Shown: in pieces, positions 1-64,000 of the stretch | Layout of the letters: each line of letters opens with the position of its first letter | Position numbering within the stretch: position 1 is the stretch's first letter | Source: Sphaerobacter thermophilus DSM 20745 | GTDB lineage: Bacteria; Chloroflexota; Chloroflexia; Thermomicrobiales; Thermomicrobiaceae | Reading direction: 5' to 3' | Length of the DNA stretch: 64,000 bases | NCBI RefSeq assembly: GCF_000024985.1 | Contig: NC_013523.1 | Coordinates: 496,001-560,000 of the forward strand | Notes under the pieces: generated by a model | Told to the model about the DNA's origin: nothing | The model's input: only the letters and a program-made list of their open reading frames with translations | Databases searched by the model: none | Position numbers and translations under genes: made by a program

Positions 1-85
1 ATCAACGTCACATGCTCACTCATGGCGAATAGATGGACGAGCCTTTGTGCTTGCCCAGGAATGGCCCATCAGTGGAGGGTGGCCC

Positions 86-862
86 ATGTCCCCGCGGATC
101 GACGCCGGGACACGCGAGGCATCGCCTCCTTGGTTGGAGGAGAGGTGCGACATTGCTGATATCGTCCCCGACGAATCATCTCCGATTCCACCATCGCTCA
201 CGATCGTGGTGCCGACGCGCAACGAGGCGGAGAATGTCGGTCCGCTCGTCGAACGCCTCGATCGGTGCCTGCCGGGCCAGGTGCTGGAGATCATCTTCGT
301 CGATGACAGCGATGATGACACGGTTGCAGCGATCGAGTCGCTGGAGCGGTCTCCCGACCGCGTAATCCGGGTTATCCACCGTCCGAGGGGTGAGCGTCAG
401 GGTGGGCTGGGTGGGGCTGTCGTGGTTGGGCTCCGTGCCGCCAGGGCCGACTGGGTCTGCGTGATGGACGCAGACCTGCAGCACCCGCCGGAGGTGATTC
501 CCTCCCTCCTGGAGCGTGCGCGGGCCACGCACGCCGACCTGGTGATCGCGAGCCGCTACTGCGGGGATGGCAGCCTCGGGCGGATGGGGGAACTGCGGGC
601 GGCTGCGTCCCGAGCCACGACGATCCTCGCCAAGATAGTCTTTCCGGGACGACTCCGCGGGGTGACCGACCCCATGAGCGGCTTTTTCCTGTTTGCCGCC
701 GGGCGGTCGACCCGGATAGCCTCCGACCCTGCGGCTTCAAGATCCTGCTGGAGATCCTCATCCGCACGGACGGCCTACAGGTGGCCGAGGTGCCGTATCG
801 CTTTGGAGAGCGTCACGCGGGAGAGAGCAAGGCGTCTCTGCGCGAGGCGATCCGCTACCTGA
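86..862 (+). CDS. Family 2 glycosyltransferase (polyprenyl-phosphate sugar synthase type), frameshifted
   Basis: N-terminal GT-A catalytic domain of a dolichyl/polyprenyl-phosphate sugar transferase, which would load a nucleotide-activated sugar onto a lipid carrier at the inner face of the membrane. Visible motifs are SLTIVVPTRNEAENV, the FVDDSDDDT segment, VMDADLQHPP (DxD-like metal site) and DPMSGFF. The ATG at 86 is chosen because GGAGGG lies 6-7 bases upstream; a GTG at 47 is the alternative. Family similarity is lost after about 694, and the expected continuation (RPCGFKILLEIL, then VAEVPYRFGERHAGESK) is found in another frame from about 697, leading into the gene that starts at 781. 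The last ~55 codons of this frame are therefore out-of-frame sequence. The pair is probably one disrupted gene. Confidence 0.8.
   Translation: MSPRIDAGTREASPPWLEERCDIADIVPDESSPIPPSLTIVVPTRNEAENVGPLVERLDRCLPGQVLEIIFVDDSDDDTVAAIESLERSPDRVIRVIHRPRGERQGGLGGAVVVGLRAARADWVCVMDADLQHPPEVIPSLLERARATHADLVIASRYCGDGSLGRMGELRAAASRATTILAKIVFPGRLRGVTDPMSGFFLFAAGRSTRIASDPAASRSCWRSSSARTAYRWPRCRIALESVTRERARRLCARRSAT
692..708 (+). other. Frameshift point inside the GT2-GtrA gene
   Basis: Frame 2 reads MSGFFLF up to about 694. Frame 1 then reads RRAVDPDSLRPCGFKILLEIL from about 697, which is the normal continuation of DPM1-like enzymes. A single missing base (or two extra bases) in the run gccgccgggcgg would explain this. 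There is no typical slippery heptamer, so a sequencing error or a real inactivating mutation is more likely than programmed frameshifting. Confidence 0.75.
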
Positions 863-2406
863 TGCTGCTCTGGCAGTTGCGCCTGAGCGACCAGACGCGA
901 CGCTTCGTCCGGTTCGCGGCGGTCGGAGCCTCCGGGCTGGGGGTGAATACGCTCGCTCTCCTCGCCTTTGCCGAGATTCAGGGACTCCACTATCTGGTCG
1001 CCGCGGCGCTGGCGACGCAAGTGTCGACCCTGTGGCTGTACTTGCTGACTGAGTCCTTCGTTTTCCGCGGGCGCGCGGGCACGCGTGGGCCGCTGGCTCG
1101 CATGGGCCTGTATTTCGGGATGAACAACGCTGCGCTGCTGTTCCGAGGACCTCTGATGTACGCGTTGACCTCGGTCTTTGGGATCTTCTACGTGGCGTCC
1201 AACCTGATCTCGCTCCTGGCGCTGACGGCGCTCCGCTTCGCGGTGGCCGACACGTGGATCTGGGATGCTACACGGCGTTCCCGCCGTGCGGCAGCTCCGG
1301 CTCTCTACAACATCCACGACATCGTCACGGTGCGGTCGACCGTGCCTCTGCCGGAGCTCGAACAGTTCCGCGTGGAGGCGCTGGACGGGCCGCCGACCAT
1401 CGACGTACGCACCCAGGCGCGGCGGCCTCACCGGGTGACGGCGGAGCGGCACTTCCAGTACGACGAGCGCCTCGGTGTATTCGGTTTTTGGATCGACGTG
1501 TCCCTTGGGGACCTTATCGACGTGGTGGCGTCGCCGCTCCTGGCTCGCTCGCCCCACGTGCTCTACACGAACGTGGTCGAGCCGATCCTGCGCTGGACCT
1601 TCGTCCAGCGAGGCTACGCGCTGATCCACGGGGCCTGTATCGCGTACGACGACCACGCCTACCTGGTGACGGCCCGGACCGACACCGGCAAGACGACGAC
1701 GGTCCTCCGCATGCTCGACCGGCAGCGGCGGGAGAGCGCCACCGCGGCGTTCATCTCCGACGATCTCACCCTGGTCACGTCCGAGGGGACCGTGCTGACC
1801 TATCCCAAGCCGCTGACGATCAGCAAGCACACCGTGTCCGCGCTGAACCGGCCGGCCCTGACCCGGCGTGAGCGGCTGGGCCTGCCTATCCAGAGCCGGA
1901 TCCACTCCCGCGGCGGGCGGCGCTTCGCTTTCCTGCTCACCCGCTCCCGGCTGCCCGTCGCAACCATCAATGCGCTGGCGCAGTGGCTGGTACCGCCGCC
2001 GAAGTATCCGGTCCAGCGGCTGATTCCGCAGGTCAAGCTGGCGCGGGAAGCACGGCTCGAGGGGCTCTTCGTCATCGAGCGCGGGGCCGACGACGAGTTC
2101 CGTCTCGATCCCGACGAGATGCTCGACATCCTGATGAGCAACTGCGAGGACGCGTACGGGTTCCCGCCGTACCCGGCCATCCGTGGGCACCTCCTCCAGG
2201 CCAATGGGCAGGATCTCTCCGTGGTGGAGCGCCAGATCGTCCAGCGGGCGCTGGCCGGGGTACCGGGGCGGTTGATCCGCAGCAGTTCGATGGACTGGGC
2301 ACAGCGCATCCCGGCGCTGATCAGCGCACCCGCCCCGTCGCGCGAGCCGCTGCCTGGTGGGCTGGCGATCGACGGCGCTGTGCCCGAGCCGGGTACCGGC
2401 GGATGA
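781..2406 (+). CDS. GtrA-like membrane domain fused to an HPr-kinase-like ATPase domain (C-terminal part of the GT2 gene)
   Basis: The first ~35 residues are the end of the GT2 domain (VAEVPYRFGERHAGESKASL). Residues ~41-161 form a GtrA-type four-helix membrane domain (RFVRFAAVGASGLGVNTLALL), which in known proteins helps move or present polyprenyl-linked sugars. Residues ~215-440 resemble the HprK/PEP-carboxykinase-like P-loop fold: TARTDTGKTTTVLRML is a Walker A motif and AAFISDDLTLV a Walker B-like acidic pair. GT2-GtrA is a common pairing, whereas the added kinase-like domain is unusual. The annotated start (GTG 781) is only the first start codon in this frame; the real protein probably begins at 86. 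The next gene starts about 80 bases downstream. The substrate of the ATPase domain is unknown. Confidence 0.7.
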   Translation: MAEVPYRFGERHAGESKASLREAIRYLMLLWQLRLSDQTRRFVRFAAVGASGLGVNTLALLAFAEIQGLHYLVAAALATQVSTLWLYLLTESFVFRGRAGTRGPLARMGLYFGMNNAALLFRGPLMYALTSVFGIFYVASNLISLLALTALRFAVADTWIWDATRRSRRAAAPALYNIHDIVTVRSTVPLPELEQFRVEALDGPPTIDVRTQARRPHRVTAERHFQYDERLGVFGFWIDVSLGDLIDVVASPLLARSPHVLYTNVVEPILRWTFVQRGYALIHGACIAYDDHAYLVTARTDTGKTTTVLRMLDRQRRESATAAFISDDLTLVTSEGTVLTYPKPLTISKHTVSALNRPALTRRERLGLPIQSRIHSRGGRRFAFLLTRSRLPVATINALAQWLVPPPKYPVQRLIPQVKLAREARLEGLFVIERGADDEFRLDPDEMLDILMSNCEDAYGFPPYPAIRGHLLQANGQDLSVVERQIVQRALAGVPGRLIRSSSMDWAQRIPALISAPAPSREPLPGGLAIDGAVPEPGTGG

Positions 2407-2487
2407 GTCGCCGCGCTGGCGCGTAGCAGTACCCAGAAGTGTGACGCTGACCTCGACTACCGGTGGGCTAGATGGGTAAGGGAGAAC

Positions 2488-4608
2488 GTGATCGGACCGC
2501 GAAGCATCCTTCGATCGGCGCTGCTGGATCGAATGAGGGCCGCGCGTTGCCCGATCGTCGGGGTGTCTCGCGTGCGCCGGGGAGTCGTGCTGCTCGGGAT
2601 GATCCTCCTGCTCGCCCTGGCGCGCGGGCCGGACCATGCCGCGGCCGTCGATGGGGTCGAGCTAGCGCTAGAGGTGCCGCCGACGATCCAGGTCGGCGAC
2701 GACATCCCAATCATGGTGCGGCTGACCGCGTCCGGCGCGCCGCTCTCCGGGCAGATCGTCGAACTCCGCGTCGACGACCAGATTGCGATGCGCGCCGTGA
2801 CGGGGCCGGACGGCGCTGCCGGGTTCCAGGTGCGGGGAACCCTGGCCGCTGGGGACTATGCGTTCGTCGCGAGCTTCCCAGGCACCGATACGCTGGCGAC
2901 GGCGACCACGGCTGCGACCGTCACGGTCGAGCCGGCGATGCTCGAGATCCGTACCGTGCCGAGCCTGCCCGGTGTCACCTTCACCCTGGACGGCCACCCC
3001 TTCGCCGCGGATGCGGAGGGCATCGCGCGGTTCCCCATCTCGCAGCCGGGTACATTCCGGCTCGAGGCCCCGCCGCGTGCGGACCTGAGCACAACCCAGC
3101 GAGCGGACTTCAGTCGCTGGTCGGACGATGTCTACGTCGGCTTCCGCGACATTACCATCCCAGGCCAACGGCGGCTGGTTGCCGGGTTCCTGGTGAGCTA
3201 TCTGACCAACCTGACCTTTGCTGACGCTGAGGGGGAGTTCGTCCCGCCGACGCGCATCAGCTCGATCAGGGTGAGGACCGCGCAGGGGCAGACCCTCGAT
3301 CTGGACCCGCAGGTCGCGCAGTGGCTCCCGGCGACGACCGTGGTGAAGACGCCGGCAGGGCTCCGCGCCCAGCCGGTCCGCTACTCGGTGCAAGAGGTCA
3401 TCGTCGATGGGATCCGCACGGTGCGCCGGGGCGAGGTCACCTTCACGCTGCGGCCCGAGGTGGCCCCCAGCATTCCCCTCTCCCTACATCGCATCACCGT
3501 GGCCGGCCGGGCGACCCTGCTGGGCGACCGCGTCGGCACGGGTGTCGTGCTGCAGCATCCGGATGGCACGAGGGAGTACCGGCCGTATGACGAGACGGGG
3601 GCCGCTACCTTCGATGGCCTGCCGATCGGGACCTACCGCGCGTGGATCCTCGGCGCCGGGGGCTATGCTCGGGCGCAACTCTTCGACCTGGTGCCGGGGG
3701 CGACTATTACGATCCCGGTGATCACCTATTTCCTGATGGGGCTGGTGCTGGCGATCCCGGTGGGCCTCCTCTTTGCCCTTCTGGTGGTGTCAGGCACGCG
3801 AGTCGGGCGCTTCCTGCCGGCCGGTGTAGGGCAGCCCGTGGGGATCGCCAGGCGCTTCATGTACGGCGTCGCGGGTGTCGCGGCGGTGGTGGGGGTCATC
3901 GGGCTCGGTTACGGGCTGACCGCCGTGCATGGTTCATGGCTGCTGACCCCAGACCGCCTGCTCCAACCTGCAGAAACGCTCGCCGCGACGTGGGACGCCG
4001 AGCCGGAGCCCACCGCGACTGCGGTGGTCCCGGCGTCGGAGACCCGCCCGGCCGTGGAGGTAGCCGAGGTATTCCGGCGGCTGTGGAACGCCAGCGGCGG
4101 CCCGCGAGTATTCGGCAGGCCAGTGGGCGCCGCCTATCAGCAGGTCGACGCCGAGACCGGGGTGACGCTCACGATCCAGTACTTCGATCGGGCGCGCTTC
4201 GAGCTGCATCCGCACCTGGCCGGGACCCGCTACGAGATCCAGCTTGGTCGCTTGGGCTGGGAGGAAGCTGCGCGTCGTGGTCTGCTCGGGACCGAGCCGT
4301 TCCAGCCCGTCCCGGCCGCCACGGCGGAGCAGTCGGCGAACTGCGACTACTTCCCTACGACCGGGCACCGAGTCTGTGGACACTTCCGCACCTTCTGGCG
4401 CAACAACGGCCTGCGCCTCGGGGATTCCGGGATCAGCTTCAGGGAGTCGCTCGCGCTTTTCGGTTATCCGATCAGCGAAGAGTTCCCCGATCCCGACACC
4501 GGACTGATCGTGCAGTACTTCGAGCGTGCCCGGCTGGAGTACCGGCCGGAGCAGGCCGGTACCCCGGGCGAAGTGACTCTCGGTGAACTGGAGGGGATCG
4601 ATCCATGA
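2488..4608 (+). CDS. Envelope protein with Ig-like ectodomain, two TM helices and two C-terminal LGFP-like repeats
   Basis: 706-residue protein from a GTG preceded by AAGGGAG. A hydrophobic signal or anchor lies at residues ~31-52 (GVVLLGMILLLALA). An extracytoplasmic beta-rich region follows, with Ig-like wording such as GDDIPIMVRLTASGAPLSG. Two further membrane segments lie at ~411-435 and ~457-482. The tail (about 526-605 and 615-700) contains two copies of a module ending in IQYFDRARFELHP and VQYFERARLEYRPEQAGT, each carrying a FGRPVG- or FGYPIS-like turn, reminiscent of LGFP repeats. The stop overlaps the next start (ATGA), so it is translationally coupled to the GT-C gene. I do not recognise a named family. 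A structural or polysaccharide-associated surface role is inferred from context. Confidence 0.65.
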   Translation: MIGPRSILRSALLDRMRAARCPIVGVSRVRRGVVLLGMILLLALARGPDHAAAVDGVELALEVPPTIQVGDDIPIMVRLTASGAPLSGQIVELRVDDQIAMRAVTGPDGAAGFQVRGTLAAGDYAFVASFPGTDTLATATTAATVTVEPAMLEIRTVPSLPGVTFTLDGHPFAADAEGIARFPISQPGTFRLEAPPRADLSTTQRADFSRWSDDVYVGFRDITIPGQRRLVAGFLVSYLTNLTFADAEGEFVPPTRISSIRVRTAQGQTLDLDPQVAQWLPATTVVKTPAGLRAQPVRYSVQEVIVDGIRTVRRGEVTFTLRPEVAPSIPLSLHRITVAGRATLLGDRVGTGVVLQHPDGTREYRPYDETGAATFDGLPIGTYRAWILGAGGYARAQLFDLVPGATITIPVITYFLMGLVLAIPVGLLFALLVVSGTRVGRFLPAGVGQPVGIARRFMYGVAGVAAVVGVIGLGYGLTAVHGSWLLTPDRLLQPAETLAATWDAEPEPTATAVVPASETRPAVEVAEVFRRLWNASGGPRVFGRPVGAAYQQVDAETGVTLTIQYFDRARFELHPHLAGTRYEIQLGRLGWEEAARRGLLGTEPFQPVPAATAEQSANCDYFPTTGHRVCGHFRTFWRNNGLRLGDSGISFRESLALFGYPISEEFPDPDTGLIVQYFERARLEYRPEQAGTPGEVTLGELEGIDP

Positions 4609-6482
4609 GGAGATGGGGCCGGCTGGCGGAGCGTCGCCGGGCGGCTTGGGAGGTGGCAGCGTTACTCGCGATCACCGCACTGGCCGCGACGGCGCGCCTC
4701 TGGGATCTCGGGGCCATCGGCCTCCGAGGCGACGAGGCGGTCTATGCCGGGCAGGCGGCCGTCCTGGCCGGGGACCAGGAACTCAAGCGGTACTTCATGC
4801 TGATGTCGCGCGGCAATTCCAACTTCCTGCTGTACCAGTACGTGCTCGCGGCCGTCTACTGGCTGTTTGGCGTGACCGACGTCCTGGCGCGGGTGGTTGC
4901 CGCCGTGTTCAGTATGCTCGCCGTGCCCGTGACCTATGCCATCGGTCGGACGCTCTATGGTCGTGCCACTGGGCTGATCGCCGCGCTCCTGCTGGCCGTG
5001 AGCGGGTACGCGATCTTTCTTGGACGGCTGGCGCTGCTCGATTCGACCCTCACATTCTGCGTGGCGCTCGCCATCTATTGCGGTGCCCGGTGGGTGTGCG
5101 GCGGCGGGGACCGCTGGCTCTACGCCTTTGCCGCGGCCGCGGGGTTCGCGGTGGACGCGAAGGTCACCGGCGTGCTCGTCCTGCCGGTGCTGGGCCTGGT
5201 TCTCCTCCTGACACACGGTTACTCCCGCCTGACGGTCCGATCGGTTGCGATAAGCGCCGTGGTGTTCCTGGTCTGCCTCGCGCCTGCCTTCTACCAATTG
5301 TTCAAGTACGGCTCGCTGTACTTCGCCTTCCTCGGAGACAGCATCCGCCGGGTGAGCCACGTGCCCTGGTACTACTACCCGAGGGTGCTCGCCCACTACG
5401 ACGGGTACGTGCTCCTGGTGCTGGCGCCGGTGGGCCTGGTGGTGGCGGCCATTCGGCGGAGCGTCGGGGACATCGTGCTGGCGGCCTGGATCCTCGTCAT
5501 CGGCGTCTTCCAGCAGACGTACCCGCTAAAGGCGTTCAACTACCTGCTGCCGCTGGTGCCGGCACTGGCGCTCCTTGGGGCGCGGGCGCTCGAGCAAGCG
5601 CTCGGTGTTGTGCGCAGGTCCTGGGTGCCGGCCGCGGCCGCCGTCACCATCGTGCTGGCGGCATCGCTGCCGCCCGTCTGGTCGGCGGTGCACGTCGACG
5701 ACTACGCGGGCATGCGGGAGGCGGCCTACTGGTTGAAGGAGAACACCCCACCCGACGCGGGGGTCATGACCATATCCCAGGGCTCCGCGCAGTATGTTCT
5801 TGCCTTCTATGCCCGACGCGACGCTTACCCCTTCGGTCGCTTCCGCCTGGCGACCATCCTCCCCGGCGGGACTGTTGTGCATCCGAGCCTCCGCTCCGAC
5901 GCGACACCGCGGGACTGGGTGGTGCTCTGGCCACCGCGCTTGCTGGCCTCCGGTGACGTCTCCTATCTGGTCTTCTACACCAACGCAGGCGACGATCCGC
6001 CGGAGGACCCCATCGTCCGTAGCTCGACGCAGCGCCAGTTCCAACGCCTGGTGGAGGACTACGGCGGTGAACTCGTGCATACCGTCTATCACAACCGCGA
6101 GCCGCGGGTCTGGATTTACCAGGTAACCAAGCGGCTGCCGCAGTCGGAGATCGCGTTCTCGGTGGAGCGGGATGCCATGCGGATCGAGGGCCGCGGCTTC
6201 CGGCTCAACGCGCCCGTGTCGCTTTACTACCGGGGTGAGTTCCTGGCAGAGGTGCAGGCCGACGAACGCGGGGACTTCGTGACCACGGTGCCGGTTCCGG
6301 CCACGGCCGGTCCGGTGTTTTACCTCGTCGGGGTCGACAGTGCCGGCAACTATGCGTCCACGACCGGACGGCACATCTGGGGCGACATTGCCATGGAGCC
6401 CGACGCCGGTACGACAGCCGACGTGGAACCGCCACCGGCCGTGGCCCAGGAGCTGGGGGCGGCGAATGTGAGGGGAGAGTGA
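4605..6482 (+). CDS. GT-C family glycosyltransferase (PMT/ArnT-like integral membrane enzyme)
   Basis: 625 residues with about ten predicted membrane helices in the first ~390 residues and a soluble C-terminal region. The first periplasmic loop carries LRGDEAVYAGQA, matching the conserved acidic loop of PMT/ArnT-type enzymes that transfer a sugar from a polyprenyl phosphate to a protein or lipid outside the membrane. The segment PLKAFNYLLPLVPALALL is typical of the later helices. Beyond residue ~480 a beta-rich tail (FSVERDAMRIEGRGFRL) may bind substrate. The start ATG overlaps the upstream stop. It sits in a run with the GT2-GtrA gene, whose product could supply the lipid-linked sugar. The acceptor is not deducible. 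Confidence 0.8.
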   Translation: MRRWGRLAERRRAAWEVAALLAITALAATARLWDLGAIGLRGDEAVYAGQAAVLAGDQELKRYFMLMSRGNSNFLLYQYVLAAVYWLFGVTDVLARVVAAVFSMLAVPVTYAIGRTLYGRATGLIAALLLAVSGYAIFLGRLALLDSTLTFCVALAIYCGARWVCGGGDRWLYAFAAAAGFAVDAKVTGVLVLPVLGLVLLLTHGYSRLTVRSVAISAVVFLVCLAPAFYQLFKYGSLYFAFLGDSIRRVSHVPWYYYPRVLAHYDGYVLLVLAPVGLVVAAIRRSVGDIVLAAWILVIGVFQQTYPLKAFNYLLPLVPALALLGARALEQALGVVRRSWVPAAAAVTIVLAASLPPVWSAVHVDDYAGMREAAYWLKENTPPDAGVMTISQGSAQYVLAFYARRDAYPFGRFRLATILPGGTVVHPSLRSDATPRDWVVLWPPRLLASGDVSYLVFYTNAGDDPPEDPIVRSSTQRQFQRLVEDYGGELVHTVYHNREPRVWIYQVTKRLPQSEIAFSVERDAMRIEGRGFRLNAPVSLYYRGEFLAEVQADERGDFVTTVPVPATAGPVFYLVGVDSAGNYASTTGRHIWGDIAMEPDAGTTADVEPPPAVAQELGAANVRGE

Positions 6483-7364
6483 GTGCAACGCATGGTTCCA
6501 GAGGCTGAGCACCAGTGGGAACGGATCGCATATCTGCTCCGCGAGGGGCGACTCACGCGCCGTGAGTTGTTGCAGGTGGTCCAGGTGGTCATGGGGACCT
6601 CCGCATTCGCGGCGGTGGCCGCCGCCTGCGGGAGGCCGAGTTCCGCGGCGGTCACGCTCCCGGACGTGACCGGGACTGAGGAGCCGATCCCGGTCGAGCG
6701 GCGCGATATCTTCGAGCATGTGCATCAACCGACGCGGCTGCAACTCGTCAGTGAGTCAGTGGCGGTCAGCGGTGTCGTGGAGCGGACCACGTACAACCCG
6801 TACGACGGGGATCACAAGGTCTACGTGAAGCTGGACCCGCAGTATGAGCACCTGCTTCGGCCAACCAACCACGGGCTGCTGGTTGCCGAAGTCATCGCGA
6901 CTGACGAGCCGACTGTCTACATCCCGCAGCCGGGCGAGCACGCGACGCTCCACGGGCCGCTGGTGCTCGATCGGGGGCACGATCACTGGGCAGAGATCCA
7001 TCCCTGCTGGCTGATCACGACCGACTCCATCACCGGGCCATTGGAGCCGCGCCGGACGCTCCGGGTTGAGGTCGAGGCGCCGGAGGAGGTGGTGGTGGGG
7101 CGACCGTGGCCGGTGGCCGTTCGTGTGGTGCCGGAGCACGGGGGGGACGGCTCTGGGTTGACCGGCGTGCACCTCTTCCTGGAGTTGATCGCCGCCACCG
7201 GCGTCACGGTCCGGTGGAAGGCGGCGCGGACGAACATGCTGGGGGAGGCCCCGGTGCGGCTAGCGAGCCTGGTGCGAGCGGGCGAGTACACCTTGTACGT
7301 GCACGCCGCGAAGGGTCAGGACATGGGCGAAGCGGAGATCGGCTTGCGCGTTCGACGGCGGTAG
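6483..7364 (+). CDS. Tat-type lipoprotein of unknown function
   Basis: The GTG start follows the upstream TGA directly, with GGGGAGAG as ribosome binding site. The N-terminus has TRRELLQVV, a hydrophobic stretch, then AAAC: a twin-arginine-like motif followed by a lipobox, indicating export and lipid anchoring. The mature part (about 250 residues) is rich in beta-type sequence, with YNPYDGDHKVYVKLD and a C-terminal domain, LRVEVEAPEEVVVGRPWPVAVRV, that looks like an Ig-fold carrier domain. No catalytic motif is recognised. It probably belongs to the same transcript as the glycosyltransferase upstream and would be a surface-exposed lipoprotein. Confidence 0.6.
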   Translation: MQRMVPEAEHQWERIAYLLREGRLTRRELLQVVQVVMGTSAFAAVAAACGRPSSAAVTLPDVTGTEEPIPVERRDIFEHVHQPTRLQLVSESVAVSGVVERTTYNPYDGDHKVYVKLDPQYEHLLRPTNHGLLVAEVIATDEPTVYIPQPGEHATLHGPLVLDRGHDHWAEIHPCWLITTDSITGPLEPRRTLRVEVEAPEEVVVGRPWPVAVRVVPEHGGDGSGLTGVHLFLELIAATGVTVRWKAARTNMLGEAPVRLASLVRAGEYTLYVHAAKGQDMGEAEIGLRVRRR

Positions 7365-7367
7365 TGA

Positions 7368-7390
7368 GAGATCGCCTAGTTGGCGATCTC
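7368..7390 (+). other. Hairpin between lipoprotein and phosphatase genes
   Basis: GAGATCGCC, loop TAGTT, GGCGATCTC: a perfect 9-bp stem starting three bases after the TAG stop and ending just before the GAGGAGGAG ribosome binding site of the next gene. There is no U-tract, so it may be an RNA-stability or translation-control hairpin rather than a terminator. Confidence 0.5.
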
Positions 7391-7406
7391 CGAGGAGGAG
7401 GGCCCC

Positions 7407-9941
7407 ATGCTGGGATCATCGCGGCGGCGCAACTGGCTGTTGGTGCTCATCCTCACCCTCAGCACCGGCTTGGTCGGTGCCCACGGTCCGTCGGTGCAGG
7501 CCGCACCCGGGCCGGAGTTGCGTCTGCGCGCGGTGGCTGTGGGGACGAACGAGGTGGACCTGTCGTGGACACTGGAACCCGACACACCCGTGGCGGGTTT
7601 TCTCATCCGGCGGTCGGGTCAAGACCTCGCCACTGTCGAGGGGACCGCCCGCACCTACGTGGACACGACCGTCGAGCCGACTCGCACCTACGTGTACATG
7701 CTGGAGGCGCGCGACGAGCACGGTAAGACCATCGCGCAATCGAGGCCGGCCCGAGTCAAGGCGCCAGGGCGACCCGAGCGGACCGACCGGATGCCGCCCT
7801 CCCCGCCCGTCGACTTCACCGTGGAGCCAACCGACGCCGGGAATCTGCTCGACTGGTACGACGCCAGCGACGACTCCGACGTCACCGGCTACCGGATCTA
7901 CCGCGACGGCCAGCTACTGGCCACGGTGGACGGGGCCACCCTCAGCTACCTGGATACCACCGCCGACCCGGCGAACAACCACACCTATGAAGTCGAGACA
8001 CTCGACCCGGTGGGACACAAATCGCAGCGAGCGCGACGAGACGCGCCCCGGCGGGAGAACGGCCCGCGGATCCGTGTGACGCCGCAGGTCGAGGAGTCCA
8101 GCACCGCCGCAGTGGCCACGTTCCAGGCCGTCGGCTATGCCCCGCAACTGATGCGCTACCCCTACCTGACCGATGTTGTCGACCGGTACGCCACGATCAA
8201 CTGGGCGACGGACCGCTCGCAGACGACCGGATCGGCTCGGTGGGGTGAGGTGCAGAGCGACGGCTCCTGCACCCCGGTCAACACCGTCACGGCCACGCGG
8301 ACATCGATCACGGTGAACTCCGTGCCGGAGTACCAGTGGAAAGCGATGCTGACGCTGGAGCCGGACAAGCAGTATTGTTACCGCGTCTACCTCGGCACGA
8401 TCGATCTGCTCGGCAGCGACCCGTCGCCGCGCTTCTGGACCCAGGTCCCGGCCGGGTCGACCGAGCCCTTCTCGTTCGTGGTCTTTGGGGACTGGGGGTA
8501 CACCAACAGCGAGGGGACCAACCCCGATCAGGCCGCCCTGATGCAACGGATCGCGGAGAGCGGGGCCCGCTTCGCCCTGACCGTTGGGGACAACGCCTAC
8601 GCAGCGGGCAGCCAGAAGAACTACGGCGATCTGGTCCAGACCGGCCCGTCGGTCAGCAACGTCTTCGGTCCTCAGTTCTGGACGGTGCCCGGTCGATCGA
8701 TCCCGATCTTCCCGGCGACGGGGAACCATGGCTATGCGAGTGCCAACAACCCCCATCCGCATCTGGTCAACTTCCCGCAGGACCGGGCGGTCGCGCTCTC
8801 AAGCGGCAAGTATGTCCGAGAGACCTACTGCTGCCTGAATGGGACCGATCCAGGCGACTACCCGAGCGCCTGGTACGCGTTCGATGCCGGGACCGCGCGT
8901 ATCTACGTCCTGACCGCTGCCTGGGCGGACGCGAACGTCGGCAACGCCACCATGTACAAGAACGACTACGACTACCACTGGACCGTGTCGAGCGAGGAGT
9001 ACCAGTGGCTGGAGCAGGACCTGGCAGCGCACCCGGATCAGGTCAAACTCGCCGTGCTCCACTTCCCGCTCTACTCCGACAGCTCCGCGCAGCAGTCGGA
9101 CACGTTCCTCCAGGGGCCGGACAGCCTGGAGGGCCTGCTCGGGCGCTACGGGGTGAAGATTGCCTTTACCGGCCATGCGCACTTCTACCAGCGAAACCAC
9201 GCCAACGCGGATGGTCTGGTCACCTACATCACCGGCGGGGGCGGGGCGAAGGTTGCCTCGGTGAACCACTGCAGCCCCTTCAACGCCTATGCCATTGGCT
9301 GGTCCTTCTCGAAGAATCAGGGGAGTAGTTGCAACGCGCCGCCACCCACGAGCCCGCAGCAGGTCTATCACTTCCTTCTGGTCACCGTGGACGGTACCAC
9401 GATCACGGTGACACCGACGGATGAGAATGGCCGCACGTTCGACGTGCAGACGTACACCGCGGACGGCAGCGGCGGGGGTGGTGGCACCTATCGGTTCGCG
9501 CCGGAGGCGGATAGCTGGGTGGACGAGGCGACGCCTGACACCAACTACGGTACCTCCGCGCGCCTGCGGACGGATACGTCCCCGGATCGGCGGGAGGCGT
9601 TCCTGCGCTTTGCCGTCAACGGCCTGACCGGGTCGGTCACCAGCGCGAAGCTCCGCCTCTACGTCAGCGACGGGTCAAGCAACGGCCCGGCCGTGTACGC
9701 GACCAGCAACGATTGGAGCGAGGCGGGGCTGACCTGGACCAACAAACCGGGGCCGATCGGCGCACCCAGCGACGACCTGGGATCGATCGCGAAGGACACC
9801 TGGGTTGAACTGGACGTGACGCCGTTGGTGACGGGCAATGGGACGTACAGCTTTATCCTCGTGCCGACCTCGAGTGATGGGGCGGATTTCCACTCGCGCC
9901 AGGGGTCGAACAAGCCGCAGTTGGTGGTCACGACTGGCTAG
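7407..9941 (+). CDS. Secreted purple-acid-phosphatase-like metallophosphoesterase with FN3 and DNRLRE domains
   Basis: 844 residues from ATG 7407, behind GAGGAGGAG. Signal peptide at ~1-32 (LVLILTLSTGLVGAHG), then two fibronectin type III modules (~35-118 and ~130-215) and a PAP-type N-terminal domain. The metallophosphoesterase domain shows the metal-ligand series FGDWGY, TVGDNAY, ATGNHG, VLHFPLYS and FTGHAHFYQR. A C-terminal DNRLRE-type module (about 695-844, FAPEADSWVDEATPDTNYGTSARL) is probably a wall- or polymer-binding appendage. It would act outside the cell as a phosphomonoesterase or phosphodiesterase; the substrate is unknown. It is followed 27 bases later by a related gene with the modules in a different order. 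Confidence 0.85.
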   Translation: MLGSSRRRNWLLVLILTLSTGLVGAHGPSVQAAPGPELRLRAVAVGTNEVDLSWTLEPDTPVAGFLIRRSGQDLATVEGTARTYVDTTVEPTRTYVYMLEARDEHGKTIAQSRPARVKAPGRPERTDRMPPSPPVDFTVEPTDAGNLLDWYDASDDSDVTGYRIYRDGQLLATVDGATLSYLDTTADPANNHTYEVETLDPVGHKSQRARRDAPRRENGPRIRVTPQVEESSTAAVATFQAVGYAPQLMRYPYLTDVVDRYATINWATDRSQTTGSARWGEVQSDGSCTPVNTVTATRTSITVNSVPEYQWKAMLTLEPDKQYCYRVYLGTIDLLGSDPSPRFWTQVPAGSTEPFSFVVFGDWGYTNSEGTNPDQAALMQRIAESGARFALTVGDNAYAAGSQKNYGDLVQTGPSVSNVFGPQFWTVPGRSIPIFPATGNHGYASANNPHPHLVNFPQDRAVALSSGKYVRETYCCLNGTDPGDYPSAWYAFDAGTARIYVLTAAWADANVGNATMYKNDYDYHWTVSSEEYQWLEQDLAAHPDQVKLAVLHFPLYSDSSAQQSDTFLQGPDSLEGLLGRYGVKIAFTGHAHFYQRNHANADGLVTYITGGGGAKVASVNHCSPFNAYAIGWSFSKNQGSSCNAPPPTSPQQVYHFLLVTVDGTTITVTPTDENGRTFDVQTYTADGSGGGGGTYRFAPEADSWVDEATPDTNYGTSARLRTDTSPDRREAFLRFAVNGLTGSVTSAKLRLYVSDGSSNGPAVYATSNDWSEAGLTWTNKPGPIGAPSDDLGSIAKDTWVELDVTPLVTGNGTYSFILVPTSSDGADFHSRQGSNKPQLVVTTG

Positions 9942-9968
9942 CCGGAGGCGAGGAGAGGACGGCCGTCG

Positions 9969-11390
9969 ATGAGACGGTGGAAACTCCGGTATCTCATCGC
10001 CGTGGTCGGGGCGCTGGCTTTCCTGGCGCTCGGACCACGGCTGCTCATCGACGCGCTGACGTCCGCGACGGAGCGGCCCGACGGGCCGGTGGCACAGGTG
10101 TCGACGCTGCGGTTCACGCCGGTGGCCGACACCTATGTGAACGAGGCGCATCCGCACACATCGTACGGCGATAGGCTCGACTTCGACGTGGACGGGAAGC
10201 CGGTCAAGGAAGCCTATCTAATGTTCAACCTGTCGGGCATCGATGGGCTCGTCACCTCGGCCAAGCTGCGCTTGCTGGTCACCAATGCCAGCCCCCATAG
10301 CGGTGGGTCGATTCGGCAGGTGAGCGACACCACCTGGTCCGAGACCGAGATGACGTTCAAGAAGCGGCCTATGATCGACGGGCCGGTGCTCTCGACGCTG
10401 GGCCCGGTGGAGAAAGGGCAGGTCGTCACCTTCGACGTGACGCGCGCGGATCTCCGGAATGGGCTCGTCAGCTTCGCGATGACCTCGCACAGGCAGGACG
10501 GCGTTGAGTATGCGTCGCGCGAGTCGCCCAATAGCCCGGAACTGGTCATTACGGTCACGACGGGCGGAAGCGGGGTCACGACTGTCCGGTCGACTTCCCC
10601 GCCTGGCGACCCGGTCCTGGTGGGCGCCGGGGACATCGCCTCGTGCCGCAGCAACGGGGCGCGCGAGACGGCGCGGCTCATCGCCTCGATTCCAGGCACT
10701 GTCTTCACCGCGGGCGACCACGCCTACCCGGACGGTACAGCCCGCCAGTTCGCAGAATGCTACGGGCCGACGTGGGGGCTCTTCAAAGAACGGACCCGCC
10801 CGGCGCCGGGCAACCACGACTACCGGACAGAAGGCGCACGGCCGTACTTCGAGTACTTCGGCGAGAACGCCGGGCCGCCGGGTCGCGGCTACTACTCCTA
10901 CAGCCTCGGGACGTGGCGCATTCTGGTGATCGACTCGAACATCGCGGTCGACAAGGAGTCACCCCAGTACGCCTGGCTTCAGCAGGAACTGACCGCGAAT
11001 CCGGTCATCTGCACGCTGGCCATCTGGCACCACCCGCGCTTTAGCTCCGCCAAGCATGGGAGCCAGAAGAAGATGGCGTCCATCTGGGAACTTCTGTACG
11101 CCCACCACGTGGACGTTGTCATCAATGGCCATGACCACGTCTACGAGCGCCTTGAGCCGATGGATGCCGATGGCAACCGAGACGATGAGCATGGCATCCG
11201 CACGTTCGTGGTCGGAACCGGCGGTGTAGGGCTCTACAAGTTCGGCACGCCATTGGCGACCAGCGAGGTACGGGATAACGATACCCTCGGCGTGCTCAAA
11301 CTGACCCTGCACGACGGCAGCTACGACTGGGAGTTCATCCCGGTCCCTGGCGGCTCCTTCACCGACTCCGGTACGGGCACGTGCCACTGA
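9969..11390 (+). CDS. Secreted metallophosphoesterase with N-terminal DNRLRE domain
   Basis: 473 residues. An N-terminal membrane segment or signal (LRYLIAVVGALAFLALG) is followed by a DNRLRE-type module at ~35-195 (FTPVADTYVNEAHPHTSYGDRL). A calcineurin-like phosphoesterase domain covers ~210-470, with VGAGDIASC, TAGDHAYPD, PAPGNHDYR, AIWHHPRFSS and VINGHDHVYERL as metal-binding motifs. It shares both module types with the preceding gene, but the binding module is N-terminal here and no FN3 repeats are present. It is probably co-transcribed with the preceding gene, and a GC-rich hairpin follows the stop. Confidence 0.85.
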   Translation: MRRWKLRYLIAVVGALAFLALGPRLLIDALTSATERPDGPVAQVSTLRFTPVADTYVNEAHPHTSYGDRLDFDVDGKPVKEAYLMFNLSGIDGLVTSAKLRLLVTNASPHSGGSIRQVSDTTWSETEMTFKKRPMIDGPVLSTLGPVEKGQVVTFDVTRADLRNGLVSFAMTSHRQDGVEYASRESPNSPELVITVTTGGSGVTTVRSTSPPGDPVLVGAGDIASCRSNGARETARLIASIPGTVFTAGDHAYPDGTARQFAECYGPTWGLFKERTRPAPGNHDYRTEGARPYFEYFGENAGPPGRGYYSYSLGTWRILVIDSNIAVDKESPQYAWLQQELTANPVICTLAIWHHPRFSSAKHGSQKKMASIWELLYAHHVDVVINGHDHVYERLEPMDADGNRDDEHGIRTFVVGTGGVGLYKFGTPLATSEVRDNDTLGVLKLTLHDGSYDWEFIPVPGGSFTDSGTGTCH

Positions 11391-11427
11391 CACATACCAC
11401 CTGGCACGACGGCCGGGCGAATGTCGC

Positions 11428-11452
11428 CGGGCCCGGCGTTTAGCCGGGCCCG
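11428..11452. terminator. Bidirectional hairpin between convergent genes
   Basis: CGGGCCCGGC, loop GTTTA, GCCGGGCCCG: a perfect 10-bp stem in the 82-base gap between the convergent phosphatase and binding-protein genes. It lacks a long U-tract on either strand, so it is a GC-only terminator candidate. Confidence 0.6.
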
Positions 11453-11472
11453 ACTCCGCTGCCCTGAACCGG

Positions 11473-13371
11473 CTACTCCTCGAAGTACCAGTTCTCGATG
11501 TCGTAGCCCGTCGGCTCGAAGGTCGATCGTTGAATCCCCTTGAGGCGGTGGGAGACGGCGTTGGCCCCGTTGCGATGCACCAGGGGGATCCGCACGATCT
11601 CGTTCACCACCAGGTCGTTCATGGCGATGAACAGCTCGGCCTGTCGTTCCGGGTCGAGCTCGGTCCTGGCCTGCTGGTAGAGCTCGTTGAACTCCTCATT
11701 GACCCACCGGTGGAAGTTGCGTCCGGACCAGTTATTCGACTGCTGCGCCAGATCGTTGTCCGGATCGTCGGACTTGAAGCTGGCCATGAAGTCGAGCGGA
11801 TAGAGGCTCGTCGGGCCGTTGGTGAAGATCTGGAGATCGCAGTAGAAGTGGCTGTAGGTGTCCGGGTTGCCGGCATCCGAGGAGAAGAAGACGGCCGATT
11901 CGACCGCCTTGAGCTCGGTCCGAATGCCCAACTGCTCCCAGCTTGCTTTCAGGATTTCCTGCTGCCGCTGCCGAACTGGGTTGACGGTCGTCGAGAGAAC
12001 AACGGCGAGCTGTCGGCCATCCTTCTCCCGGTAGTCGCCGTTCTTCACCCAACCCGCCTCGTCGAGCAGCCGACCGGCTTCCTCGAGGTCATACCTGAAC
12101 GACGTGTTCGGTGAGACGAACTGTGGCGGCGCGTTGAGGACGTTGGCGGTCGGCCTCCCGGTCTCACCGTACAGCACATCGGCGATCGTTTGGCGATCGC
12201 ATGCGAGGGCGAGAGCCTGACGCACGAGCGGGTCACTGAGGAACGGGTGGGTGGTTGAAGGCTCGGACCGTGCGCCGTTGACCTCGACATTGGGGTCCGC
12301 GAAGTTGACCATGATCTGCTCGGCGCTCGCCCCGGGGGTGACGACGATGCTCCCCAGGTTTCCTTGGTTCAGAGACTCGAGGACCTGCTTCTCCACCTGG
12401 ATGTTCCACGCGAGATCGGCCTCGCCCGTCTGCAGCACGGCGCGGGCCGCGGATGTGGCATCGCCGCCGCCCTTCCACTCGATACGCCGGAAGTACGGCT
12501 TGTCTGGCTCGCGGAAGTTCTCGTTGAGTTCGAAGAGTACAACGTCGCCGGGCCGGAACTCGACTACCTTGTACGGCCCGGTGCCGATCGGCTGGAGGTT
12601 GAAGGGTGCCTCCCGCGCTCGTTCGCCGACGTAGTCCTTCATGATGTGTTCGGGCAGGATGCCGCCCTTGAAGCCGCCGACGAAGGGGTTGAACCACCCC
12701 GGGGTGGGTTCGTGGAAGTGCACCGTGACGGTGTAGTCGTCGACGATCTCGACGTCCCTGATGATTTGGTACACCGCCTGGTTGGGCGAGCTGTTATCCG
12801 GGTTGGAAACCCACTCCCAGGTGAAGCGCACGTCCCGGGCGGTGAAGGGTTCCCCGTCGGACCACACTACTCCTTGCTTGAGCTTGTAGGTCACGCTCAT
12901 ACCGTCGGGCGCAACGCCGCCGTTCTCGAGCGACGGCACCTCCGCCGCCAGGACGGGGCCAAGCGAACCGTCCGGGTTGATGTTCAGCAGCGGTTCGGTG
13001 ACGAGGCGTGAGGGGAGGGTGTCCTTGTCACCCGTCGACAGGTGCGTGTTCAGGATGGTCGGGGCCTGCCAGAACAGCATCCGGAGCAGATCACCCTGGC
13101 CCCGACCCCGGCCACCGCTGGTGGAGTCGCTGCTGGAGTCAGAGGTCGGCGACGCCGCACCGGTGCCGGTGTCCGTGGTCGCGGTCGTGGCACCCCCGGT
13201 ATCACCGGTCGGGGCGGCGCCTTCGGCCCCACCGCAGGCCGCCAACAGACTGGCGATGACCGGGGCCGTGAGGCCCAACGCCGCGGCCCGCTTCAACACC
13301 TCTCGTCGCGTGAGTTGTCCGTTGAGAATCGCCGCGCGAAGTGCGCGTTCGTTGAGGATCGTGTGATCCAC
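11473..13371 (-). CDS. Peptide/oligosaccharide ABC transporter substrate-binding lipoprotein (SBP_bac_5 family)
   Basis: 632 residues from GTG 13371, with AGGGAGG 8 bases upstream; in-frame starts further upstream lack a comparable site. The N-terminus has LTRREVLKRAAALG followed by a hydrophobic stretch and LLAAC: a Tat-like signal with lipobox. A Ser/Thr/Gly-rich linker leads to the extracellular solute-binding family 5 domain (LVTEPLLNINPDGSLGPVLAAEVP, TYKLKQGVVWSDGEPFTARDVRFTWE). Such proteins capture peptides, nickel or oligosaccharides for an ABC importer. No permease or ATPase genes adjoin it in this window, so it is either an orphan receptor or served by a distant transporter. Confidence 0.88.
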   Translation of the reverse strand: MDHTILNERALRAAILNGQLTRREVLKRAAALGLTAPVIASLLAACGGAEGAAPTGDTGGATTATTDTGTGAASPTSDSSSDSTSGGRGRGQGDLLRMLFWQAPTILNTHLSTGDKDTLPSRLVTEPLLNINPDGSLGPVLAAEVPSLENGGVAPDGMSVTYKLKQGVVWSDGEPFTARDVRFTWEWVSNPDNSSPNQAVYQIIRDVEIVDDYTVTVHFHEPTPGWFNPFVGGFKGGILPEHIMKDYVGERAREAPFNLQPIGTGPYKVVEFRPGDVVLFELNENFREPDKPYFRRIEWKGGGDATSAARAVLQTGEADLAWNIQVEKQVLESLNQGNLGSIVVTPGASAEQIMVNFADPNVEVNGARSEPSTTHPFLSDPLVRQALALACDRQTIADVLYGETGRPTANVLNAPPQFVSPNTSFRYDLEEAGRLLDEAGWVKNGDYREKDGRQLAVVLSTTVNPVRQRQQEILKASWEQLGIRTELKAVESAVFFSSDAGNPDTYSHFYCDLQIFTNGPTSLYPLDFMASFKSDDPDNDLAQQSNNWSGRNFHRWVNEEFNELYQQARTELDPERQAELFIAMNDLVVNEIVRIPLVHRNGANAVSHRLKGIQRSTFEPTGYDIENWYFEE

Positions 13372-13686
13372 GGACGCCACCTCCCTGGTTCTCTGGGGCA
13401 CCGCAGTGCCGAACCGCATTGTGATGTGCCGTATGCGTCTTCTTGTACGTATCAAGCACCAAAAAGGATCTCAAGACATAACCAATTCCTTACCGATCGG
13501 TACTGACCTGTTCGTGCCCCGGCATGGTATGACCGTTGGTATGACCTGACCGGCTGGGCGCTTGCCGGGTGCCAGCGATCCGGCTAGGATGCTCCGCGTT
13601 GACGCTCGAACCGGCTGGCCTGCTGCTCCAGGTGGGGCCGCCGGATGCAGGTAGTGGCAGCGTTGCGGGAGGAGAGGACGCCCTTC
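13372..13686. other. Divergent intergenic region
   Basis: 315 bases between the divergent binding-protein and dipeptidase genes. The part 13440-13510 is clearly AT-richer than its surroundings and probably holds the promoters. A possible minus-strand -35 TTGAGA lies at about 13468-13473, but no -10 element is convincing. No additional gene or structured RNA is apparent. Confidence 0.4.
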
Positions 13687-14661
13687 ATGGTGGCGGAACG
13701 ACCCACGGTCCCCGTGATCGACGGGCATACCGACTACTTGTTGTCGTTGATTGAGACGAAGCGGAGCTTCCTGGAGGAGTCGACGACTGGGCACGTCGAC
13801 CTCCCGCGGGCACGCCGGGGTGGGATCGGCGCGATGCTGAGTGCGGTCTTCATCCTGGACGAAGACCTGCCGCAACACGCGCTGATCCAGACCCTGCGTG
13901 CGGTCGATCTCCTGCACCGCGTGGTGGCGGAGTCCAACGGGCAGATCGAGTTGATCCGGAGTTACCAGCAACTGGTCGACTGCCTGGAGCGCGGGGTGTT
14001 CGGGGCGATCCTGCACTACGAGGGGGCTGAGGCGATCGACCCGGAGTTCGCGGTGCTGCGGCTCTCGTACGAGTTGGGTCTCCGCTCGCTCGGGCTCACC
14101 TGGAGCCGGCCGAACATCTTTGCCGAGGGCGTGGGGCAGGCGAACCGGGGCAACGGACTGACCGGGCTGGGCCGGGAACTGGTGCGACAATGCAACGCAA
14201 TGGGCATCCTGATTGACGTCTCGCACTTGAACGAGCCGGGCTTCTGGGACGTCGTGGAGGTCAGCGAGAAGCCGTTCGTCGCCAGCCACTCCAACGCCCG
14301 CGCGCTGTGCGACCACGACCGGAACCTGACCGATGAGCAGATCCGGGCGCTGGCCGAGAAGGGCGGGCTGATGGGGATCAACTACCACGTCGGCTTCCTG
14401 GTGGCCGGTGCCGAGACAGGGGCTGAGGTGCCGTTGAGTGTGCTGGTGGACCACATCGACCACATCGTGCGTCTGGTCGGGGTGGACCATGTGGCGCTGG
14501 GGTCGGACTTCGACGGCGCGACGATGCCCGACGAGCTGAAGGACGCGGCGCACACGCCGAACCTGATCGCCGAGTTGTCGCGCCGGGGTTACAGCGACGA
14601 CGCGATCGAGAAGATCTGCTCAGGCAACTGGCTGCGCGTGCTGCGCGAAGTGTGGGTGTAG
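13687..14661 (+). CDS. Membrane dipeptidase (peptidase family M19)
   Basis: 324 residues from ATG 13687, preceded by GGGAGGAGAGG; an ATG at 13645 has no such site. Zinc-site residues of the renal dipeptidase family are visible: H14 and D16 in IDGHTDY, E112 in HYEGAEA, H180 in DVSHLNE, H201 in VASHSNAR and D274 in LGSDFDGA. It hydrolyses dipeptides, including D-amino-acid-containing ones in some members, and probably works in peptide recycling. It stands alone, divergent from the peptide-type binding protein, which suggests a shared nutritional role. A repeat element follows the stop. Confidence 0.9.
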   Translation: MVAERPTVPVIDGHTDYLLSLIETKRSFLEESTTGHVDLPRARRGGIGAMLSAVFILDEDLPQHALIQTLRAVDLLHRVVAESNGQIELIRSYQQLVDCLERGVFGAILHYEGAEAIDPEFAVLRLSYELGLRSLGLTWSRPNIFAEGVGQANRGNGLTGLGRELVRQCNAMGILIDVSHLNEPGFWDVVEVSEKPFVASHSNARALCDHDRNLTDEQIRALAEKGGLMGINYHVGFLVAGAETGAEVPLSVLVDHIDHIVRLVGVDHVALGSDFDGATMPDELKDAAHTPNLIAELSRRGYSDDAIEKICSGNWLRVLREVWV

Positions 14662-14676
14662 CGGATACTCCTCACC

Positions 14677-14790
14677 CCCTGCCCTCCTCTCCCACAAGGG
14701 GAGAGGGGATCCAGGGCGAGTGTTGCGTGTTGCGTATTGCGTACTGCGTACTGCGTATTTGTCCCCTCTCCCAGGATTGGGAGAGGGGAC
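14677..14790. repeat. Composite heptamer/palindrome repeat, copy 1
   Basis: Three parts in the gap between convergent M19 and thrS. First, a palindrome around CTCTCCC-ACAAG-GGGAGAG (about 14686-14707). Second, five uninterrupted 7-bp units of form YTGCGTR at 14723-14757. Third, a perfect 13-bp-stem hairpin at 14761-14790 (GTCCCCTCTCCCA, loop GGAT). The last hairpin may also terminate thrS transcription. Confidence 0.85.
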
Positions 14791-14807
14791 ATTACTGAGG
14801 GCCGCCG

Positions 14808-16598
14808 TTACTCCGCCGCGCGCGTGAGGGCCAGCGACTTGGTGTCGTTCATCTCCTTGGCGAGGGCGATGAACTCGTCCACCGGCATCGCGCCGAGGTT
14901 CTCGTTCGTCCGGAGCCGCACAGCGACTGTGCCGGCCTCGGCCTCCTTGTCGCCCACCACGAGCATGTAGGGGATGCGCTGGAGCTGGGCGCGTCGGATC
15001 TTGGCCTGCATCCGGTCGTTGCTGTCGTTGACCTCGACGCGCAGGTCCGCTTCCTTCAGCCGCGCAGCGACCTCATGCGCGTACGGCACGTGCCGATCGG
15101 CGATCGGGATGACCTCGGCCTGGACAGGCGCCAGCCACACCGGGAAGGCCCCGGCGTAGTGCTCGATCAACCCGCCGACGAAGCGCTCCATCGAGCCGAG
15201 GACCGTGCGGTGGACCATGACGACCCGGTGCCGCTCGCCGTCCTCTCCGACGTACGTGGCGTCGAATCGCTCCGGCAGGTTGAAGTCGACCTGGATCGTC
15301 GGGCCCGTCCACTCGCGGCCGAGCGAGTCGAGGAACTTGATGTCGATCTTCGGGCCGTAGAACGCCCCGGCGCCGGGGTCGATCTCGTACGGTATCCCCA
15401 TATTGCGGAGGGCGTTGGCCAGCGTCTCCGTCGCTCGCTCCCAGTTCTCATCGCTGCCGATCGACTTTTCCGGTCGTGTGGCGAGGAAGGCTTCGTACTC
15501 GTAGCCGAAGACGCGGGCGAAGTAGAGCGCCAGATCGAGCACGCCCTTGATCTCATCCTCCAACTGGTCCGGGCGGCAGAAGATGTGGGCGTCATCCTGC
15601 GTGAAGCCGCGGACGCGCAGCATGCCGTGGAGCGTGCCGCTGCGCTCGTAGCGGTAGACCGTGCCCAGCTCGGCCAGCCGGATTGGCAGGTCGCGGTACG
15701 AGCGGACCTGGCTGTTGTAGATCATGATGTGCCCGGGGCAGTTCATCGGCTTGAGGTAGTAGGGTGCCCCTTCGATGTCCATCGGCGAGTACATGTTCTC
15801 CTGGTACGTCTCCAGGTGCCCGCTCTTCCGGTAGATGTCGCCGCTGGCGATGTGCGGCGTGTAGACGAGCTGGTAGCCACGCGCCAGGTGCTCCTCCGTC
15901 TCGAAGCGCTCGATCAGGTGGCGGATCATCGCGCCCTTCGGGTGCCACAGGATCAGCCCGGCGCCAATGTCTTCGTTTACCGAGAAGAGGTCAAGCTCCC
16001 GGCCGAGCCGCCGGTGGTCGCGCCGCTGGGCTTCCTCCAGCCGGTGGAGGTAGTCCTGCAGCTCCTCCTCCGACCGCCAGGACGTGCCATAGATGCGCTG
16101 GAGCATCGGGCGCTTCTCGTCGCCGCGCCAGTAGGCCCCGGCCACATTGAGCAGCTTGAAGTGGCCGATCTGTGACGTGTTGTCCACATGCGGCCCGCGG
16201 CAGAGGTCCGTGAAGCTGTCCTGCGTGTACGTCGAGATAACGGCGTCCTCCGGCAGGTCCTGGATGATCTCGATCTTGTAGGGCTGGTCGGCGAACAGCT
16301 TGAGCGCTTCCTCACGGGAGACTTCACGGCGCTCGAACGGGTAGGCTCCCTGCTTGATCTCCCGCATCCGCTCCTCGATCTTGCCCAGGTCGTCGGGCGT
16401 CAGCGAGCGGGGCAGGTCAAAGTCATAGTAGAAGCCGTTCTCGATGGCGGGACCGATGGCGAGCTTGGCGCCCGGGAACATCTCCAGGACAGCCTGCGCC
16501 ATGACATGCGCCGCGGAGTGGCGCATCCTGGCGAGCTCAAGTTCTTCCTGGTTCTCAACGTCGACCTGAAGGTCCATCTCTTCCGCGATCTGCGACAT
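14808..16598 (-). CDS. thrS: Threonine--tRNA ligase
   Basis: 596 residues; attaches threonine to tRNA-Thr in the cytoplasm. The editing domain shows the HSAAHVMAQ pair and LCRGPHVDNT. The class II core shows motif 2 (RYERSGTLHGMLRVRGFTQDD), the zinc-site region MNCPGHIMIY and motif 3 (GSMERFVGGLIEHYAGAFP). An anticodon-binding domain ends the protein. The N-terminal TGS domain of the ~640-residue enzymes is missing: the sequence goes almost straight into the editing domain, as in some other lineages. AAGGAG lies 7 bases before the ATG. Expression is controlled by a threonine T-box about 260 bases upstream, with a repeat element lying between the T-box terminator and the start codon. Confidence 0.97.
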   Translation of the reverse strand: MSQIAEEMDLQVDVENQEELELARMRHSAAHVMAQAVLEMFPGAKLAIGPAIENGFYYDFDLPRSLTPDDLGKIEERMREIKQGAYPFERREVSREEALKLFADQPYKIEIIQDLPEDAVISTYTQDSFTDLCRGPHVDNTSQIGHFKLLNVAGAYWRGDEKRPMLQRIYGTSWRSEEELQDYLHRLEEAQRRDHRRLGRELDLFSVNEDIGAGLILWHPKGAMIRHLIERFETEEHLARGYQLVYTPHIASGDIYRKSGHLETYQENMYSPMDIEGAPYYLKPMNCPGHIMIYNSQVRSYRDLPIRLAELGTVYRYERSGTLHGMLRVRGFTQDDAHIFCRPDQLEDEIKGVLDLALYFARVFGYEYEAFLATRPEKSIGSDENWERATETLANALRNMGIPYEIDPGAGAFYGPKIDIKFLDSLGREWTGPTIQVDFNLPERFDATYVGEDGERHRVVMVHRTVLGSMERFVGGLIEHYAGAFPVWLAPVQAEVIPIADRHVPYAHEVAARLKEADLRVEVNDSNDRMQAKIRRAQLQRIPYMLVVGDKEAEAGTVAVRLRTNENLGAMPVDEFIALAKEMNDTKSLALTRAAE

Positions 16599-16616
16599 CA
16601 GGTGCTCCTTTGGGTT

Positions 16617-16798
16617 ATGCGTTATTCGTCAAACGTCAGGGGGACTGCGTCATTCGTGTTGCGTGTTCCGTGTTCCGTACCTCTCCTCTCTCCCCTGGTG
16701 GGAGAGGGGCTGGGGGTGAGGGGGACGTGTGACGCATGACGCATGACGCATCACGCATGACGTCCACCTCTCGACGCAGCACGGTTCACGCAACACGG
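16617..16798. repeat. Composite heptamer/palindrome repeat, copy 2 (in the thrS leader)
   Basis: Nine consecutive 7-bp windows from 16617 to 16679 keep register with NTGCGTN-like units (the window at 16638 is degenerate). A palindrome follows (CTCTCCC-CTGGT-GGGAGAG, continuing CTGGGGGTGAGG). Ten 7-bp windows in inverted orientation (NTGACGC/NNCACGC type, one degenerate) then fill 16729-16798. The element lies between the T-box terminator and the thrS start, so it is part of the read-through mRNA. Confidence 0.85.
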
Positions 16799-16854
16799 TT
16801 CTCAGTGTCATCCTCAGTCATGGCCACCGTCCCTCCGCGTACATGCGTGAAACG

Positions 16855-17105
16855 AAAAACGCCTGCCATCCGAAGGGACGGCAGGCGCGGCCTGACGTGG
16901 TTCCACCCTACTTCCGCCGCCCGGCACGGGCCGTGGCGGCGCTCAGGGTGCCCGATAACGGGGGCTACCGGATCCGGCTAATGACCCTGTGGGCGTTCGC
17001 CGGTCAGCTCACGGGTGGTTTTCTCCGGGCCGGTTACGGGTGGGGCTTGCAGCCGGTGGCCCCGCCTCTCTGGACGTCCGTTGCCCGGGTACTCGTCCCG
17101 CTCAA
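16855..17105 (-). promoter_or_regulatory. Threonine T-box riboswitch (leader of thrS)
   Basis: On the minus strand the leader shows the stem I elements GGGACGAGTA and CAGAGAGG and the distal GGCTGCAAGCC. A specifier GAAA-ACC-A follows, with ACC (a Thr codon) at 17017-17019. The T-box sequence AGGGTGGAACCACG is at 16896-16909. An intrinsic terminator closes the element: a GCCTGCC/GGCAGGC stem with TTCG-type loop and GTTTTT at about 16855-16886. Uncharged tRNA-Thr would stabilise the antiterminator and allow thrS transcription. No separate promoter is evident between it and tRNA-Val, so the two may share a transcript. Confidence 0.93.
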
Positions 17106-17181
17106 CGCCGTTGCGCTGTATTGCGGCCCATCCGGGCCGCGTCTGGAACGAAAGAACCGCCAGGAGGTCCTGACGGGTGTC

Positions 17182-17258
17182 TGGTGGGCGGTACTAGACT
17201 CGAACTAGTGACCTCCACGATGTCAACGTGGCGCTCTAACCGACTGAGCTAACCGCCC
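17182..17258 (-). tRNA. tRNA-Val (anticodon GAC)
   Basis: The acceptor stem GGGCGGT pairs with ACCGCCC. The D-arm is TAGCTCAGTCGGTTAGAGC, the anticodon stem CCACG/CGTGG with loop TTGACAT gives anticodon GAC (valine), and the T-arm has GTTCGAGTC. A 3' CCA is encoded. It is the first element of the minus-strand unit that continues into the thrS T-box. Confidence 0.97.
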
Positions 17259-17272
17259 GTCTCAGCGGGGAG

Positions 17273-17301
17273 AGTATACCACAGCGCCCGGTGAGCTGCA
17301 A
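17273..17301 (-). promoter_or_regulatory. Promoter of tRNA-Val
   Basis: Minus strand: TTGCAG at 17296-17301, a 17-base spacer, then TATACT at 17273-17278. The predicted start is near 17266, eight bases before the tRNA 5' end. Confidence 0.8.
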
Positions 17302-17329
17302 TTGAGGCGTCGGATTCGGCGGGAGAGCG

Positions 17330-17480
17330 GCCCTCACCCCCGACCCCTCTCCCAACTTTGGGAGAGGGGCGTCAGGCAAGGGGTTCGGCATTCCATGGTC
17401 GCTCCTGGGGCGAAGCCAAGGCGCCGATACTTCGGTGCTAACCTCGTCACGAAGCACGGAACACGCAACACGCACTACGT
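17330..17480. repeat. Composite repeat, copy 3 (palindrome plus heptamers)
   Basis: CCCTCACCCCC leads into a 12-bp-stem palindrome (CCCCTCTCCCAA / TTGGGAGAGGGG, 17344-17369). After about 75 other bases come five in-register inverted heptamers at 17446-17480 (NNCACGN type). The last heptamer ends three bases before the stop codon region of the RNase H-like gene. Confidence 0.8.
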
Positions 17481-17483
17481 GCC

Positions 17484-17903
17484 TCAGTGCCCCAGCACGC
17501 GGACGGTTTGATCGCGCGGTTGCCAGGCGATGTCGCGGCGGCCGAAGCGGGCGACGAGGGCGGAGGCGCGGGCGTGGAGGGGCTTGAGGTCAGGGTGGCG
17601 GACCTTCCAGCGGCCGGTGAGTTGTTCGACGAGGAGCTGGCTGTCGGTGCGGATCTGCAGGCAGAGGTCTTCGGGACGCTGGCCGAGGGCGGCAGCGCGC
17701 TCGATGGCAGCATTGATGGCGGCGATGAGGGTGCGGTACTCCGCCTGGTTGTTGGTCACGCCGTCGCCGAACTCAAGGCGGACGACCTGGCTGGCGCCGG
17801 TGCGGTCCGAGAGCCGGTAGCTGCCGTAGCCGCGGCCGGGATTGCCCAGCGAGCCGCCGTCGCAGACGATGGACAGGTCCGGGTCGCACTGCTTGGAAAC
17901 CAC
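17484..17903 (-). CDS. Ribonuclease H-like protein, C-terminally shortened
   Basis: 139 residues from GTG 17903 with GAGAGGA upstream. RNase HI-type motifs are visible: CDGGSLGNPG (first Asp), NNQAEYRTL (Glu) and IRTDSQLLVEQLTGRWKVR (second Asp). Family members normally end with a PRxxNxxADxLA-like segment that supplies the last catalytic Asp. Here the protein ends WQPRDQTVRVLGH without it, and a repeat array starts three bases beyond the stop. RNA/DNA-hybrid hydrolysis is the family role, but activity is doubtful without the fourth acidic residue. It lies downstream of the EF-G paralogue, separated from it by a long hairpin. Confidence 0.75.
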   Translation of the reverse strand: MVSKQCDPDLSIVCDGGSLGNPGRGYGSYRLSDRTGASQVVRLEFGDGVTNNQAEYRTLIAAINAAIERAAALGQRPEDLCLQIRTDSQLLVEQLTGRWKVRHPDLKPLHARASALVARFGRRDIAWQPRDQTVRVLGH

Positions 17904-17921
17904 GCGCGATCCTCTCTCGAT

Positions 17922-17978
17922 ACACGATGTACCCTCACCCCGCCGGTGGCATCACCGGCAGGAGTGAGGGTACACGTG
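17922..17978 (-). terminator. Long hairpin between EF-G paralogue and RNase H-like gene
   Basis: Nested inverted repeat: GTACCCTCA pairs with TGAGGGTAC and CCGGTG with CACCGG around loop GCAT. A few outer pairs (ACACG/CGTGT) extend it past a one-base bulge. It lies between the EF-G stop and the next gene on the same strand, so it probably terminates EF-G transcription, although no U-tract follows. Confidence 0.65.
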
Positions 17979-17992
17979 TCAGTCGTGGGGTG

Positions 17993-20074
17993 CTAGGCGT
18001 GCGCCTCCACGCGCGCCTTGGCGGCCGCGACGATCTGCTCCGTCAGGTGCGGCGGCACAGGCTGGTAGTGGCTGAACTCCACGGTGAAGGAGCCGCGGCC
18101 CTGCGTGATCGAGCGTAGATCGGTCGCGTACCGCTGGATCTCGGCGGCCGGCACCATCGCCTCGATGGTGGTCATACCGTTCTCCCCGGGGGTCATGCCC
18201 TGGAGCTGGGCGCGCTTTCCGTTCAGGTCGCTCATGACGTCGCCCATGTAGCTCTCGGGCACGGTCACCCGCAGGTGCATGACCGGCTCGAGGAGGATCG
18301 GCTTGGCCTGCTGGGCGGCCTTCTTGAACGCCTGAGCTGCGGCGATCTTGAAGGCCATTTCCGATGAGTCGACCGAGTGGTAGGAGCCATCGGTGAGCGT
18401 GACCTTGATGTTGACCATGGGGTAGCCGGCCAGCAGCCCCTCTTCCATGGCCTCGCGCACGCCCTTCTCGACGGCCGGGATGAACTGCTTCGGGACCACG
18501 CCACCGACGATCTGTTCGGCGAATTCGAAGTCGGCGTCGGGCAGCGGCTCGAGGTCGAGGAAGACGTGGCCGTACTGGCCGTGGCCGCCGGTCTGCTTCT
18601 TGTGCTTGTACTCGACGCCGCGCACCGGCACGGAGATCGTCTCGCGGTAGGCGACCTGCGGCAGTCCCAGCTCGACGTTGACGCCGAACTTGCGGGCCAT
18701 GCGGTCGAGCGCGATCTGGACGTGCGACTCGCCCAGGCCGGAGATGATCGTCTCGCCCGTGCGTGCGTCGCGGGAGACCTGGAGCGTCGGGTCCTCCTCG
18801 ATCAGCCGCTGGATCGCCGTGCCCATCTTGTCCAGGTCGCTCTTGGTCTTGGGCGAGACCGCGGCAGAGAAGGCGGGATGCGGGAAGGTGATTCCCGGAA
18901 GGGTGAAGCGCCGCTGGGCGTCGCTGAGTGTGTCGCCTGTCCCTGTCACCTGTAGCTTGGCGACCGCGCCGATGTCGCCCGCCATGATCTCGGAGACGCT
19001 GATCTGCTCCTTGCCGCGCATGACGTAGAGCTGGCCGATGCGCTCGTCCTGCCCCTTGCTGGTGTTCAGGACGTGGCTGTCGGACGTGACCCGGCCCGAG
19101 AAGACGCGGAAGTAAGAGAGCTTCCCGACGTACGGGTCGGCCACGGTCTTGAAGACGAGCGCTGCCAACGGCCCGTCCGGATCGGGCGTCAGGGTGACGT
19201 CGTTACCGTCGGCGTCGTTCGCGACGGCGCTGTTCGGGCTCGGGAAGCAGTCGACGATGGCGTCGAGCAGGAAGGTGACGCCCTTGAGCGCCGTGGCGGC
19301 AGTGACAAAGACGGGGACGATGCTGCCGTCAGCGATACCGGCCTTGAGCCCCTGGCGCAGCTCGTCGACGCTGATCTCGTCGTCCTCCAGGTAGCGCATC
19401 ATGAGCTCTTCATCGTTCTCACAGATGCGCTCGACGAGCGTTGTGCGGTGGGTTTCGACAGCGTCGGCGAGGTCGGCGGGGATGTCGATCGGGGTCACGC
19501 TGCCGTCCTTGCCGTCGCCGAACTGGTAGGCCTGGCGGCTAAGCAGGTCGATGAAGCCGTTGAAGGACTTCTCGGCGCCGATCGGGAGCTGGACCGGAAC
19601 AACCGCGCTGCCGAACGTGGTCTGAGCCGAGCTCAAGCTGTTCTCAAAGTTGGCGTTCTCACGGTCCATCTTGTTGATCACGAGCGCCCGGGGCAGGTTG
19701 GCGGATGCCGCTGTATCCCAGACCTGCTCCGTGCCGACCTCGACTCCGGCCGACGCGTCCAGGAGGATGAGCGCCAGGTCGGCGACGCGCATCGCGCCGC
19801 GGATCTCACCGACGAAGTCGGCGTAGCCGGGGGCGTCGAGCAGGTTGATCTTGTGGTCGCGCCACTCGACCGGCACCAGGCTGGTGCTGATGGAGATGCC
19901 CCGCTTGACCTCATCGGGATCCCAGTCGGAGATCGTGTTTCCCTCCTCGACGCGGCCCAGGCGGGTGGTGGCATGGGTGAGGAAGGCCATGGCCTCGGTC
20001 AACGACGTCTTCCCGGCACCGCCGTGCGAGAAGAGGCCGACGTTCCGGATGCTGTCTACCGTGTACGTTTTCAC
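17993..20074 (-). CDS. Elongation factor G-like GTPase (EF-G2 type paralogue)
   Basis: 693 residues from GTG 20074 (GGAGGG 5 bases upstream). The G domain has [14 protein letters not shown] in place of the canonical [23 protein letters not shown] (switch I region), [10 protein letters not shown] (G3) and INKMDREN (G4). Domain II and the EF-G domains III-V follow, including [14 protein letters not shown] and the C-terminal [20 protein letters not shown]. The HGGAGKTS loop is typical of the second, non-canonical EF-G group, whose role in translocation or recycling differs from FusA. It is not next to rpsL/rpsG/tuf, which agrees with a paralogue. It has its own strong promoter downstream of coaX. 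Confidence 0.9.
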
Positions 20075-20215
20075 GGGTTCCCTCCACCCAGCGCCCCGTA
20101 CGGTTGGTAGGGCAATGCCCCGGACCGGGCCGGAGGCGGCTACCGTCACGTTTTGGGGCGGTTACATCAGCGGCACCGTCATTCGGGTGACGCCTGCGAC
20201 CTTTCGGCGTTACGT

Positions 20216-20243
20216 ATTATATCGCCGCGCGGGATGTGGGCAA
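20216..20243 (-). promoter_or_regulatory. Promoter of the EF-G paralogue
   Basis: Minus strand: TTGCCC at 20238-20243, a 16-base spacer, then a perfect TATAAT at 20216-20221. The predicted start near 20209 leaves an untranslated leader of about 135 bases. Confidence 0.8.
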
Positions 20244-20281
20244 GCGGGCTTCCCGGATTGCGTTGGGGCCGGCGTGTGGCG

Positions 20282-21055
20282 CTACTCGCCGTGGGTGAGG
20301 CGCTGGTAGATGAGCCGGAGGCCGGTCAGGGTGAGGTCGGGATCGTAGGCCGGAATTGCCGGGGAGTGGCTTAGGAACAAGCGGCCCAGCCCGCCGGTCG
20401 CGATCACGTTGGGCGTCTCGCCCAGCTCCGCGGAAACCCGCGCCAGCAGCCCCTCGATCAGTCCCAGATAGCCGAGCATCGTACCCGATTGGATCGCCTG
20501 GCGGGTGTTGCGCCCGATGGCGCGTTCGGGGATGACCAGGTCGACGGCGTGGAGTCGGGCAGCCCGGGCGGTGAGAGCCTCCAGGGCGACGAGCACGCCG
20601 GGGGCAATGGCACCGCCGAGATAGTCCCCCTCTGGAGAGACAACATCGAGGGTGGTGGCGGTTCCGAAATCGACGACGACCCAGGCGCCGGGACCGCGGT
20701 GGTGTGCGGCGACGGCGTTAGCCAGCCGGTCGGCACCGACCTCCATGGGGTTGTCGACGCGGACCCGGATGCCGAGATCGAGCGCGGCGCTGACCTGGAT
20801 CGGCTCGCGCCCGAGCCGCTGGGTGATCAGTTCCTGGAACGTGGTAGCGAGTTGGGGAACGCCGCTGGCGACGATGGCGCCCTCGATGCCGCGGAGGTCG
20901 ATCCTGTCGCCCGCGGCGAGGGTGGTCAGCAGCGCCCACCACTCGTCGGCCATCCGCGCGCGGTCGGTCTCGAAGCGCCAGCTTGTCAGCAGGCGGTCGC
21001 CCTGGAAGATACCGACGACGATGTTGGTGTTGCCGATATCGACCGCGAGCAGCAT
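20282..21055 (-). CDS. coaX: Type III pantothenate kinase
   Basis: 257 residues from ATG 21055 behind GGAGGAG. Catalyses the first step of coenzyme A synthesis, ATP-dependent phosphorylation of pantothenate, in the cytoplasm. The ASKHA-fold phosphate-binding motif is LLAVDIGNTNIVVGIF. Further type III signatures are GADRLANAVAA, VVVDFGTATTLDVV followed by GGAIAPGV, QSGTMLGYLGLIEG and VIATGGLGRLF. The usual neighbours (birA or ftsH-type genes) are absent; the flanking genes are queG and the EF-G paralogue. Confidence 0.95.
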   Translation of the reverse strand: MLLAVDIGNTNIVVGIFQGDRLLTSWRFETDRARMADEWWALLTTLAAGDRIDLRGIEGAIVASGVPQLATTFQELITQRLGREPIQVSAALDLGIRVRVDNPMEVGADRLANAVAAHHRGPGAWVVVDFGTATTLDVVSPEGDYLGGAIAPGVLVALEALTARAARLHAVDLVIPERAIGRNTRQAIQSGTMLGYLGLIEGLLARVSAELGETPNVIATGGLGRLFLSHSPAIPAYDPDLTLTGLRLIYQRLTHGE

Positions 21056-21108
21056 GCGGTCTCCTCCCTCACTCCCCCACACATTGGCCCGAATCCCGGA
21101 CCGGACGC

Positions 21109-21137
21109 AGTATAGCCGGTGGGGCGGCGCGCCGGAA
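21109..21137 (-). promoter_or_regulatory. Probable promoter of coaX
   Basis: Minus strand: TATACT at 21109-21114 with TTCCGG at 21132-21137, spacer 17. The -10 is good and the -35 weak. It lies directly after the queG stop codon. Confidence 0.5.
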
Positions 21138-21142
21138 CCGGG

Positions 21143-22306
21143 TCAGGCGGCATCGCGGCAGCGGGCGGGAGGTGGGGCGTTGAGGGTGGCCGCGATCTCG
21201 GCGCGGACGGCGGGGTCAGGCTCCCGGTCGTGCAGCCGGCGAAGTATCGGGGCTGTCGCAGCGGCGTCGATGCGCGCCATCGCCCACGCGGCGTGTCCGC
21301 GGACCAGCGGGATGTCGTGGGTGGCGGCGACTTCCTCCAGCAGGCCCAGGTCGGCGTCGCTGCCGATGTTGCCCAGCGCGACCGCGGCGTTGCGAGCTAG
21401 CCCGCCGCGCTTGGCGCGGAGCACGGCCCGCCCGCGATAGACCGTGCGGAACTCCTCTTCGGACATCGTGAGTAGCCAGTGGAGCGAGGGGAAGGCGTGC
21501 TCGATACGCTCCGGCTGGACGGCCGGGTCGTCGCTCGGGGCGGCGGCGCCGGTGTAGGGGCAGACCTCCTGGCAGATGTCGCAGCCGAAGACCCAGCTCC
21601 CCATGAGTGGTCGCAGGTCACGTGGGATCGGGCCGCGTAGTTCGATGGTCAGGTACGAGATACAGCGGGGCGTGTGGAGCCGGTAGGCGTCCACCAACGC
21701 GCCGGTAGGGCAGGCGTCGAGGCAGCGGGTGCAGCGGCCGCACTTTGGCCGGAGCGCCGGGAGTGGCTCGACTTCGATGTCGAGCACCAACTCGCCGAGC
21801 ATGACCCAGGAGCCATGCCCGGGGACGAGGATCATTGTGTTCTTGCCGTACCAGCCGAGTCCCGAGCGGGCGGCCGCCGCGCGGTCGACGATCCGGGCGG
21901 TGTCCACCAGTGCACGGGCCTCGATGGGCCGGCCAAGTTCCTCTTCCAGCCGGGCGTGGAGGTCGCGCATGCGGGTCTTGAGTGTCTTGTGGTAGTCGCG
22001 TCCCCAGGCGTAGCGGGAGATGCGCCCGCGAGGGACCCCGTCGTCGGGCGGTGCGACGTCCGGCTGCCAGTAGGGCAGGCCGACGCTGACGATGCTGCGC
22101 GCGGTCGGGTGCAGGTTGCGCGGGTCGGCCGAAAAGCGGGCGCGCTCTTCGGTGAACCAGTCGAGCCCGTCCATGTGCCCGGTGCGGATGCGCTCGACCA
22201 GCAGTTCGGCCAGGCCATCGAACGGTTCGGCCGTCGTCACGCCCAGAAGCGCCAGCCGGCACTCGGCCGCCAGGCGCCGGAGGCGTGCGTGGGTGATGGC
22301 GCTCAC
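21143..22306 (-). CDS. queG: Epoxyqueuosine reductase
   Basis: 387 residues. Catalyses the last step of queuosine synthesis, the cobalamin-dependent reduction of epoxyqueuosine in tRNA. The N-terminal cobalamin-binding domain includes HMDGLDWFTEERARF and SVGLPYWQP. Two [4Fe-4S] sites are CGRCTRCLDACPTGAL and CDICQEVCPYTG. A HEAT-like C-terminal region follows (LARNAAVALGNIG, RGHAAWAMARID). The GTG start at 22306 forms a GTGA overlap with the upstream kinase stop, implying translational coupling. Confidence 0.93.
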   Translation of the reverse strand: MSAITHARLRRLAAECRLALLGVTTAEPFDGLAELLVERIRTGHMDGLDWFTEERARFSADPRNLHPTARSIVSVGLPYWQPDVAPPDDGVPRGRISRYAWGRDYHKTLKTRMRDLHARLEEELGRPIEARALVDTARIVDRAAAARSGLGWYGKNTMILVPGHGSWVMLGELVLDIEVEPLPALRPKCGRCTRCLDACPTGALVDAYRLHTPRCISYLTIELRGPIPRDLRPLMGSWVFGCDICQEVCPYTGAAAPSDDPAVQPERIEHAFPSLHWLLTMSEEEFRTVYRGRAVLRAKRGGLARNAAVALGNIGSDADLGLLEEVAATHDIPLVRGHAAWAMARIDAAATAPILRRLHDREPDPAVRAEIAATLNAPPPARCRDAA

Positions 22307-23262
22307 CGGTCTGGCCCTCGGACGCGGGCGGACGCGAGGAAGCACTCAACCTCGTCGCGCGTCGGCAGCCCGGCCCGCGCTCCAGGCCGTTGGACGGCGA
22401 GTGCGCCCATGGCGTTGGCGAAGCGGCCCATGGTCTCCAAGTCCCAGCGCTCGAGGATGCCGAGTGCGATGCCGGCAGCGAAGGCGTCGCCCGCGCCGGT
22501 CGGGTCGACGGCGTCGACGTTGAAGGCCGGGACTGCGTGCGTACCCGCGCGGTCGATCAGGAGGCAGCCGTTTGGTCCACAACTGATGGCGACGAGCCGC
22601 GTCTGGGACAGGATCATCTCGTCCCGTAGCACAGCGACTGCCTCATCAAGGTCCGACGTGCCCGTCAGGTAGCACAGCTCGGCGGCGCTGCCGACCAGGT
22701 AGTCGTGGCGCAGCGCCAGGTCGAGGCCGGTCTCCGGGTCGAGCGCGGTCAGGTAGACCAGCGGACCGAGCAGCCGGGTGCGCGGCGAGACGTGCATCGG
22801 GAGGTCGACGATGAGGCGGCGCAGGGCGGCGTCGTCGATGTCCACGACGACCAGGTCGTGGGCGAAGAACGCCTCAATTGGCAGGTAGTCACCGTGGCGG
22901 AGCCGGGCGCCCTGCTGCCAGAAGATGGTGCGCTCGGCGGTCGCGCCGCGGCCGGAGACGACGATCAGGGAGCGGTCGGTCGGTTCCCCGGCGCGGGTGC
23001 GCACGTGCTCCACATCGATGCCCTCGGCGGCCAGCTCCGCGCGGAGCTGCTCGCCCTCGGCGTCGTCGCCAACCATCGCCGCGATGGATACGTCGACGCC
23101 TAGCCGAGCCAGCGCCACGGCCAGGTTGGTGGTGGTCCCACCTGACTGCTCCAGGGTGTCGCGGACGATCGCGTAGTCGCCGGGCCGGGGGTAATGATCG
23201 ACAAAGATCAGCCGATCCCAGGATGCCAGCCCGAAGGCCGCGACGCGATAGCGCTTCACCAC
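22303..23262 (-). CDS. PfkB-family carbohydrate/nucleoside kinase
   Basis: 319 residues of ribokinase fold. The N-terminal glycine pair is in LEQSGGTTTNLAVALARLG. The C-terminal signature DPTGAGDAFAAG carries the catalytic Asp and anion hole. The substrate could be a sugar, a sugar phosphate or a nucleoside; the sequence alone does not decide. Its stop overlaps the queG start, so the two are co-translated, yet no link between a PfkB kinase and queuosine synthesis is obvious. Confidence 0.85.
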   Translation of the reverse strand: MVKRYRVAAFGLASWDRLIFVDHYPRPGDYAIVRDTLEQSGGTTTNLAVALARLGVDVSIAAMVGDDAEGEQLRAELAAEGIDVEHVRTRAGEPTDRSLIVVSGRGATAERTIFWQQGARLRHGDYLPIEAFFAHDLVVVDIDDAALRRLIVDLPMHVSPRTRLLGPLVYLTALDPETGLDLALRHDYLVGSAAELCYLTGTSDLDEAVAVLRDEMILSQTRLVAISCGPNGCLLIDRAGTHAVPAFNVDAVDPTGAGDAFAAGIALGILERWDLETMGRFANAMGALAVQRPGARAGLPTRDEVECFLASARVRGPDR

Positions 23263-23460
23263 CCGCCTCCGAACGCCACTGGTGCCTGTACGGCACGGCC
23301 TGCCGCGCCGCTGCCCATGCGCGAGGAAGCGGCAACGCCGATCTCCGGATGGCCTGCGCAGACGAAATGATCCGACCGGCGGGTAACCGTGATGCCGGTG
23401 AAACCGCTGGCCGAGGGCATTACGCGCTCCCGTCGCGTCTGCCGCGGCGTGGATGGCGGC

Positions 23461-24567
23461 TCAGGCTTCGCCGCGCTCGGCGAGGATTGCTTGGATCTCC
23501 TCCTTGAGCGCAGGGACGATCTCGTCCTCCTCGACCCGGCGGACGATCTGGCCCTTGCGGAAGATCACGCCCTTGCCGCGTCCGGCCGCCACGCCGACGT
23601 CGGAGTCCCGGGCCTCGCCGGGGCCGTTGACGACGCAACCCATGACCGCCACCTTGATCGGCGCCTTGATGTTCTTGATGTACTCGTCAACCTCGTTCGC
23701 CAGCTTGAAGAGGTCAACCTCGACACGCCCGCAGGTGGGGCAGGCGACGAGGGTGGCGCCGTGCTGGCGCAGGCCGAGGCTCTTGAGGATCTCGTAGGCG
23801 ACGAAGACCTCCTCGACCGGGTCGGTGGTCAGTGAGACCCGGATCGTGTCCCCGATGCCCTCGGCCAGCAGGGTGCCGATGCCCACGGCGGAGCGGATCG
23901 TACCGGCCTTGGGCGTGCCCGCCTCGGTGACGCCCAGGTGGAGCGGGTAGTCGTTGAGCGGGGCCATGCGCCGGTAGGCCTCGAGCATCACTGGCACCTC
24001 GAAGGCCTTGAGCGAGATCTTGATGTCCCCGAAGTCGAGGTCCTCCAGGATCTTCACGTGGCCCAGCGCCGTGCGGACCATGTGCTCGGCGATCAGTTCG
24101 ACCTGGCTGGCGTTCTTCTCCGCCATCTCGTCCACGAAGTCGCGGCTCATCGGCGGGAGCGAGCCGAAGTTGACGCCGATGCGGATCGGGATCCCCCGCT
24201 CCTTGGCCTTCGTCACGACCTCGCGCACGTCCTCCGGCTTGCGGATATTGCCGGGGTTGAGCCGCAACCCGTGGATCCCGGCATCGATCGCCTTGAGGGC
24301 CAGCGTGTGCTCGAAGTGGATGTCGGCGATCAGCGGGACCGGCGAGTGGGGCACGATCTCAGGCAGCGCGGCTGCCGCGACGCGGTCGGGCACGGCGATG
24401 CGGACGATCTCGCAGCCGGCATCAGCCAGCTCATGAATCTGGCGCAGTGTGGCCTTCGGATCGCGCGTGTCGGCGGTTGCCATCGATTGCACGACGACCG
24501 GGGCACCGCCACCGATCTGCACGTCACCGACGTGGATGGCGCGGGTCTTTCGACGCGGGGCTACCAT
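23461..24567 (-). CDS. ispG: 4-hydroxy-3-methylbut-2-en-1-yl diphosphate synthase (MEP pathway)
   Basis: 368 residues from ATG 24567 with GGGAGG upstream. It converts methylerythritol cyclodiphosphate to HMBPP using a [4Fe-4S] cluster. The TIM-barrel part has VVVQSMATADTRD and PLIADIHFEHTLALKA. The cluster ligands are in ACPTCGR and VMGCVVNGPGEA (three Cys plus Glu). Length fits the bacterial short form. It lies 130 bases downstream of rseP, the usual rseP-ispG order, but dxr is not upstream in this window. Confidence 0.96.
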   Translation of the reverse strand: MVAPRRKTRAIHVGDVQIGGGAPVVVQSMATADTRDPKATLRQIHELADAGCEIVRIAVPDRVAAAALPEIVPHSPVPLIADIHFEHTLALKAIDAGIHGLRLNPGNIRKPEDVREVVTKAKERGIPIRIGVNFGSLPPMSRDFVDEMAEKNASQVELIAEHMVRTALGHVKILEDLDFGDIKISLKAFEVPVMLEAYRRMAPLNDYPLHLGVTEAGTPKAGTIRSAVGIGTLLAEGIGDTIRVSLTTDPVEEVFVAYEILKSLGLRQHGATLVACPTCGRVEVDLFKLANEVDEYIKNIKAPIKVAVMGCVVNGPGEARDSDVGVAAGRGKGVIFRKGQIVRRVEEDEIVPALKEEIQAILAERGEA

Positions 24568-24697
24568 GAACGGTGGACCTCCCTCGTGCGGCCGCGCACC
24601 TCGGCGCCGGGGCAACCCCACGCCCGGCGCGGCCCGGCTGGCGTGTCACCCTGAGTGTGCGTCATGTGATGACCTGCTGTCCAGCGGGGCACGGGCG

Positions 24698-26017
24698 CTA
24701 CCGCAAGAACGACTGGCCGCTGACCAGGCGCTCGATGTCGATGAAGGCGACGACGAACATGAACGCCAGCAGCAGGACCAGGCCGACGAAGTGGACGACT
24801 CCCTCCTTCTCGGGGGAGACGCGCTTGCCGCGGATGAACTCGATCGCCACGAAGAGCAGTCGCCCGCCGTCCAGTGCCGGCAGCGGCAGCAGGTTCAGGA
24901 TGGCGAGATTCAGCGACAGGAGCACCATGAGATTGGTGAGCGTGACCCACGTCGGCGCGCTGCTGACGGCCAGCACCTCTGAGGTCAACTGGCCCATGCC
25001 GATGGGGCCGGTGATGCCGCTGAAGGGCACCGTCCCGCGCAGGAGCTGCACCAGGCCGTGGAACATCTGGACGACGACGTTCCACGTTTCGCTGATGCCC
25101 CGGGGCACGATCTGCCACCAGGGCAGCGGGTGGTAGACGACGTCCTGGCGGACGGCGAGGCCGATGTGTACCTCCGACTGCGCCGGGGTGATCGCCGGCA
25201 CCGACAGGGTCAGCTCTACCGGGGCGCCATCGCGCTCGACCACCACCGGGACAGTCGTCCCGGCGGCGTTGCGGAGTGCCAGCAGGTAGGCAGAGCCGTC
25301 CTGGATCGGCTGGCCACCGACCTGGACCACAATGTCGCCGGGTTGGATGCCCGCCTGCTCGGCCGGGCTGCCCGGATCGACGCTGTCAACTTCCATCCGC
25401 GCCGCGGCGGCACTGGTAATCAGGATGCCGGTCCGCCCGGAGCCGGGCGGGGGATTCTCGCGCGGGACGACCTCGGTCTCCACTGTCTGGCCGTTACGCA
25501 GGAGTGTCACCGGCATCGGCTGGCCGGCGTGCTCCTCGGTGATCGCCACGACCTGGTCGACCGAGGTGACCTCCTTGCCGGCGACGGTGAGGAAGCGGTC
25601 GCCCGACTGCCACCCGGCCGCCTGCGCCGGGGAGTCCGGCTGCACCTCGGAGACGTAGACGTTCATCCGTGCCTCGCCCTGGATGCCGACCAGGGCGGTC
25701 ATCAGCACGAAGGCGAGCAAGAAGTTCATCAGCGACCCGGCGGAGATGAACAGGGTCCGCTGGAGTCGCGACTTCGCCTGCATGCTCCCGGGATCGAACG
25801 ACTTACCGTCCTCACCAAGGACGCGCACGAAGCCGCCGAGCGGGATCAGGTTGATCGAGTAGATGATGCCGTTGCGCCGGATACCGAACAGGCGCGGCGG
25901 GAGCCCGATCCCGAACTCTTCGACCTTGATGCCGACAAGTCGCGCTGTGACGAAGTGCCCGATCTCGTGGACGAGGATCAAGATTGCCAGGATCGGGATG
26001 ATGTAAAGTGCATTCAC
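24698..26017 (-). CDS. rseP: Site-2 zinc metalloprotease of the RseP family
   Basis: 439-residue intramembrane protease. The zinc motif HEIGH lies in the first helix (residues 17-21), followed by FGIGLPPRLFGI. Two PDZ domains lie in the periplasmic loop (LTVAGKEVTSVDQV and GIQPGDIVVQVGGQPI). The second active-site motif NLLPLPALDGGRLLF and a last helix end the protein. It would cut membrane-bound anti-sigma factors after a first cleavage; the anti-sigma factor at 31063-32790 is a possible but unproven substrate. It is followed by ispG and preceded by a clear promoter. Confidence 0.95.
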   Translation of the reverse strand: MNALYIIPILAILILVHEIGHFVTARLVGIKVEEFGIGLPPRLFGIRRNGIIYSINLIPLGGFVRVLGEDGKSFDPGSMQAKSRLQRTLFISAGSLMNFLLAFVLMTALVGIQGEARMNVYVSEVQPDSPAQAAGWQSGDRFLTVAGKEVTSVDQVVAITEEHAGQPMPVTLLRNGQTVETEVVPRENPPPGSGRTGILITSAAAARMEVDSVDPGSPAEQAGIQPGDIVVQVGGQPIQDGSAYLLALRNAAGTTVPVVVERDGAPVELTLSVPAITPAQSEVHIGLAVRQDVVYHPLPWWQIVPRGISETWNVVVQMFHGLVQLLRGTVPFSGITGPIGMGQLTSEVLAVSSAPTWVTLTNLMVLLSLNLAILNLLPLPALDGGRLLFVAIEFIRGKRVSPEKEGVVHFVGLVLLLAFMFVVAFIDIERLVSGQSFLR

Positions 26018-26090
26018 TTGATGTACCTCAGAAGCCCGCGTGAGCAGTGCTTCCCAGATGAACCGCGGAAGCGGCCGTGATCGTCCCCCA

Positions 26091-26120
26091 ATCGTACCGG
26101 TCAGTACCTACTCCCGTCAA
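26091..26120 (-). promoter_or_regulatory. Promoter of rseP (and ispG)
   Basis: Minus strand: TTGACG at 26115-26120, an 18-base spacer, then TACGAT at 26091-26096. The start is predicted near 26084. Confidence 0.75.
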
Positions 26121-26327
26121 CGAGAACTGGTACCGAGGTGGGAGACTGGCGGGGGAGGCGTGGGCACGTGTTAGAATGGGCCGGCCGTGGGTTCCTCAGC
26201 GTTGATTCGTTCCACTCTCACCCCGGCGATCAGATCGGCTCGACGAGGTCGGGTCCGGCGATAGGGTGCGACCGTACACGGGGTTCTTCGTTAATCCCGT
26301 CAAGGGCTGCTTGCGCGGCGGTGCCCA

Positions 26328-26356
26328 TTGCCGATGCATGCTGCGTGCTCTACACT
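26328..26356 (+). promoter_or_regulatory. Probable promoter of the Xer recombinase gene
   Basis: TTGCCG at 26328-26333, a 17-base spacer, then TACACT at 26351-26356. It lies in the ~500-base divergent region between rseP and the recombinase gene, which otherwise shows no convincing gene or RNA. Confidence 0.6.
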
Positions 26357-26525
26357 CCCGGTGGTGTCCTTCTGTCATTGGTGACAGGACCACGGGCTAG
26401 CCGGTGTGGCGCGGGGTCGCCGATGCGACACGAATTCCAGCGTTCCGCGTTCCGGCATGCACGCAAGCGCGACCGAGATGACTACTCCTGCTCCGGCAAC
26501 CGGACGCGCAGACACGTCTAGGAGG

Positions 26526-27452
26526 ATGGTGGTGGAGGAACGGATCGAGCGGTTCCTCGCCGCGCTGGGGCGAGATCGGGGGTTCTCGCCTAACACCGTA
26601 TCGGCCTATCGGAACGACCTCAGCCAGTTCTGCCATTTCCTCTGCGAGCAACATGTGCTGCAGTCCTGGGCCGAACTCACGGGGACCATCCTGACCAACT
26701 ACGTGCTCTACCTGCGCGAGCGCGGCTACGCCAATGCGACGGTGGCGCGCAAGGTGGCGGCGGTCAAGTCGTTCTGTCACTATCTGGTGGAGTGCGGGGA
26801 GCTTCGGCACGATCCGGCGGCGGAATTGCCGTCGCCCAAGGTGGACAAGTTCATCCCGCGGGCGATCACGCCGGAGCAGGTCGAGGCGCTGCTGGCCCAG
26901 CCGGCGCGGGAGCGCACGCCGGAGGCGCTCCGTGACAAGGCGATGCTGGAAACGCTCTATGCCAGCGGGATGCGGGTCAGCGAGCTGACGGCCCTGAACG
27001 TCGACGATCTCGACCTGGAGGCCGGGCGCGTCCGCTGCGGCAACAAGCCCGAGCGCCAGAGGTGGGTGCCCCTGAGCAGCAGCGCGATCGCCGCGCTCGA
27101 TGAGTATTTGCAGCTCGGTCGCCCCTTCCTGCGCCAGTCGCCAGCCGAGCAGGCGCTCTTCCTCAACCACCGGGGCAGCCGGCTGACCCGCCAGGGCTTC
27201 TGGCTCATCCTCAAGTCGTACGCCGAGGCCGCCGAGTTGGGGGACATCACGCCGCACACCCTGCGGCACACCTTCGCCGCACACGCACTCACCCGTGGCC
27301 GCGCACTCCGCGAGGTCCAGCAGGTGTTGGGCCACGTCAGCATCTCCACCACCCAGGTCTATCAGCAGGTTGCCGCACAGGTGGGGCGCGCCAACGGGCA
27401 TGCCCTCGTCTCGACCGTCGCGGCGTGCTACGATAACGACGGGTCGGAGTGA
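26526..27452 (+). CDS. Tyrosine recombinase of the XerC/XerD family
   Basis: About 308 residues. The N-terminal SAM-like DNA-binding domain is ERIERFLAALGRDRGFSPNTVSAYRNDL. The catalytic domain holds all expected residues: R in ASGMRVSEL, K in CGNKPERQRWVP, H-x-x-R in HTLRHTFAAH, H in VLGHVSIST and Tyr in TTQVYQQV. Size and sequence fit chromosome-dimer resolution at dif rather than an integrase. AGGAGG at 26520-26525 abuts the ATG, so the GTG at 26532 may be the real start; an upstream ATG at 26478 is also possible. No att-like repeats or prophage genes are nearby. XerC versus XerD cannot be decided here. Confidence 0.9.
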   Translation: MVVEERIERFLAALGRDRGFSPNTVSAYRNDLSQFCHFLCEQHVLQSWAELTGTILTNYVLYLRERGYANATVARKVAAVKSFCHYLVECGELRHDPAAELPSPKVDKFIPRAITPEQVEALLAQPARERTPEALRDKAMLETLYASGMRVSELTALNVDDLDLEAGRVRCGNKPERQRWVPLSSSAIAALDEYLQLGRPFLRQSPAEQALFLNHRGSRLTRQGFWLILKSYAEAAELGDITPHTLRHTFAAHALTRGRALREVQQVLGHVSISTTQVYQQVAAQVGRANGHALVSTVAACYDNDGSE

Positions 27453-27508
27453 GGCATCCCAGGGGCGACGCTGCCACTCGCTCCGGTCGTTTCGGTAGCT
27501 CACGGGGT

Positions 27509-27536
27509 CCCCTCGTCGTCCCGACGGGGGGTTTTC
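27509..27536 (+). terminator. Rho-independent terminator after the Xer gene
   Basis: CCCCTCGTCG, loop TCC, CGACGGGGGG, then TTTT: a 10-bp stem with one G-U pair. It ends only 15 bases before the first glyS start codon, so a leader-attenuation role for glyS cannot be excluded. Confidence 0.85.
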
Positions 27537-27550
27537 GTCATTGAGAGCCG

Positions 27551-28996
27551 ATGATGCGCGGCGACGATGCGGAAGGGCTCAGCGAGATGCACGCGGAGGA
27601 GACGCCATCGACGCCGGTGGCGATGGACACGATCGTGGCCCTGGCCAAGCGGCGTGGCTTCGTGTTCCAGGGGAGCGAGATTTACGGCGGGCTGGCCAAT
27701 ACCTGGGACTACGGACCGCTCGGCGTGGAGTTGCGCCGGAACATCAAGAACGCCTGGTGGCACTTCTTCGTCCAGCTCCGGCGCGACATCGTGGGGTTGG
27801 ACGGCTCGATCCTGCTCCACCCGCGTGCGTGGGAGGCGTCGGGCCACGTCGACGAGTTCAACGACCCGCTGGTCGATTGCCGCAACTGCCAGACGCGCTA
27901 CCGTGCCGACAACTTGATCGAGGAGCGACTGGGGCGGAATGTCGATGGCGCCACCATTGAGGAGATGACCCGCGTCATCAAGGAGTCCAATCTCGCCTGC
28001 CCGGTCTGCGGCCAGCGGGACTGGACGGAGGTGCGCCAGTTCAACCTCATGTTCCGCACCTTCCTCGGTCCGGTCGAGGCCAGCGGCACGCAGGCATTCC
28101 TCCGCCCGGAGACGGCGCAGGCGATCTTCCTCGATTACCGGAACGTGCTGCAGTCGAGCCGGGTGAAGATCCCCTTCGGGATCGCCCAGATCGGCAAGGC
28201 TTTCCGCAACGAGATCACGCCCGGGAACTTCATCTTCCGACTGCTCGAGTTCGAGCAGATGGAGATCGAGTACTTCATCCGCCCCGAGGGCTGGGAGCCG
28301 GTCTTCGAGGAGTGGCTTGACGCGATGCAGGCGTTCTTCCGCTTCATCGGGCTGGGCGAGGCACGCCTGCGCCAGCGGGAGCACGGGCCGGACGAGCTCT
28401 CGCACTACTCGAAGCGGACGGTGGACTTCGAATATGAGTTCCCGTTCGGTTGGAAAGAGTTGTGCGGCCTTGCCTACCGGACCGACTTCGATCTGCGGCG
28501 CCATCAGGAGTACAGCGGGGTCGACCTGACCTACTTCGACCAGGCGACGGGGGAGCGCTTCCTGCCACACGTGGTCGAGCCGACGATGGGCGTCGAGCGG
28601 CTGATGCTGGCCCTCATGGTGGACGCCTACCACGAGGAGGACGCCGTCGACGTTGCCGGCAAGCCGTACCGGCGCGTCGTGCTCCGGTTCCACCCGCGCA
28701 TGGCGCCCTACAAGGCCGCGGTGCTCCCGCTGATGAAGAAGCCGGAGCTGGTGGCCAAGGCGAATGAGGTGTGGGATCTGCTGCGCCCGGAGTTCCCGAC
28801 CGACTACGACGAGACGCAGAGCATCGGGCGGCGCTACCGGCGACAGGATGAGATCGGGACGCCCTTCTGCGTGACGATCGACTACGACACGCTGGAGGAC
28901 GACTCGGTCACGATTCGCGACCGCGACAGCATGGAGCAGGTGCGGGTGCCGATTGCGGAGCTTGTCCCAACCCTGCGCGAGCGTCTGGAGCGGTAG
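27551..28996 (+). CDS. glyS: Glycine--tRNA ligase (homodimeric type)
   Basis: 481-residue class II synthetase of the alpha2 type found in archaea, eukaryotes and many bacteria. Visible motifs are [25 protein letters not shown], the zinc-like pairs CRNC and CPVC flanking an insertion, [26 protein letters not shown] (motif 2) and [12 protein letters not shown] (motif 3). The C-terminal anticodon-binding domain ends [21 protein letters not shown]. The start is uncertain: ATG 27551, 27587 or 27623 are in frame and none has a strong ribosome binding site. No T-box sequence was found upstream. Confidence 0.95.
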
Positions 28997-29003
28997 CGCA
29001 TCC

Positions 29004-29080
29004 GGAGCGCCGACATCGTGCCGGCTTCCGTCCTCGCCTCGCACGGGAAACGACGAGAGCCCGGTGGGTGTCGGCGCTCC
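29004..29080. terminator. Inverted repeat between convergent glyS and parB
   Basis: GGAGCGCCGACA at 29004-29015 pairs with TGTCGGCGCTCC at 29069-29080, enclosing 53 bases that can form smaller stems. It fills the whole gap between the two stop codons and is a likely bidirectional terminator. Confidence 0.5.
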
Positions 29081-29086
29081 TGGCTG

Positions 29087-29965
29087 CTACAGTTCGTCTT
29101 CGTTGTCGCCGACGATGCGCCGGTAGATACCGTCGAGTTCTTCCTCGGTGAAGAAATGGATCACGATGCGGCCGCCGGAGCGACCCTTGCGCAGCTCCAC
29201 TTTCGTCCCCAGCGCGCGCCGGAACTGGTCCTCCAGCCGCTGCAGGGACGGGGGTGGGGGAGCCGGCTCGCGCGTGGTCCGGCGCCGGCCTTCGCGCCAC
29301 TCCCGCACCAACTGCTCGGTCTGGCGCACGCTCAGATCGCGGGCAATGACGATCTGGAGTGCGGCCACCTGCTCGACGGCCAGCGGCAAGCCCAGGAGGG
29401 CCCGCGCGTGGCCCTCGGTGATCTGACCAACGGCCACCGCGGCACGGACCTCCTCGGGTGCGTCCAGGATACGGAGGGCGTTCGTGATCGCCACGCGGCT
29501 CTTGCCGACGCGCGCCGCTACCTCCGCCTGGGTCAGGCCGAACTCCTCGATCAACTGCCGGTAGGCGGTGGCCTCCTCGATGACGGTCAGGTCGGCCCGC
29601 TGCACGTTCTCGACCAGCGCCACTTCGAGCAGCTCGCGCGGGGTCGAGTCGCGGATGAGCGCAGGGACCGTGCGCAACCCGGCCAGACGGGCGGCACGCC
29701 AGCGTCGCTCGCCCGCTACGATGCGGTAGGGGACCGGGCCGTCGTTGTGAGCCAGGAGCAAGGGTTGGATCACGCCGTGCTCGCGGATGGAGGCGGCGAG
29801 GCTGGCGAGTTGTTCCGGGTCGAAGTCAGTGCGCGGCTGAAACGGGTTCGGCTCGATGGCGTCGATCTCAACCTCCTGAACCCCGCCGCTGCCGCCCGCT
29901 TGTCCGGCCTGGGCCTGGATCAGGGCGTCGAGACCCCGGCCGAGTCCCCCTTTGCGCTGCGCCAT
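29087..29965 (-). CDS. parB: Chromosome-partitioning protein ParB
   Basis: 292 residues. The N-terminal RKGGLGRGLDALI is the usual ParA-interacting end. The CTP-binding ParB/Srx domain has NPFQPRTDFDPEQLASLAASIREHG and the GERRWRAARLAG motif. The helix-turn-helix for parS binding is LTQAEVAARVGKSRVAITNALR, and the C-terminal dimerisation domain follows. It loads on parS sites and acts with ParA and SMC in origin segregation. Unusually, no parA, rsmG or mnmG lies beside it in this window. I did not find a parS-like sequence nearby. Confidence 0.95.
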   Translation of the reverse strand: MAQRKGGLGRGLDALIQAQAGQAGGSGGVQEVEIDAIEPNPFQPRTDFDPEQLASLAASIREHGVIQPLLLAHNDGPVPYRIVAGERRWRAARLAGLRTVPALIRDSTPRELLEVALVENVQRADLTVIEEATAYRQLIEEFGLTQAEVAARVGKSRVAITNALRILDAPEEVRAAVAVGQITEGHARALLGLPLAVEQVAALQIVIARDLSVRQTEQLVREWREGRRRTTREPAPPPPSLQRLEDQFRRALGTKVELRKGRSGGRIVIHFFTEEELDGIYRRIVGDNEDEL

Positions 29966-30090
29966 CCCCTATGCTCCTCCGTTGCCACGAGCCTCTTGGC
30001 ACGGTGAGTGTAGCATGGATGCCGGCGAGGGCCCGGCTCTTGCCCTGACAGGCCGGGGCGCCCCGGCCGATCGAGAGGGAGCATCGCTGC

Positions 30091-31038
30091 ATGGGAGCGG
30101 TCATCGGGTTCGCGTTTGTCACCGTTGGGATCGGTGCGCTGCTGTCGGCGTGGGCGCACTTCGCTGATACGAGCCGCGCGCTGCGCGTGCTGCTGTACGT
30201 CGTCTTCGGCGGGTTCAGCCTGCTGATCCTCCTGGGCGGTATCGGCGTGCTGTTGCTCAGCGACGAGATGCCGGAACCGGGCATCACGCAGGTCGGCGGG
30301 CTGGCAGTCCTGGGACTCGGGTTGGGGCTGGGTCTCCCGCTCGTACCCTTTGTGCGCCGCGTGCTTGCGCGCGTGATGCCCTTCGATCCGGACTCGGTGC
30401 CGGACATGGTCGGCCTTTCGCTCCTCTCTGCGACGATGCTCGCCTTCCCGCTGCTCGGCGAGGGGATGTCGGACGTCGGCGGGGTCTATGGGCCGGTGCA
30501 GCGCGGCGAACTCGTGGTCCAGACGGTGATTTTCGTGCTCCTTGCGTTCGTGGTCGTTGGGACATTCATCACCCGCGACCTGGGATCGGCCGTGCGGCGG
30601 CTTGGCCTCTGGATGCCGACGCTGCGTCAGGTCGCGCTCGCCCTGGCCCTGGTGGTGGTCGCGTTCATCATCGCCGGGGTGGCCGGGGCGCTCACTCAAG
30701 TCTTTCAGCCGGAACTCGTGCAGGAGATCGAGGAGCGCATGCGCTCCGTGACCCAGGAGGTCACCAACGTTCCGGGGGCGCTCCTCCTGGGTTTGAGCGC
30801 CGGGATCGGCGAAGAGATCTTTTTCCGCGGCGCGATTCAACCCCGATACGGGATCGTCTTCACCTCGCTGGTCTTCACCGCGATCCACGTGCAGTACGAC
30901 TTCAGCCTGATCCTGCTGGGTGTCTTCGCGTTGTCTGTCATGCTGGGACTGGAGCGCAAGTACATGGGGACCGTGGCGGCCATCATCACGCACGCGGCCT
31001 ACAACACCCTCTCGGTGCTGCTCCAGGCAGCGGTGTAA
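30091..31038 (+). CDS. CPBP-family intramembrane metalloprotease
   Basis: 315 residues, about eight membrane helices. The C-terminal Abi/CPBP domain shows GEEIFFRGAIQ (EExxxR), FTAIHVQYD (His) and ITHAAYNTL (His and Asn), the metal-binding set of CAAX-prenyl-protease-like enzymes. Bacterial members act in peptide maturation, immunity to bacteriocins or envelope protein processing; the target is not indicated here. It is convergent with the anti-sigma gene, only 24 bases apart, and divergent from parB. Confidence 0.85.
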   Translation: MGAVIGFAFVTVGIGALLSAWAHFADTSRALRVLLYVVFGGFSLLILLGGIGVLLLSDEMPEPGITQVGGLAVLGLGLGLGLPLVPFVRRVLARVMPFDPDSVPDMVGLSLLSATMLAFPLLGEGMSDVGGVYGPVQRGELVVQTVIFVLLAFVVVGTFITRDLGSAVRRLGLWMPTLRQVALALALVVVAFIIAGVAGALTQVFQPELVQEIEERMRSVTQEVTNVPGALLLGLSAGIGEEIFFRGAIQPRYGIVFTSLVFTAIHVQYDFSLILLGVFALSVMLGLERKYMGTVAAIITHAAYNTLSVLLQAAV

Positions 31039-31062
31039 TCGCGCTGTTTCGGGCGTAGCGGG

Positions 31063-32790
31063 TTAGGGACCCGGCGTGCCATCCGGGGTAGCGTCAGGGG
31101 TTGCCGCCGGGGTTCCCGGGGCGGCGCTCTCGGTCGGCGCCGGACTCGCGTCCGGCGACGTGGTGAGCTCGGGAGACGCTGGATCCGTGGGTTCGGCTGT
31201 CGGCTCGGGCGAGGCCGGGTCATCGGACGGTGACGGCTCCGGCGTTGGGGTCAGGAGATCACCGCGGCCGGAGCTGTCGGGGTAGACCTCCCACTGACCC
31301 TGATAGGGGGTCGCCGGATCGAAGTAGAGGACGTAGACGTAGCCCGTGTCGCTGTAGAGCATCAGCCCGTTGGCGAACTCCTGGATACGCCCGTCCATCG
31401 GCTCATGGGCGGTCTCGGTGGTGGCGTAGCCGAGCTGCTCCTGGATCGTGGGGTTCTCCGCCCACAGCTTGCCGAAGGACTTGGTCGGGATCCAGAGGTT
31501 CGGCTCCGGCGCCGGCCCACCATACACGGGATCGTCCGCCGTCCAGGTGTCGGGCGCGCTGAACCAGACCCCGTTGCTCTGGAGGACGTAGATCGTGCGG
31601 GTGTCGAAGCGCGCGTACATCGTGCCGCGCTGGAAGTCGAGCACTCCGGCTGCGGCGCTGTAGGCGCCCGGCGGTGTGGGGGCGCCCAGCCGGTCACGAA
31701 CGTCCTCGTAGGCCCAGTAGACGCTGCCGAACGCGCCCGTAACGGGGACGGGTGTCGCGGCCGGCGGTGTCCCCGGCGACGGCGAGCCGTCCGGTGGCGG
31801 TGAGGCCGCCGGCGGCTGGGTGGGCACCGGCGTGCTGGTCGGCGCCACGGTGGGCGGAGTGGTCGGCGTCGGGCTGGGTGCCGGCTGGGTGGCCGTCGGA
31901 TTCGGCTGTGGCTGGGTGGGAGTCACCGTCGGCCCCGCACCTACCGGCGCGGTCGGCTGGCCACTCGTGGCCGTCGGTTCGGGTTGCGTCGGCGGCACCG
32001 TCGGCGGCGGATTCGTCGCGGTCGGAGCCTGAGTCACGACCGCCGCAGGCTGGGTGGGAGACGTCGGCCGCGCCTCGGTCGGAGGCGGCGTCGGTGTCGG
32101 CTCCTGGGCGAGCACCGTGGTGGTTCGCAGGCGTAACTCCCATGGGGTTCGCAGTGAGCCGCCGTAGGCGTCCTTGGCGCCGGGCAGGATGATGATGCGG
32201 TAGTCGGTGTTGGCCAGAAGCGGCACTGTCTCGCTCGGGCTGGCGCCGATGATCATGGTGTTGCCGCGCCAGCTAATCGGCAGCCGTTCTTTCTCCGACG
32301 GTGGGTAAATCCGCAAGTGCTCCACGACCGACTCGGGGTCCATCGGCTTGTTGAAGGTGATCTCGATCGGTCGTTGGACGGGCCACTCCTGCACGGTCGT
32401 GGGTGGCGCGCCGGTCACCGCCGGCGGGAGGACGCGTTCGTAGCCGTGCATGAGGACGAAGGCGGTTGCAATCAGGAGCACGGCGACCGCGCCGACGGCG
32501 GAGAGCCCGATGCGGGCCCCGGAGATCCCGAACCAGCGCTGGAAGCGCGACGGTTCGCCGCGTTCGATGGTCTCCTCCCAGACCCGTCGTTGAATGTCAG
32601 CAGGTGGCGTTGGTGGTGGTGGTAGGTGGCGAACTTGCTCGCGGAGGAGTTGATACTCTTGGAGGAGGGTTGTGCAGTCTTCGCAGATGGCAAGGTGCTC
32701 GAGGAGCCTCCGGGTCTCGTCCGGCATCAACTCCCCATCCATATAGGCCGATATCAGGGGCCGGATGGACTTGCACCCTGGCCGGCTCAT
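31063..32790 (-). CDS. Zinc-finger anti-sigma factor with large extracytoplasmic region
   Basis: 575 residues. The cytoplasmic N-terminus has the zf-HC2 pattern (C6, then HLAICEDC). One membrane helix lies at ~95-115 (GLSAVGAVAVLLIATAFVLM). Outside the membrane are a Big_5-like domain (~135-230, PIEITFNKPMDPESV), a Pro/Thr linker of about 130 residues and a C-terminal module with RLGAPTPPGAY, LDFQRGTMYARFDTRTIYVL and LGYATTETAHEP, resembling the LGFP-like repeats of the protein at 2488. It probably holds the ECF sigma factor at the membrane and releases it on envelope stress. Its ATG overlaps the sigma stop (ATGA). Confidence 0.85.
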   Translation of the reverse strand: MSRPGCKSIRPLISAYMDGELMPDETRRLLEHLAICEDCTTLLQEYQLLREQVRHLPPPPTPPADIQRRVWEETIERGEPSRFQRWFGISGARIGLSAVGAVAVLLIATAFVLMHGYERVLPPAVTGAPPTTVQEWPVQRPIEITFNKPMDPESVVEHLRIYPPSEKERLPISWRGNTMIIGASPSETVPLLANTDYRIIILPGAKDAYGGSLRTPWELRLRTTTVLAQEPTPTPPPTEARPTSPTQPAAVVTQAPTATNPPPTVPPTQPEPTATSGQPTAPVGAGPTVTPTQPQPNPTATQPAPSPTPTTPPTVAPTSTPVPTQPPAASPPPDGSPSPGTPPAATPVPVTGAFGSVYWAYEDVRDRLGAPTPPGAYSAAAGVLDFQRGTMYARFDTRTIYVLQSNGVWFSAPDTWTADDPVYGGPAPEPNLWIPTKSFGKLWAENPTIQEQLGYATTETAHEPMDGRIQEFANGLMLYSDTGYVYVLYFDPATPYQGQWEVYPDSSGRGDLLTPTPEPSPSDDPASPEPTAEPTDPASPELTTSPDASPAPTESAAPGTPAATPDATPDGTPGP

Positions 32791-33374
32791 GAGCGAGACG
32801 CTTCCTCCAGCCGCCGGTAGGTCCGGCGAAATTCTTCCCGCGCGCGGAAGAGGACTGACTTAACCGCGGAGCGGGAGAGCCCCATCACCTGCCCGATGTC
32901 CTCGCACGACATACCCTCGAACTCGCGAAGGATGAGCGCCATGCGATTCCGTGGGCTCATCTGCTGGAGGACCTGGTGCACGGTGGCTTGCGTCTCCTGG
33001 CTCAGGGCCTGACGCTCCGGATCGTCCATTGGACGACCGTGGAGGAGGTGCTCGTGCTTGTGGGCTTCCCAGGGAAGCCACCGAATGCGTTGACGCCGTC
33101 GGAGCACGTCGAGGCAGGCATTGGACGCAATCCGGTGTAACCAGGCCGAGATATTCAGGTCATCGGACGTCTGCGACAGCGCCCGGTACGCCCGGATGAA
33201 GCACTCTTGCGTCAGATCGCTGGCATCTTCGGCGTTGCCCATCATGCGGTAGATGAAGCCGTAGATCTGCCGCTCGTAGTGCTGGAAGATTGCCTCGAAT
33301 GCTGCCTGGTCTCCCTCCTTCGCCCGGCTCACCCATATGGCCTCGTCCGCAGGAACGACGGCAGAGCCATCCAT
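32787..33374 (-). CDS. ECF-type RNA polymerase sigma factor
   Basis: 195 residues from ATG 33374, GGAGG 7-8 bases upstream. Region 2 is FQHYERQIYGFIYRMMGNAEDASDLTQECFIRAYRAL; region 4 is MSPRNRMALILREFEGMSCEDIGQVMGLSRSAVKSVLFRAREEF. Regions 1.1 and 3 are absent, as in extracytoplasmic-function sigma factors. It is translationally coupled to the anti-sigma gene. An upstream element (TTGCAT, 17 bases, TATCGT) looks like a housekeeping promoter rather than an ECF autoregulatory site. The regulon is unknown. Confidence 0.93.
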   Translation of the reverse strand: MDGSAVVPADEAIWVSRAKEGDQAAFEAIFQHYERQIYGFIYRMMGNAEDASDLTQECFIRAYRALSQTSDDLNISAWLHRIASNACLDVLRRRQRIRWLPWEAHKHEHLLHGRPMDDPERQALSQETQATVHQVLQQMSPRNRMALILREFEGMSCEDIGQVMGLSRSAVKSVLFRAREEFRRTYRRLEEASRS

Positions 33375-33502
33375 ATGAGGTCCTCCGTATCCATGTAACG
33401 AGCGTGCCACCTGATTGGTTGTGGAACGCGCCACGGCGCGACCCGACCGGGGCGAAGAGGTCGCTCAACCCCAAGCGCGAACAACGGTGTCGATTCGCCA
33501 AG

Positions 33503-33531
33503 ACGATACCTGATTCGATCCCGGGATGCAA
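33503..33531 (-). promoter_or_regulatory. Promoter of the sigma/anti-sigma operon
   Basis: Minus strand: TTGCAT at 33526-33531, a 17-base spacer, then TATCGT at 33503-33508. The predicted start near 33496 leaves a leader of about 120 bases. Confidence 0.65.
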
Positions 33532-33560
33532 CCGGTTCTGGTCCGTCACCGGGAAGGGCT

Positions 33561-33632
33561 TTCACCCTGTTTCGCCCGCTGGGACTGGTCTAACGCCCAC
33601 TGTGTCCGTACGGGGCGGGGCGAAACAGGGTG
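33561..33632. repeat. 17-bp perfect inverted repeat between divergent promoters
   Basis: TTCACCCTGTTTCGCCC at 33561-33577 is the exact inverse of GGGCGAAACAGGGTGAA at 33616-33632; the arms are 38 bases apart. It lies upstream of both the sigma-factor promoter and the rplS promoter, so it could be a paired operator or a terminator insulating the two units. Confidence 0.85.
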
Positions 33633-33677
33633 AACGATACACCGAATTGGTCCCCGCTGTCTGCCCCGCCGGCTTCG

Positions 33678-33707
33678 TTGCGGGGCAGCGCACGTGGGTG
33701 CTATACT
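33678..33707 (+). promoter_or_regulatory. Promoter of rplS
   Basis: TTGCGG at 33678-33683, an 18-base spacer, then TATACT at 33702-33707, preceded by TGC (extended -10 style). The start near 33714 gives a leader of about 80 bases and rules out start codons upstream of it. Confidence 0.8.
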
Positions 33708-33795
33708 GCGCCCGGCCCGCGAGCGACGGGCTTCTCTTTGCATGGGCATGAACGGCGACCGGTGGGCCGCGACGGAGTGTGGGAGTAGCACAGCG

Positions 33796-34167
33796 ATGGT
33801 GGACGTAATCAGGAGTATCGAGCAGGAACACCTGCGGGATGACGTCCCGCACTTTGGGCCTGGTGACACGGTGCGGGTCCACGTCAAGGTCGTCGAAGGT
33901 AACCGCGAGCGCATTCAGCCGTTCGAGGGCGTCGTTATCCGGCGACGGGGCGGCGGCATCAACGAGAACTTCACGGTGCGCCGGATCGCGTCCCACGGCA
34001 TCGGTGTCGAGCGCACGTTCCCGATCCACAGCCCACGCATCGACAAGATCGAGGTGCTGCGGCACGGTAAGGTGCGGCGGGCGAAGCTGTACTACCTACG
34101 CGGACGGACCGGGCGCGCCGCTCGGATCAAGGAGCGACGTCGACCGGCCGGCAACTACCTGCGGTAG
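33796..34167 (+). CDS. rplS: Large-subunit ribosomal protein L19
   Basis: 123 residues beginning [14 protein letters not shown]19 signatures are [58 protein letters not shown] and [22 protein letters not shown]. It sits at the 30S-50S interface. The ATG at 33796 is chosen from alignment with the family; GGGAG lies about 11 bases upstream. It heads an rplS-rnhB-yraN run, a common bacterial order, with trmD missing upstream. Confidence 0.97.
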
Positions 34168-34176
34168 CCCGCGGGC

Positions 34177-34887
34177 ATGGATGTGATGAGCAACGGGTAT
34201 GGCGAGGAGCGGTGCGTCAGCGCCGCTCCTGTGCTTTCAACGCCGGGTCGCACCGAGCCCTCCATCCACATCGAGGCGGAACTCTGGGCGCGGGGGCTGC
34301 GCCTGGTCGCCGGCGTGGACGAGGTGGGCCGCGGCTGCGTGGCCGGGCCAGTCGTGGCAGCCGCCTGCATCCTCCCTCCGGGGATCGAGGACATTCCCGG
34401 CGTGCGCGACTCTAAGACGCTCTCAGCCCGACAGCGCGAGCGGCTGGCGGAGGAGATCCGCCGCGTGGCGCTCGGGATCGGGCTGGGTGCGGCCTCGCGC
34501 CGGGAAATCGATCAATACAACATCCGCCAGGCCAGTGCGCTCGCCATGCGCCGCGCGCTGGCGCGCCTCGGCGCGTGGGACTTTGTGCTCTACGACGGGC
34601 GACCATTGCCCGAACTCGACCCGGAGCGCACCATGGCCGTGGTGAAAGGTGACGCGTCCTGCCTCTCGATCGCCTGCGCCTCCATCCTGGCCAAGGTCAC
34701 CCGCGACGCACTCATGGCACGGCTGGCGCGGCGCCACCCCGAGTACGGCTGGGAGCGCAACGCGGGGTACGGCACAGCGGAGCACCTCGACGCGCTGCTT
34801 CGCGTCGGTCCCACCCCGCACCACCGCCGCACGTTCGCCCCGGTGCGCGACCTCCTCGCTGCCCAAGATCCCGGAGCCCGGCCGTGA
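34177..34887 (+). CDS. rnhB: Ribonuclease HII
   Basis: 236 residues. It removes ribonucleotides from DNA and RNA from hybrids. The catalytic start LVAGVDEVGRGCVAGPVVAAACIL contains the Asp-Glu pair. Further motifs are DSKTLSARQRERLAEEI, VVKGDASCLSIACASILAKVTRD and YGWERNAGYGTAEH. It begins 10 bases after rplS, and its stop overlaps the next start (GTGA). The N-terminal ~35 residues before the core are longer than usual, so ATG 34186 is an alternative start. Confidence 0.95.
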   Translation: MDVMSNGYGEERCVSAAPVLSTPGRTEPSIHIEAELWARGLRLVAGVDEVGRGCVAGPVVAAACILPPGIEDIPGVRDSKTLSARQRERLAEEIRRVALGIGLGAASRREIDQYNIRQASALAMRRALARLGAWDFVLYDGRPLPELDPERTMAVVKGDASCLSIACASILAKVTRDALMARLARRHPEYGWERNAGYGTAEHLDALLRVGPTPHHRRTFAPVRDLLAAQDPGARP

Positions 34888-35252
34888 CTCGCCGCCGCCT
34901 GGGCGACGCCGGAGAGCGGCACGCCGAGCGGGTCCTGACCGCACGCGGCTGGCGCATCCTCGACCGGCAGTGGCGCGGAGAAGCTGGCGAGATCGACCTC
35001 GTTGCCCTCGACGGTGACGTGCTGGTGCTGGTCGAGGTGAAGACCCGGCGCGGCGACCGCTTCGGCACGGCGGAGGAGGCGGTCAGCCCGGCGAAGGCGG
35101 CGCGGCTCCTGGCGCTGGGCGAGGAGTACGTCGCGGCGCACCCGGAGCACAGCGAGCGGGTGTGGCGCGTCGATCTGGTGGCGATCACGCTGGACGCGCG
35201 CGGCGCGGTGGAGCGGCTCACCCACGTGCCGGACGCCTATTACACCGGGTAG
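34884..35252 (+). CDS. yraN: YraN-family (UPF0102) endonuclease-like protein
   Basis: 122 residues from GTG 34884, overlapping the rnhB stop. The restriction-endonuclease-like core reads [27 protein letters not shown], containing the GEIDL and VEVKxR motif of the family. YraN-type proteins commonly lie beside rnhB; the cellular role is unsettled (a Holliday-junction or DNA-repair nuclease fold is assumed). Confidence 0.92.
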
Positions 35253-35271
35253 CCTGGAGGAGGGCTGGACG

Positions 35272-35775
35272 ATGAGCGCATCGACCCAGGAGCATCGGGC
35301 GCAGGCGCCGGAGTCGGTCACCTGCGCGGTGATCACCGTCAGCGACACCCGGACGCCCGAGACGGACCGAAGCGGCGCACTGATTCGCGAGCGGCTGACC
35401 GAGGCCGGCCACCAGGTGGTTGCCTACCGGATCGTGCCCGACGAGCCGGACCAGGTCGGTGCCCTGATCGACGAACTGGCGGGAACCTGCGATGCAATCA
35501 TCCTCAACGGCGGCACCGGCATCGCGCGGCGGGATACGACCTACGACGCGGTAGCGGCGCGCCTGGAGAAACGGCTGGACGGCTTCGGCGAGCTGTTCCG
35601 CATGTTGAGCTATGCGGAGATCGGCGCCGCGGCGATGCTCTCCCGCGCCGTGGCCGGGGTCTACCGCGACACGCTCCTCTTCCTCACCCCGGGGTCGAGC
35701 AATGCCGTGGCTCTGGCCATGGACAAGCTCATCATCCCCGAGATCGCCCATATGGTGTACGAGATCCGGAAATAG
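35272..35775 (+). CDS. moaB: Molybdenum cofactor biosynthesis protein B
   Basis: 167-residue MogA/MoaB-fold protein: [35 protein letters not shown] and [20 protein letters not shown]. It adenylylates molybdopterin in the MogA-like reaction, or is a close homologue of such enzymes. The ribosome binding site is GGAGGAGG. moaA lies about 6 kb downstream, but no other moa/moe genes are present. A terminator follows the gene and an IS element is inserted just beyond it. Confidence 0.9.
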
Positions 35776-35832
35776 GGTCCAGGGCCGCGCGGTTACGACC
35801 GTATCCCCGGAGTGTGAGCCTAGCTATGCCCG

Positions 35833-35855
35833 AGCCGGCTTCAGCCGGCTTTTCT
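35833..35855 (+). terminator. Terminator of moaB
   Basis: AGCCGGC, tetraloop TTCA, GCCGGCT, then TTTCTT: a 7-bp stem with a U-rich tail, 58 bases after the stop. Confidence 0.85.
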
Positions 35856-35874
35856 TGTCAGCCCGGCGGCTTCA

Positions 35875-36934
35875 ACGCTTGGTGTGAGTTAGGGCGCCGT
35901 GGCTACCAGGTGATCAGGTTCGCCACCGCCAGCAGCGGCCGTCCCCGCTGCCGATTTAGCCAGCAGCAGAGATTGTGCAGCGCCACCCGGGCCGCCAGCC
36001 GCGCCTGGAAGCCCGCCAGCGTGTGCGGCCGCTCGCGCTCCAGCCCGAAGGTGTGCAGCAGCCGCCCGATGACCGTCTCCACGATCTGGCGATGCCGGGC
36101 CGCCCAGCGGCGGACCGCCTTGGGCCAGCGCCGCCGACTGCCTCGCTGCGGGGTGGCCACCAGCGTCACCCCGTAGGTGGCCGCCAGGTGCGCCTCGTAG
36201 TCCTCGCCGGCAAAGCCACTATCCGCCAGATAGGTCGCCACCGGCGTGCCGACACTGGGCAGGCGGGGATCGGGGTGGGCCCGACAGGCAATCAGGGTCT
36301 CGGCGAGGGACCGCTCATTGGTGCTGGCCGGGGCCACGCCCCAGCCGGTGATCGCCCCCTCCAGGCTGACGGCGGTCAGCACGCGGAAGCCGGCAAACCA
36401 GCCCAGGCGCAAGCTGAAGCCGATGTTGGCCTCGCCGGCCAGCCAGCCCCGCCCGCGGCGCTTGGCGTTGCGCACCGGAGCCGGCGCCACATCGAGCACA
36501 TCCACCGCCACTGGCCCCCGGCCAAGTTGGTCTGCCAGGTAGAGGGCGAACTGGGCCAGGGCGACCTGATGCCGCCGCAGCAGCCGGTTGTATTGGCTGC
36601 GGTGGGGCAGGGTCGGGAAGTAGGGGCGCAGGTGGCGCTCGGCGTAGCGGTAGAAGTCCTGCTCACTGGAGAACTTCATCCACTGCCCGAAGATGGCCAG
36701 GGTCAGCACCTCGCTGCGGCTCAGGGCCGGCGCGGGGCCGGGGCGGTGGGGCTCCGGGGGCAGGTGGGTCTGGCAGAAGGTGTCGACCAGGACATAGACT
36801 GTAATCAGGAAGGTGTCCACATCCATCGGGTGCTCCTTTCGTGGGAGACGGATACGAGCTATCTCCCGTATGGAAGTGGGCACCTTCCTGTGTCAAGAGG
36901 GCACAGCATGCCCCGGCTAACTCACACCAAGCGT
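35875..36934 (-). mobile_element. Insertion sequence, about 1060 bp, intact
   Basis: The terminal inverted repeats are 18 bp and perfect: ACGCTTGGTGTGAGTTAG at 35875-35892 and its inverse at 36917-36934. They are flanked by a 4-bp direct repeat TTCA (35871-35874 and 36935-36938), the probable target duplication. The element carries one transposase gene on the minus strand. Perfect ends and an open transposase frame suggest recent insertion. IS982-like by transposase sequence. Confidence 0.9.
35903..36826 (-). CDS. DDE transposase, IS982-like
   Basis: 307 residues from ATG 36826 (AAGGAG 8 bases upstream). The N-terminal part MDVDTFLITVYVLVD plus LSRSEVLTLAIFGQWMKF resembles IS982-family transposases. 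The putative catalytic residues are D109 or D112 (VAVDVLDVAP), D202 (YLADSGFAGEDYE) and E250 (RQIVETVIGRL). It catalyses cut-and-paste movement of the surrounding element. Membership of the broader IS4/IS5 group is the alternative. Confidence 0.88.
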   Translation of the reverse strand: MDVDTFLITVYVLVDTFCQTHLPPEPHRPGPAPALSRSEVLTLAIFGQWMKFSSEQDFYRYAERHLRPYFPTLPHRSQYNRLLRRHQVALAQFALYLADQLGRGPVAVDVLDVAPAPVRNAKRRGRGWLAGEANIGFSLRLGWFAGFRVLTAVSLEGAITGWGVAPASTNERSLAETLIACRAHPDPRLPSVGTPVATYLADSGFAGEDYEAHLAATYGVTLVATPQRGSRRRWPKAVRRWAARHRQIVETVIGRLLHTFGLERERPHTLAGFQARLAARVALHNLCCWLNRQRGRPLLAVANLITW

Positions 36935-37114
36935 TTCAGCCCCGGGCACGTGCCACGGCGCGGCGATCCTCACACCACCCGTGCCAGACACGGCAGCGCC
37001 TGCGCCCCTGATCTTCTTTTCCCGGCCTGAGCCGGCACCTGGGACAGGTCGGGCGGGCGCCTTTGGTATGATCCTCGCGGCGTGATGATGGGGTTGCGCG
37101 GAAGGATGGAGACC

Positions 37115-38482
37115 ATGGCGCAGAGTGGGGGACGGCCCGTGCGGCCACCGCAAGTCCTCAAGGGGATGCGAGACATCCTGCCCCAGCAGATGGTGCTGCG
37201 CCAGCATGTCATCAGTACCTTCCGGCGCGTCTTCGAGCGGTACGGCTTCGAGCCGATCGAGACGCCCGTGCTGGAGTACCTCGACGTCCTGACCGGGAAG
37301 TACGGCGAGGACGAGAAGCTGATCTACCACTTCACGGATCGCGGCGGGCGCGAGGTCGGGATGCGCTACGACCTGACGGTTCCGCTGGCGCGCTTCGTCG
37401 CCACCCATCGCCATGAACTCTCGTTCCCGTTCAAGCGCTACCACATCGAGCCGGTCTTCCGCGCCGATCGGCCGCAGCGCGGACGCTACCGGCAGTTCTG
37501 GCAGTGCGACGCCGACATCGTCGGCACGGCCTCGATGCTGGCCGACGCCGAGGTCATCATGGTCTGGATCGACGCGCTGTCGGCCATCCACATGCCGAAC
37601 TTCGTGATCCACATCAACCACCGCAAGCTGCTCCAGAGCATGGCCCAGTTCGCCGGGGTGCCGGAGGCGCAGGCAGTGACGATCCACCGGGCTATCGACA
37701 AGCTCGGCAAGATCGGCCGTGAGGGCGTGCGCGAGGAGATGCTGCAGAACGGCATCTCTCCAGAGGCGGCGGACCGGGTGCTCGACCTGGTCGAGCTGGA
37801 GGGTGAGCCGGAGGTGGTCCTGGCTGAGCTGCGGACCCGCCTCGCGGGGAATCAGCTCGCCCAGGAGGGTATCGCCGATCTCGAGGAGTTGTTCCGCTAC
37901 CTGGGCGAGATGAACGCCGATCCGAAGCATTACTGTCTGGATCTGGCGCTCGCGCGCGGGCTGGACTACTACACCGGTCCGGTCTTCGAGGCGATGGTTT
38001 CGGAACCGAACATCGGCTCGCTCGGCGGTGCCGGGCGCTACGACCACCTCATCGGCATGTTCCTGGGCGAGGACATCCCGGCCACCGGCGCCTCGCTCGG
38101 CCTGGAGCGCATCATCGACGTCATCCAGGAGCTGAACCTGCTGCCGCAGCCGCGGACGGTGACGGACGTGCTGGTGACGATCTTCGGCGACGAGGAGCTG
38201 GGCGCCTCGCTGGGATTCGTCAGCCAGCTCCGCGCTGCCGGCATCAACGCCGAGGTCTACCTGGGCGAGCGGCGTGACCTGCGCCGGCAGATGCAGTACG
38301 CCGACCGCAAGGGGATCCCGCTGGCGGCCTTCCTTGGCCCGGAGGAGATCGCGGCGGGGACGGTGAACCTGCGGGTCATGGCGAGCGGCGAGCAGTTCAC
38401 CGTGCCGGTCGGGGAGGCGGTCGACACGATTGATCGCCTGCGGGTGCGGGAGCGCGACAGTGACGGTGCTGCTGGGGAATAG
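37115..38482 (+). CDS. hisS: Histidine--tRNA ligase
   Basis: 455-residue class II synthetase. Motif 1 region: GMRDILPQQMVLRQHVISTFRRVFERYGFEPIETP; motif 2: FKRYHIEPVFRADRPQRGRYRQFWQCD; histidine-specific LARGLDYYTGPVFEA; motif 3: GASLGLERI. A C-terminal anticodon-binding domain ends the protein. Start ATG 37115 is chosen over 37082 and 37106 because the family begins near PPQVLKGMRDILP and GGAG precedes it. A -10-like TATGAT lies at 37067-37072 without a clear -35. The next gene starts inside its 3' end. Confidence 0.96.
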   Translation: MAQSGGRPVRPPQVLKGMRDILPQQMVLRQHVISTFRRVFERYGFEPIETPVLEYLDVLTGKYGEDEKLIYHFTDRGGREVGMRYDLTVPLARFVATHRHELSFPFKRYHIEPVFRADRPQRGRYRQFWQCDADIVGTASMLADAEVIMVWIDALSAIHMPNFVIHINHRKLLQSMAQFAGVPEAQAVTIHRAIDKLGKIGREGVREEMLQNGISPEAADRVLDLVELEGEPEVVLAELRTRLAGNQLAQEGIADLEELFRYLGEMNADPKHYCLDLALARGLDYYTGPVFEAMVSEPNIGSLGGAGRYDHLIGMFLGEDIPATGASLGLERIIDVIQELNLLPQPRTVTDVLVTIFGDEELGASLGFVSQLRAAGINAEVYLGERRDLRRQMQYADRKGIPLAAFLGPEEIAAGTVNLRVMASGEQFTVPVGEAVDTIDRLRVRERDSDGAAGE

Positions 38483-39359
38483 CGGCGCGCCGCGCTGGTA
38501 CCAGGGCGGGCCGGAGCGGCTGACGGCCTACCTGGAGCGACTGCGCACCTGGGGCGCGACTGCTACGGAGGTGGTCCTGCACCACGGCCCGGCGGACGAG
38601 CGCACCGCGCGTGTCCACCTCCTTGACCAGGATTGGGAGCGTGTCCTCCGGTGCTACCGGGATGCCGGGATTGCCGTGCAGGTGCATGTCTCTCTCGACC
38701 CGCGCTTCGCGACCCAGCGCTGGCTCGACGAGTAGGAGGCGCTGGCGCGCGAGTACGAGCCAATCCTGGGGGTGGTGCGCGACCTGGCTGCCGAGCAGGG
38801 CCGGGCGGTGGTCGTGCTTCACGGGGCGGCTGATCCGGCCCGCAGCTACGAGGAAAACCGGCGAGCCACCGTTGGGTTGCTGGCGTGGCTGGCAGAGGCA
38901 GCGGAGCGAATGCCGGGCGAGGTGCTGGTCGGCCTGGAGTTGGGTGCGATGAAGCCGGACCGGCCTGCTGCGACCGCCCGGTCGCGCGCTGACGTGCTGG
39001 CGCTGGTGCAGGCGGTGGATTCGCCCCGCGTCGGTATCTGCTGGGACCTGGCGCACGACTGCGAGAACGCCGCCCACGAGCCGGGCTGGACGCCCGTGCC
39101 GAGCGCCGAGTTCCTCGACCGGGTGGTCCATGTTCACGTACACGACCTGGGAGATGACGGCGCCTCGCATTACCCGCCACTGCTGGGGCGTGTGCCCATC
39201 GCCGAGCAGCTTGGGGCGCTGGCTGCCCGCCGTCCCCTGCCATCGATCATCATGGAAGTGCGCTGGCGCTGTGCGGCGCGGTTAGGCGACCCGTGGGATC
39301 TGCTCGGTGAGAGTTACCGGCGCGTCGGTGCGACCGTCGCGGAGTTGACCCGGCGCTAG
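38460..39359 (+). pseudogene. Sugar-phosphate isomerase/epimerase-like TIM-barrel gene interrupted by in-frame TAG
   Basis: About 300 codons in one frame from GTG 38460, overlapping hisS by 23 bases, with a TAG at 38733-38735. The first part contains VTVLLGNSGAPRWYQGG and VLHHGPADERT and stops after QRWLDE. The same frame continues EALAREYEPILGVVRDLAAEQ through GICWDLAHDCEN, VVHVHVHDLG and IMEVRWRC, the metal-site regions of xylose-isomerase-like TIM barrels. A single substitution of CAG, GAG or AAG would create the stop. The rest of the gene has no further damage, so this is a young pseudogene, a sequencing error or a suppressed stop. Confidence 0.75.
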
Positions 39360-39387
39360 GCGGTCCGGGTCGGTTCCCCGCTCGTCG

Positions 39388-40707
39388 TCATCGAGTGCGG
39401 GCGGGGGTCTCCTCGTCGACCGGTGCCGCTTCGGGAACGCGGCCGTTGGCGGTCAGCGTCGGGTGCCCCTGGGGAGCGCGTGCGGGACACGTTCCGAGGA
39501 TCTTGCCGTACACGGCGAGCAGCTCGTGGACACGGGTGCGCCAGGAGAGGTGCGCGATCGCGCGCTCACGCAGGCGAACGCCGCGCGCTACTGCCTGCTC
39601 CGGCCGCTCCAGCAGCCAGAGGATCCGATCGGCGAAGGCGGCCGCGTCGCCGAGGGGTGCGTAGACCCCTAGGTCACCCAGGATCTCCCGGTTGGCGGGA
39701 GCGTCGAAGGCGACGACCGGCAGGCCCATCGCCATGTAGTTGTAGAGCTTGCCGTTCCCCTCGGTCAGCGACATCTTCGGTGCGACGGCCACCTCGCCGA
39801 GCGCCAGATAGCGGGGAGCCTCGGCATAGGGAATGCGGCCCGGGAAGCTCATATGACGCCCGAGCCCGAGACTCTCCGCCTTGAGGCGATAACGCTCGTT
39901 GCCAGGAAACCCCATGACCAGGAAGAACGCGTTCGGCTCGTGCGTTAGCACCCGTTGGGCGGCCTCCAGGAGGAGGTCGGCGCCCTGGTAGGGGGCGAGC
40001 AGGCCGAGGTAGACGATCACACGGGCCGACTCCGGGATGCCGAAGAGCTGGCGGAGTTCCGCGCGCTCCGCGTCGGTGACGGCCGCGGGAGAAAAGCGGT
40101 CGGTGTCGACCGCATCCAGCACCGTCGTCACGCGTTCGGGCGGGTAGCCGCGTTTGAGGAGGCGGGAGCGTGCGTTGTCGGTGCTGGCGATGATATGGTC
40201 TGGCAGGCGGTCGATCAGGTGTTCCAACCGGCGGACAGCGGCCTGGACGCGCCCGTTGCGGCGCAAGAAGCCGTGGTCGAGCATTTCCTCGGTGAGGCTG
40301 CCCTGGTAGTCGAACACCAGAGGGCGACGGATCAGCCGGGCCAGGACGCCGCCGATGAGGGCACCCTCGTGGAGGTGGGCGTGGATCAGGTCGGGCCGGA
40401 TGCGCAGGGCCGTGCGCAGGACCTCCAGCGAGAGGACGGCGTCGAGGTACAACTTGTGGCGCGAGGAGCCGACGACGATCCGCTTGCGCCAGGGGACATC
40501 GAGCGAGCGGCGGATGTCAAGCCCGGGCACGTCGTTGCCGTTGTGGTAGGTGCAGATGGTGACCTGGTGGCCCAGCTCCAGGAGCGCACGCGTCTCCTCG
40601 TAGATGCGGACGTGGCAGCCGTAGTCGGCGAAGAAGGACGTAGGGGCGATCATCAGCACCCGGAGCGGACGAGTTAGTTTGCCCGGGATTGGTGACACGC
40701 GTGACAT
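39388..40707 (-). CDS. Family 4 glycosyltransferase (GT-B fold)
   Basis: 439 residues from ATG 40707, preceded by AGGGAAGG. The N-terminal Rossmann half begins RPLRVLMIAPTSFFADYGCHVRIYEETRALLELGHQV. The C-terminal half has VIVYLGLLAPYQGADLLLEA and the donor-binding stretch SLTEGNGKLYNYMAMGLPVVAFD, with the E of the EX7E motif. It would transfer a sugar from a nucleotide donor to a glycolipid or polysaccharide. It is divergent from the LmbE-type deacetylase gene. The acceptor is not identifiable. Confidence 0.9.
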   Translation of the reverse strand: MSRVSPIPGKLTRPLRVLMIAPTSFFADYGCHVRIYEETRALLELGHQVTICTYHNGNDVPGLDIRRSLDVPWRKRIVVGSSRHKLYLDAVLSLEVLRTALRIRPDLIHAHLHEGALIGGVLARLIRRPLVFDYQGSLTEEMLDHGFLRRNGRVQAAVRRLEHLIDRLPDHIIASTDNARSRLLKRGYPPERVTTVLDAVDTDRFSPAAVTDAERAELRQLFGIPESARVIVYLGLLAPYQGADLLLEAAQRVLTHEPNAFFLVMGFPGNERYRLKAESLGLGRHMSFPGRIPYAEAPRYLALGEVAVAPKMSLTEGNGKLYNYMAMGLPVVAFDAPANREILGDLGVYAPLGDAAAFADRILWLLERPEQAVARGVRLRERAIAHLSWRTRVHELLAVYGKILGTCPARAPQGHPTLTANGRVPEAAPVDEETPARTR

Positions 40708-40894
40708 CCCTCCCTTCCCTGCGTGCCATTGTACGCGCCTGGGGCGCCCGGCGTCGTGGGCGGTCCCCCAGAACGAACGCCGGGAGGTGCGGGTGGTCGC
40801 GCGCGTGGATGGCTTGACGGCAGCGGCGCTTGCGCGGATAGTCACGCGCAACAGGCCGCAAGCCGAATGACGAAAGGGTGTGTGGGGTTCACGT

Positions 40895-41590
40895 ATGAGT
40901 GCGGAAGAGCACCAGCGGGTCATGGTCGTTGTCGCCCATCCGGACGACATGGAGTTCAGCTCGGCGGGCACCGTCGCCAAGTTCATCCGTGAGGGGCGCG
41001 AGGTGGTACTGGTTCAGTGCACCTCGGGCGACAAAGGGACCGCACGCCGGGATATTACGTCTGAGGAGCTGGCCGCGCTGCGGGAAGAGGAGGAACGCGA
41101 GGCGTGCCGGCGCCTGGGCGTTCAGCACGTTGAGTTCCTGCGGCTGGGCGATGGGGAGTTGATGCCCGACCTCAATTTCCGTGAGAAGATCGTGCGCCAG
41201 ATCCGGAGGCACCGGCCGGACATCGTCATCACTCACGACCCGTTCCGGCCCTACGCGCTTCACCCGGACCACCGGGCGGTCGGGATCACGACGGTCGACT
41301 CGGTCTATCCCACGGCACGCGATCCACTCTACTTCCCCGAGCATCTGGACGAAGGCCTTGAGCCGCACAAGGTCGCGGAACTCTGGCTCTTCGGCGCCGA
41401 GTACCCCGACACCTACATCGATATCAGCGACACGTTCGAGGCCAAGATCCACGCGCTCCGGGCTCACGTCAGCCAGGTTGGGGAGGCAAAGGACCTTGAG
41501 GAGCGCATACGGCAGCGTGCCGCCGAGGTCGGGGAGCCGCAGGGCATCGCGCTGGCCGAGGCGTTCAAGGTGATCAAGATGCGCCGGTGA
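40895..41590 (+). CDS. LmbE/PIG-L family N-acetylglucosamine deacetylase
   Basis: 231 residues. Zinc-binding motif VVVAHPDDMEFSSAGT and a second metal site LHPDHRAVGITT identify the PIG-L fold, which removes acetyl groups from GlcNAc in GlcNAc-inositol or GlcNAc-malate (mycothiol or bacillithiol synthesis) or from other glycoconjugates. The GT4 gene next door, divergently oriented, recalls the GT4 plus deacetylase pair of bacillithiol-type pathways (BshA/BshB), but the BshA signature was not established and no ligase (BshC or MshC type) is present. ATG 40895 is preferred over the GTG at 40880. Confidence 0.88.
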   Translation: MSAEEHQRVMVVVAHPDDMEFSSAGTVAKFIREGREVVLVQCTSGDKGTARRDITSEELAALREEEEREACRRLGVQHVEFLRLGDGELMPDLNFREKIVRQIRRHRPDIVITHDPFRPYALHPDHRAVGITTVDSVYPTARDPLYFPEHLDEGLEPHKVAELWLFGAEYPDTYIDISDTFEAKIHALRAHVSQVGEAKDLEERIRQRAAEVGEPQGIALAEAFKVIKMRR

Positions 41591-41628
41591 GCGGCAGCTC
41601 GGCGGCGCCGAGATCCGAAACCATTTCG

Positions 41629-41657
41629 TTGCGAATGTGTGCCGACCCTGTTATCGT
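41629..41657 (+). promoter_or_regulatory. Promoter of moaA
   Basis: TTGCGA at 41629-41634, a 17-base spacer, then TATCGT at 41652-41657. The start near 41664 leaves a structured leader of about 90 bases. Confidence 0.65.
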
Positions 41658-41693
41658 AGAATGCAACTAGAACATCGCGTCAGGGCAGGCGAC

Positions 41694-41730
41694 CGGCCGC
41701 CGTCCCCGGCGGCCGCGGGTTGGTCACCCG
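41694..41730 (+). promoter_or_regulatory. Structured leader of moaA
   Basis: Two adjacent hairpins: CGGCCGCCG-TCCC-CGGCGGCCG (41694-41715, perfect 9-bp stem) and CGGGT-TGGTC-ACCCG (41716-41730). They sit 11-20 bases before the GGAAGGA ribosome binding site of moaA. They may control translation, but I cannot match them to the known molybdenum-cofactor RNA motif. Confidence 0.5.
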
Positions 41731-41755
41731 CCCGCGTCGTGCGGAAGGAATGCTG

Positions 41756-42805
41756 ATGGCCGTACCACTTACCGTTACCCCGCCGGTCACTGACGAGCGG
41801 GCGATCCCGCGTTTCGGGGAGCGTCTGACCCGTGATGCCTACGGTCGGCCGATGACCTACCTGCGGATCTCCCTGACCGACCGCTGCAACCTGCGCTGCG
41901 TCTACTGTATGCCCGCCATCGGGGCCAAGTTCGCCCCGCGCGACGAGCTGCTGACGGACGAGGAGATCATCACCGTCGTCCGCGCTGCGGCGAAGATCGG
42001 CTTCTCCAAGATCCGGTTGACCGGCGGCGAGCCGACGGTCCGCCCGCATGTGGTCGACATCGTGCGCGAGATCGCGAACACGCCGGGTATCGACGATGTG
42101 TCGATGACCACGAACGGGCTGCTCCTGGCGCGGTTGGCAGAGGATCTCAAGGCCGCCGGGCTCCGGCGCGTCAACGTTAGCATCGATACCCTCAAGCCGG
42201 ACCGCTTCACCCGCATCACGCGCGGCGGGAAGATCGAGAAGGTGTGGGCGGGCATCGAAGCGGCAGAGGCGGCGGGGCTGACCCCGATCAAGTTGAACGC
42301 CGTCGTCGTGCGTGGGCAGAACGACGACGAGGTGGCCGACCTGGCCGCGCTCACGATCGACCGCCCCTGGCAGATGCGCTTCATCGAGGTGATGCCGCTC
42401 GAAGGCGTGGGGGACGTGCACGACTCGGGTCTGGTGACGACCGCCGAGACCATGGACCTGATCGAGCAGGTGCACGGCCCGCTGGAGGGACTGGAAGCGC
42501 CGCCCGGCGATCCGGCCCGCATCTACCGTATTCAGGGGGCGAAGGGCACCATCGGGTTCATCAGCCCGGTGAGCCAGCCGTTCTGCGCGTTCTGCAACCG
42601 CATCCGCCTGACGGCAGACGGCAAGTTGCGCCTCTGCCTGCTGCGGAACGACGAGGTGGACGTGCGGGACATCCTGCGCAGCGGCGGCACCGAGGAGGAC
42701 CTCATCGAGCAGATCCGCTTCGGCGTCTGGCGCAAGCCCTGGGGCCACGGCCTGGCCGAGGGCGACCGCAACACCGGCCGGGGGATGAGCCAGATCGGCG
42801 GGTAG
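41756..42805 (+). CDS. moaA: GTP 3',8-cyclase (molybdenum cofactor synthesis)
   Basis: 349-residue radical SAM enzyme making the first intermediate of molybdopterin from GTP. The N-terminal cluster motif is CNLRCVYC within RISLTDRCNLRCVYCMP. The SAM-binding Gly stretch is IRLTGGEPTVRPHVVDIV. The C-terminal cluster is CAFCNRIRLTADGKLRLCLL, and the tail ends GRGMSQIGG, containing the essential Gly-Gly. ATG 41756 has GGAAGGA at the right distance; 41750 is too close. The stop is followed 7 bases later by a repeat array. Confidence 0.97.
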   Translation: MAVPLTVTPPVTDERAIPRFGERLTRDAYGRPMTYLRISLTDRCNLRCVYCMPAIGAKFAPRDELLTDEEIITVVRAAAKIGFSKIRLTGGEPTVRPHVVDIVREIANTPGIDDVSMTTNGLLLARLAEDLKAAGLRRVNVSIDTLKPDRFTRITRGGKIEKVWAGIEAAEAAGLTPIKLNAVVVRGQNDDEVADLAALTIDRPWQMRFIEVMPLEGVGDVHDSGLVTTAETMDLIEQVHGPLEGLEAPPGDPARIYRIQGAKGTIGFISPVSQPFCAFCNRIRLTADGKLRLCLLRNDEVDVRDILRSGGTEEDLIEQIRFGVWRKPWGHGLAEGDRNTGRGMSQIGG

Positions 42806-42812
42806 CGGTGTG

Positions 42813-42928
42813 ATGCGTCATGCGTCACCCGTCATACGTCATGCCTGTGTCCTGCTCCGTACTGCGTCTTGCGTGAGGCGTGATGCGTGACGGATGACGC
42901 ATGACGCGTGACGGATGACGGAGGACGC
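42813..42928. repeat. Heptamer repeat array, copy 4
   Basis: Eleven in-register 7-bp units (NTGCGTN type) at 42813-42889, a 4-base centre ACGG, then five inverted units (NTGACGC type) at 42894-42928. The ATG of the M24 peptidase gene is the next three bases, and its GGAGG ribosome binding site lies inside the last units. No CTCTCCC palindrome in this copy. Confidence 0.85.
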
Positions 42929-44119
42929 ATGGGCGCGAATCTGGTGCGGGAGAAGCTGGCGCAGGCGACGGAGATCCTCGACGAGCTCGACATCGACCTC
43001 TGGCTCGTCGTGGCGCGGGAGAGTGACACGCTCGGTGACCCGAGCCTGCCGCTGGTGGTCGGTACCAGCGTCACCTGGGAGTCCGCCTTCTTAATCTCTC
43101 GCACCGGACGGCACCGCGCCATCGTCGGCACGGGCGATGTCGAGAACATCAAGCAGACCGGTGCCTGGGACGATGTGGTCGGCTATGTCGAGGGGATCAG
43201 CGATCCGCTGCGGCAGGCTATCGCCGAGTACGATCCCAACCGGATCGCCCTGAATTTCTCCAAGGACAACAACATCGCCGACGGGCTGACCTACGGGATG
43301 TACCTGGTGCTCCAGGACATTCTGGGCGATACCCCGTACTGGAGCCGGGTGGTGTCGGGGGAGCCGGTCGCCTCCCGCGTGCGCAGCCGCAAGTCGCCGG
43401 AGGAGCAGCGACGCATTCGGGCTGCCGTGGCGACCACGGTCGAGATCTGGGAGGAGCTGCGGCAGTGGTTGCGGCCGGGGCTGAGCGAGCGCGAGATCGC
43501 TGCCTTCATGCACGAGCGGGTGGCGGCGCGCGGGCTGACGACGGCGTGGGACCCGCGCTACTGCCCGACCGTCACCGCGGGCCCCGATTCCCCGGTCGGC
43601 CACGTGGGGCCAACGGACATCGCGGTCGAGCCGGGGCACCTGCTGTCGCTCGACTTCGGCGTCCGCCAGGAGGAGTACACCTCGGACCTGCAACGCACCT
43701 TCTACTTCCTGCGGCCGGGTGAGACGTCGGCGCCGCCCGAGGTCGAGCGAGCGTTCGGTATCATCTCGGGGGCTATCCAGGCTGCGGCGGAGGCGCTGAA
43801 GCCGGGCGTGCAGGGCTGGGAAGTGGACCAGGTCGCGCGGGACATCTTCGCCCGGGAGGGCGTGCCTCCGTGGGAGTTCGGCCTGGGGCACCAAGTGGGG
43901 CGTGCCGTCCATGACGGGGGCTGCCTGCTCGGGCCGCGGTGGGAGCGCTACGGCCAGCGGCCCTACGACCGGGTGGAGAAGGATCAGGTCTACACACTTG
44001 AGATCGGCATGACCGTGCCGGGTTATGGCCGCGTCAACCTGGAGGAGGACGTGGTCGTCACCGCAGATGGCTGCGAGTTCTTGACGCCGCCGCAGCGGGA
44101 GCCGATCTTGATCGGGTAG
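42929..44119 (+). CDS. Xaa-Pro aminopeptidase-like protein (peptidase family M24)
   Basis: 396 residues. The N-terminal creatinase-like domain is followed by the pita-bread catalytic domain. Its metal ligands are the two Asp in LSLDFGVRQEEYTSDLQRTF, His in GLGHQVGRAVHD, Glu in TLEIGMTVPG and Glu in NLEEDVVVT. It would release N-terminal residues next to proline or cleave related substrates. The start and its GGAGG lie in the preceding repeat array. It is followed by an M20 peptidase 25 bases downstream, so a peptide-utilisation pair is likely. Confidence 0.9.
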   Translation: MGANLVREKLAQATEILDELDIDLWLVVARESDTLGDPSLPLVVGTSVTWESAFLISRTGRHRAIVGTGDVENIKQTGAWDDVVGYVEGISDPLRQAIAEYDPNRIALNFSKDNNIADGLTYGMYLVLQDILGDTPYWSRVVSGEPVASRVRSRKSPEEQRRIRAAVATTVEIWEELRQWLRPGLSEREIAAFMHERVAARGLTTAWDPRYCPTVTAGPDSPVGHVGPTDIAVEPGHLLSLDFGVRQEEYTSDLQRTFYFLRPGETSAPPEVERAFGIISGAIQAAAEALKPGVQGWEVDQVARDIFAREGVPPWEFGLGHQVGRAVHDGGCLLGPRWERYGQRPYDRVEKDQVYTLEIGMTVPGYGRVNLEEDVVVTADGCEFLTPPQREPILIG

Positions 44120-44144
44120 GAGCGAGCCGGCAGGGGAGGGGATC

Positions 44145-45302
44145 ATGACGACGCTGGGGGAAATTCGAGAGCGGGCGGCGGCTTATCAGCAGGACTACAT
44201 GCGCGACCTGGAGCGCATCGTCAACATCGACAGCGGCACCTTCGACAAGGAGGGTGTCGACCGGGCAGGGGGATTCCTGCGCGACCTCCTCGCCGGGATC
44301 GGCTGCGAGATCGCCGTCCATCCAAACAGCGACCTGGGCGACAACTTCACCGCGACCCTGCGCGGGTCGGGCTCCCGCCGGCTGATGCTGCTCGGCCACT
44401 TCGACACCGTCTACCCGGCGGGGACCGTCGCCGAGCGACCGTTCACTGTGCGTGACGGGCGCGGCTACGGTCCGGCGACGATGGACATGAAGGGCGGCCT
44501 GATCCTCGGCTACTACGCCCTGCGCATCCTGCGCGACCTCGGCTTTGACGACTTCGCTGAGATTACCTTCGTCGCCAACTCGGACGAGGAGATCGGCTCA
44601 CCGACCTCGCGGGCGCTGATCGAGTCGGAAGCCCAGCGGATGGACGCGGTCTTCGTGCTCGAGCCGGGCCGAGCGAACGGCGGGGTGCTGGCAACCCGCA
44701 AGGGCGTCGGCATGTACGAGCTGGTCGTGCATGGGCGCGCGGCGCATGCCGGTGCCGCACCGCATGAGGGGCGGAGCGCGAACCTCGAACTCGCGCACAA
44801 GATCATCGCGCTCCATGAGCTGAACAACCCGGATACCGGTACAACAGTCTCCGCCAACGTGATGCGCGGCGGGTCCCGGCGCAACGTCATCTCGGACCAC
44901 GCGTCGGTCGAGGTGGACGTCCGCGTGCCGACGCGGACCGAGGCGGAGCGCGTGCACGCGGCGATCACCGAGATTGCCGCGCGGCAGTGGGTTCCGGACA
45001 CCGAGACGATCCTCACCGGCGGGCTCAACCGGCCGCCGATGGAGAAGGTCCCCGGAACGGACGCCCTACTCAACCTGGCTCGGGAGATCGTCGAAGGGCT
45101 GGGCTTCCAGTACCAGGAGTTGACGAGTGGCGGCGGCAGCGACGGGAACTTTACGGCGGCGATCGGCGTGCCGACGCTCGACTCGCTCGGGCCGGTGGGG
45201 CAGAACGCCCACAGCGTCGATGAGTGGGTGGATCTGACGACGGTGCCGGAGCGGCTGACGCTCGTCACCGCGCTCCTGATGCGTGCTCCGAAGCGGCCAT
45301 GA
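44145..45302 (+). CDS. M20-family metallopeptidase (carboxypeptidase G2/ArgE-like)
   Basis: 385 residues from ATG 44145 with GGGGAGGGG upstream. The dinuclear zinc site is visible: H in LGHFDTVYP, D in ATMDMKGG, E pair in NSDEEIGS and the C-terminal His in GQNAHSVDEWVDL. The lid/dimerisation domain lies between (VHGRAAHAGAAPHEGRSANLEL). It hydrolyses N-acyl amino acids or C-terminal residues; the exact substrate is open. Its stop overlaps the start of the O-antigen-ligase-like gene (ATGA). Confidence 0.9.
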   Translation: MTTLGEIRERAAAYQQDYMRDLERIVNIDSGTFDKEGVDRAGGFLRDLLAGIGCEIAVHPNSDLGDNFTATLRGSGSRRLMLLGHFDTVYPAGTVAERPFTVRDGRGYGPATMDMKGGLILGYYALRILRDLGFDDFAEITFVANSDEEIGSPTSRALIESEAQRMDAVFVLEPGRANGGVLATRKGVGMYELVVHGRAAHAGAAPHEGRSANLELAHKIIALHELNNPDTGTTVSANVMRGGSRRNVISDHASVEVDVRVPTRTEAERVHAAITEIAARQWVPDTETILTGGLNRPPMEKVPGTDALLNLAREIVEGLGFQYQELTSGGGSDGNFTAAIGVPTLDSLGPVGQNAHSVDEWVDLTTVPERLTLVTALLMRAPKRP

Positions 45303-46774
45303 CGGCGACGCTCCCCCGGCGCGACCGACGCGCCTTCCTTCCAGCCTTCCCCCACGTGCGAGGGACGCTGCCGCGCCCGCTGGCGACATCGTTGGTGGTC
45401 GCCGCGGCGGTGCTCCTCGCGGCGGCCGTCGGCTGGTTTTCCGTAGTGCAGGGGCCGATCCCCGCGGCCGCGATCGTGGCCGGGCTGGTCGCGGCCGTGG
45501 TCGTACTGAGCGACCCGCGCGCCGGGATCTGGGCGGTGGTGGGGGTCATGACCCTGCTGCCCTTCGCGGTCATTCCGGTGCGGGTCGGCCTCACGCTCAC
45601 GCTGTTCGAGGCGGCGGCGCTGGGGACGCTCGGGGTGTGGGCGCTGCGGGTCATGCTCCGGCGGGACGAGCGGATCGTCTCGAACACCCCGGCCGCGCTG
45701 ATCGTGCTCCTCCTCGCCTTCACGCTGTTCGCCTTCCTGCTCGGGGTGCACAACGCCTACAGCTCGCAGACCTTCCACGACTACGGCAAGTTCGTGCTCG
45801 CGGTCCTGCTCGTCTTTGTCGTGTGGAACACGACGCGCACGCTGGACGATGCGCGCCGCCTCACCACGGTGCTGCTGCTGGGCACGGGCGCGGCGGCGGC
45901 GCTGGGCCTGGTGCTGTACGCAGGGGGGCCGGGACTGACGCTGCGGGTTCTCTCCCGCCTGATCCCCTACGGCTACCCGTCGACTCGCATCGTGCGCTTC
46001 GTTGAGGACGACCCGTCCAGGCCGATGCGCCTGATCTCGACCTCGGTCGACCCCAACTCCTTCGGTGGACTGCTGGCCGTCGTCTTCGTCCTCGCCTGCG
46101 CGGCGGCAATTGCACGGCAGCGGCTGCTGCCCCGCTGGTTGACCGGACCAGTCATCCTGCTGACGGGGATGGCGATGTTGCTGACCCAGTCGCGCGGGGC
46201 ATGGGTGGGCGCGGCGGCGGGGCTGGCCGTCCTGACCCTGCTCCGCTACCGCTGGCTGATCGTGCCCGGCGGTGTGCTTGCGGCGGCGGTGCTCGGTCTC
46301 GGGCTCGGGAGCAGTTTCATCCACCGGCTTTACCTGGGCCTGACGCTCCAGGACCAGGCGACCAAGTTGCGACTGGCCGAATACCGCAACGCCATTGCGA
46401 TCATCCGCGAGCACCCATTCTTCGGCGTCGGCTTTGGCGAGGCACCGTCGATCACGCTGCAGACGGGCGTGTCGAGCATCTACCTGACGATCGCCGAGCG
46501 GACCGGGCTGCTGGGGCTGGCGGTCTTCCTGTTCGCGGTCGGTGCCGTGGCGCTGGCGGGGTTCCGCTTCTGGCGGCACCAGCGGGATACGGCTGCCGGC
46601 GACCTCGCGCTCGGCTTGCTCGCCGCGCTGGCGACGGCGCTGACGGTCGGCGTCTTCGACCACTACTTCTTCAACATCACCTTCCCGCACATGGTCGCGC
46701 TCTTCTGGATGATCTGCGGGTTGATCCTGGCACTCGCGTACCCATCACGATTGCGCCGGTGGGCTGGAGCGTAG
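45299..46774 (+). CDS. O-antigen ligase/polymerase-like membrane protein (Wzy/WaaL type)
   Basis: 491 residues, about twelve membrane helices. A large extracytoplasmic loop lies roughly at residues 215-260 (SRLIPYGYPSTRIVRFVEDDPSRP). The Wzy_C-type region shows LLTQSRGAWVGAAAGL and EHPFFGVGFGEAP with a conserved Arg/His set. Such proteins join or polymerise lipid-linked oligosaccharides at the outer face of the membrane. It is translationally coupled to an M20 peptidase gene, an unexpected partner. Confidence 0.8.
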   Translation: MTATLPRRDRRAFLPAFPHVRGTLPRPLATSLVVAAAVLLAAAVGWFSVVQGPIPAAAIVAGLVAAVVVLSDPRAGIWAVVGVMTLLPFAVIPVRVGLTLTLFEAAALGTLGVWALRVMLRRDERIVSNTPAALIVLLLAFTLFAFLLGVHNAYSSQTFHDYGKFVLAVLLVFVVWNTTRTLDDARRLTTVLLLGTGAAAALGLVLYAGGPGLTLRVLSRLIPYGYPSTRIVRFVEDDPSRPMRLISTSVDPNSFGGLLAVVFVLACAAAIARQRLLPRWLTGPVILLTGMAMLLTQSRGAWVGAAAGLAVLTLLRYRWLIVPGGVLAAAVLGLGLGSSFIHRLYLGLTLQDQATKLRLAEYRNAIAIIREHPFFGVGFGEAPSITLQTGVSSIYLTIAERTGLLGLAVFLFAVGAVALAGFRFWRHQRDTAAGDLALGLLAALATALTVGVFDHYFFNITFPHMVALFWMICGLILALAYPSRLRRWAGA

Positions 46775-46805
46775 CCCGCAGGGACGCTGCGAGCCGGTCG
46801 GCGGC

Positions 46806-49262
46806 TCACTCGCCCAGGGGATGATCGATGATCTCTTCGAGGGGCTGTGCCGCACCTGCTGCCAGGACGGCCTTGAAGGTCGCCTCGCCGAGAGCCGCGC
46901 GGGCGCGGGTGGCTGCACGCGTCAGTTCTGCCCGATCGATCTGGAGCGGTGAGCGGCCGACCGCTGCCCGGAGTGCGCCGGCCGCACCGAGGAGCCGTGC
47001 GGCCTGCTCTGGGTCGCGGCCCCGCGCCAGTGTCACGGCCATCCCCTCCAGACAGTCCGCGATCCCCGGGCGCGAGCCGTTCTGATGGTAGATTTCCAGG
47101 CTCTCCTGGTAGGCGAACAACGCACGGTCGATGTCGCCCAGGCGGTCGGCCAGACGCCCGTGTTGCACGAGCGCCAGCGCGATGCCGCGCCGGTTGCGGT
47201 GGGCGCGCGCCAAGCTCAGGCTTTCCGCGAAACACGTCCTGGCCGCTTCGGTCGCCCCGAGTTCCAGGTGCGCGTACCCGAGCTGGCAGAGGACGATGTG
47301 CAGGTTCAACTGGTCGTCCTCGGCGCGGACGAGGTGACATGCCTCCTCGAAGGCGTCGCGGGCTGCCGCGTAGTCCGACTCGGCCAGGGCGACGTCACCC
47401 AGCCCGGCGTGCGCCATCGCGACGCCCCACGGGTCAGCGTTGGCCCGGCTGCGCTCCAGGCTCTCCTGGTAGTCCTGGCGAGCCGCGGCGAGGCGACCCT
47501 GACGCACGGCGATGTGGCCGAGTTGGGTGAGCGTCCCGGCGACGAGGTGCGGATTCCCCAGTGACCGCGCCAGTGGCAGGCACTGGGTGAGCAGCCCTTC
47601 GGCAGCATCCAGCTCGCCCAGGCGCATGGAGACGGTGGCGGCCCCGATGAGCGCGTCGCAGTACGCGCGCACGCCCTCTGGGGTGTCGAACGGCGGAGGC
47701 CCGGCGGCCAGGACTGCATCGAACCAGCGGCGCCCCTCCCGAGCGAGCCCTCGCGCCACCCAGAAGCGCCACAGTGCCCCGCTGAGCCGCAGGCCGACCT
47801 CCAACTCTCCCCGCTCGATCGCCCACCGCAGCGCCGCGCGGAGGTTGTCGTGCTCCAGCCGCGTCAGCCAGGTTGTCTGGCCGGCCCCGGTCAGCGCGGG
47901 TGCCGCCGCCTCGGCCACGCCCAGGAAATAGTGGGCGTGGCGCTCCCGGACCTCGTCCATGGCGCCGCTCTCTCGGAGTCGCGCCAGCGCATACGCGCGC
48001 ACTGTCTCAAGCAGATAGAAGCGGAGAGAGCCGTCTGGCACATCCGAGCGCTCCACGAGGCTGCTCAGGTGGAGGGCTTCCAGCCCCATCAACGTCTCCG
48101 TGGGCGCTCCGTCCTCCAAGCAGACAGCCTGGACCGCCTCCGGCGTGAAGCCGCCCGCGAAGACGCCGAGCGCCGCCAGCAACGCGCGCTCCTCCGGGGT
48201 GAGGAGCGCGTAGCTCCAGTCGAATGCCTGCCGCAGCGTTTGCTGCCGTGCCGGCAGATCGCGCGGCGCGGTCCCCAGGGTGGCGTGCCGCTCGGAGAGC
48301 CGCGCCAGCAGTGCCTCCGGCGGGAAGAGACGGATGCGTGCTGCTGCCAGCTCGATCGCTAGCGGCAGACCGTCGAGCCGGTGGCAGATGGCGGCGACCG
48401 TCTCCCGGTTGGCCGGGGTCAGGGTGAAATCCGGCCGTACCGCGCGGGCCGCCTGGAGGAAGAGCTGTACCGCCTCGCTCTCTTCGGGGCGGTTGGGGTT
48501 CGATGGGAGCGGCAGCGGAGGGACGCGGAACTCCTGTTCACCGTAGAGGCGCAGCGGGATGCGGCTGGTGGCCAGCACCCGCAGGCCTGGTGCGGTGGCC
48601 AGCAAGGAGCTGACGATTGTCGAAGCCTCGATCACGTGCTCGAAATTGTCGACGATCAGGAGGAGGTTGCGATCCCCGATGGCTCGCGCGATCCGCTCCT
48701 CGGGCGAGGCGCCGACGGCCTGCTGCGCATCCAGTGCCCGCTCAATGGTGCCGGGGACAATGCGCGGGTCGTCGAGCGGGGAGAGGTCGACGAAGATCCT
48801 CCCGCCGGGGAAAGCGTCCTTGCTCTCGGCGGCGACCTGCAGCGCGAGGCGAGTCTTGCCGGTGCCGCCCACGCCGGTGAGCGTCACCAGGCGGCTCGTG
48901 GTCAGGAGTTGACGAATCTGGGCCACCTCGCGGCGGCGGCCCACTAGCGGCCTCACCGGGGCGGGCAGGTTGTCGTGTGCCGGCGGATCAGCCGTGGCAC
49001 GGCGCCGGTGCGGGACGGCAGCGATGAAGGCGTGTCGTTCCTCCTCGGAGAGCGCCAGGGCGTCCGCGAGAGCGCGCACGGTGTGGGGATAGGGATACCG
49101 GCGTTCACCCCGCTCAAGGGCGGCGATGCCATTGGCGGACAACCCGGCGCGCTCGGCCAGCTCCTCGCGCGTCAAGCTTGCCGCTTCTCGGTAGTGCCGC
49201 AGCAGGTCGCCGAACGGCGGCCGGTCGTCGGTGCGCATCCCGTCAGCCGCCTTCTCTACCAC
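46806..49262 (-). CDS. XRE-family STAND regulator with TPR sensor domain
   Basis: 818 residues. Helix-turn-helix of XRE type at ~18-73 (LTREELAERAGLSANGIAALERGERRYPYP). NB-ARC/STAND ATPase at ~105-400: Walker A LTGVGGTGKTR (130-138), Walker B NLLLIVDNFEHV, GLPLAIELAAARI. Winged-helix part, then about six TPR-like repeats (LGHIAVRQGRLAAARQDYQESLERS). Such proteins switch on ATP binding and oligomerisation after sensing an unknown signal. GTG 49262 or ATG 49238 may be the start. It is divergent from the secreted Ig-like protein gene at 49478, a plausible target. Confidence 0.85.
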   Translation of the reverse strand: MVEKAADGMRTDDRPPFGDLLRHYREAASLTREELAERAGLSANGIAALERGERRYPYPHTVRALADALALSEEERHAFIAAVPHRRRATADPPAHDNLPAPVRPLVGRRREVAQIRQLLTTSRLVTLTGVGGTGKTRLALQVAAESKDAFPGGRIFVDLSPLDDPRIVPGTIERALDAQQAVGASPEERIARAIGDRNLLLIVDNFEHVIEASTIVSSLLATAPGLRVLATSRIPLRLYGEQEFRVPPLPLPSNPNRPEESEAVQLFLQAARAVRPDFTLTPANRETVAAICHRLDGLPLAIELAAARIRLFPPEALLARLSERHATLGTAPRDLPARQQTLRQAFDWSYALLTPEERALLAALGVFAGGFTPEAVQAVCLEDGAPTETLMGLEALHLSSLVERSDVPDGSLRFYLLETVRAYALARLRESGAMDEVRERHAHYFLGVAEAAAPALTGAGQTTWLTRLEHDNLRAALRWAIERGELEVGLRLSGALWRFWVARGLAREGRRWFDAVLAAGPPPFDTPEGVRAYCDALIGAATVSMRLGELDAAEGLLTQCLPLARSLGNPHLVAGTLTQLGHIAVRQGRLAAARQDYQESLERSRANADPWGVAMAHAGLGDVALAESDYAAARDAFEEACHLVRAEDDQLNLHIVLCQLGYAHLELGATEAARTCFAESLSLARAHRNRRGIALALVQHGRLADRLGDIDRALFAYQESLEIYHQNGSRPGIADCLEGMAVTLARGRDPEQAARLLGAAGALRAAVGRSPLQIDRAELTRAATRARAALGEATFKAVLAAGAAQPLEEIIDHPLGE

Positions 49263-49285
49263 GGAAGTGTGAGCCTAGTGTGGGC

Positions 49286-49332
49286 CCCACGTGGGACAGG
49301 TGAGTATAGGCGCTGCCCGCTACGCACGTCAA
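49286..49332 (-). promoter_or_regulatory. Promoter of the STAND regulator with palindrome at the start site
   Basis: Minus strand: TTGACG at 49327-49332, an 18-base spacer, then TATACT at 49303-49308. The predicted start is near 49296. A perfect 10-bp palindrome CCCACGTGGG (49286-49295) lies at about +1 to +10, where bound protein would block transcription; autoregulation is inferred. Confidence 0.65.
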
Positions 49333-49477
49333 ACTCTCCAAGGATCGGGATCGCCTCCCCAGTGCCATCTGCGTGCGTTGTCCACGCCGTGAGAGCCGTG
49401 GGGCAGGGTGATCCTCGCGGGATGAGTCGTGGCACAGGCGACCACGGGCTGCGCGCCGAGGAAGAGGAGGGGAAGAC

Positions 49478-51880
49478 ATGAGGCGTGTGCGACCGGCGAT
49501 GCTGATTCGGTGGATGCTTGCGCTCCTCGTCGCAGGCGCTGCCTTCCCCTGGCTGACTGCTGGAGGCAGCACCGTGGCGGCGGAGCCGCAGCCGATCATC
49601 ATCGACGATTTCTCAACGCCCCAGGCCGAGATCGCGAACTTTCAACCGGGTACGCGGGCCGCATCGGCCGTCACGGACGAGGGAATCCTGGGCGGGGTGC
49701 GCGTCATCAGCGCGGAGCATACGGGCACGACGACGGTGAACTCGTTCTTCTGGGTCGGTGTCAAAGACGGTTACTACTACAGTTCGCGCCAGACAAACGG
49801 CCAAGGCAACGGTGCGATCTGGTGGCACGGGAACACGAACACCAACACGCTCGATCCAACCGGGCTCGGCGGTGTCGATCTGACCGGCGGGGGCTACTGG
49901 GACGGGTTCGCGCTCGTTGCTGGACGCAACGTTCTGCTCTATGAGGTCGTGGTAACCGTCTACACTGACGGAACCCACTACTCGACCGCGTCGTTCATGC
50001 CTCCCTTCATACCGTCCTCGAGCGAACCGCAGGAAACGGTTCGACTCCCCTTCGCCGGGTTCACAGCCGCAGGCGCGGACGGCGGTGCGGACTTCAGCAA
50101 CGTCGGGGCGATCACCATCACATTCTTCGCGACTGTCGGTTATGGTCCAGCTATCTCGTTGTTCAAGACCGAGCGCATGAACGTTCCGCCGAATGTTAAC
50201 GCGGGTGGGCCGTACAGCGGGTCCGTGCTTCAGCCGGTCTCGATCGCCGGCCAGGTGGACGATCGCGATGACGACACGATCACAACTACCTGGGACTGGG
50301 AGGCGGTCGGTGGCACGAGCGGCACGTGTATCGTTGCGAACGCCAGCGCGCTCACGACGACCGTAACCTGCACTGGAGTCGGGACGTACCGTCTCACGCT
50401 GACCGCCTCCGACGGTGTCAACTCACCCGTGACCGCGGAGGCATCGCTCACGATCAATCAGGAATCGCCCACGATTACCTGGAACCCGCCGACGTCGATC
50501 ACGTACGGTCCGCTCGGCGCGACGGAACTCGGCGCCACGGCATCCGTCGCTGGAAGCTTCAGCTACCACTACGACGGGGTAACGGTCGACGGGCGCACGG
50601 TCAGCGGGCCGGCAGGGATCGGCACAGTGCTGGATGTGGGTACGTACACGCTGACGGCGACATTCACGCCGGATGACACGACAAATTACTCCTCGGTCGA
50701 GCAGTCGCGGCCCCTCCAGGTCACCCCGGCGACAATATCCGTGCACGTGAACAATGCGAGCCGCGAGTACTACCACCCCAACCCGACGTTTTCGGGGACG
50801 CTGACCGGCGTCGTTCCCGGCGATGCCATCACGGCTGAGTACACCACCACCGCCACATTGGCGAGCCCAATCGGCCAATATCCGATCACCCCGACGCTGT
50901 CAGATCCGGATGACCGGCTCATCAACTACAACGTAACGGTAAGCAACGGAAGGCTCATCATCACCGCTGCTCAGACCTCGATCACGGTGGAAGATAGCGT
51001 CATGACGTCGACCGCGACCAGCGTCGAGCTGCGCGCGACCGTTACTTCCGATGTACCGGTGCTGGCTGGTCAGGTGACGTTCAGCCTGACCGACGGTGCC
51101 GGGAACGAGATCGGCACGCCGTCCACGGTGCAGCTTTCCGGAGGGCAGGCCGTCATCACCTTCGCTACGGGTGGGCCGCTGTCGACCGGCACGTACACGA
51201 TTCACGGTATCTACGATGACCCGGCCCGCAATTACGCCGGTAGCGAGGGACAGGCTACGCTGACGGTCAACGCGGCCGGCCCGGCGACGGTAACTCTCAT
51301 GCCCGGCAACACCGTCGCGACCGTCGGGGATCGAATTACCGAGACGGTTGAGGTGTTGGACGCCGGTGGCCGTCCCGTTGCCGATGGGTCGGTCGTGACC
51401 CTCAAAGTGAGCGGCGTGAACACGACGACCCTGACCGCCACCACCGTCAACGGCCGGGCCACGTTCGAGCTGGAGGCCGTCTTCCCCGGCGTGGACACCG
51501 TTACCGCGGAGGCGGGTGGGGTAACCGCGAGTGCCACCGTGACCTGGCGGGAGCCGCCATCGGCGGGTGCCGCGCTCATCCTCGTCATCAACCCGCCGCG
51601 GCCCTTCGCGCTGGTGACGGCCATCAGCCTCTGGGGCCACCCCAGCGGGACCGTTCACTACCAGGCCCCGGATCTGAAGCTGCAGAGCAGCAAGATTACG
51701 AGCGTGGTGGCGACGAAGGGCTCCGCGATGATCTTCGGCACCGCGACCATCGCCGGCCAGCCGGTCGTCTTCCGGGTGGATGTGACCGGTGGGTTGCGCG
51801 ACGGCACCGTCCGCTTGCGCGTCAGTAACGGTTTCGACTCCGGCGTCGTCCGGGTCAAGATCACGCTGCAGCTTTCCTGA
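49478..51880 (+). CDS. Secreted multi-domain Ig-like (PKD/MBG/Big) protein
   Basis: 800 residues with a signal peptide (~1-34, MLALLVAGAAFPWLTAGG). The N-terminal domain (~40-230) has an aromatic, glycine-rich jelly-roll look. Then PKD-like (~235-325, NAGGPYSGSV), two MBG-like modules (~330-490, ITYGPLGATELGATAS and YHPNPTFSGTLTGV), a Big_3-type module (~495-600) and a Big_1-type module (~605-690, VATVGDRITETVEVLDAGGRPVADG). The last 100 residues form a beta-rich tail. No enzyme motif is seen. A surface or adhesion protein is likely. Base composition is slightly less GC-rich than neighbours. It is divergent from the STAND regulator. Confidence 0.7.
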   Translation: MRRVRPAMLIRWMLALLVAGAAFPWLTAGGSTVAAEPQPIIIDDFSTPQAEIANFQPGTRAASAVTDEGILGGVRVISAEHTGTTTVNSFFWVGVKDGYYYSSRQTNGQGNGAIWWHGNTNTNTLDPTGLGGVDLTGGGYWDGFALVAGRNVLLYEVVVTVYTDGTHYSTASFMPPFIPSSSEPQETVRLPFAGFTAAGADGGADFSNVGAITITFFATVGYGPAISLFKTERMNVPPNVNAGGPYSGSVLQPVSIAGQVDDRDDDTITTTWDWEAVGGTSGTCIVANASALTTTVTCTGVGTYRLTLTASDGVNSPVTAEASLTINQESPTITWNPPTSITYGPLGATELGATASVAGSFSYHYDGVTVDGRTVSGPAGIGTVLDVGTYTLTATFTPDDTTNYSSVEQSRPLQVTPATISVHVNNASREYYHPNPTFSGTLTGVVPGDAITAEYTTTATLASPIGQYPITPTLSDPDDRLINYNVTVSNGRLIITAAQTSITVEDSVMTSTATSVELRATVTSDVPVLAGQVTFSLTDGAGNEIGTPSTVQLSGGQAVITFATGGPLSTGTYTIHGIYDDPARNYAGSEGQATLTVNAAGPATVTLMPGNTVATVGDRITETVEVLDAGGRPVADGSVVTLKVSGVNTTTLTATTVNGRATFELEAVFPGVDTVTAEAGGVTASATVTWREPPSAGAALILVINPPRPFALVTAISLWGHPSGTVHYQAPDLKLQSSKITSVVATKGSAMIFGTATIAGQPVVFRVDVTGGLRDGTVRLRVSNGFDSGVVRVKITLQLS

Positions 51881-51898
51881 GCCGGTAACCTCCCCGCT

Positions 51899-51936
51899 GC
51901 GTCCCGGGTGCCAGGTGCGCCCGGGGCGCGCTTTCT
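51899..51936 (+). terminator. Terminator of the secreted Ig-like protein gene
   Basis: GCGTCCCGGG pairs with CCCGGGGCGC (10 bp, one G-U) around an 11-base loop, followed by GCTTTCTCC. It starts 19 bases after the stop. Confidence 0.7.
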
Positions 51937-52004
51937 CCTCACCGTACCTCGCGTTGACGCGGCTTCGCGGCGTGTGCTAACGTGCCGCTCCGGAGGGAAC
52001 CGGC

Positions 52005-52358
52005 GTGACACGACTGATTGCGCACCTGATCGCGAACGGCCTGGCGGTAGTGCTGCTGGCCCGGTTGATCCCGGAGCATGTCGGCTACACCGACACCGCG
52101 GCCGTGGTGATCTTCGCCATCGTCTTGGCGCTGCTGAATGCAGTGCTGCGCCCCATCCTGCAACTGGTGGCGCTACCGATTACCTGCCTGACCCTGGGGA
52201 TCTTCGCGCTGGTGGTCAACGCGGTTGTCTTCTACCTGGCCGGCGCGCTCATTGCGGGGATCCAGATCACCTTCATCGGCGCGCTGGTCGGCAGCGTCAC
52301 CGAGAGTGTCCTGAGCGGTATCCTGTGGCGGCTGTTCGCAACCGACGGCAAGTGGTGA
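52005..52358 (+). CDS. YvlD/phage-holin-IV-like small membrane protein
   Basis: 117 residues with four membrane helices (IANGLAVVLLARLIP, TDTAAVVIFAIVLALLNAVLRPILQLVALPITCLTLGIFALVVNAVVFYLAGAL). The pattern LNAVLRPILxLxxLPITxLTLGxFxLVxNA is that of the DUF360/YvlD family. Function is unknown; in other bacteria members are linked to envelope stress. The GTG start has GGAGGG upstream. It begins a run with the aldolase and phosphodiesterase genes. Confidence 0.85.
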   Translation: MTRLIAHLIANGLAVVLLARLIPEHVGYTDTAAVVIFAIVLALLNAVLRPILQLVALPITCLTLGIFALVVNAVVFYLAGALIAGIQITFIGALVGSVTESVLSGILWRLFATDGKW

Positions 52359-52370
52359 GGAGCGGCAGGC

Positions 52371-53273
52371 ATGGCTCGACCGTACCCGGTGGGTGTCTTC
52401 GCACCCGTGGCCACGACGTTTACCTCTGATGGGTCTCTGGACCTGGAACGGTTCCGTGCCAACATGGAGTGGTACGCGACGTCGTCCCTCGACGGCATCG
52501 TGATCATGGGCTCCAACGGCGAGTACGTGAGCCTGTCGCCGGATGAGAAGCTGGCCCTGATCGAGGCGGGGGTCAAGGCGGTCGACGGACGTAAGCCGAT
52601 CGTCGCCGGGACCGGAGTCGAGTCCACCCGGGGCACAATCGAATTGACGAAGGCTGCGGCGGAGCTCGGCGCGAACTACGCGCTGGTCGTGACGCCGCAC
52701 TATTACAAGCCACGCTACGACAAGGCCGCCTACGTGCGGCACTTCCACGCGGTCGCTGATGCGTCGCCCATCCCGGTCATCGTCTACGTCATGGCGGCCT
52801 ATACCGGGGTCGACCTGCCGGTGGACACCGTGGTCGAGATCGCCCAGCATCCGAACATCGTGGGGATCAAGGACAGCGGCGGGAACGCGCCGAAGGTCGC
52901 CGAGATGGTGGCGCGTACCCCGGAGGACTTCGGCGTGCTGGCCGGGTCGGCCAACTTCCTCTACCCCGCGCTCTGCCTGGGGGCGACGGGCGGTATCCTG
53001 GCGCTGGCCAACGTGGCGCCCGACGCGTGTCAGGAGATCGTCCAGGCGTTCCGCGCCGGGGACCACGAACGGGCGCGGGCGACCCAGTTCCGCCTGCTGG
53101 CACCGAACGCGGCGGTGACCACGCGCTTCGGGATCGCGGGCCTGAAGGCGGCGATGGACATGATCGGCCTGCACGGGGGCGATCCACGGCCGCCGCTCCT
53201 GCCCCTGAACGACGCGGAGCGGGCGGAGGTCCGGCGTATCATGGAGGAAGCCGGCATCCTTGCCCGCGCCTGA
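52371..53273 (+). CDS. DapA-family aldolase/dehydratase
   Basis: 300 residues, TIM barrel. Schiff-base lysine K167 in VGIKDSGGN, tyrosine Y139 in VIVYVMAAYTG, and GSNGEY at 48-53 in place of the GTTGE of dihydrodipicolinate synthase. GSNGE and PHYYKPR are more like 4-hydroxy-2-oxoglutarate aldolase or sugar-acid lyases, so a carbon-catabolic role is favoured over lysine synthesis. It is 12 bases downstream of the YvlD-like gene, and its 3' end overlaps the next start. Confidence 0.85.
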   Translation: MARPYPVGVFAPVATTFTSDGSLDLERFRANMEWYATSSLDGIVIMGSNGEYVSLSPDEKLALIEAGVKAVDGRKPIVAGTGVESTRGTIELTKAAAELGANYALVVTPHYYKPRYDKAAYVRHFHAVADASPIPVIVYVMAAYTGVDLPVDTVVEIAQHPNIVGIKDSGGNAPKVAEMVARTPEDFGVLAGSANFLYPALCLGATGGILALANVAPDACQEIVQAFRAGDHERARATQFRLLAPNAAVTTRFGIAGLKAAMDMIGLHGGDPRPPLLPLNDAERAEVRRIMEEAGILARA

Positions 53274-53808
53274 GCAGCTTTCGGAGATCGAGACGTTCCC
53301 GGCACCGATCACGGTCGGGGTGGTGGCGGACACGCATCTCTCGGCGCGGGCCGCGGCCCGCGCCGGGCTCCCCGCACCGCTGTTGGCCGGGCTGCGCGGG
53401 GTCGATCTCATCCTCCACGCCGGGGATGTAACGAGCCCGGAGGCGCTGGCGCTCTTCGAGGCGCTCGCCCCGGTGCGGGCGGTGCAGGGGAACAACGAGG
53501 ACCCGGCACTCCGCATGCGGCTGCCGCGCATCCGCTACTTCCGCTTCGGCAACTTCACCGCCGGGCTGATGCACGGGCACGATGTCGAGCGGATGACCGC
53601 CCGCCAGGCGGCGGAGCACACGCTGGGCGGCCGGGTCGATGTCGCGATCTTCGGTCACAGCCACCGGCCGGTCTGCGAGTGGAGCGACGGCACGCTCTTC
53701 TTCAACCCCGGCTCTCCAACCCAGAAGCGCTGGGAACCGCGCTACTCCTACGGGATCATCCGCTTCACGGACACCATCCAGCCGGAGCTGCGGTTCTTCG
53801 ATCCGTGA
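53260..53808 (+). CDS. YfcE-type metallophosphoesterase
   Basis: 182 residues from TTG 53260 (GGAGGAAG 9 bases upstream), overlapping the aldolase gene by 14 bases. Calcineurin-like motifs are VVADTHL, LILHAGDVTS, VQGNNED, MHGHDVERM and IFGHSHRPV, with FFNPGSPTQKR at the end. The compact single-domain form is typical of YfcE-like phosphodiesterases acting on small molecules in the cytoplasm. Its stop codon lies within the first unit of a repeat array. Confidence 0.88.
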   Translation: MPAPEQLSEIETFPAPITVGVVADTHLSARAAARAGLPAPLLAGLRGVDLILHAGDVTSPEALALFEALAPVRAVQGNNEDPALRMRLPRIRYFRFGNFTAGLMHGHDVERMTARQAAEHTLGGRVDVAIFGHSHRPVCEWSDGTLFFNPGSPTQKRWEPRYSYGIIRFTDTIQPELRFFDP

Positions 53809-53963
53809 TGCGTGATGCGTGATGCGTCATGCGTCATACGTCATGCGTGTTGCGTGTTCCGTCTTGCGTAGGGCGTACTGCGTACTGAGTACTGCGTCAT
53901 GCTCCCCTCTCCCCTGGTGGGCTCCGTCGGAGAGGAGCCGGGGGTAAGGGGAACGCATGACGT
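53801..53963. repeat. Composite heptamer/palindrome repeat, copy 5
   Basis: Thirteen in-register heptamers (NTGCGTN type) fill 53808-53898, and a partly matching unit at 53801 overlaps the stop codon of the YfcE gene. A CCCCTCTCC...GGAGAGG imperfect palindrome follows (about 53904-53946), then inverted units ending at 53963. It is the longest uninterrupted heptamer run in the window. Confidence 0.87.
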
Positions 53964-53971
53964 CCTCCCCT

Positions 53972-54838
53972 TCACTGCCCCAGAGCCTCTTCGATCGTCG
54001 CGACGGATTGGACGAGGTCGGCGCGGGAGAGGTTCTCCAGGATCACCGGGCCGGTGAAGCCGCGGGTGGTGAGGTGGTTCAGCAGGCGCGGGACGTCGAC
54101 AAGCTCGCCAGGGCCGCCGAGGGCGCGGTGGTCGATTCGGCGACGCAGGTTGACGCCGAGGACCTGCTCGCGGACGCCGTGGAGGTGGAGCTGGCGGATG
54201 CGGGGAAGCCAGGCGTCGAGGAATGCGATGGGGTCCTCGCCGCGCACCAACAGGTGGGACACGTCGCAGCAGATGCCGAGGTCATACCGCTCCACCAGAG
54301 GCGTCTGCCAGGCGAAGGGGAACCCGTCCATCGTCTCGACAGCGAGCGGCGCATCGGGCACAGCGTGTGTCAGGTCGGCGAAGGACCGGTCGATCGCTGC
54401 CAGCGTCAGCCGGAGGAACAGGCTCTGCTCCGGGTCCGAGACGCCGGGGGAGAACTCGTTGCCGAACGGGCCGGTGGCGTGGAGCACGAAGCTGGTGATG
54501 TCGAGCGGGGCGCAGGCCTGGATCGCACGCACGATGGCCTCGACGCTCGCGCGGCGGGTCAGCTCGTTCCCTGCACTGATGTCGACCCAGACGTAGGGGA
54601 GGTGCGCCGTCAGCGTCAGCCCGAGCCGCTGCTGGAGTCGACCGATGTCGGCCAGGAGTCCCTCGTCGACCACGTCGGGGAAGAGGAAGAGCCCGTCGAG
54701 GTACAGCTCGATCGCGTCGAGGCCGAAGTCCATTGCCAGCTCCTCGACGGTTTCGAGCACGCGCTGCCGGGGATCGGTCGGTTGGCGGGCGAACTCTTCG
54801 GCCAGGATCGACTGGATGCTGGCGCCGATAACGACCAC
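53972..54838 (-). CDS. TIM-barrel protein of the sugar-phosphate isomerase/epimerase superfamily (possibly CbiR-like)
   Basis: 288 residues. Xylose-isomerase-like features: AIELYLDGLFLFP, LTAHLPYVWVDISAGN, SFVLHATGPFGNEF, LAVETMDGFPF, LGICCDVSHLLV and RQLHLHGVREQVLGVN, giving a His/Glu/Asp metal site. The segment TAHLPYVWVDI followed by RRASVEAIVRAIQACAPLDITSFVLH resembles cobamide-remodelling CbiR proteins, but this is only a pattern-level impression. The adjacent gene on the same strand encodes a membrane protein. Confidence 0.75.
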   Translation of the reverse strand: MVVIGASIQSILAEEFARQPTDPRQRVLETVEELAMDFGLDAIELYLDGLFLFPDVVDEGLLADIGRLQQRLGLTLTAHLPYVWVDISAGNELTRRASVEAIVRAIQACAPLDITSFVLHATGPFGNEFSPGVSDPEQSLFLRLTLAAIDRSFADLTHAVPDAPLAVETMDGFPFAWQTPLVERYDLGICCDVSHLLVRGEDPIAFLDAWLPRIRQLHLHGVREQVLGVNLRRRIDHRALGGPGELVDVPRLLNHLTTRGFTGPVILENLSRADLVQSVATIEEALGQ

Positions 54839-54955
54839 GGGGCCGCTCCTCTCACTCCTGCCACGGAACTCCCTGCGACCGGGTTCACCCGGCCTATCCG
54901 CACCGCGCGGGCCATTCTACGCTGTGACCAACGCCGGCGAGATGGCCGATCGTCC

Positions 54956-55492
54956 CTAGTGAAAGATCACCTTGATTCCGAGTACCAAGCCGCCGATGGC
55001 GACGAGGAAGAGGGCGCTGGCGAGTTGGCGCAGCCAGTGCCCGTGGAGGAGTTGCCCCACGCGCCAGCCGAAGCCGAACAGGAGCGCGAAGGCGACGACC
55101 TGGGCCAAGGAGATCGCCAGCCCGACCGACAACAAGCCGAGGGCCGACAGGAGAAGGATCACTGTCGGCCCCTGGGCCCCGACGAGCACCGGGGTGACGT
55201 TGCGGCCGATCGCGCGCAGGTCGTTCCAGGTGAGCCAGTGCCGCTCGGCGAGCATTTCGGCGATTGACTCGGAGTAGGCATCCACCAGAGCGACGGCGAC
55301 GGTGGTGCCGAACAGGACGACCGTGGCGTGCCACGCCGACGGGGTCTCTATCTCCAGAACCTGCAGCACGGCCAGCACGGTGATGAGGCCGTAGATAGCC
55401 CGCGATACGGGGGCGTGGCTCACGCCGGATGCCGACGCCGGCGCTTCGGCTGGCTCGGGTTGGGGGCTCATCGTCTCCTCGTCGGTGCTCAT
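54956..55492 (-). CDS. Small integral membrane protein of unknown function
   Basis: About 178 residues: an acidic, proline-rich N-terminus (DEETMSPQPEPAEAPASAS) and four or five membrane helices (AIYGLITVLAVLQVLEI, ATVVLFGTTVAVALVDAYSESIAEM, TPVLVGAQGPTVILLLSALGLLSVGLAISLAQVVAFALLFGFGW, LASALFLVAIGGLVLGIKVIF). The acidic YSESIAEML between helices is notable. No family recognised. Start codons at 55492 or 55471 are possible; both avoid overlap with the glucosidase gene. Confidence 0.6.
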   Translation of the reverse strand: MSTDEETMSPQPEPAEAPASASGVSHAPVSRAIYGLITVLAVLQVLEIETPSAWHATVVLFGTTVAVALVDAYSESIAEMLAERHWLTWNDLRAIGRNVTPVLVGAQGPTVILLLSALGLLSVGLAISLAQVVAFALLFGFGWRVGQLLHGHWLRQLASALFLVAIGGLVLGIKVIFH

Positions 55493-55556
55493 TGGTTGTT
55501 CGTTCGCCTCCAGCCACTGATCGCCTGCTGCCTGACGGTCAGTTCGAACCCCGTGC

Positions 55557-56951
55557 TCACGCCACCGCGTTGTGCATGCTGACTTCACGGAAGAACGACG
55601 CGCTCATCTTGGGGATCCGCTGCTGGGTGTCGAAGTCCACGTACACAATCCCGAAGCGGTCGCCGTAGCCGTTCATCCACTCGAAGTTGTCCATCATGCT
55701 CCACAGGAAGTAGCCCTTGACGGGCACGCCCTCGGCAGTGGCCCGCTGGAGCTGTGTGAGGCTATTGCGGAGGAACATGATCCGATCGGTGTCGTACACG
55801 TTCCCGTCCGCTGCCAGTTCATCGGCAGCCGCGCAGCCGTTCTCGGTGATGTAGATCGCCGGTGCGCCCCAGAGCGACTGAACCATCTTCGGCCCCCAGT
55901 AGAGCGCCTCCGGACCCAGCATGTGCCAGTCGGAGAACATTTTTGGGTGGGATGCGCTGTAGGGTATCGCCCGGTACCCGGGCGTCGTGTCGGAGGCCAG
56001 CACGTAGATGTTGGGCTTGTAGACGTTGATGCCGACGAAGTCAACCGGCTCGGAGATCGTCGCGAGGTCCTCCGGCGTGAACCTTGGCGCGTCCTTGCCG
56101 GCTTTCTCCAGGTACGCGTCCGTGTATCGCCCTTCGAGTATGACGGTGAGGAAGGGCGCGTTCAGTTCCCGTGTTGCCACCTCCGCGGCCTTGATGTGCT
56201 CGTCGCTCTCGATCAAGGGCACCGCGATGCTGATCACCTCCGCGGGGCCGCATTGGGTGCCCGGCTTTCCCATCGCGTGGATCGCATGGACCGCCAGCCC
56301 GTGACCGAGCACCGCATGGTGCCGCACCTGATTGAGTTCCCCGGGTGGGAGCCGCAGGCCGGGTGCGGCCTCGAGGTGCAACTCGCCGCCGGCCACGTGC
56401 GTGTCGACGCCGCGGTGTCCTCCATCGGCAAAGCTCTGGATCTCGTTGGTGGTGAAGAAGTGCCGGACCTGATCGCTGAGTTGCTCGGCCACGTAGCCGG
56501 CGTAGTGCGCGAAGGCCACGGGCGTATCGCGGTTCTGCCAGCCGCCCTTGTCCTGCAGCGCCTGCGGCAGATCCCAGTGGTAGAGCGTGGGGAACGGCTC
56601 GATGCCAGCGGCGAGCAGCTCGCCCACCAGCCGGTTGTAGAAGTCGAGGCCCTTCGGGTTGGGCGTGCCGGTGCCCTCCGGGAAGATCCGCGGCCAGCAG
56701 ATGGAGAACCGGTAGGCGTTCGCTCCCATCTCCTTCATCAGGGCCACGTCTTCCTTGTACCGGTGGTAATGGTCGTTGGCGATGTCACCGGTGGACCCGT
56801 CGCGGATCTTGCCGGGCGTATGCGCGTAGGTGTCCCAGATCGACTGACCTTTGCCGTCCTCGTCCCAGGCACCCTCGATCTGGTACGCCGACGTCGCGAC
56901 ACCCCACTTGAAGCCCTCGGGGAACTCGCGGCGATGTATCTGGTCGGCCAT
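55557..56951 (-). CDS. Beta-glucosidase (glycoside hydrolase family 1)
   Basis: 464 residues, standard GH1 length. FKWGVATSAYQIEGAWDEDGKG is the family N-terminal signature. The acid/base Glu is E170 in FFTTNEIQ and the nucleophile E370 in IYITENG. SMMDNFEWMNGYGDRFGIVYVDF is the C-terminal signature. The residue after the acid/base Glu is Ile where most members have Pro (NEP). No signal peptide, so it is cytoplasmic and hydrolyses beta-linked disaccharides taken up from outside. No transporter genes adjoin it. Confidence 0.93.
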   Translation of the reverse strand: MADQIHRREFPEGFKWGVATSAYQIEGAWDEDGKGQSIWDTYAHTPGKIRDGSTGDIANDHYHRYKEDVALMKEMGANAYRFSICWPRIFPEGTGTPNPKGLDFYNRLVGELLAAGIEPFPTLYHWDLPQALQDKGGWQNRDTPVAFAHYAGYVAEQLSDQVRHFFTTNEIQSFADGGHRGVDTHVAGGELHLEAAPGLRLPPGELNQVRHHAVLGHGLAVHAIHAMGKPGTQCGPAEVISIAVPLIESDEHIKAAEVATRELNAPFLTVILEGRYTDAYLEKAGKDAPRFTPEDLATISEPVDFVGINVYKPNIYVLASDTTPGYRAIPYSASHPKMFSDWHMLGPEALYWGPKMVQSLWGAPAIYITENGCAAADELAADGNVYDTDRIMFLRNSLTQLQRATAEGVPVKGYFLWSMMDNFEWMNGYGDRFGIVYVDFDTQQRIPKMSASFFREVSMHNAVA

Positions 56952-57358
56952 GGGTATTACCTCCGTTGTCGCGATGCGCGCGCTTCAGTTCAAGACGGCA
57001 TCCGCGCCGGTGATCCGCATTTCTCCGAGGGGCCTCGCGTGCTGCGGGTCATCCGCGCTGGGATCCGTCGGGGCTCGTCGCAGCGGGGTTCATCGCGCGG
57101 ACGTCGCGCACGCGGTCAGGCCAGGGCGATCGGGGAGCCGATCACCGACAGGATCGCGGTGTGCGGTATGGAGGATGCCGGACTCCTCCCGTTGGTGCGC
57201 CTGTTTCGTGCGAGGGCATGTTCCGCTGCAAGATCCGGGCCTTTGCAGGGAAATCGCACCTCCGGGTCGGGAGCGCGACCCGCCGGATCTGCGCGAATCC
57301 GCTACCATTTGGGGGCCGGCTCCGACGTGTGAGCTGGTCGTGGATGAGGAGGGAGCGG
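56952..57358. other. Divergent intergenic region, glucosidase/aminotransferase
   Basis: About 407 bases between divergent genes. I see no convincing promoter pair, RNA gene or further coding region. A possible minus-strand -35 TTGAAC near 56990 lacks a good -10. Confidence 0.35.
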
Positions 57359-58450
57359 GTGGACGCGACGAATCTGCGGATCCCGGGGCCGACACCGCTG
57401 CCACCGGCCGTGCTCCGCGCGATGCAGCGGGCGATGATCCCTCATAGGGGTTCGGAGTTCCGGGCCTTCTTCCGGGGCCTGCTGGAGCAGGTGCGCCAGG
57501 TTCACCGGACCGAGGGCGACGTCATCATCCTGCCGGGCAGCGGCTCGGCCGGGTGGGAGGCGGCGATCGTCAACACGCTCTCGCCGGGCGATACGGTTCT
57601 GGCCGTCGTCACCGGCGACTTCGGTGTGCGCTTTGCGCGCGTCGCCGAGCGGTTCGGGCTGAGGGTGGAGCGAGTCGAGGTTCCGTGGGGGCGGGCAGCG
57701 ACGGCGGATGTGGTGAGGGCCGCGCTGGAACGACACCCCGAGACGCGTGCGGTGCTCTATACCTACAACGAGACCTCGACCGGGGTTGCGAACCCGCTGG
57801 CGGAGGTCGGGCCGGTGGTGCGAGCGCACGGTGCGCTGCTGCTGGTGGACGGGGTCAGCGCGGTGGCGGGCCTGCCGCTGGAGATGGATGGCTGGGGAGT
57901 CGACCTGGTCCTGAGCGGCTCGCAGAAGGCATGGATGTGTCCCCCGGGACTGGTCATCATTGCGGCGGGTCCCCGCGTATGGGAGAGCTACGAGCGGGCG
58001 TCGTTCCCACGCTTCTTTTGGGATCTTGGGGACGCGCGGCGAGCGGCGGCGGAGGGGAACACCCCGACGACTGCCCCGCTGACGCTGCTGTACGCGCTCA
58101 AAGCGGCCTGTGACCTGATCGAAGCCGAAGGGCTGGAAGCGGTCTATGCGCGCCACCGACGCATTGGGGATCTGACGCGGCGCCGCGTGCAGGAGATCGG
58201 GTACCGGCTGTTCGCCGACCCGGCCTACGCGTCTGACACGGTGACCGCGGCGGTACCGCCGGAGGGCGTTGCGGTGCGGGACGTGGTCGCGCGCATGCGG
58301 CAGGAGCATGGGATCACGATCGCGGACGGGCAGGGGCCGATCAAAGACCGGATCATCCGCATCGGGCACATGGGCTGGGTCCATGAGCCGGAGATCGAGC
58401 GAACGCTGGCCGCACTCGACGCGGTTACCAACTCGCTCGCGGCGAAATGA
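57359..58450 (+). CDS. Class V aminotransferase (alanine-glyoxylate/serine-pyruvate type)
   Basis: 363 residues from GTG 57359, GAGGAGGGA 6-7 bases upstream. The N-terminal NLRIPGPTPLPPAVLRAM is the family signature. The PLP-binding lysine is K190 in SGSQKAWMCPPG, with LLLVDGVSAVAGLPLEMD before it (Asp to the PLP nitrogen). IIRIGHMGWVHEPEIERTLAAL is the usual C-terminal signature. It transfers amino groups between Ala or Ser and glyoxylate or a keto acid, in photorespiration-like, serine or phosphonate metabolism. A strong rpsA promoter follows. Confidence 0.9.
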   Translation: MDATNLRIPGPTPLPPAVLRAMQRAMIPHRGSEFRAFFRGLLEQVRQVHRTEGDVIILPGSGSAGWEAAIVNTLSPGDTVLAVVTGDFGVRFARVAERFGLRVERVEVPWGRAATADVVRAALERHPETRAVLYTYNETSTGVANPLAEVGPVVRAHGALLLVDGVSAVAGLPLEMDGWGVDLVLSGSQKAWMCPPGLVIIAAGPRVWESYERASFPRFFWDLGDARRAAAEGNTPTTAPLTLLYALKAACDLIEAEGLEAVYARHRRIGDLTRRRVQEIGYRLFADPAYASDTVTAAVPPEGVAVRDVVARMRQEHGITIADGQGPIKDRIIRIGHMGWVHEPEIERTLAALDAVTNSLAAK

Positions 58451-58486
58451 CGCGCTCGGATCTGTGACAGGCAGGCGGTCGTCTCC

Positions 58487-58515
58487 TTGCGCCGGGTATG
58501 GCCGCATACTATAAT
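58487..58515 (+). promoter_or_regulatory. Promoter of rpsA
   Basis: TTGCGC at 58487-58492, a 17-base spacer, then TATAAT at 58510-58515. The start near 58522 gives a leader of about 80 bases. Confidence 0.85.
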
Positions 58516-58600
58516 GATGCGTAGCGTCGTGCCGGACCAAATCAGGTGGAGAACCGAACCCTCTGGTTGGGCTGGCAAATCTGCGACACAAGGAAGGTGT

Positions 58601-59980
58601 ATGGATCGGATCGAGGAAGGCATGAGCGCGGAGCCGGCGACCGCGCCCGCGGTAGTTGCGGATGCGGAGGCCGGCGAGTCGGTGTCGCTCATGGAGCAGT
58701 TGCTTAGCGACCCCAGTCACGATTACCGTGTGCTGAACTACGGTGACGTGATCGAGGGACAGATCATGCATGTCGACCGGGACGAGTTGCTGGTCGACAT
58801 CGGCTCCAAGTCGGAGGGCATCATCCCGGCTCGGGAGTTCTCGACCCTGACCGACGAGGAGCGGGCCGCCCTGTCCGTGGGGGACCATGTCCTTGTGTTC
58901 GTGGTGCAGGCGGAGAACCAAGAGGGCCAGGCGGTTCTCTCCATCGACCGGGCGCGCCAGGAGAAGAGCTGGCGGCGCCTGCAGGAGATCTACGAAGCTG
59001 GCGAGATCATCGAAGCCGAGGTCACGAACTACAACAAGGGTGGTTTGCTGGTCAACCTGGACGGCGTACGCGGCTTCGTTCCGGCATCCCAGGTGACCGA
59101 GATCCGCGGCGGCGATGACAGCAGCAAGCAGGCCGACATGGCGCGGCTGATCGGCTCGAAGCTGTCGCTCAAGATCATCGAGATCAATCGCCACCGCAAC
59201 CGGCTGATTCTGTCGGAGCGGCAGGCGATCCAGGAGCGGCGCGACGTCATGAAGGAGCGCCTCATCGAGGAGCTCACCGAGGGCGAGACGCGCCGCGGCC
59301 GGGTGACGAGCATCACGGACTTCGGGGCCTTCGTCGACATCGGCGGGGCCGACGGGCTCGTCCACCTGTCCGAGCTCTCCTGGAGCCGGGTGAAGCACCC
59401 GAGCGAGGTACTGAAGGTCGGCGAGGAAGTCGACGTCTACGTGCTCGGCATCAACGCCGAGGAGAAGAAGATTGCGCTGAGCATCAAGCGCACGCAGCCG
59501 GAGCCGTGGAGCCGGGTGGCCATGAAGTACGAAGTCGGCCAGCTTGTGCTCGGCACGGTGACGCAGCTCGCGAACTTCGGTGCCTTCGCGAGGATCGAAG
59601 ACGGGATCGAGGGCCTGATCCACGTGTCCGAGCTATCGGAGCAGAGGATCGGGCACCCGAGGCAGGTTGTCTCGGAGGGTCAGGACCTGATCTTGCGTAT
59701 CATTCGCATCGATCCCGCCCGGCGGCGAATGGGGCTAAGCCTACGCCGGGCCCTAGAAGCAACCGACGACGAGGTCGCGGCCTCGCTGGGGCCGGAAGCC
59801 GTGGAGTTGAAGCACGAGCTGATGGCTCGCGAGATTGAAATCGAGGCCGAGGCCGACGAGTCAGAATCCGAGCCCGAGGGCGAACAAGCAACAGAGCCAG
59901 CCGACGCGGTCGCAATGAGCGCAGAGAGCACGGAGGAAACCCCGCGGGCCGAGGATGGCGAGGAGGAGTCGGGTTCATAG
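58601..59980 (+). CDS. rpsA: Small-subunit ribosomal protein S1
   Basis: 459 residues with four S1 RNA-binding domains: GDVIEGQIMHVDRDELLVDIGSKSEG, GEIIEAEVTNYNKGGLLVNLDGVRG, GETRRGRVTSITDFGAFVDIGGADG and GQLVLGTVTQLANFGAFARIEDGIEG. The C-terminus is a long acidic tail (EIEIEAEADESESEPEGEQ). S1 delivers mRNA to the 30S subunit. Four domains rather than six is usual outside Proteobacteria. ATG 58601 has AAGGAAGG upstream. It is an isolated unit with its own promoter and terminator. Confidence 0.93.
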   Translation: MDRIEEGMSAEPATAPAVVADAEAGESVSLMEQLLSDPSHDYRVLNYGDVIEGQIMHVDRDELLVDIGSKSEGIIPAREFSTLTDEERAALSVGDHVLVFVVQAENQEGQAVLSIDRARQEKSWRRLQEIYEAGEIIEAEVTNYNKGGLLVNLDGVRGFVPASQVTEIRGGDDSSKQADMARLIGSKLSLKIIEINRHRNRLILSERQAIQERRDVMKERLIEELTEGETRRGRVTSITDFGAFVDIGGADGLVHLSELSWSRVKHPSEVLKVGEEVDVYVLGINAEEKKIALSIKRTQPEPWSRVAMKYEVGQLVLGTVTQLANFGAFARIEDGIEGLIHVSELSEQRIGHPRQVVSEGQDLILRIIRIDPARRRMGLSLRRALEATDDEVAASLGPEAVELKHELMAREIEIEAEADESESEPEGEQATEPADAVAMSAESTEETPRAEDGEEESGS

Positions 59981-60057
59981 CCCGATCCCCTGCCAGCACT
60001 GCACATCACGAATCGAACCGGTACGTATCGAAATAGGAGCGGTGCGTGCCGGTGACC

Positions 60058-60104
60058 GGGAAGCCCCCAGGCACGCTATATGCGTTCGGGGGCTCCCTGT
60101 TTCC
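60058..60104 (+). terminator. Terminator of rpsA
   Basis: GGGAAGCCCCC pairs with GGGGGCTCCC (one bulged A) around a 19-base loop, followed by TGTTTCC. It lies about 80 bases after the rpsA stop. Confidence 0.75.
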
Positions 60105-60183
60105 TTAGGTTCAATCGCTGACCGTCCCGGCAAGTTAGACCTTAGTGCTGGGTCGCACAGGCCGAAGGCCGTGGGAGAGTACG

Positions 60184-62637
60184 ATGCCTGACAAGTTCGA
60201 CAAGTTCACCGAGCGAGCGCGCAAGGTGCTGACGTTGGCGCAGGAGGAGGCGCATCGCTTCAATCACAACTACATTGGCACCGAGCATCTGCTCCTCGGT
60301 CTGGTGCGTGAAGGCGACGGTGTGGCGGCCCGCGTGCTGAGCAACATGGGCGTGCAGTTGCCCAAGGTGCGCAGCGCGGTCGAGTTCATCATCGGGCGGG
60401 GCGACTCGATGATCGTGGGCGAGATCGGCTTGACGCCGCGCGCCAAGAAGGTCATCGAGTTGGCTGTCGATGAAGCCCGCCGGCTCAACCATCACTACAT
60501 CGGCACCGAGCACCTGCTGCTCGGCCTCGTCCGCGAGCGCGAGGGCATCGCCGCGGGCGTCCTGGAGAGCCTGGGCGTCAACCTGGAGAAGGTGCGCCAG
60601 CAGGTCCTGCAGGTCGTCAGCCAGAGCAGCGGTTATCAGCAGAAGGCACAGGCGACGAAGACACCATACATGGACGCGCTCGGCTTCGATCTGACCGAGG
60701 CCGCGCGTCAGGGGAAGCTGGACCCGGTGATCGGCCGCCAGGCTGAGATCGAGCGGGTCATGCAGATTCTTTCCCGGCGGACCAAGAACAACCCCGCTCT
60801 GATCGGCGAGCCGGGCGTCGGTAAGACGGCCATCGTCGAGGGGTTGGCCCAGCGAATCGTCTCGGGCGATGTGCCCGAGCCGCTGCAGAACAAGCGCCTG
60901 GTGGCGCTGGACATCGGCGCGCTGGTCGCCGGGACGAAGTACCGTGGTGAGTTCGAGGAGCGCCTGAAGAAGATCGTGTCCGAGGTCAAGGAGACCGGTG
61001 CGATCCTCTTCATCGACGAGCTACACACGCTCGTGGGCGCCGGGGCCGCCGAGGGGGCGGTGGACGCCGCCAACATCCTGAAGCCGGCCCTGTCGCGCGG
61101 CGAGTTGCAGACGATCGGCGCGACGACGCTCGACGAGTACCGCAAGTACATCGAGCGGGACGCCGCGCTCGAGCGCCGGTTCCAGCCGGTGCAGGTCGAG
61201 GAGCCGACCGTCGAGGAGACGATCGAGATCCTGCGCGGCATCCGCGAGCGGTACGAAGAGCACCACAAGCTCAAGATCACTGACGAGGCGCTGCGCTCGG
61301 CCGCGGTGCTGGCCTCGCGCTACGTCCCCGACCGCTTCCTGCCGGACAAGGCGATCGACCTGGTCGATGAAGCCGCGTCCCGGGTGCGGATGTACCGCTC
61401 GGCATCGCCGCCGAGCCTGAAGGAGGCGAAGCGCGGGCTGGAGTCGCTCCGGCGGGAGCTGGACGCGGCCGTGAGCGGCCAGGAGTTCGAGTTGGCGGCC
61501 GACCTGCGCGACCGGGAGCGGAAGCTGCAGGGCCGGATCGCCGACCTCGAAATGCACTGGAAGGAAGAGCAGGAGAACGACGAGCCGCAGGTGACCGAGG
61601 AGGACATCGCCCAGGTCGTCTCGATGTGGACCGGCATCCCGCTGATGCGGCTGGCCACCGAGGAGACCGAGCGGCTGCTCCACATGGAGGAGGCGCTGCA
61701 CGAGCGTATCGTCGGCCAGGAAGAGGCGATCTCGACCATGGCCAAGGCGGTGCGGCGGGCGCGAGCGGGCCTGAAGGACCCGCGGCGACCGATCGGGAGC
61801 TTCATCTTCCTCGGCCCGACGGGCGTCGGGAAGACGCTGCTCGCCCGGGCGCTGGCGGAGTTCATGTTCGGCAGCGAGGACGCGCTGATCAAGATCGACA
61901 TGAGCGAGTTCATGGAGCGGCACAACGTGTCGCGTCTGGTCGGCGCGCCGCCGGGCTACATCGGCTACGAAGAGGGCGGGCAGTTGACCGAGGCGGTCCG
62001 CCGCAAGAGCTACTCGGTGATCCTGCTCGACGAGATCGAGAAGGCGCACCCCGAGGCGTTCAACATGCTCCTCCAGATCCTGGAGGACGGTAACCTGACC
62101 GACGCCAAGGGACGGCGGGTCGACTTCCGCAACACGATCATCATCATGACGTCGAACATCGGCGCCGAGATGATCCAGCGGGAAGGCACGCTCGGCTTTG
62201 CGGTGGCGTCGAACCCGGAGGAGCGCTTCCAGCAGGAATATCAGGCCATGAAGGACAAGGTGCTTGGGCAGCTCAAGCAGACCTTCCGGCCGGAGTTCCT
62301 GAACCGGATCGACGGGGTGATCGTGTTCCACCCGCTGACGCCGGAGCAGATCCATCAGATCGTGGAGCTGGAGCTGAAGCGCCTGCGCACGCAGCTTCAG
62401 GAGAAGGACATCAAGCTGGAGGTCACCGAGGCGGCGATGCGGCTGCTGGGCGAGCGTGGCTACGACCGGCAGTTCGGCGCACGCCCGCTGCGGCGGATCA
62501 TCCAGAACCTGATCGAGGATCCGCTGGCCGAGGGCCTGCTCGAAAACCGCTTCCCGGAGGGCAGCACCGTCGTGGTGGACGTCCGCGACGACCTGCTCGT
62601 CCTGGAGCGGGCGGACGAGTTGGTCTCGGTCTCCTAG
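60184..62637 (+). CDS. clpC: Clp protease ATP-binding subunit ClpC
   Basis: 817-residue Hsp100 unfoldase that feeds substrates to ClpP. Two Clp_N repeats at ~1-145 ([21 protein letters not shown] and [21 protein letters not shown]). First AAA module with Walker A GEPGVGKT at 208-215. A middle domain with the UVR-like [18 protein letters not shown], which in ClpC binds adaptors such as McsB/MecA. Second AAA module with Walker A GPTGVGKT at 544-551 and the C-terminal D2-small domain ([17 protein letters not shown]). No ctsR, mcsA or mcsB is adjacent, and no CtsR operator was seen. Confidence 0.96.
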
Positions 62638-62663
62638 CGGTAGTTCCGACGACGGAGAGCGAC

Positions 62664-62696
62664 GAGAGCCACCGGGGAGTTCCCCGGTGGCTCTCT
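62664..62696 (+). terminator. Terminator of clpC
   Basis: GAGAGCCACCGGGG, loop AGTT, CCCCGGTGGCTCTC: a perfect 14-bp stem 27 bases after the clpC stop, with a short, weak U-rich tail. Confidence 0.8.
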
Positions 62697-62721
62697 CACT
62701 TAACCGCACGCTTGCCCGGCC

Positions 62722-62745
62722 TGATACAATACGAACGTATGTTCG
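62722..62745 (+). promoter_or_regulatory. radA promoter region with LexA (SOS) box
   Basis: Extended -10 element TGATACAAT at 62722-62730; no good -35. Directly after it lies CGAAC-GTAT-GTTCG (62732-62745), a perfect match to the CGAACNNNNGTTCG operator bound by LexA in Bacillus and Actinobacteria. It would cover the transcription start, suggesting damage-induced radA expression. Confidence 0.7.
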
Positions 62746-62767
62746 CTGTGGCGCTGGAGTGCGAGCG

Positions 62768-64000
62768 ATGAGCAAGGCGCGGACGAAGTTCGTCTGTCAG
62801 AACTGCGGGATGGAGACCCCGGCGTACTACGGGCGCTGCCCGCAGTGCGGGACATGGGGGAGCATGGTCGAGACGGTCGAAGCGCGCGGCCCGGCGCGGG
62901 AGCGGCGGGAGCGCGGCATGCCCGCCACCCGGCCAGCGCGGCTATCCGAGGTGACCAGCGCCGAGGAGCGCCGCAAGGTCGTCCCCATCGGGGAGTTCAA
63001 CCGGGTTCTGGGCGGCGGCCTCGTCCCCGGCTCGCTCGTGCTCCTCGGCGGGGACCCAGGCGTCGGCAAGAGCACGCTGCTCCTGCAGGTGGCCGGGCTG
63101 CTGGCACCGTCCGCCGGGCCGGTGGTGTACGTGTCGGCCGAGGAATCGACCCAGCAGATCAAGCTGCGCGCGGACCGGCTCGGGATCACCGCCGATGATC
63201 TCTACCTCCTCTCGGAAACGAACCTGGAGGCGGCTCTGGATGCCGTCGACCCGGTGAAGCCGGGCCTGCTCATCGTCGACTCGATCCAGACGGTCTACCT
63301 GGATGACCTGACATCCGCTGCCGGCAGCGTCAGCCAGGTGCGGGAGTGCACCGCTCGCCTGATGCAGTACGCCAAGCCGCGGCACCTGCCGGTCTTTATC
63401 GTGGGCCACGTGACCAAGGAGGGCGCCATCGCCGGGCCGCGCGTGCTGGAGCATATGGTCGATGCGGTGCTCTACCTGGAGGGCGAGCGTTACCACCAAT
63501 ATCGGGTGCTGCGAGCGGTGAAGAACCGGTTCGGGTCGACCGACGAGGTCGGCGTCTTCGCTATGACCGGCGACGGTATGCAGGAGGTGGCCAATCCCTC
63601 GGAGGCGTTCCTCCAGGAGCGCTCCCCGGATACGCACGGCTCGGCGGTCGGCGTCACGCTGGAGGGGACGCGGCCGATCCTGGTTGAGGTCCAGGCGCTG
63701 ACGAGCAACAGCGCGTTCGGCCTGCCGCGCCGCACGGCGAACGGCTTCGACAACAACCGCTTGCAGATGCTGGTGGCCGTGCTGAGCAAGCGGGTCGGCC
63801 TGGGGCTCGGGAGTCAGGACATCTACGTCAACATCGTGGGCGGGCTGCGCATCGCAGAGCCTGCCGCCGATCTGGCCGTGGTCACGGCGATCGCGTCAAG
63901 TTATCGGGAGCGCCCGGTCGATCCCAACACGGTGGTGATCGGCGAGGTCGGGTTGTCCGGGGAACTGCGCAGCGTGAACCAGATCGAGCGACGGCTGAAC
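62768..64000 (+). CDS. radA: DNA repair protein RadA (3' end outside the window)
   Basis: 411 codons are present; the gene runs off the right edge. N-terminal zinc finger CQNCGMETPAYYGRCPQC. RecA-like domain with Walker A LLGGDPGVGKSTLLLQ, Walker B GLLIVDSIQTVY and the RadA-specific KNRFGSTDEVGVF motif. The Lon-like C-terminal domain begins (YVNIVGGLRIAEPAADLAVVTAIASS, VVIGEVGLSGELRSV). RadA drives branch migration in recombination. Preceded by an extended -10 and an SOS box. Confidence 0.96.
   Translation, partial: MSKARTKFVCQNCGMETPAYYGRCPQCGTWGSMVETVEARGPARERRERGMPATRPARLSEVTSAEERRKVVPIGEFNRVLGGGLVPGSLVLLGGDPGVGKSTLLLQVAGLLAPSAGPVVYVSAEESTQQIKLRADRLGITADDLYLLSETNLEAALDAVDPVKPGLLIVDSIQTVYLDDLTSAAGSVSQVRECTARLMQYAKPRHLPVFIVGHVTKEGAIAGPRVLEHMVDAVLYLEGERYHQYRVLRAVKNRFGSTDEVGVFAMTGDGMQEVANPSEAFLQERSPDTHGSAVGVTLEGTRPILVEVQALTSNSAFGLPRRTANGFDNNRLQMLVAVLSKRVGLGLGSQDIYVNIVGGLRIAEPAADLAVVTAIASSYRERPVDPNTVVIGEVGLSGELRSVNQIERRLN

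Follow-up and report, generated by a model that had tools for sequence, protein, structure and literature searches.

Intergenic heptamer arrays of Sphaerobacter thermophilus probably evolve mainly by slippage and retain a constrained CGT on a 7-bp pitch

The intergenic DNA of Sphaerobacter thermophilus DSM 20745 contains a dispersed set of tandem heptamer arrays, which we read, at a probability of about 60%, as an old, vertically inherited, slippage-evolving family of CGTNNTN units in which constraint acts on the CGT that recurs every 7 bp. Arrays would change in length when units slip during replication or recombine unequally, and such changes, made in whole units, would maintain the 7-bp register. 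The arrays would be tolerated in the 3' flanks of genes, with some overwriting the ends of their neighbours, and REP-like GC palindromes, a separate family, would have become joined with many of them. The simplest cause of the kept CGT would be a putative DNA-binding protein that contacts it in every unit. Degenerate heptamer arrays as such are already known; what is new is the split in substitution rate that sets CGT apart within the unit. It should be noted that slippage alone leaves the same order of unit types at many loci unexplained, which counts against this reading.

The window, a stretch of 64,000 nucleotides (C1:496001-560000), is part of a two-contig genome (2,741,033 and 1,252,731 bp) that totals 3,993,764 bp. 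Genome-wide figures derive from 60 evenly spaced 20-kb stretches plus the window, together 1.264 Mb or ~30% of the genome. This sample yielded 56 heptamer elements, including two weak and doubtful ones (L068 and L078), and shuffled sequence yielded none at the same scores; scaling up from the 30% sample suggests ~150-180 elements genome-wide. Runs were far above chance, the sample containing 46 that reached a score attained by 0 runs in Markov-1 shuffles. The control built into the pattern search was uninformative because TGCGT is identical when read backwards. Lag 7 was the sole strong self-similarity among lags 3 to 12 in the window. Across the sample, all 34 stretches self-similar at lag 7 were intergenic and of the TGCGT type, and the other periods represented by more than two stretches were only multiples of 7 and two coding ones, so that 7 is the only intergenic tandem period. 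An Rfam search of the window gave no match at the heptamer arrays, and the units are contiguous with no spacers between them, in keeping with the earlier statement that this is not CRISPR.

A preliminary description, made from the letters of the window, had named five loci with runs of 7-bp units, and arms could be located at all of them (Table 1). The longest run, given there as up to 13 units, reaches 14 by the detector count. A GC palindrome, said to accompany most copies, is present at four of the five loci and absent from the 42812 element, but it belongs to a separate family with its own distribution. The stop codon TGA of the gene upstream of the 53801 locus (53260-53808) lies inside the heptamer arm, and the three species have different ends to this gene. 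The four-unit arm of the 17330 locus is missing in the 81%-identical relative (G002). A T-box leader (RF00230) was matched in the window at 16871-17114 on the minus strand, upstream of a gene reading as thrS, with 68.4 bits and an E-value of 1.2e-14, a score that does not reach the Rfam gathering score of 93. The heptamer element at 16609-16794 falls between this leader and the thrS start and would therefore lie in the transcribed leader.

Table 1. Heptamer arms and GC palindromes at the five loci of the window (window positions).
Positions	Strand	Feature	Basis
14669..14708	.	GC palindrome CCTCACCCCCTGCCCTCCTCTCCC/GGGGAGAGGGG	
14722..14756	+	Heptamer arm, 5 units, in convergent gene gap	
14763..14788	.	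GC palindrome CCCCTCTCCCAGGATTGGGAGAGGGG	
16609..16678	+	Heptamer arm, directly upstream of the thrS ribosome-binding site (minus strand)	
16686..16724	.	GC palindrome with GGGGGTGAGGGGG tail	
16732..16794	-	Inverted heptamer arm	
17331..17369	.	GC palindrome CCTCACCCCCGACCCCTCTCCC/GGGAGAGGGG	
17447..17476	-	Heptamer arm, 4 units	
42812..42888	+	Heptamer arm; fills the gap of tandem genes 41750-42805 and 42929-44119	
42890..42931	-	Inverted heptamer arm, extending into the ATG that starts the following gene	
53800..53899	+	Heptamer arm, 14 units (detector count); spacer dinucleotides GA GA GA GA CA CAa CA GT GTc CT AG AC AC AC	sequence
53903..53938	.	GC palindrome with GGTGGGCTCCGTC loop; then CCGGGGGTAAGGGG	
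53952..53963	-	Short inverted heptamer remnant (ACGCATGACG)	

The heptamer period is real, but the unit is better written CGTNNTN than as the NTGCGTN first proposed, its usual form being TGCGTNN. Among the 56 sampled elements, 32 are one-armed and 24 two-armed, and the latter are all convergent (24 '+-', 0 '-+') and often arranged around a GC palindrome, which agrees with the roughly symmetric layout noted from the window. In all three species the spacer blocks are ordered outside-in from CA/GA through GT to AT/AC, with CA passing to GT 18 times and GT to CA twice, and this shared order is most simply read as descent of the arrays from a common ancestor. Neighbouring units are most alike, with similarities of 0.43, 0.31, 0.21, 0.12, 0.11, 0.03 and 0.02 at lags 1-7; the absence of any rise at lag 3 speaks against the proposal that every third unit (21 bp) is read from one face of the helix.

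As first described, the elements are dispersed and intergenic, with 54 of their 4432 bp falling within genes predicted by a home-made gene finder. Their gaps are tandem in 36 cases, convergent in 15 and divergent in 2, against 413, 100 and 150 of all gaps, and a check of orientation relative to genes thus reveals an avoidance of divergent gaps (2/53 elements vs 150/663 gaps, p 4e-4). The start of an arm often coincides with a stop codon, with distances of -7, 0 and 7 bp over-represented, because units with a GA spacer provide an in-register TGA; arrays may in this way have overwritten some ends of neighbouring genes. On chromosome 1 (sample stretches L031-L070), with the origin located by GC skew, arrays number 30 per 247 gaps in the origin half and 4 per 194 on the terminus side, a bias that was noticed after the fact. 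Lone GC palindromes have a weaker bias in the same direction (22/247 gaps in the origin half vs 7/194), and at least one array-free stretch on the terminus side is conserved at 91% in the closer relative, G001.

Within the family, it is only the three Sphaerobacter genomes that have these arrays in abundance. The 41 genomes searched gave 453, 320 and 647 pattern hits in these three and 0-1 in 18 others from the same family; a further 81 came from a single genome of more remote kinship, which carries a pure (TGCGTGC)n repeat. Arrays resembling these are also present in Anaerolineae, Chloroflexaceae, Gemmatimonadota and Desulfococcaceae, among others. On 118 contigs of many phyla (L229-L346), stray arrays lying away from the pattern hits had period 7 in 25 cases vs 0-4 for each remaining period in the range 4 to 12, and those of period 7 had many unrelated unit sequences; period 7 therefore recurs without CGT.

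The comparison of orthologous loci, a check suggested at the outset, found array slots occupied in 22 of 23 cases in G001 (~91% identical) and in 10 of 12 in G002 (~81% identical), with 10 of 11 in the reverse direction. The G001 orthologue outscores the best non-orthologue in 9 of 11 arrays, which therefore points to vertical descent; array sequence in G002 is no nearer to the orthologue than to other arrays. Genus-specific homogenisation of the arrays was also considered, and the scores gave no clear sign of it. In the outgroup, the gaps at the 42813 slot hold ordinary sequence, and this array therefore either originated once the genus had diverged or disappeared from the outgroup.

The register of the arrays is explained mainly by slippage. 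Of the 33 indels that touch arrays, 18 have a length divisible by 7, vs 5 of 217 indels elsewhere in intergenic DNA, and since whole-unit indels are the signature of slippage or unequal exchange, the register can be accounted for without selection on the period. The strict spacing, originally taken as a sign of such selection, thus mostly needs no such cause. The reported lack of register indels holds inside a run because runs are defined that way, but comparison of the species shows entire units being gained and lost. Such changes are clear at one slot (L090 9299, compared with L369 of G001), where G001 has 8 additional units in one arm and S. thermophilus 2 additional units in the other, with the GC core barely altered. 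Small off-register indels per substitution number 5 per 191 in arrays vs 177 per 3253 elsewhere, making them about half as frequent, and selection on spacing was set aside as an explanation, the off-register indels in arrays being too few to claim it.

Slippage without constraint leaves unexplained the difference in rate between CGT and NNTG. Across 162 register-aligned units, S. thermophilus differs from G001 at rates of.198 (N),.191 (N),.173 (T),.265 (G),.068 (C),.037 (G) and.062 (T) for the successive positions of NNTGCGT, and the comparison rates are.201 at 4-fold sites,.126 in other intergenic DNA and.129 for CGT outside arrays; in summary, CGT changes at ~5% per site, NNTG at 17-27% and neutral sites at 20%. 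This split persists when the comparison is limited to the 37 units of gapless runs or to 133 ungapped units anchored by their flanks. In arrays found by phased TGC alone, the unused G6 and T7 stand at.90 and the used G4 is the lowest of the TGCGT positions, at.73. Because the arrays had been chosen from a single species for matching TGCGT, apparent divergence at all five positions can be as much as halved, and exchange between unlike units may raise the NNTG rate; selection bias and unit exchange together could mimic part of the CGT signal. The detector, however, weighted T and G equally with C, G and T, which counts against a selection artefact. The excess conservation of CGT is modest relative to CGT outside arrays once selection is allowed for (~.065-.09 expected) and strong relative to T and G of the same units. 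From these alignments, CGT is likely, though not proven, to be under constraint, and to the extent that it is kept the arrays are therefore not wholly free of constraint.

The same data bear on the possibility, tentative in our view, that the arrays are neutral or selfish heptamer microsatellites which slippage both makes and keeps, with the retention of CGT resulting from a detection artefact combined with exchange between unlike units. That the stray arrays on the 118 contigs are nearly all of period 7 with quite different units would fit such an origin, as would the Xanthomonas arrays, which act alike (PMC4692102), but it accounts poorly for the drift of.17-.27 at T and G of TGCGT despite their equal detector weight and for the same slots being filled across 81% identity.

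The closest known counterparts are heptamer repeats of other bacteria. Xanthomonas (GGGANTN)n and Nostoc GGGGA(C/T)T arrays consist of degenerate intergenic 7-bp units, single or as inverted pairs; those of Xanthomonas, which agree with the Sphaerobacter arrays on almost all points, are few between divergent genes, retain the same gene context in relatives in 83% of cases and vary in length; no function was found for them, and slippage tied to the polymerase footprint was proposed (PMC4692102). The Sphaerobacter arrays likewise have tandem 7-bp units in which some positions are conserved and others vary, an intergenic bias with avoidance of divergent gaps, a shared gene context, and a unit number that varies in 7-bp steps. 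They differ in that CGTNNTN lacks a G run and a quadruplex motif, a feature that defines the GGGANTN subtype and not all heptamer arrays, and in their frequent fusion to a GC palindrome; the ordered blocks and the CGT rate split were measured here. Degenerate heptanucleotides with changing copy number are also shared with the cyanobacterial STRR in the P6b hairpin of the Nostoc tRNA-Leu intron, which pair into a hairpin (PMC3488679) and differ in unit sequence and in their intron location. The TAACTGA direct repeats of marine Beggiatoaceae are intergenic at >100 loci, patchy in distant phyla, and subject to indels in 7-nt steps between Cyanothece strains (PMC4679880); in contrast to the Sphaerobacter arrays, they have a near-invariant unit, each set holds few copies, and most lie shortly before a start codon, in one orientation.

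Somewhat doubtful is the view that the arrays are tandem protein sites under selection, in which one dimer per heptad would sit on CGT and the arrays would organise or regulate the origin-proximal chromosome. The conservation of CGT on a 7-bp pitch and the enrichment in the origin half of chromosome 1 are consistent with this view, as is the resemblance to parS of pSM19035, where contiguous 7-bp direct and inverted repeats each take one dimer of the RHH ParB (omega) and >=4 are needed for full activity (PMC9499535). Sphaerobacter units are contiguous and direct or inverted in the same way, but the plasmid-borne parS has WATCACW units and six sites, and no such protein was found in Sphaerobacter. 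A search of the three genomes for an RHH protein that might read CGT returned one RHH_1 gene in each; being VapB-antitoxin-like and with no array near, it is an unlikely reader. The origin bias was seen post hoc and is partly shared by lone GC palindromes, and the number of units varies freely. The regulator- or nucleoid-binding array envisaged in the preliminary description thus gains from the retention of CGT beside a neutral rate at NNTG, which supports read-out, but no protein that binds the arrays was found. It is unlikely, although conceivable, that the ~150-180 arrays are the binding sites of a protein that coats tandem heptads and would mark the origin-proximal half, as a chromosomal counterpart of plasmid heptad centromeres.

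It is improbable that the arms act as RNA, pairing into a hairpin at transcript ends that would serve as a terminator or mRNA stabiliser. Folds are strong (z -5.4, -3.8 and -4.7), the elements are located after genes in tandem or convergent gaps, and in S. thermophilus arms match better within elements than between them (0.66 vs 0.58, p 0.002). In G001 (p 0.22) and G002 (p 0.11), however, this matching falls short of significance, and pairing between arms was dropped as a selected feature; in addition, it is CGT that is constrained rather than the stem in its entirety, many elements are one-armed, and the elements printed have no T run.

The GC palindrome is REP-like and forms a family separate from the heptamers, with 70 copies in the 1.264-Mb sample, of which 28 are near an array. 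Palindromes with the GGTGGGCTCCGTC loop occur mostly with arrays and those with a short loop mostly without, and the family is sporadic in other Chloroflexota. As in REP/BIME palindromes, which are short, intergenic, placed in tandem or convergent gaps and sometimes paired (PMC3733652), the likeness concerns the palindrome part only, and the heptamer arms match no REP family described there. Lone palindromes have no CGTC end tag, their flanking tetranucleotides being mainly ACGG or GCGG, and no GTAG end was seen in the copies examined; the CGT+C adjacent to arrays derives from the heptamer. No RAYT gene was linked to the palindromes. At the L067 3359 slot, a segment with two inverted GC palindromes is present in G001 (L373) and absent in S. 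thermophilus. A search restricted to the Y1_Tnp transposase family found a Y1 transposase-like gene at L347 (G000:C1:86896-87234), between apparent gyrA and gyrB parts and with its own flanking inverted repeats, which have CCCGGGG palindromes and are unrelated to the heptamers; a Y1 transposase or RAYT is accordingly an unlikely mover.

Very improbable, finally, is a MITE, foldback or REP-like mobile element with the inverted heptamer arms as terminal repeats moved by a transposase: the always convergent two-armed layout, the unit-block order common to different loci, the REP-like GC core and the palindrome segment present in G001 alone at L067 are in its favour, but there are no recent near-identical true copies (the top pair, L068/L078, is a doubtful weak run in otherwise repeated sequence), slots are common to the species and not polymorphic, no clean empty site, target duplication or precise-end insertion polymorphism was found, and the only Y1 gene has neither heptamers nor GC cores near it. 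A mobile element had been suggested at first; recent mobility of the heptamers is not supported.

For the old, slippage-evolving family preferred here, the three Sphaerobacter genomes allow a direct test, and its outcome is a clear split in which most of the unit drifts freely and CGT does not. If the split is confirmed in strains, the question raised by the arrays would become one of a binding site, for which the bait sequence is already defined. The bacterial excess of exactly seven-base tandem repeats is an old puzzle for which, to our knowledge, there is no accepted cause or function, and the recurrence of period 7 with unrelated units in other phyla points to a general route by which such arrays are made.
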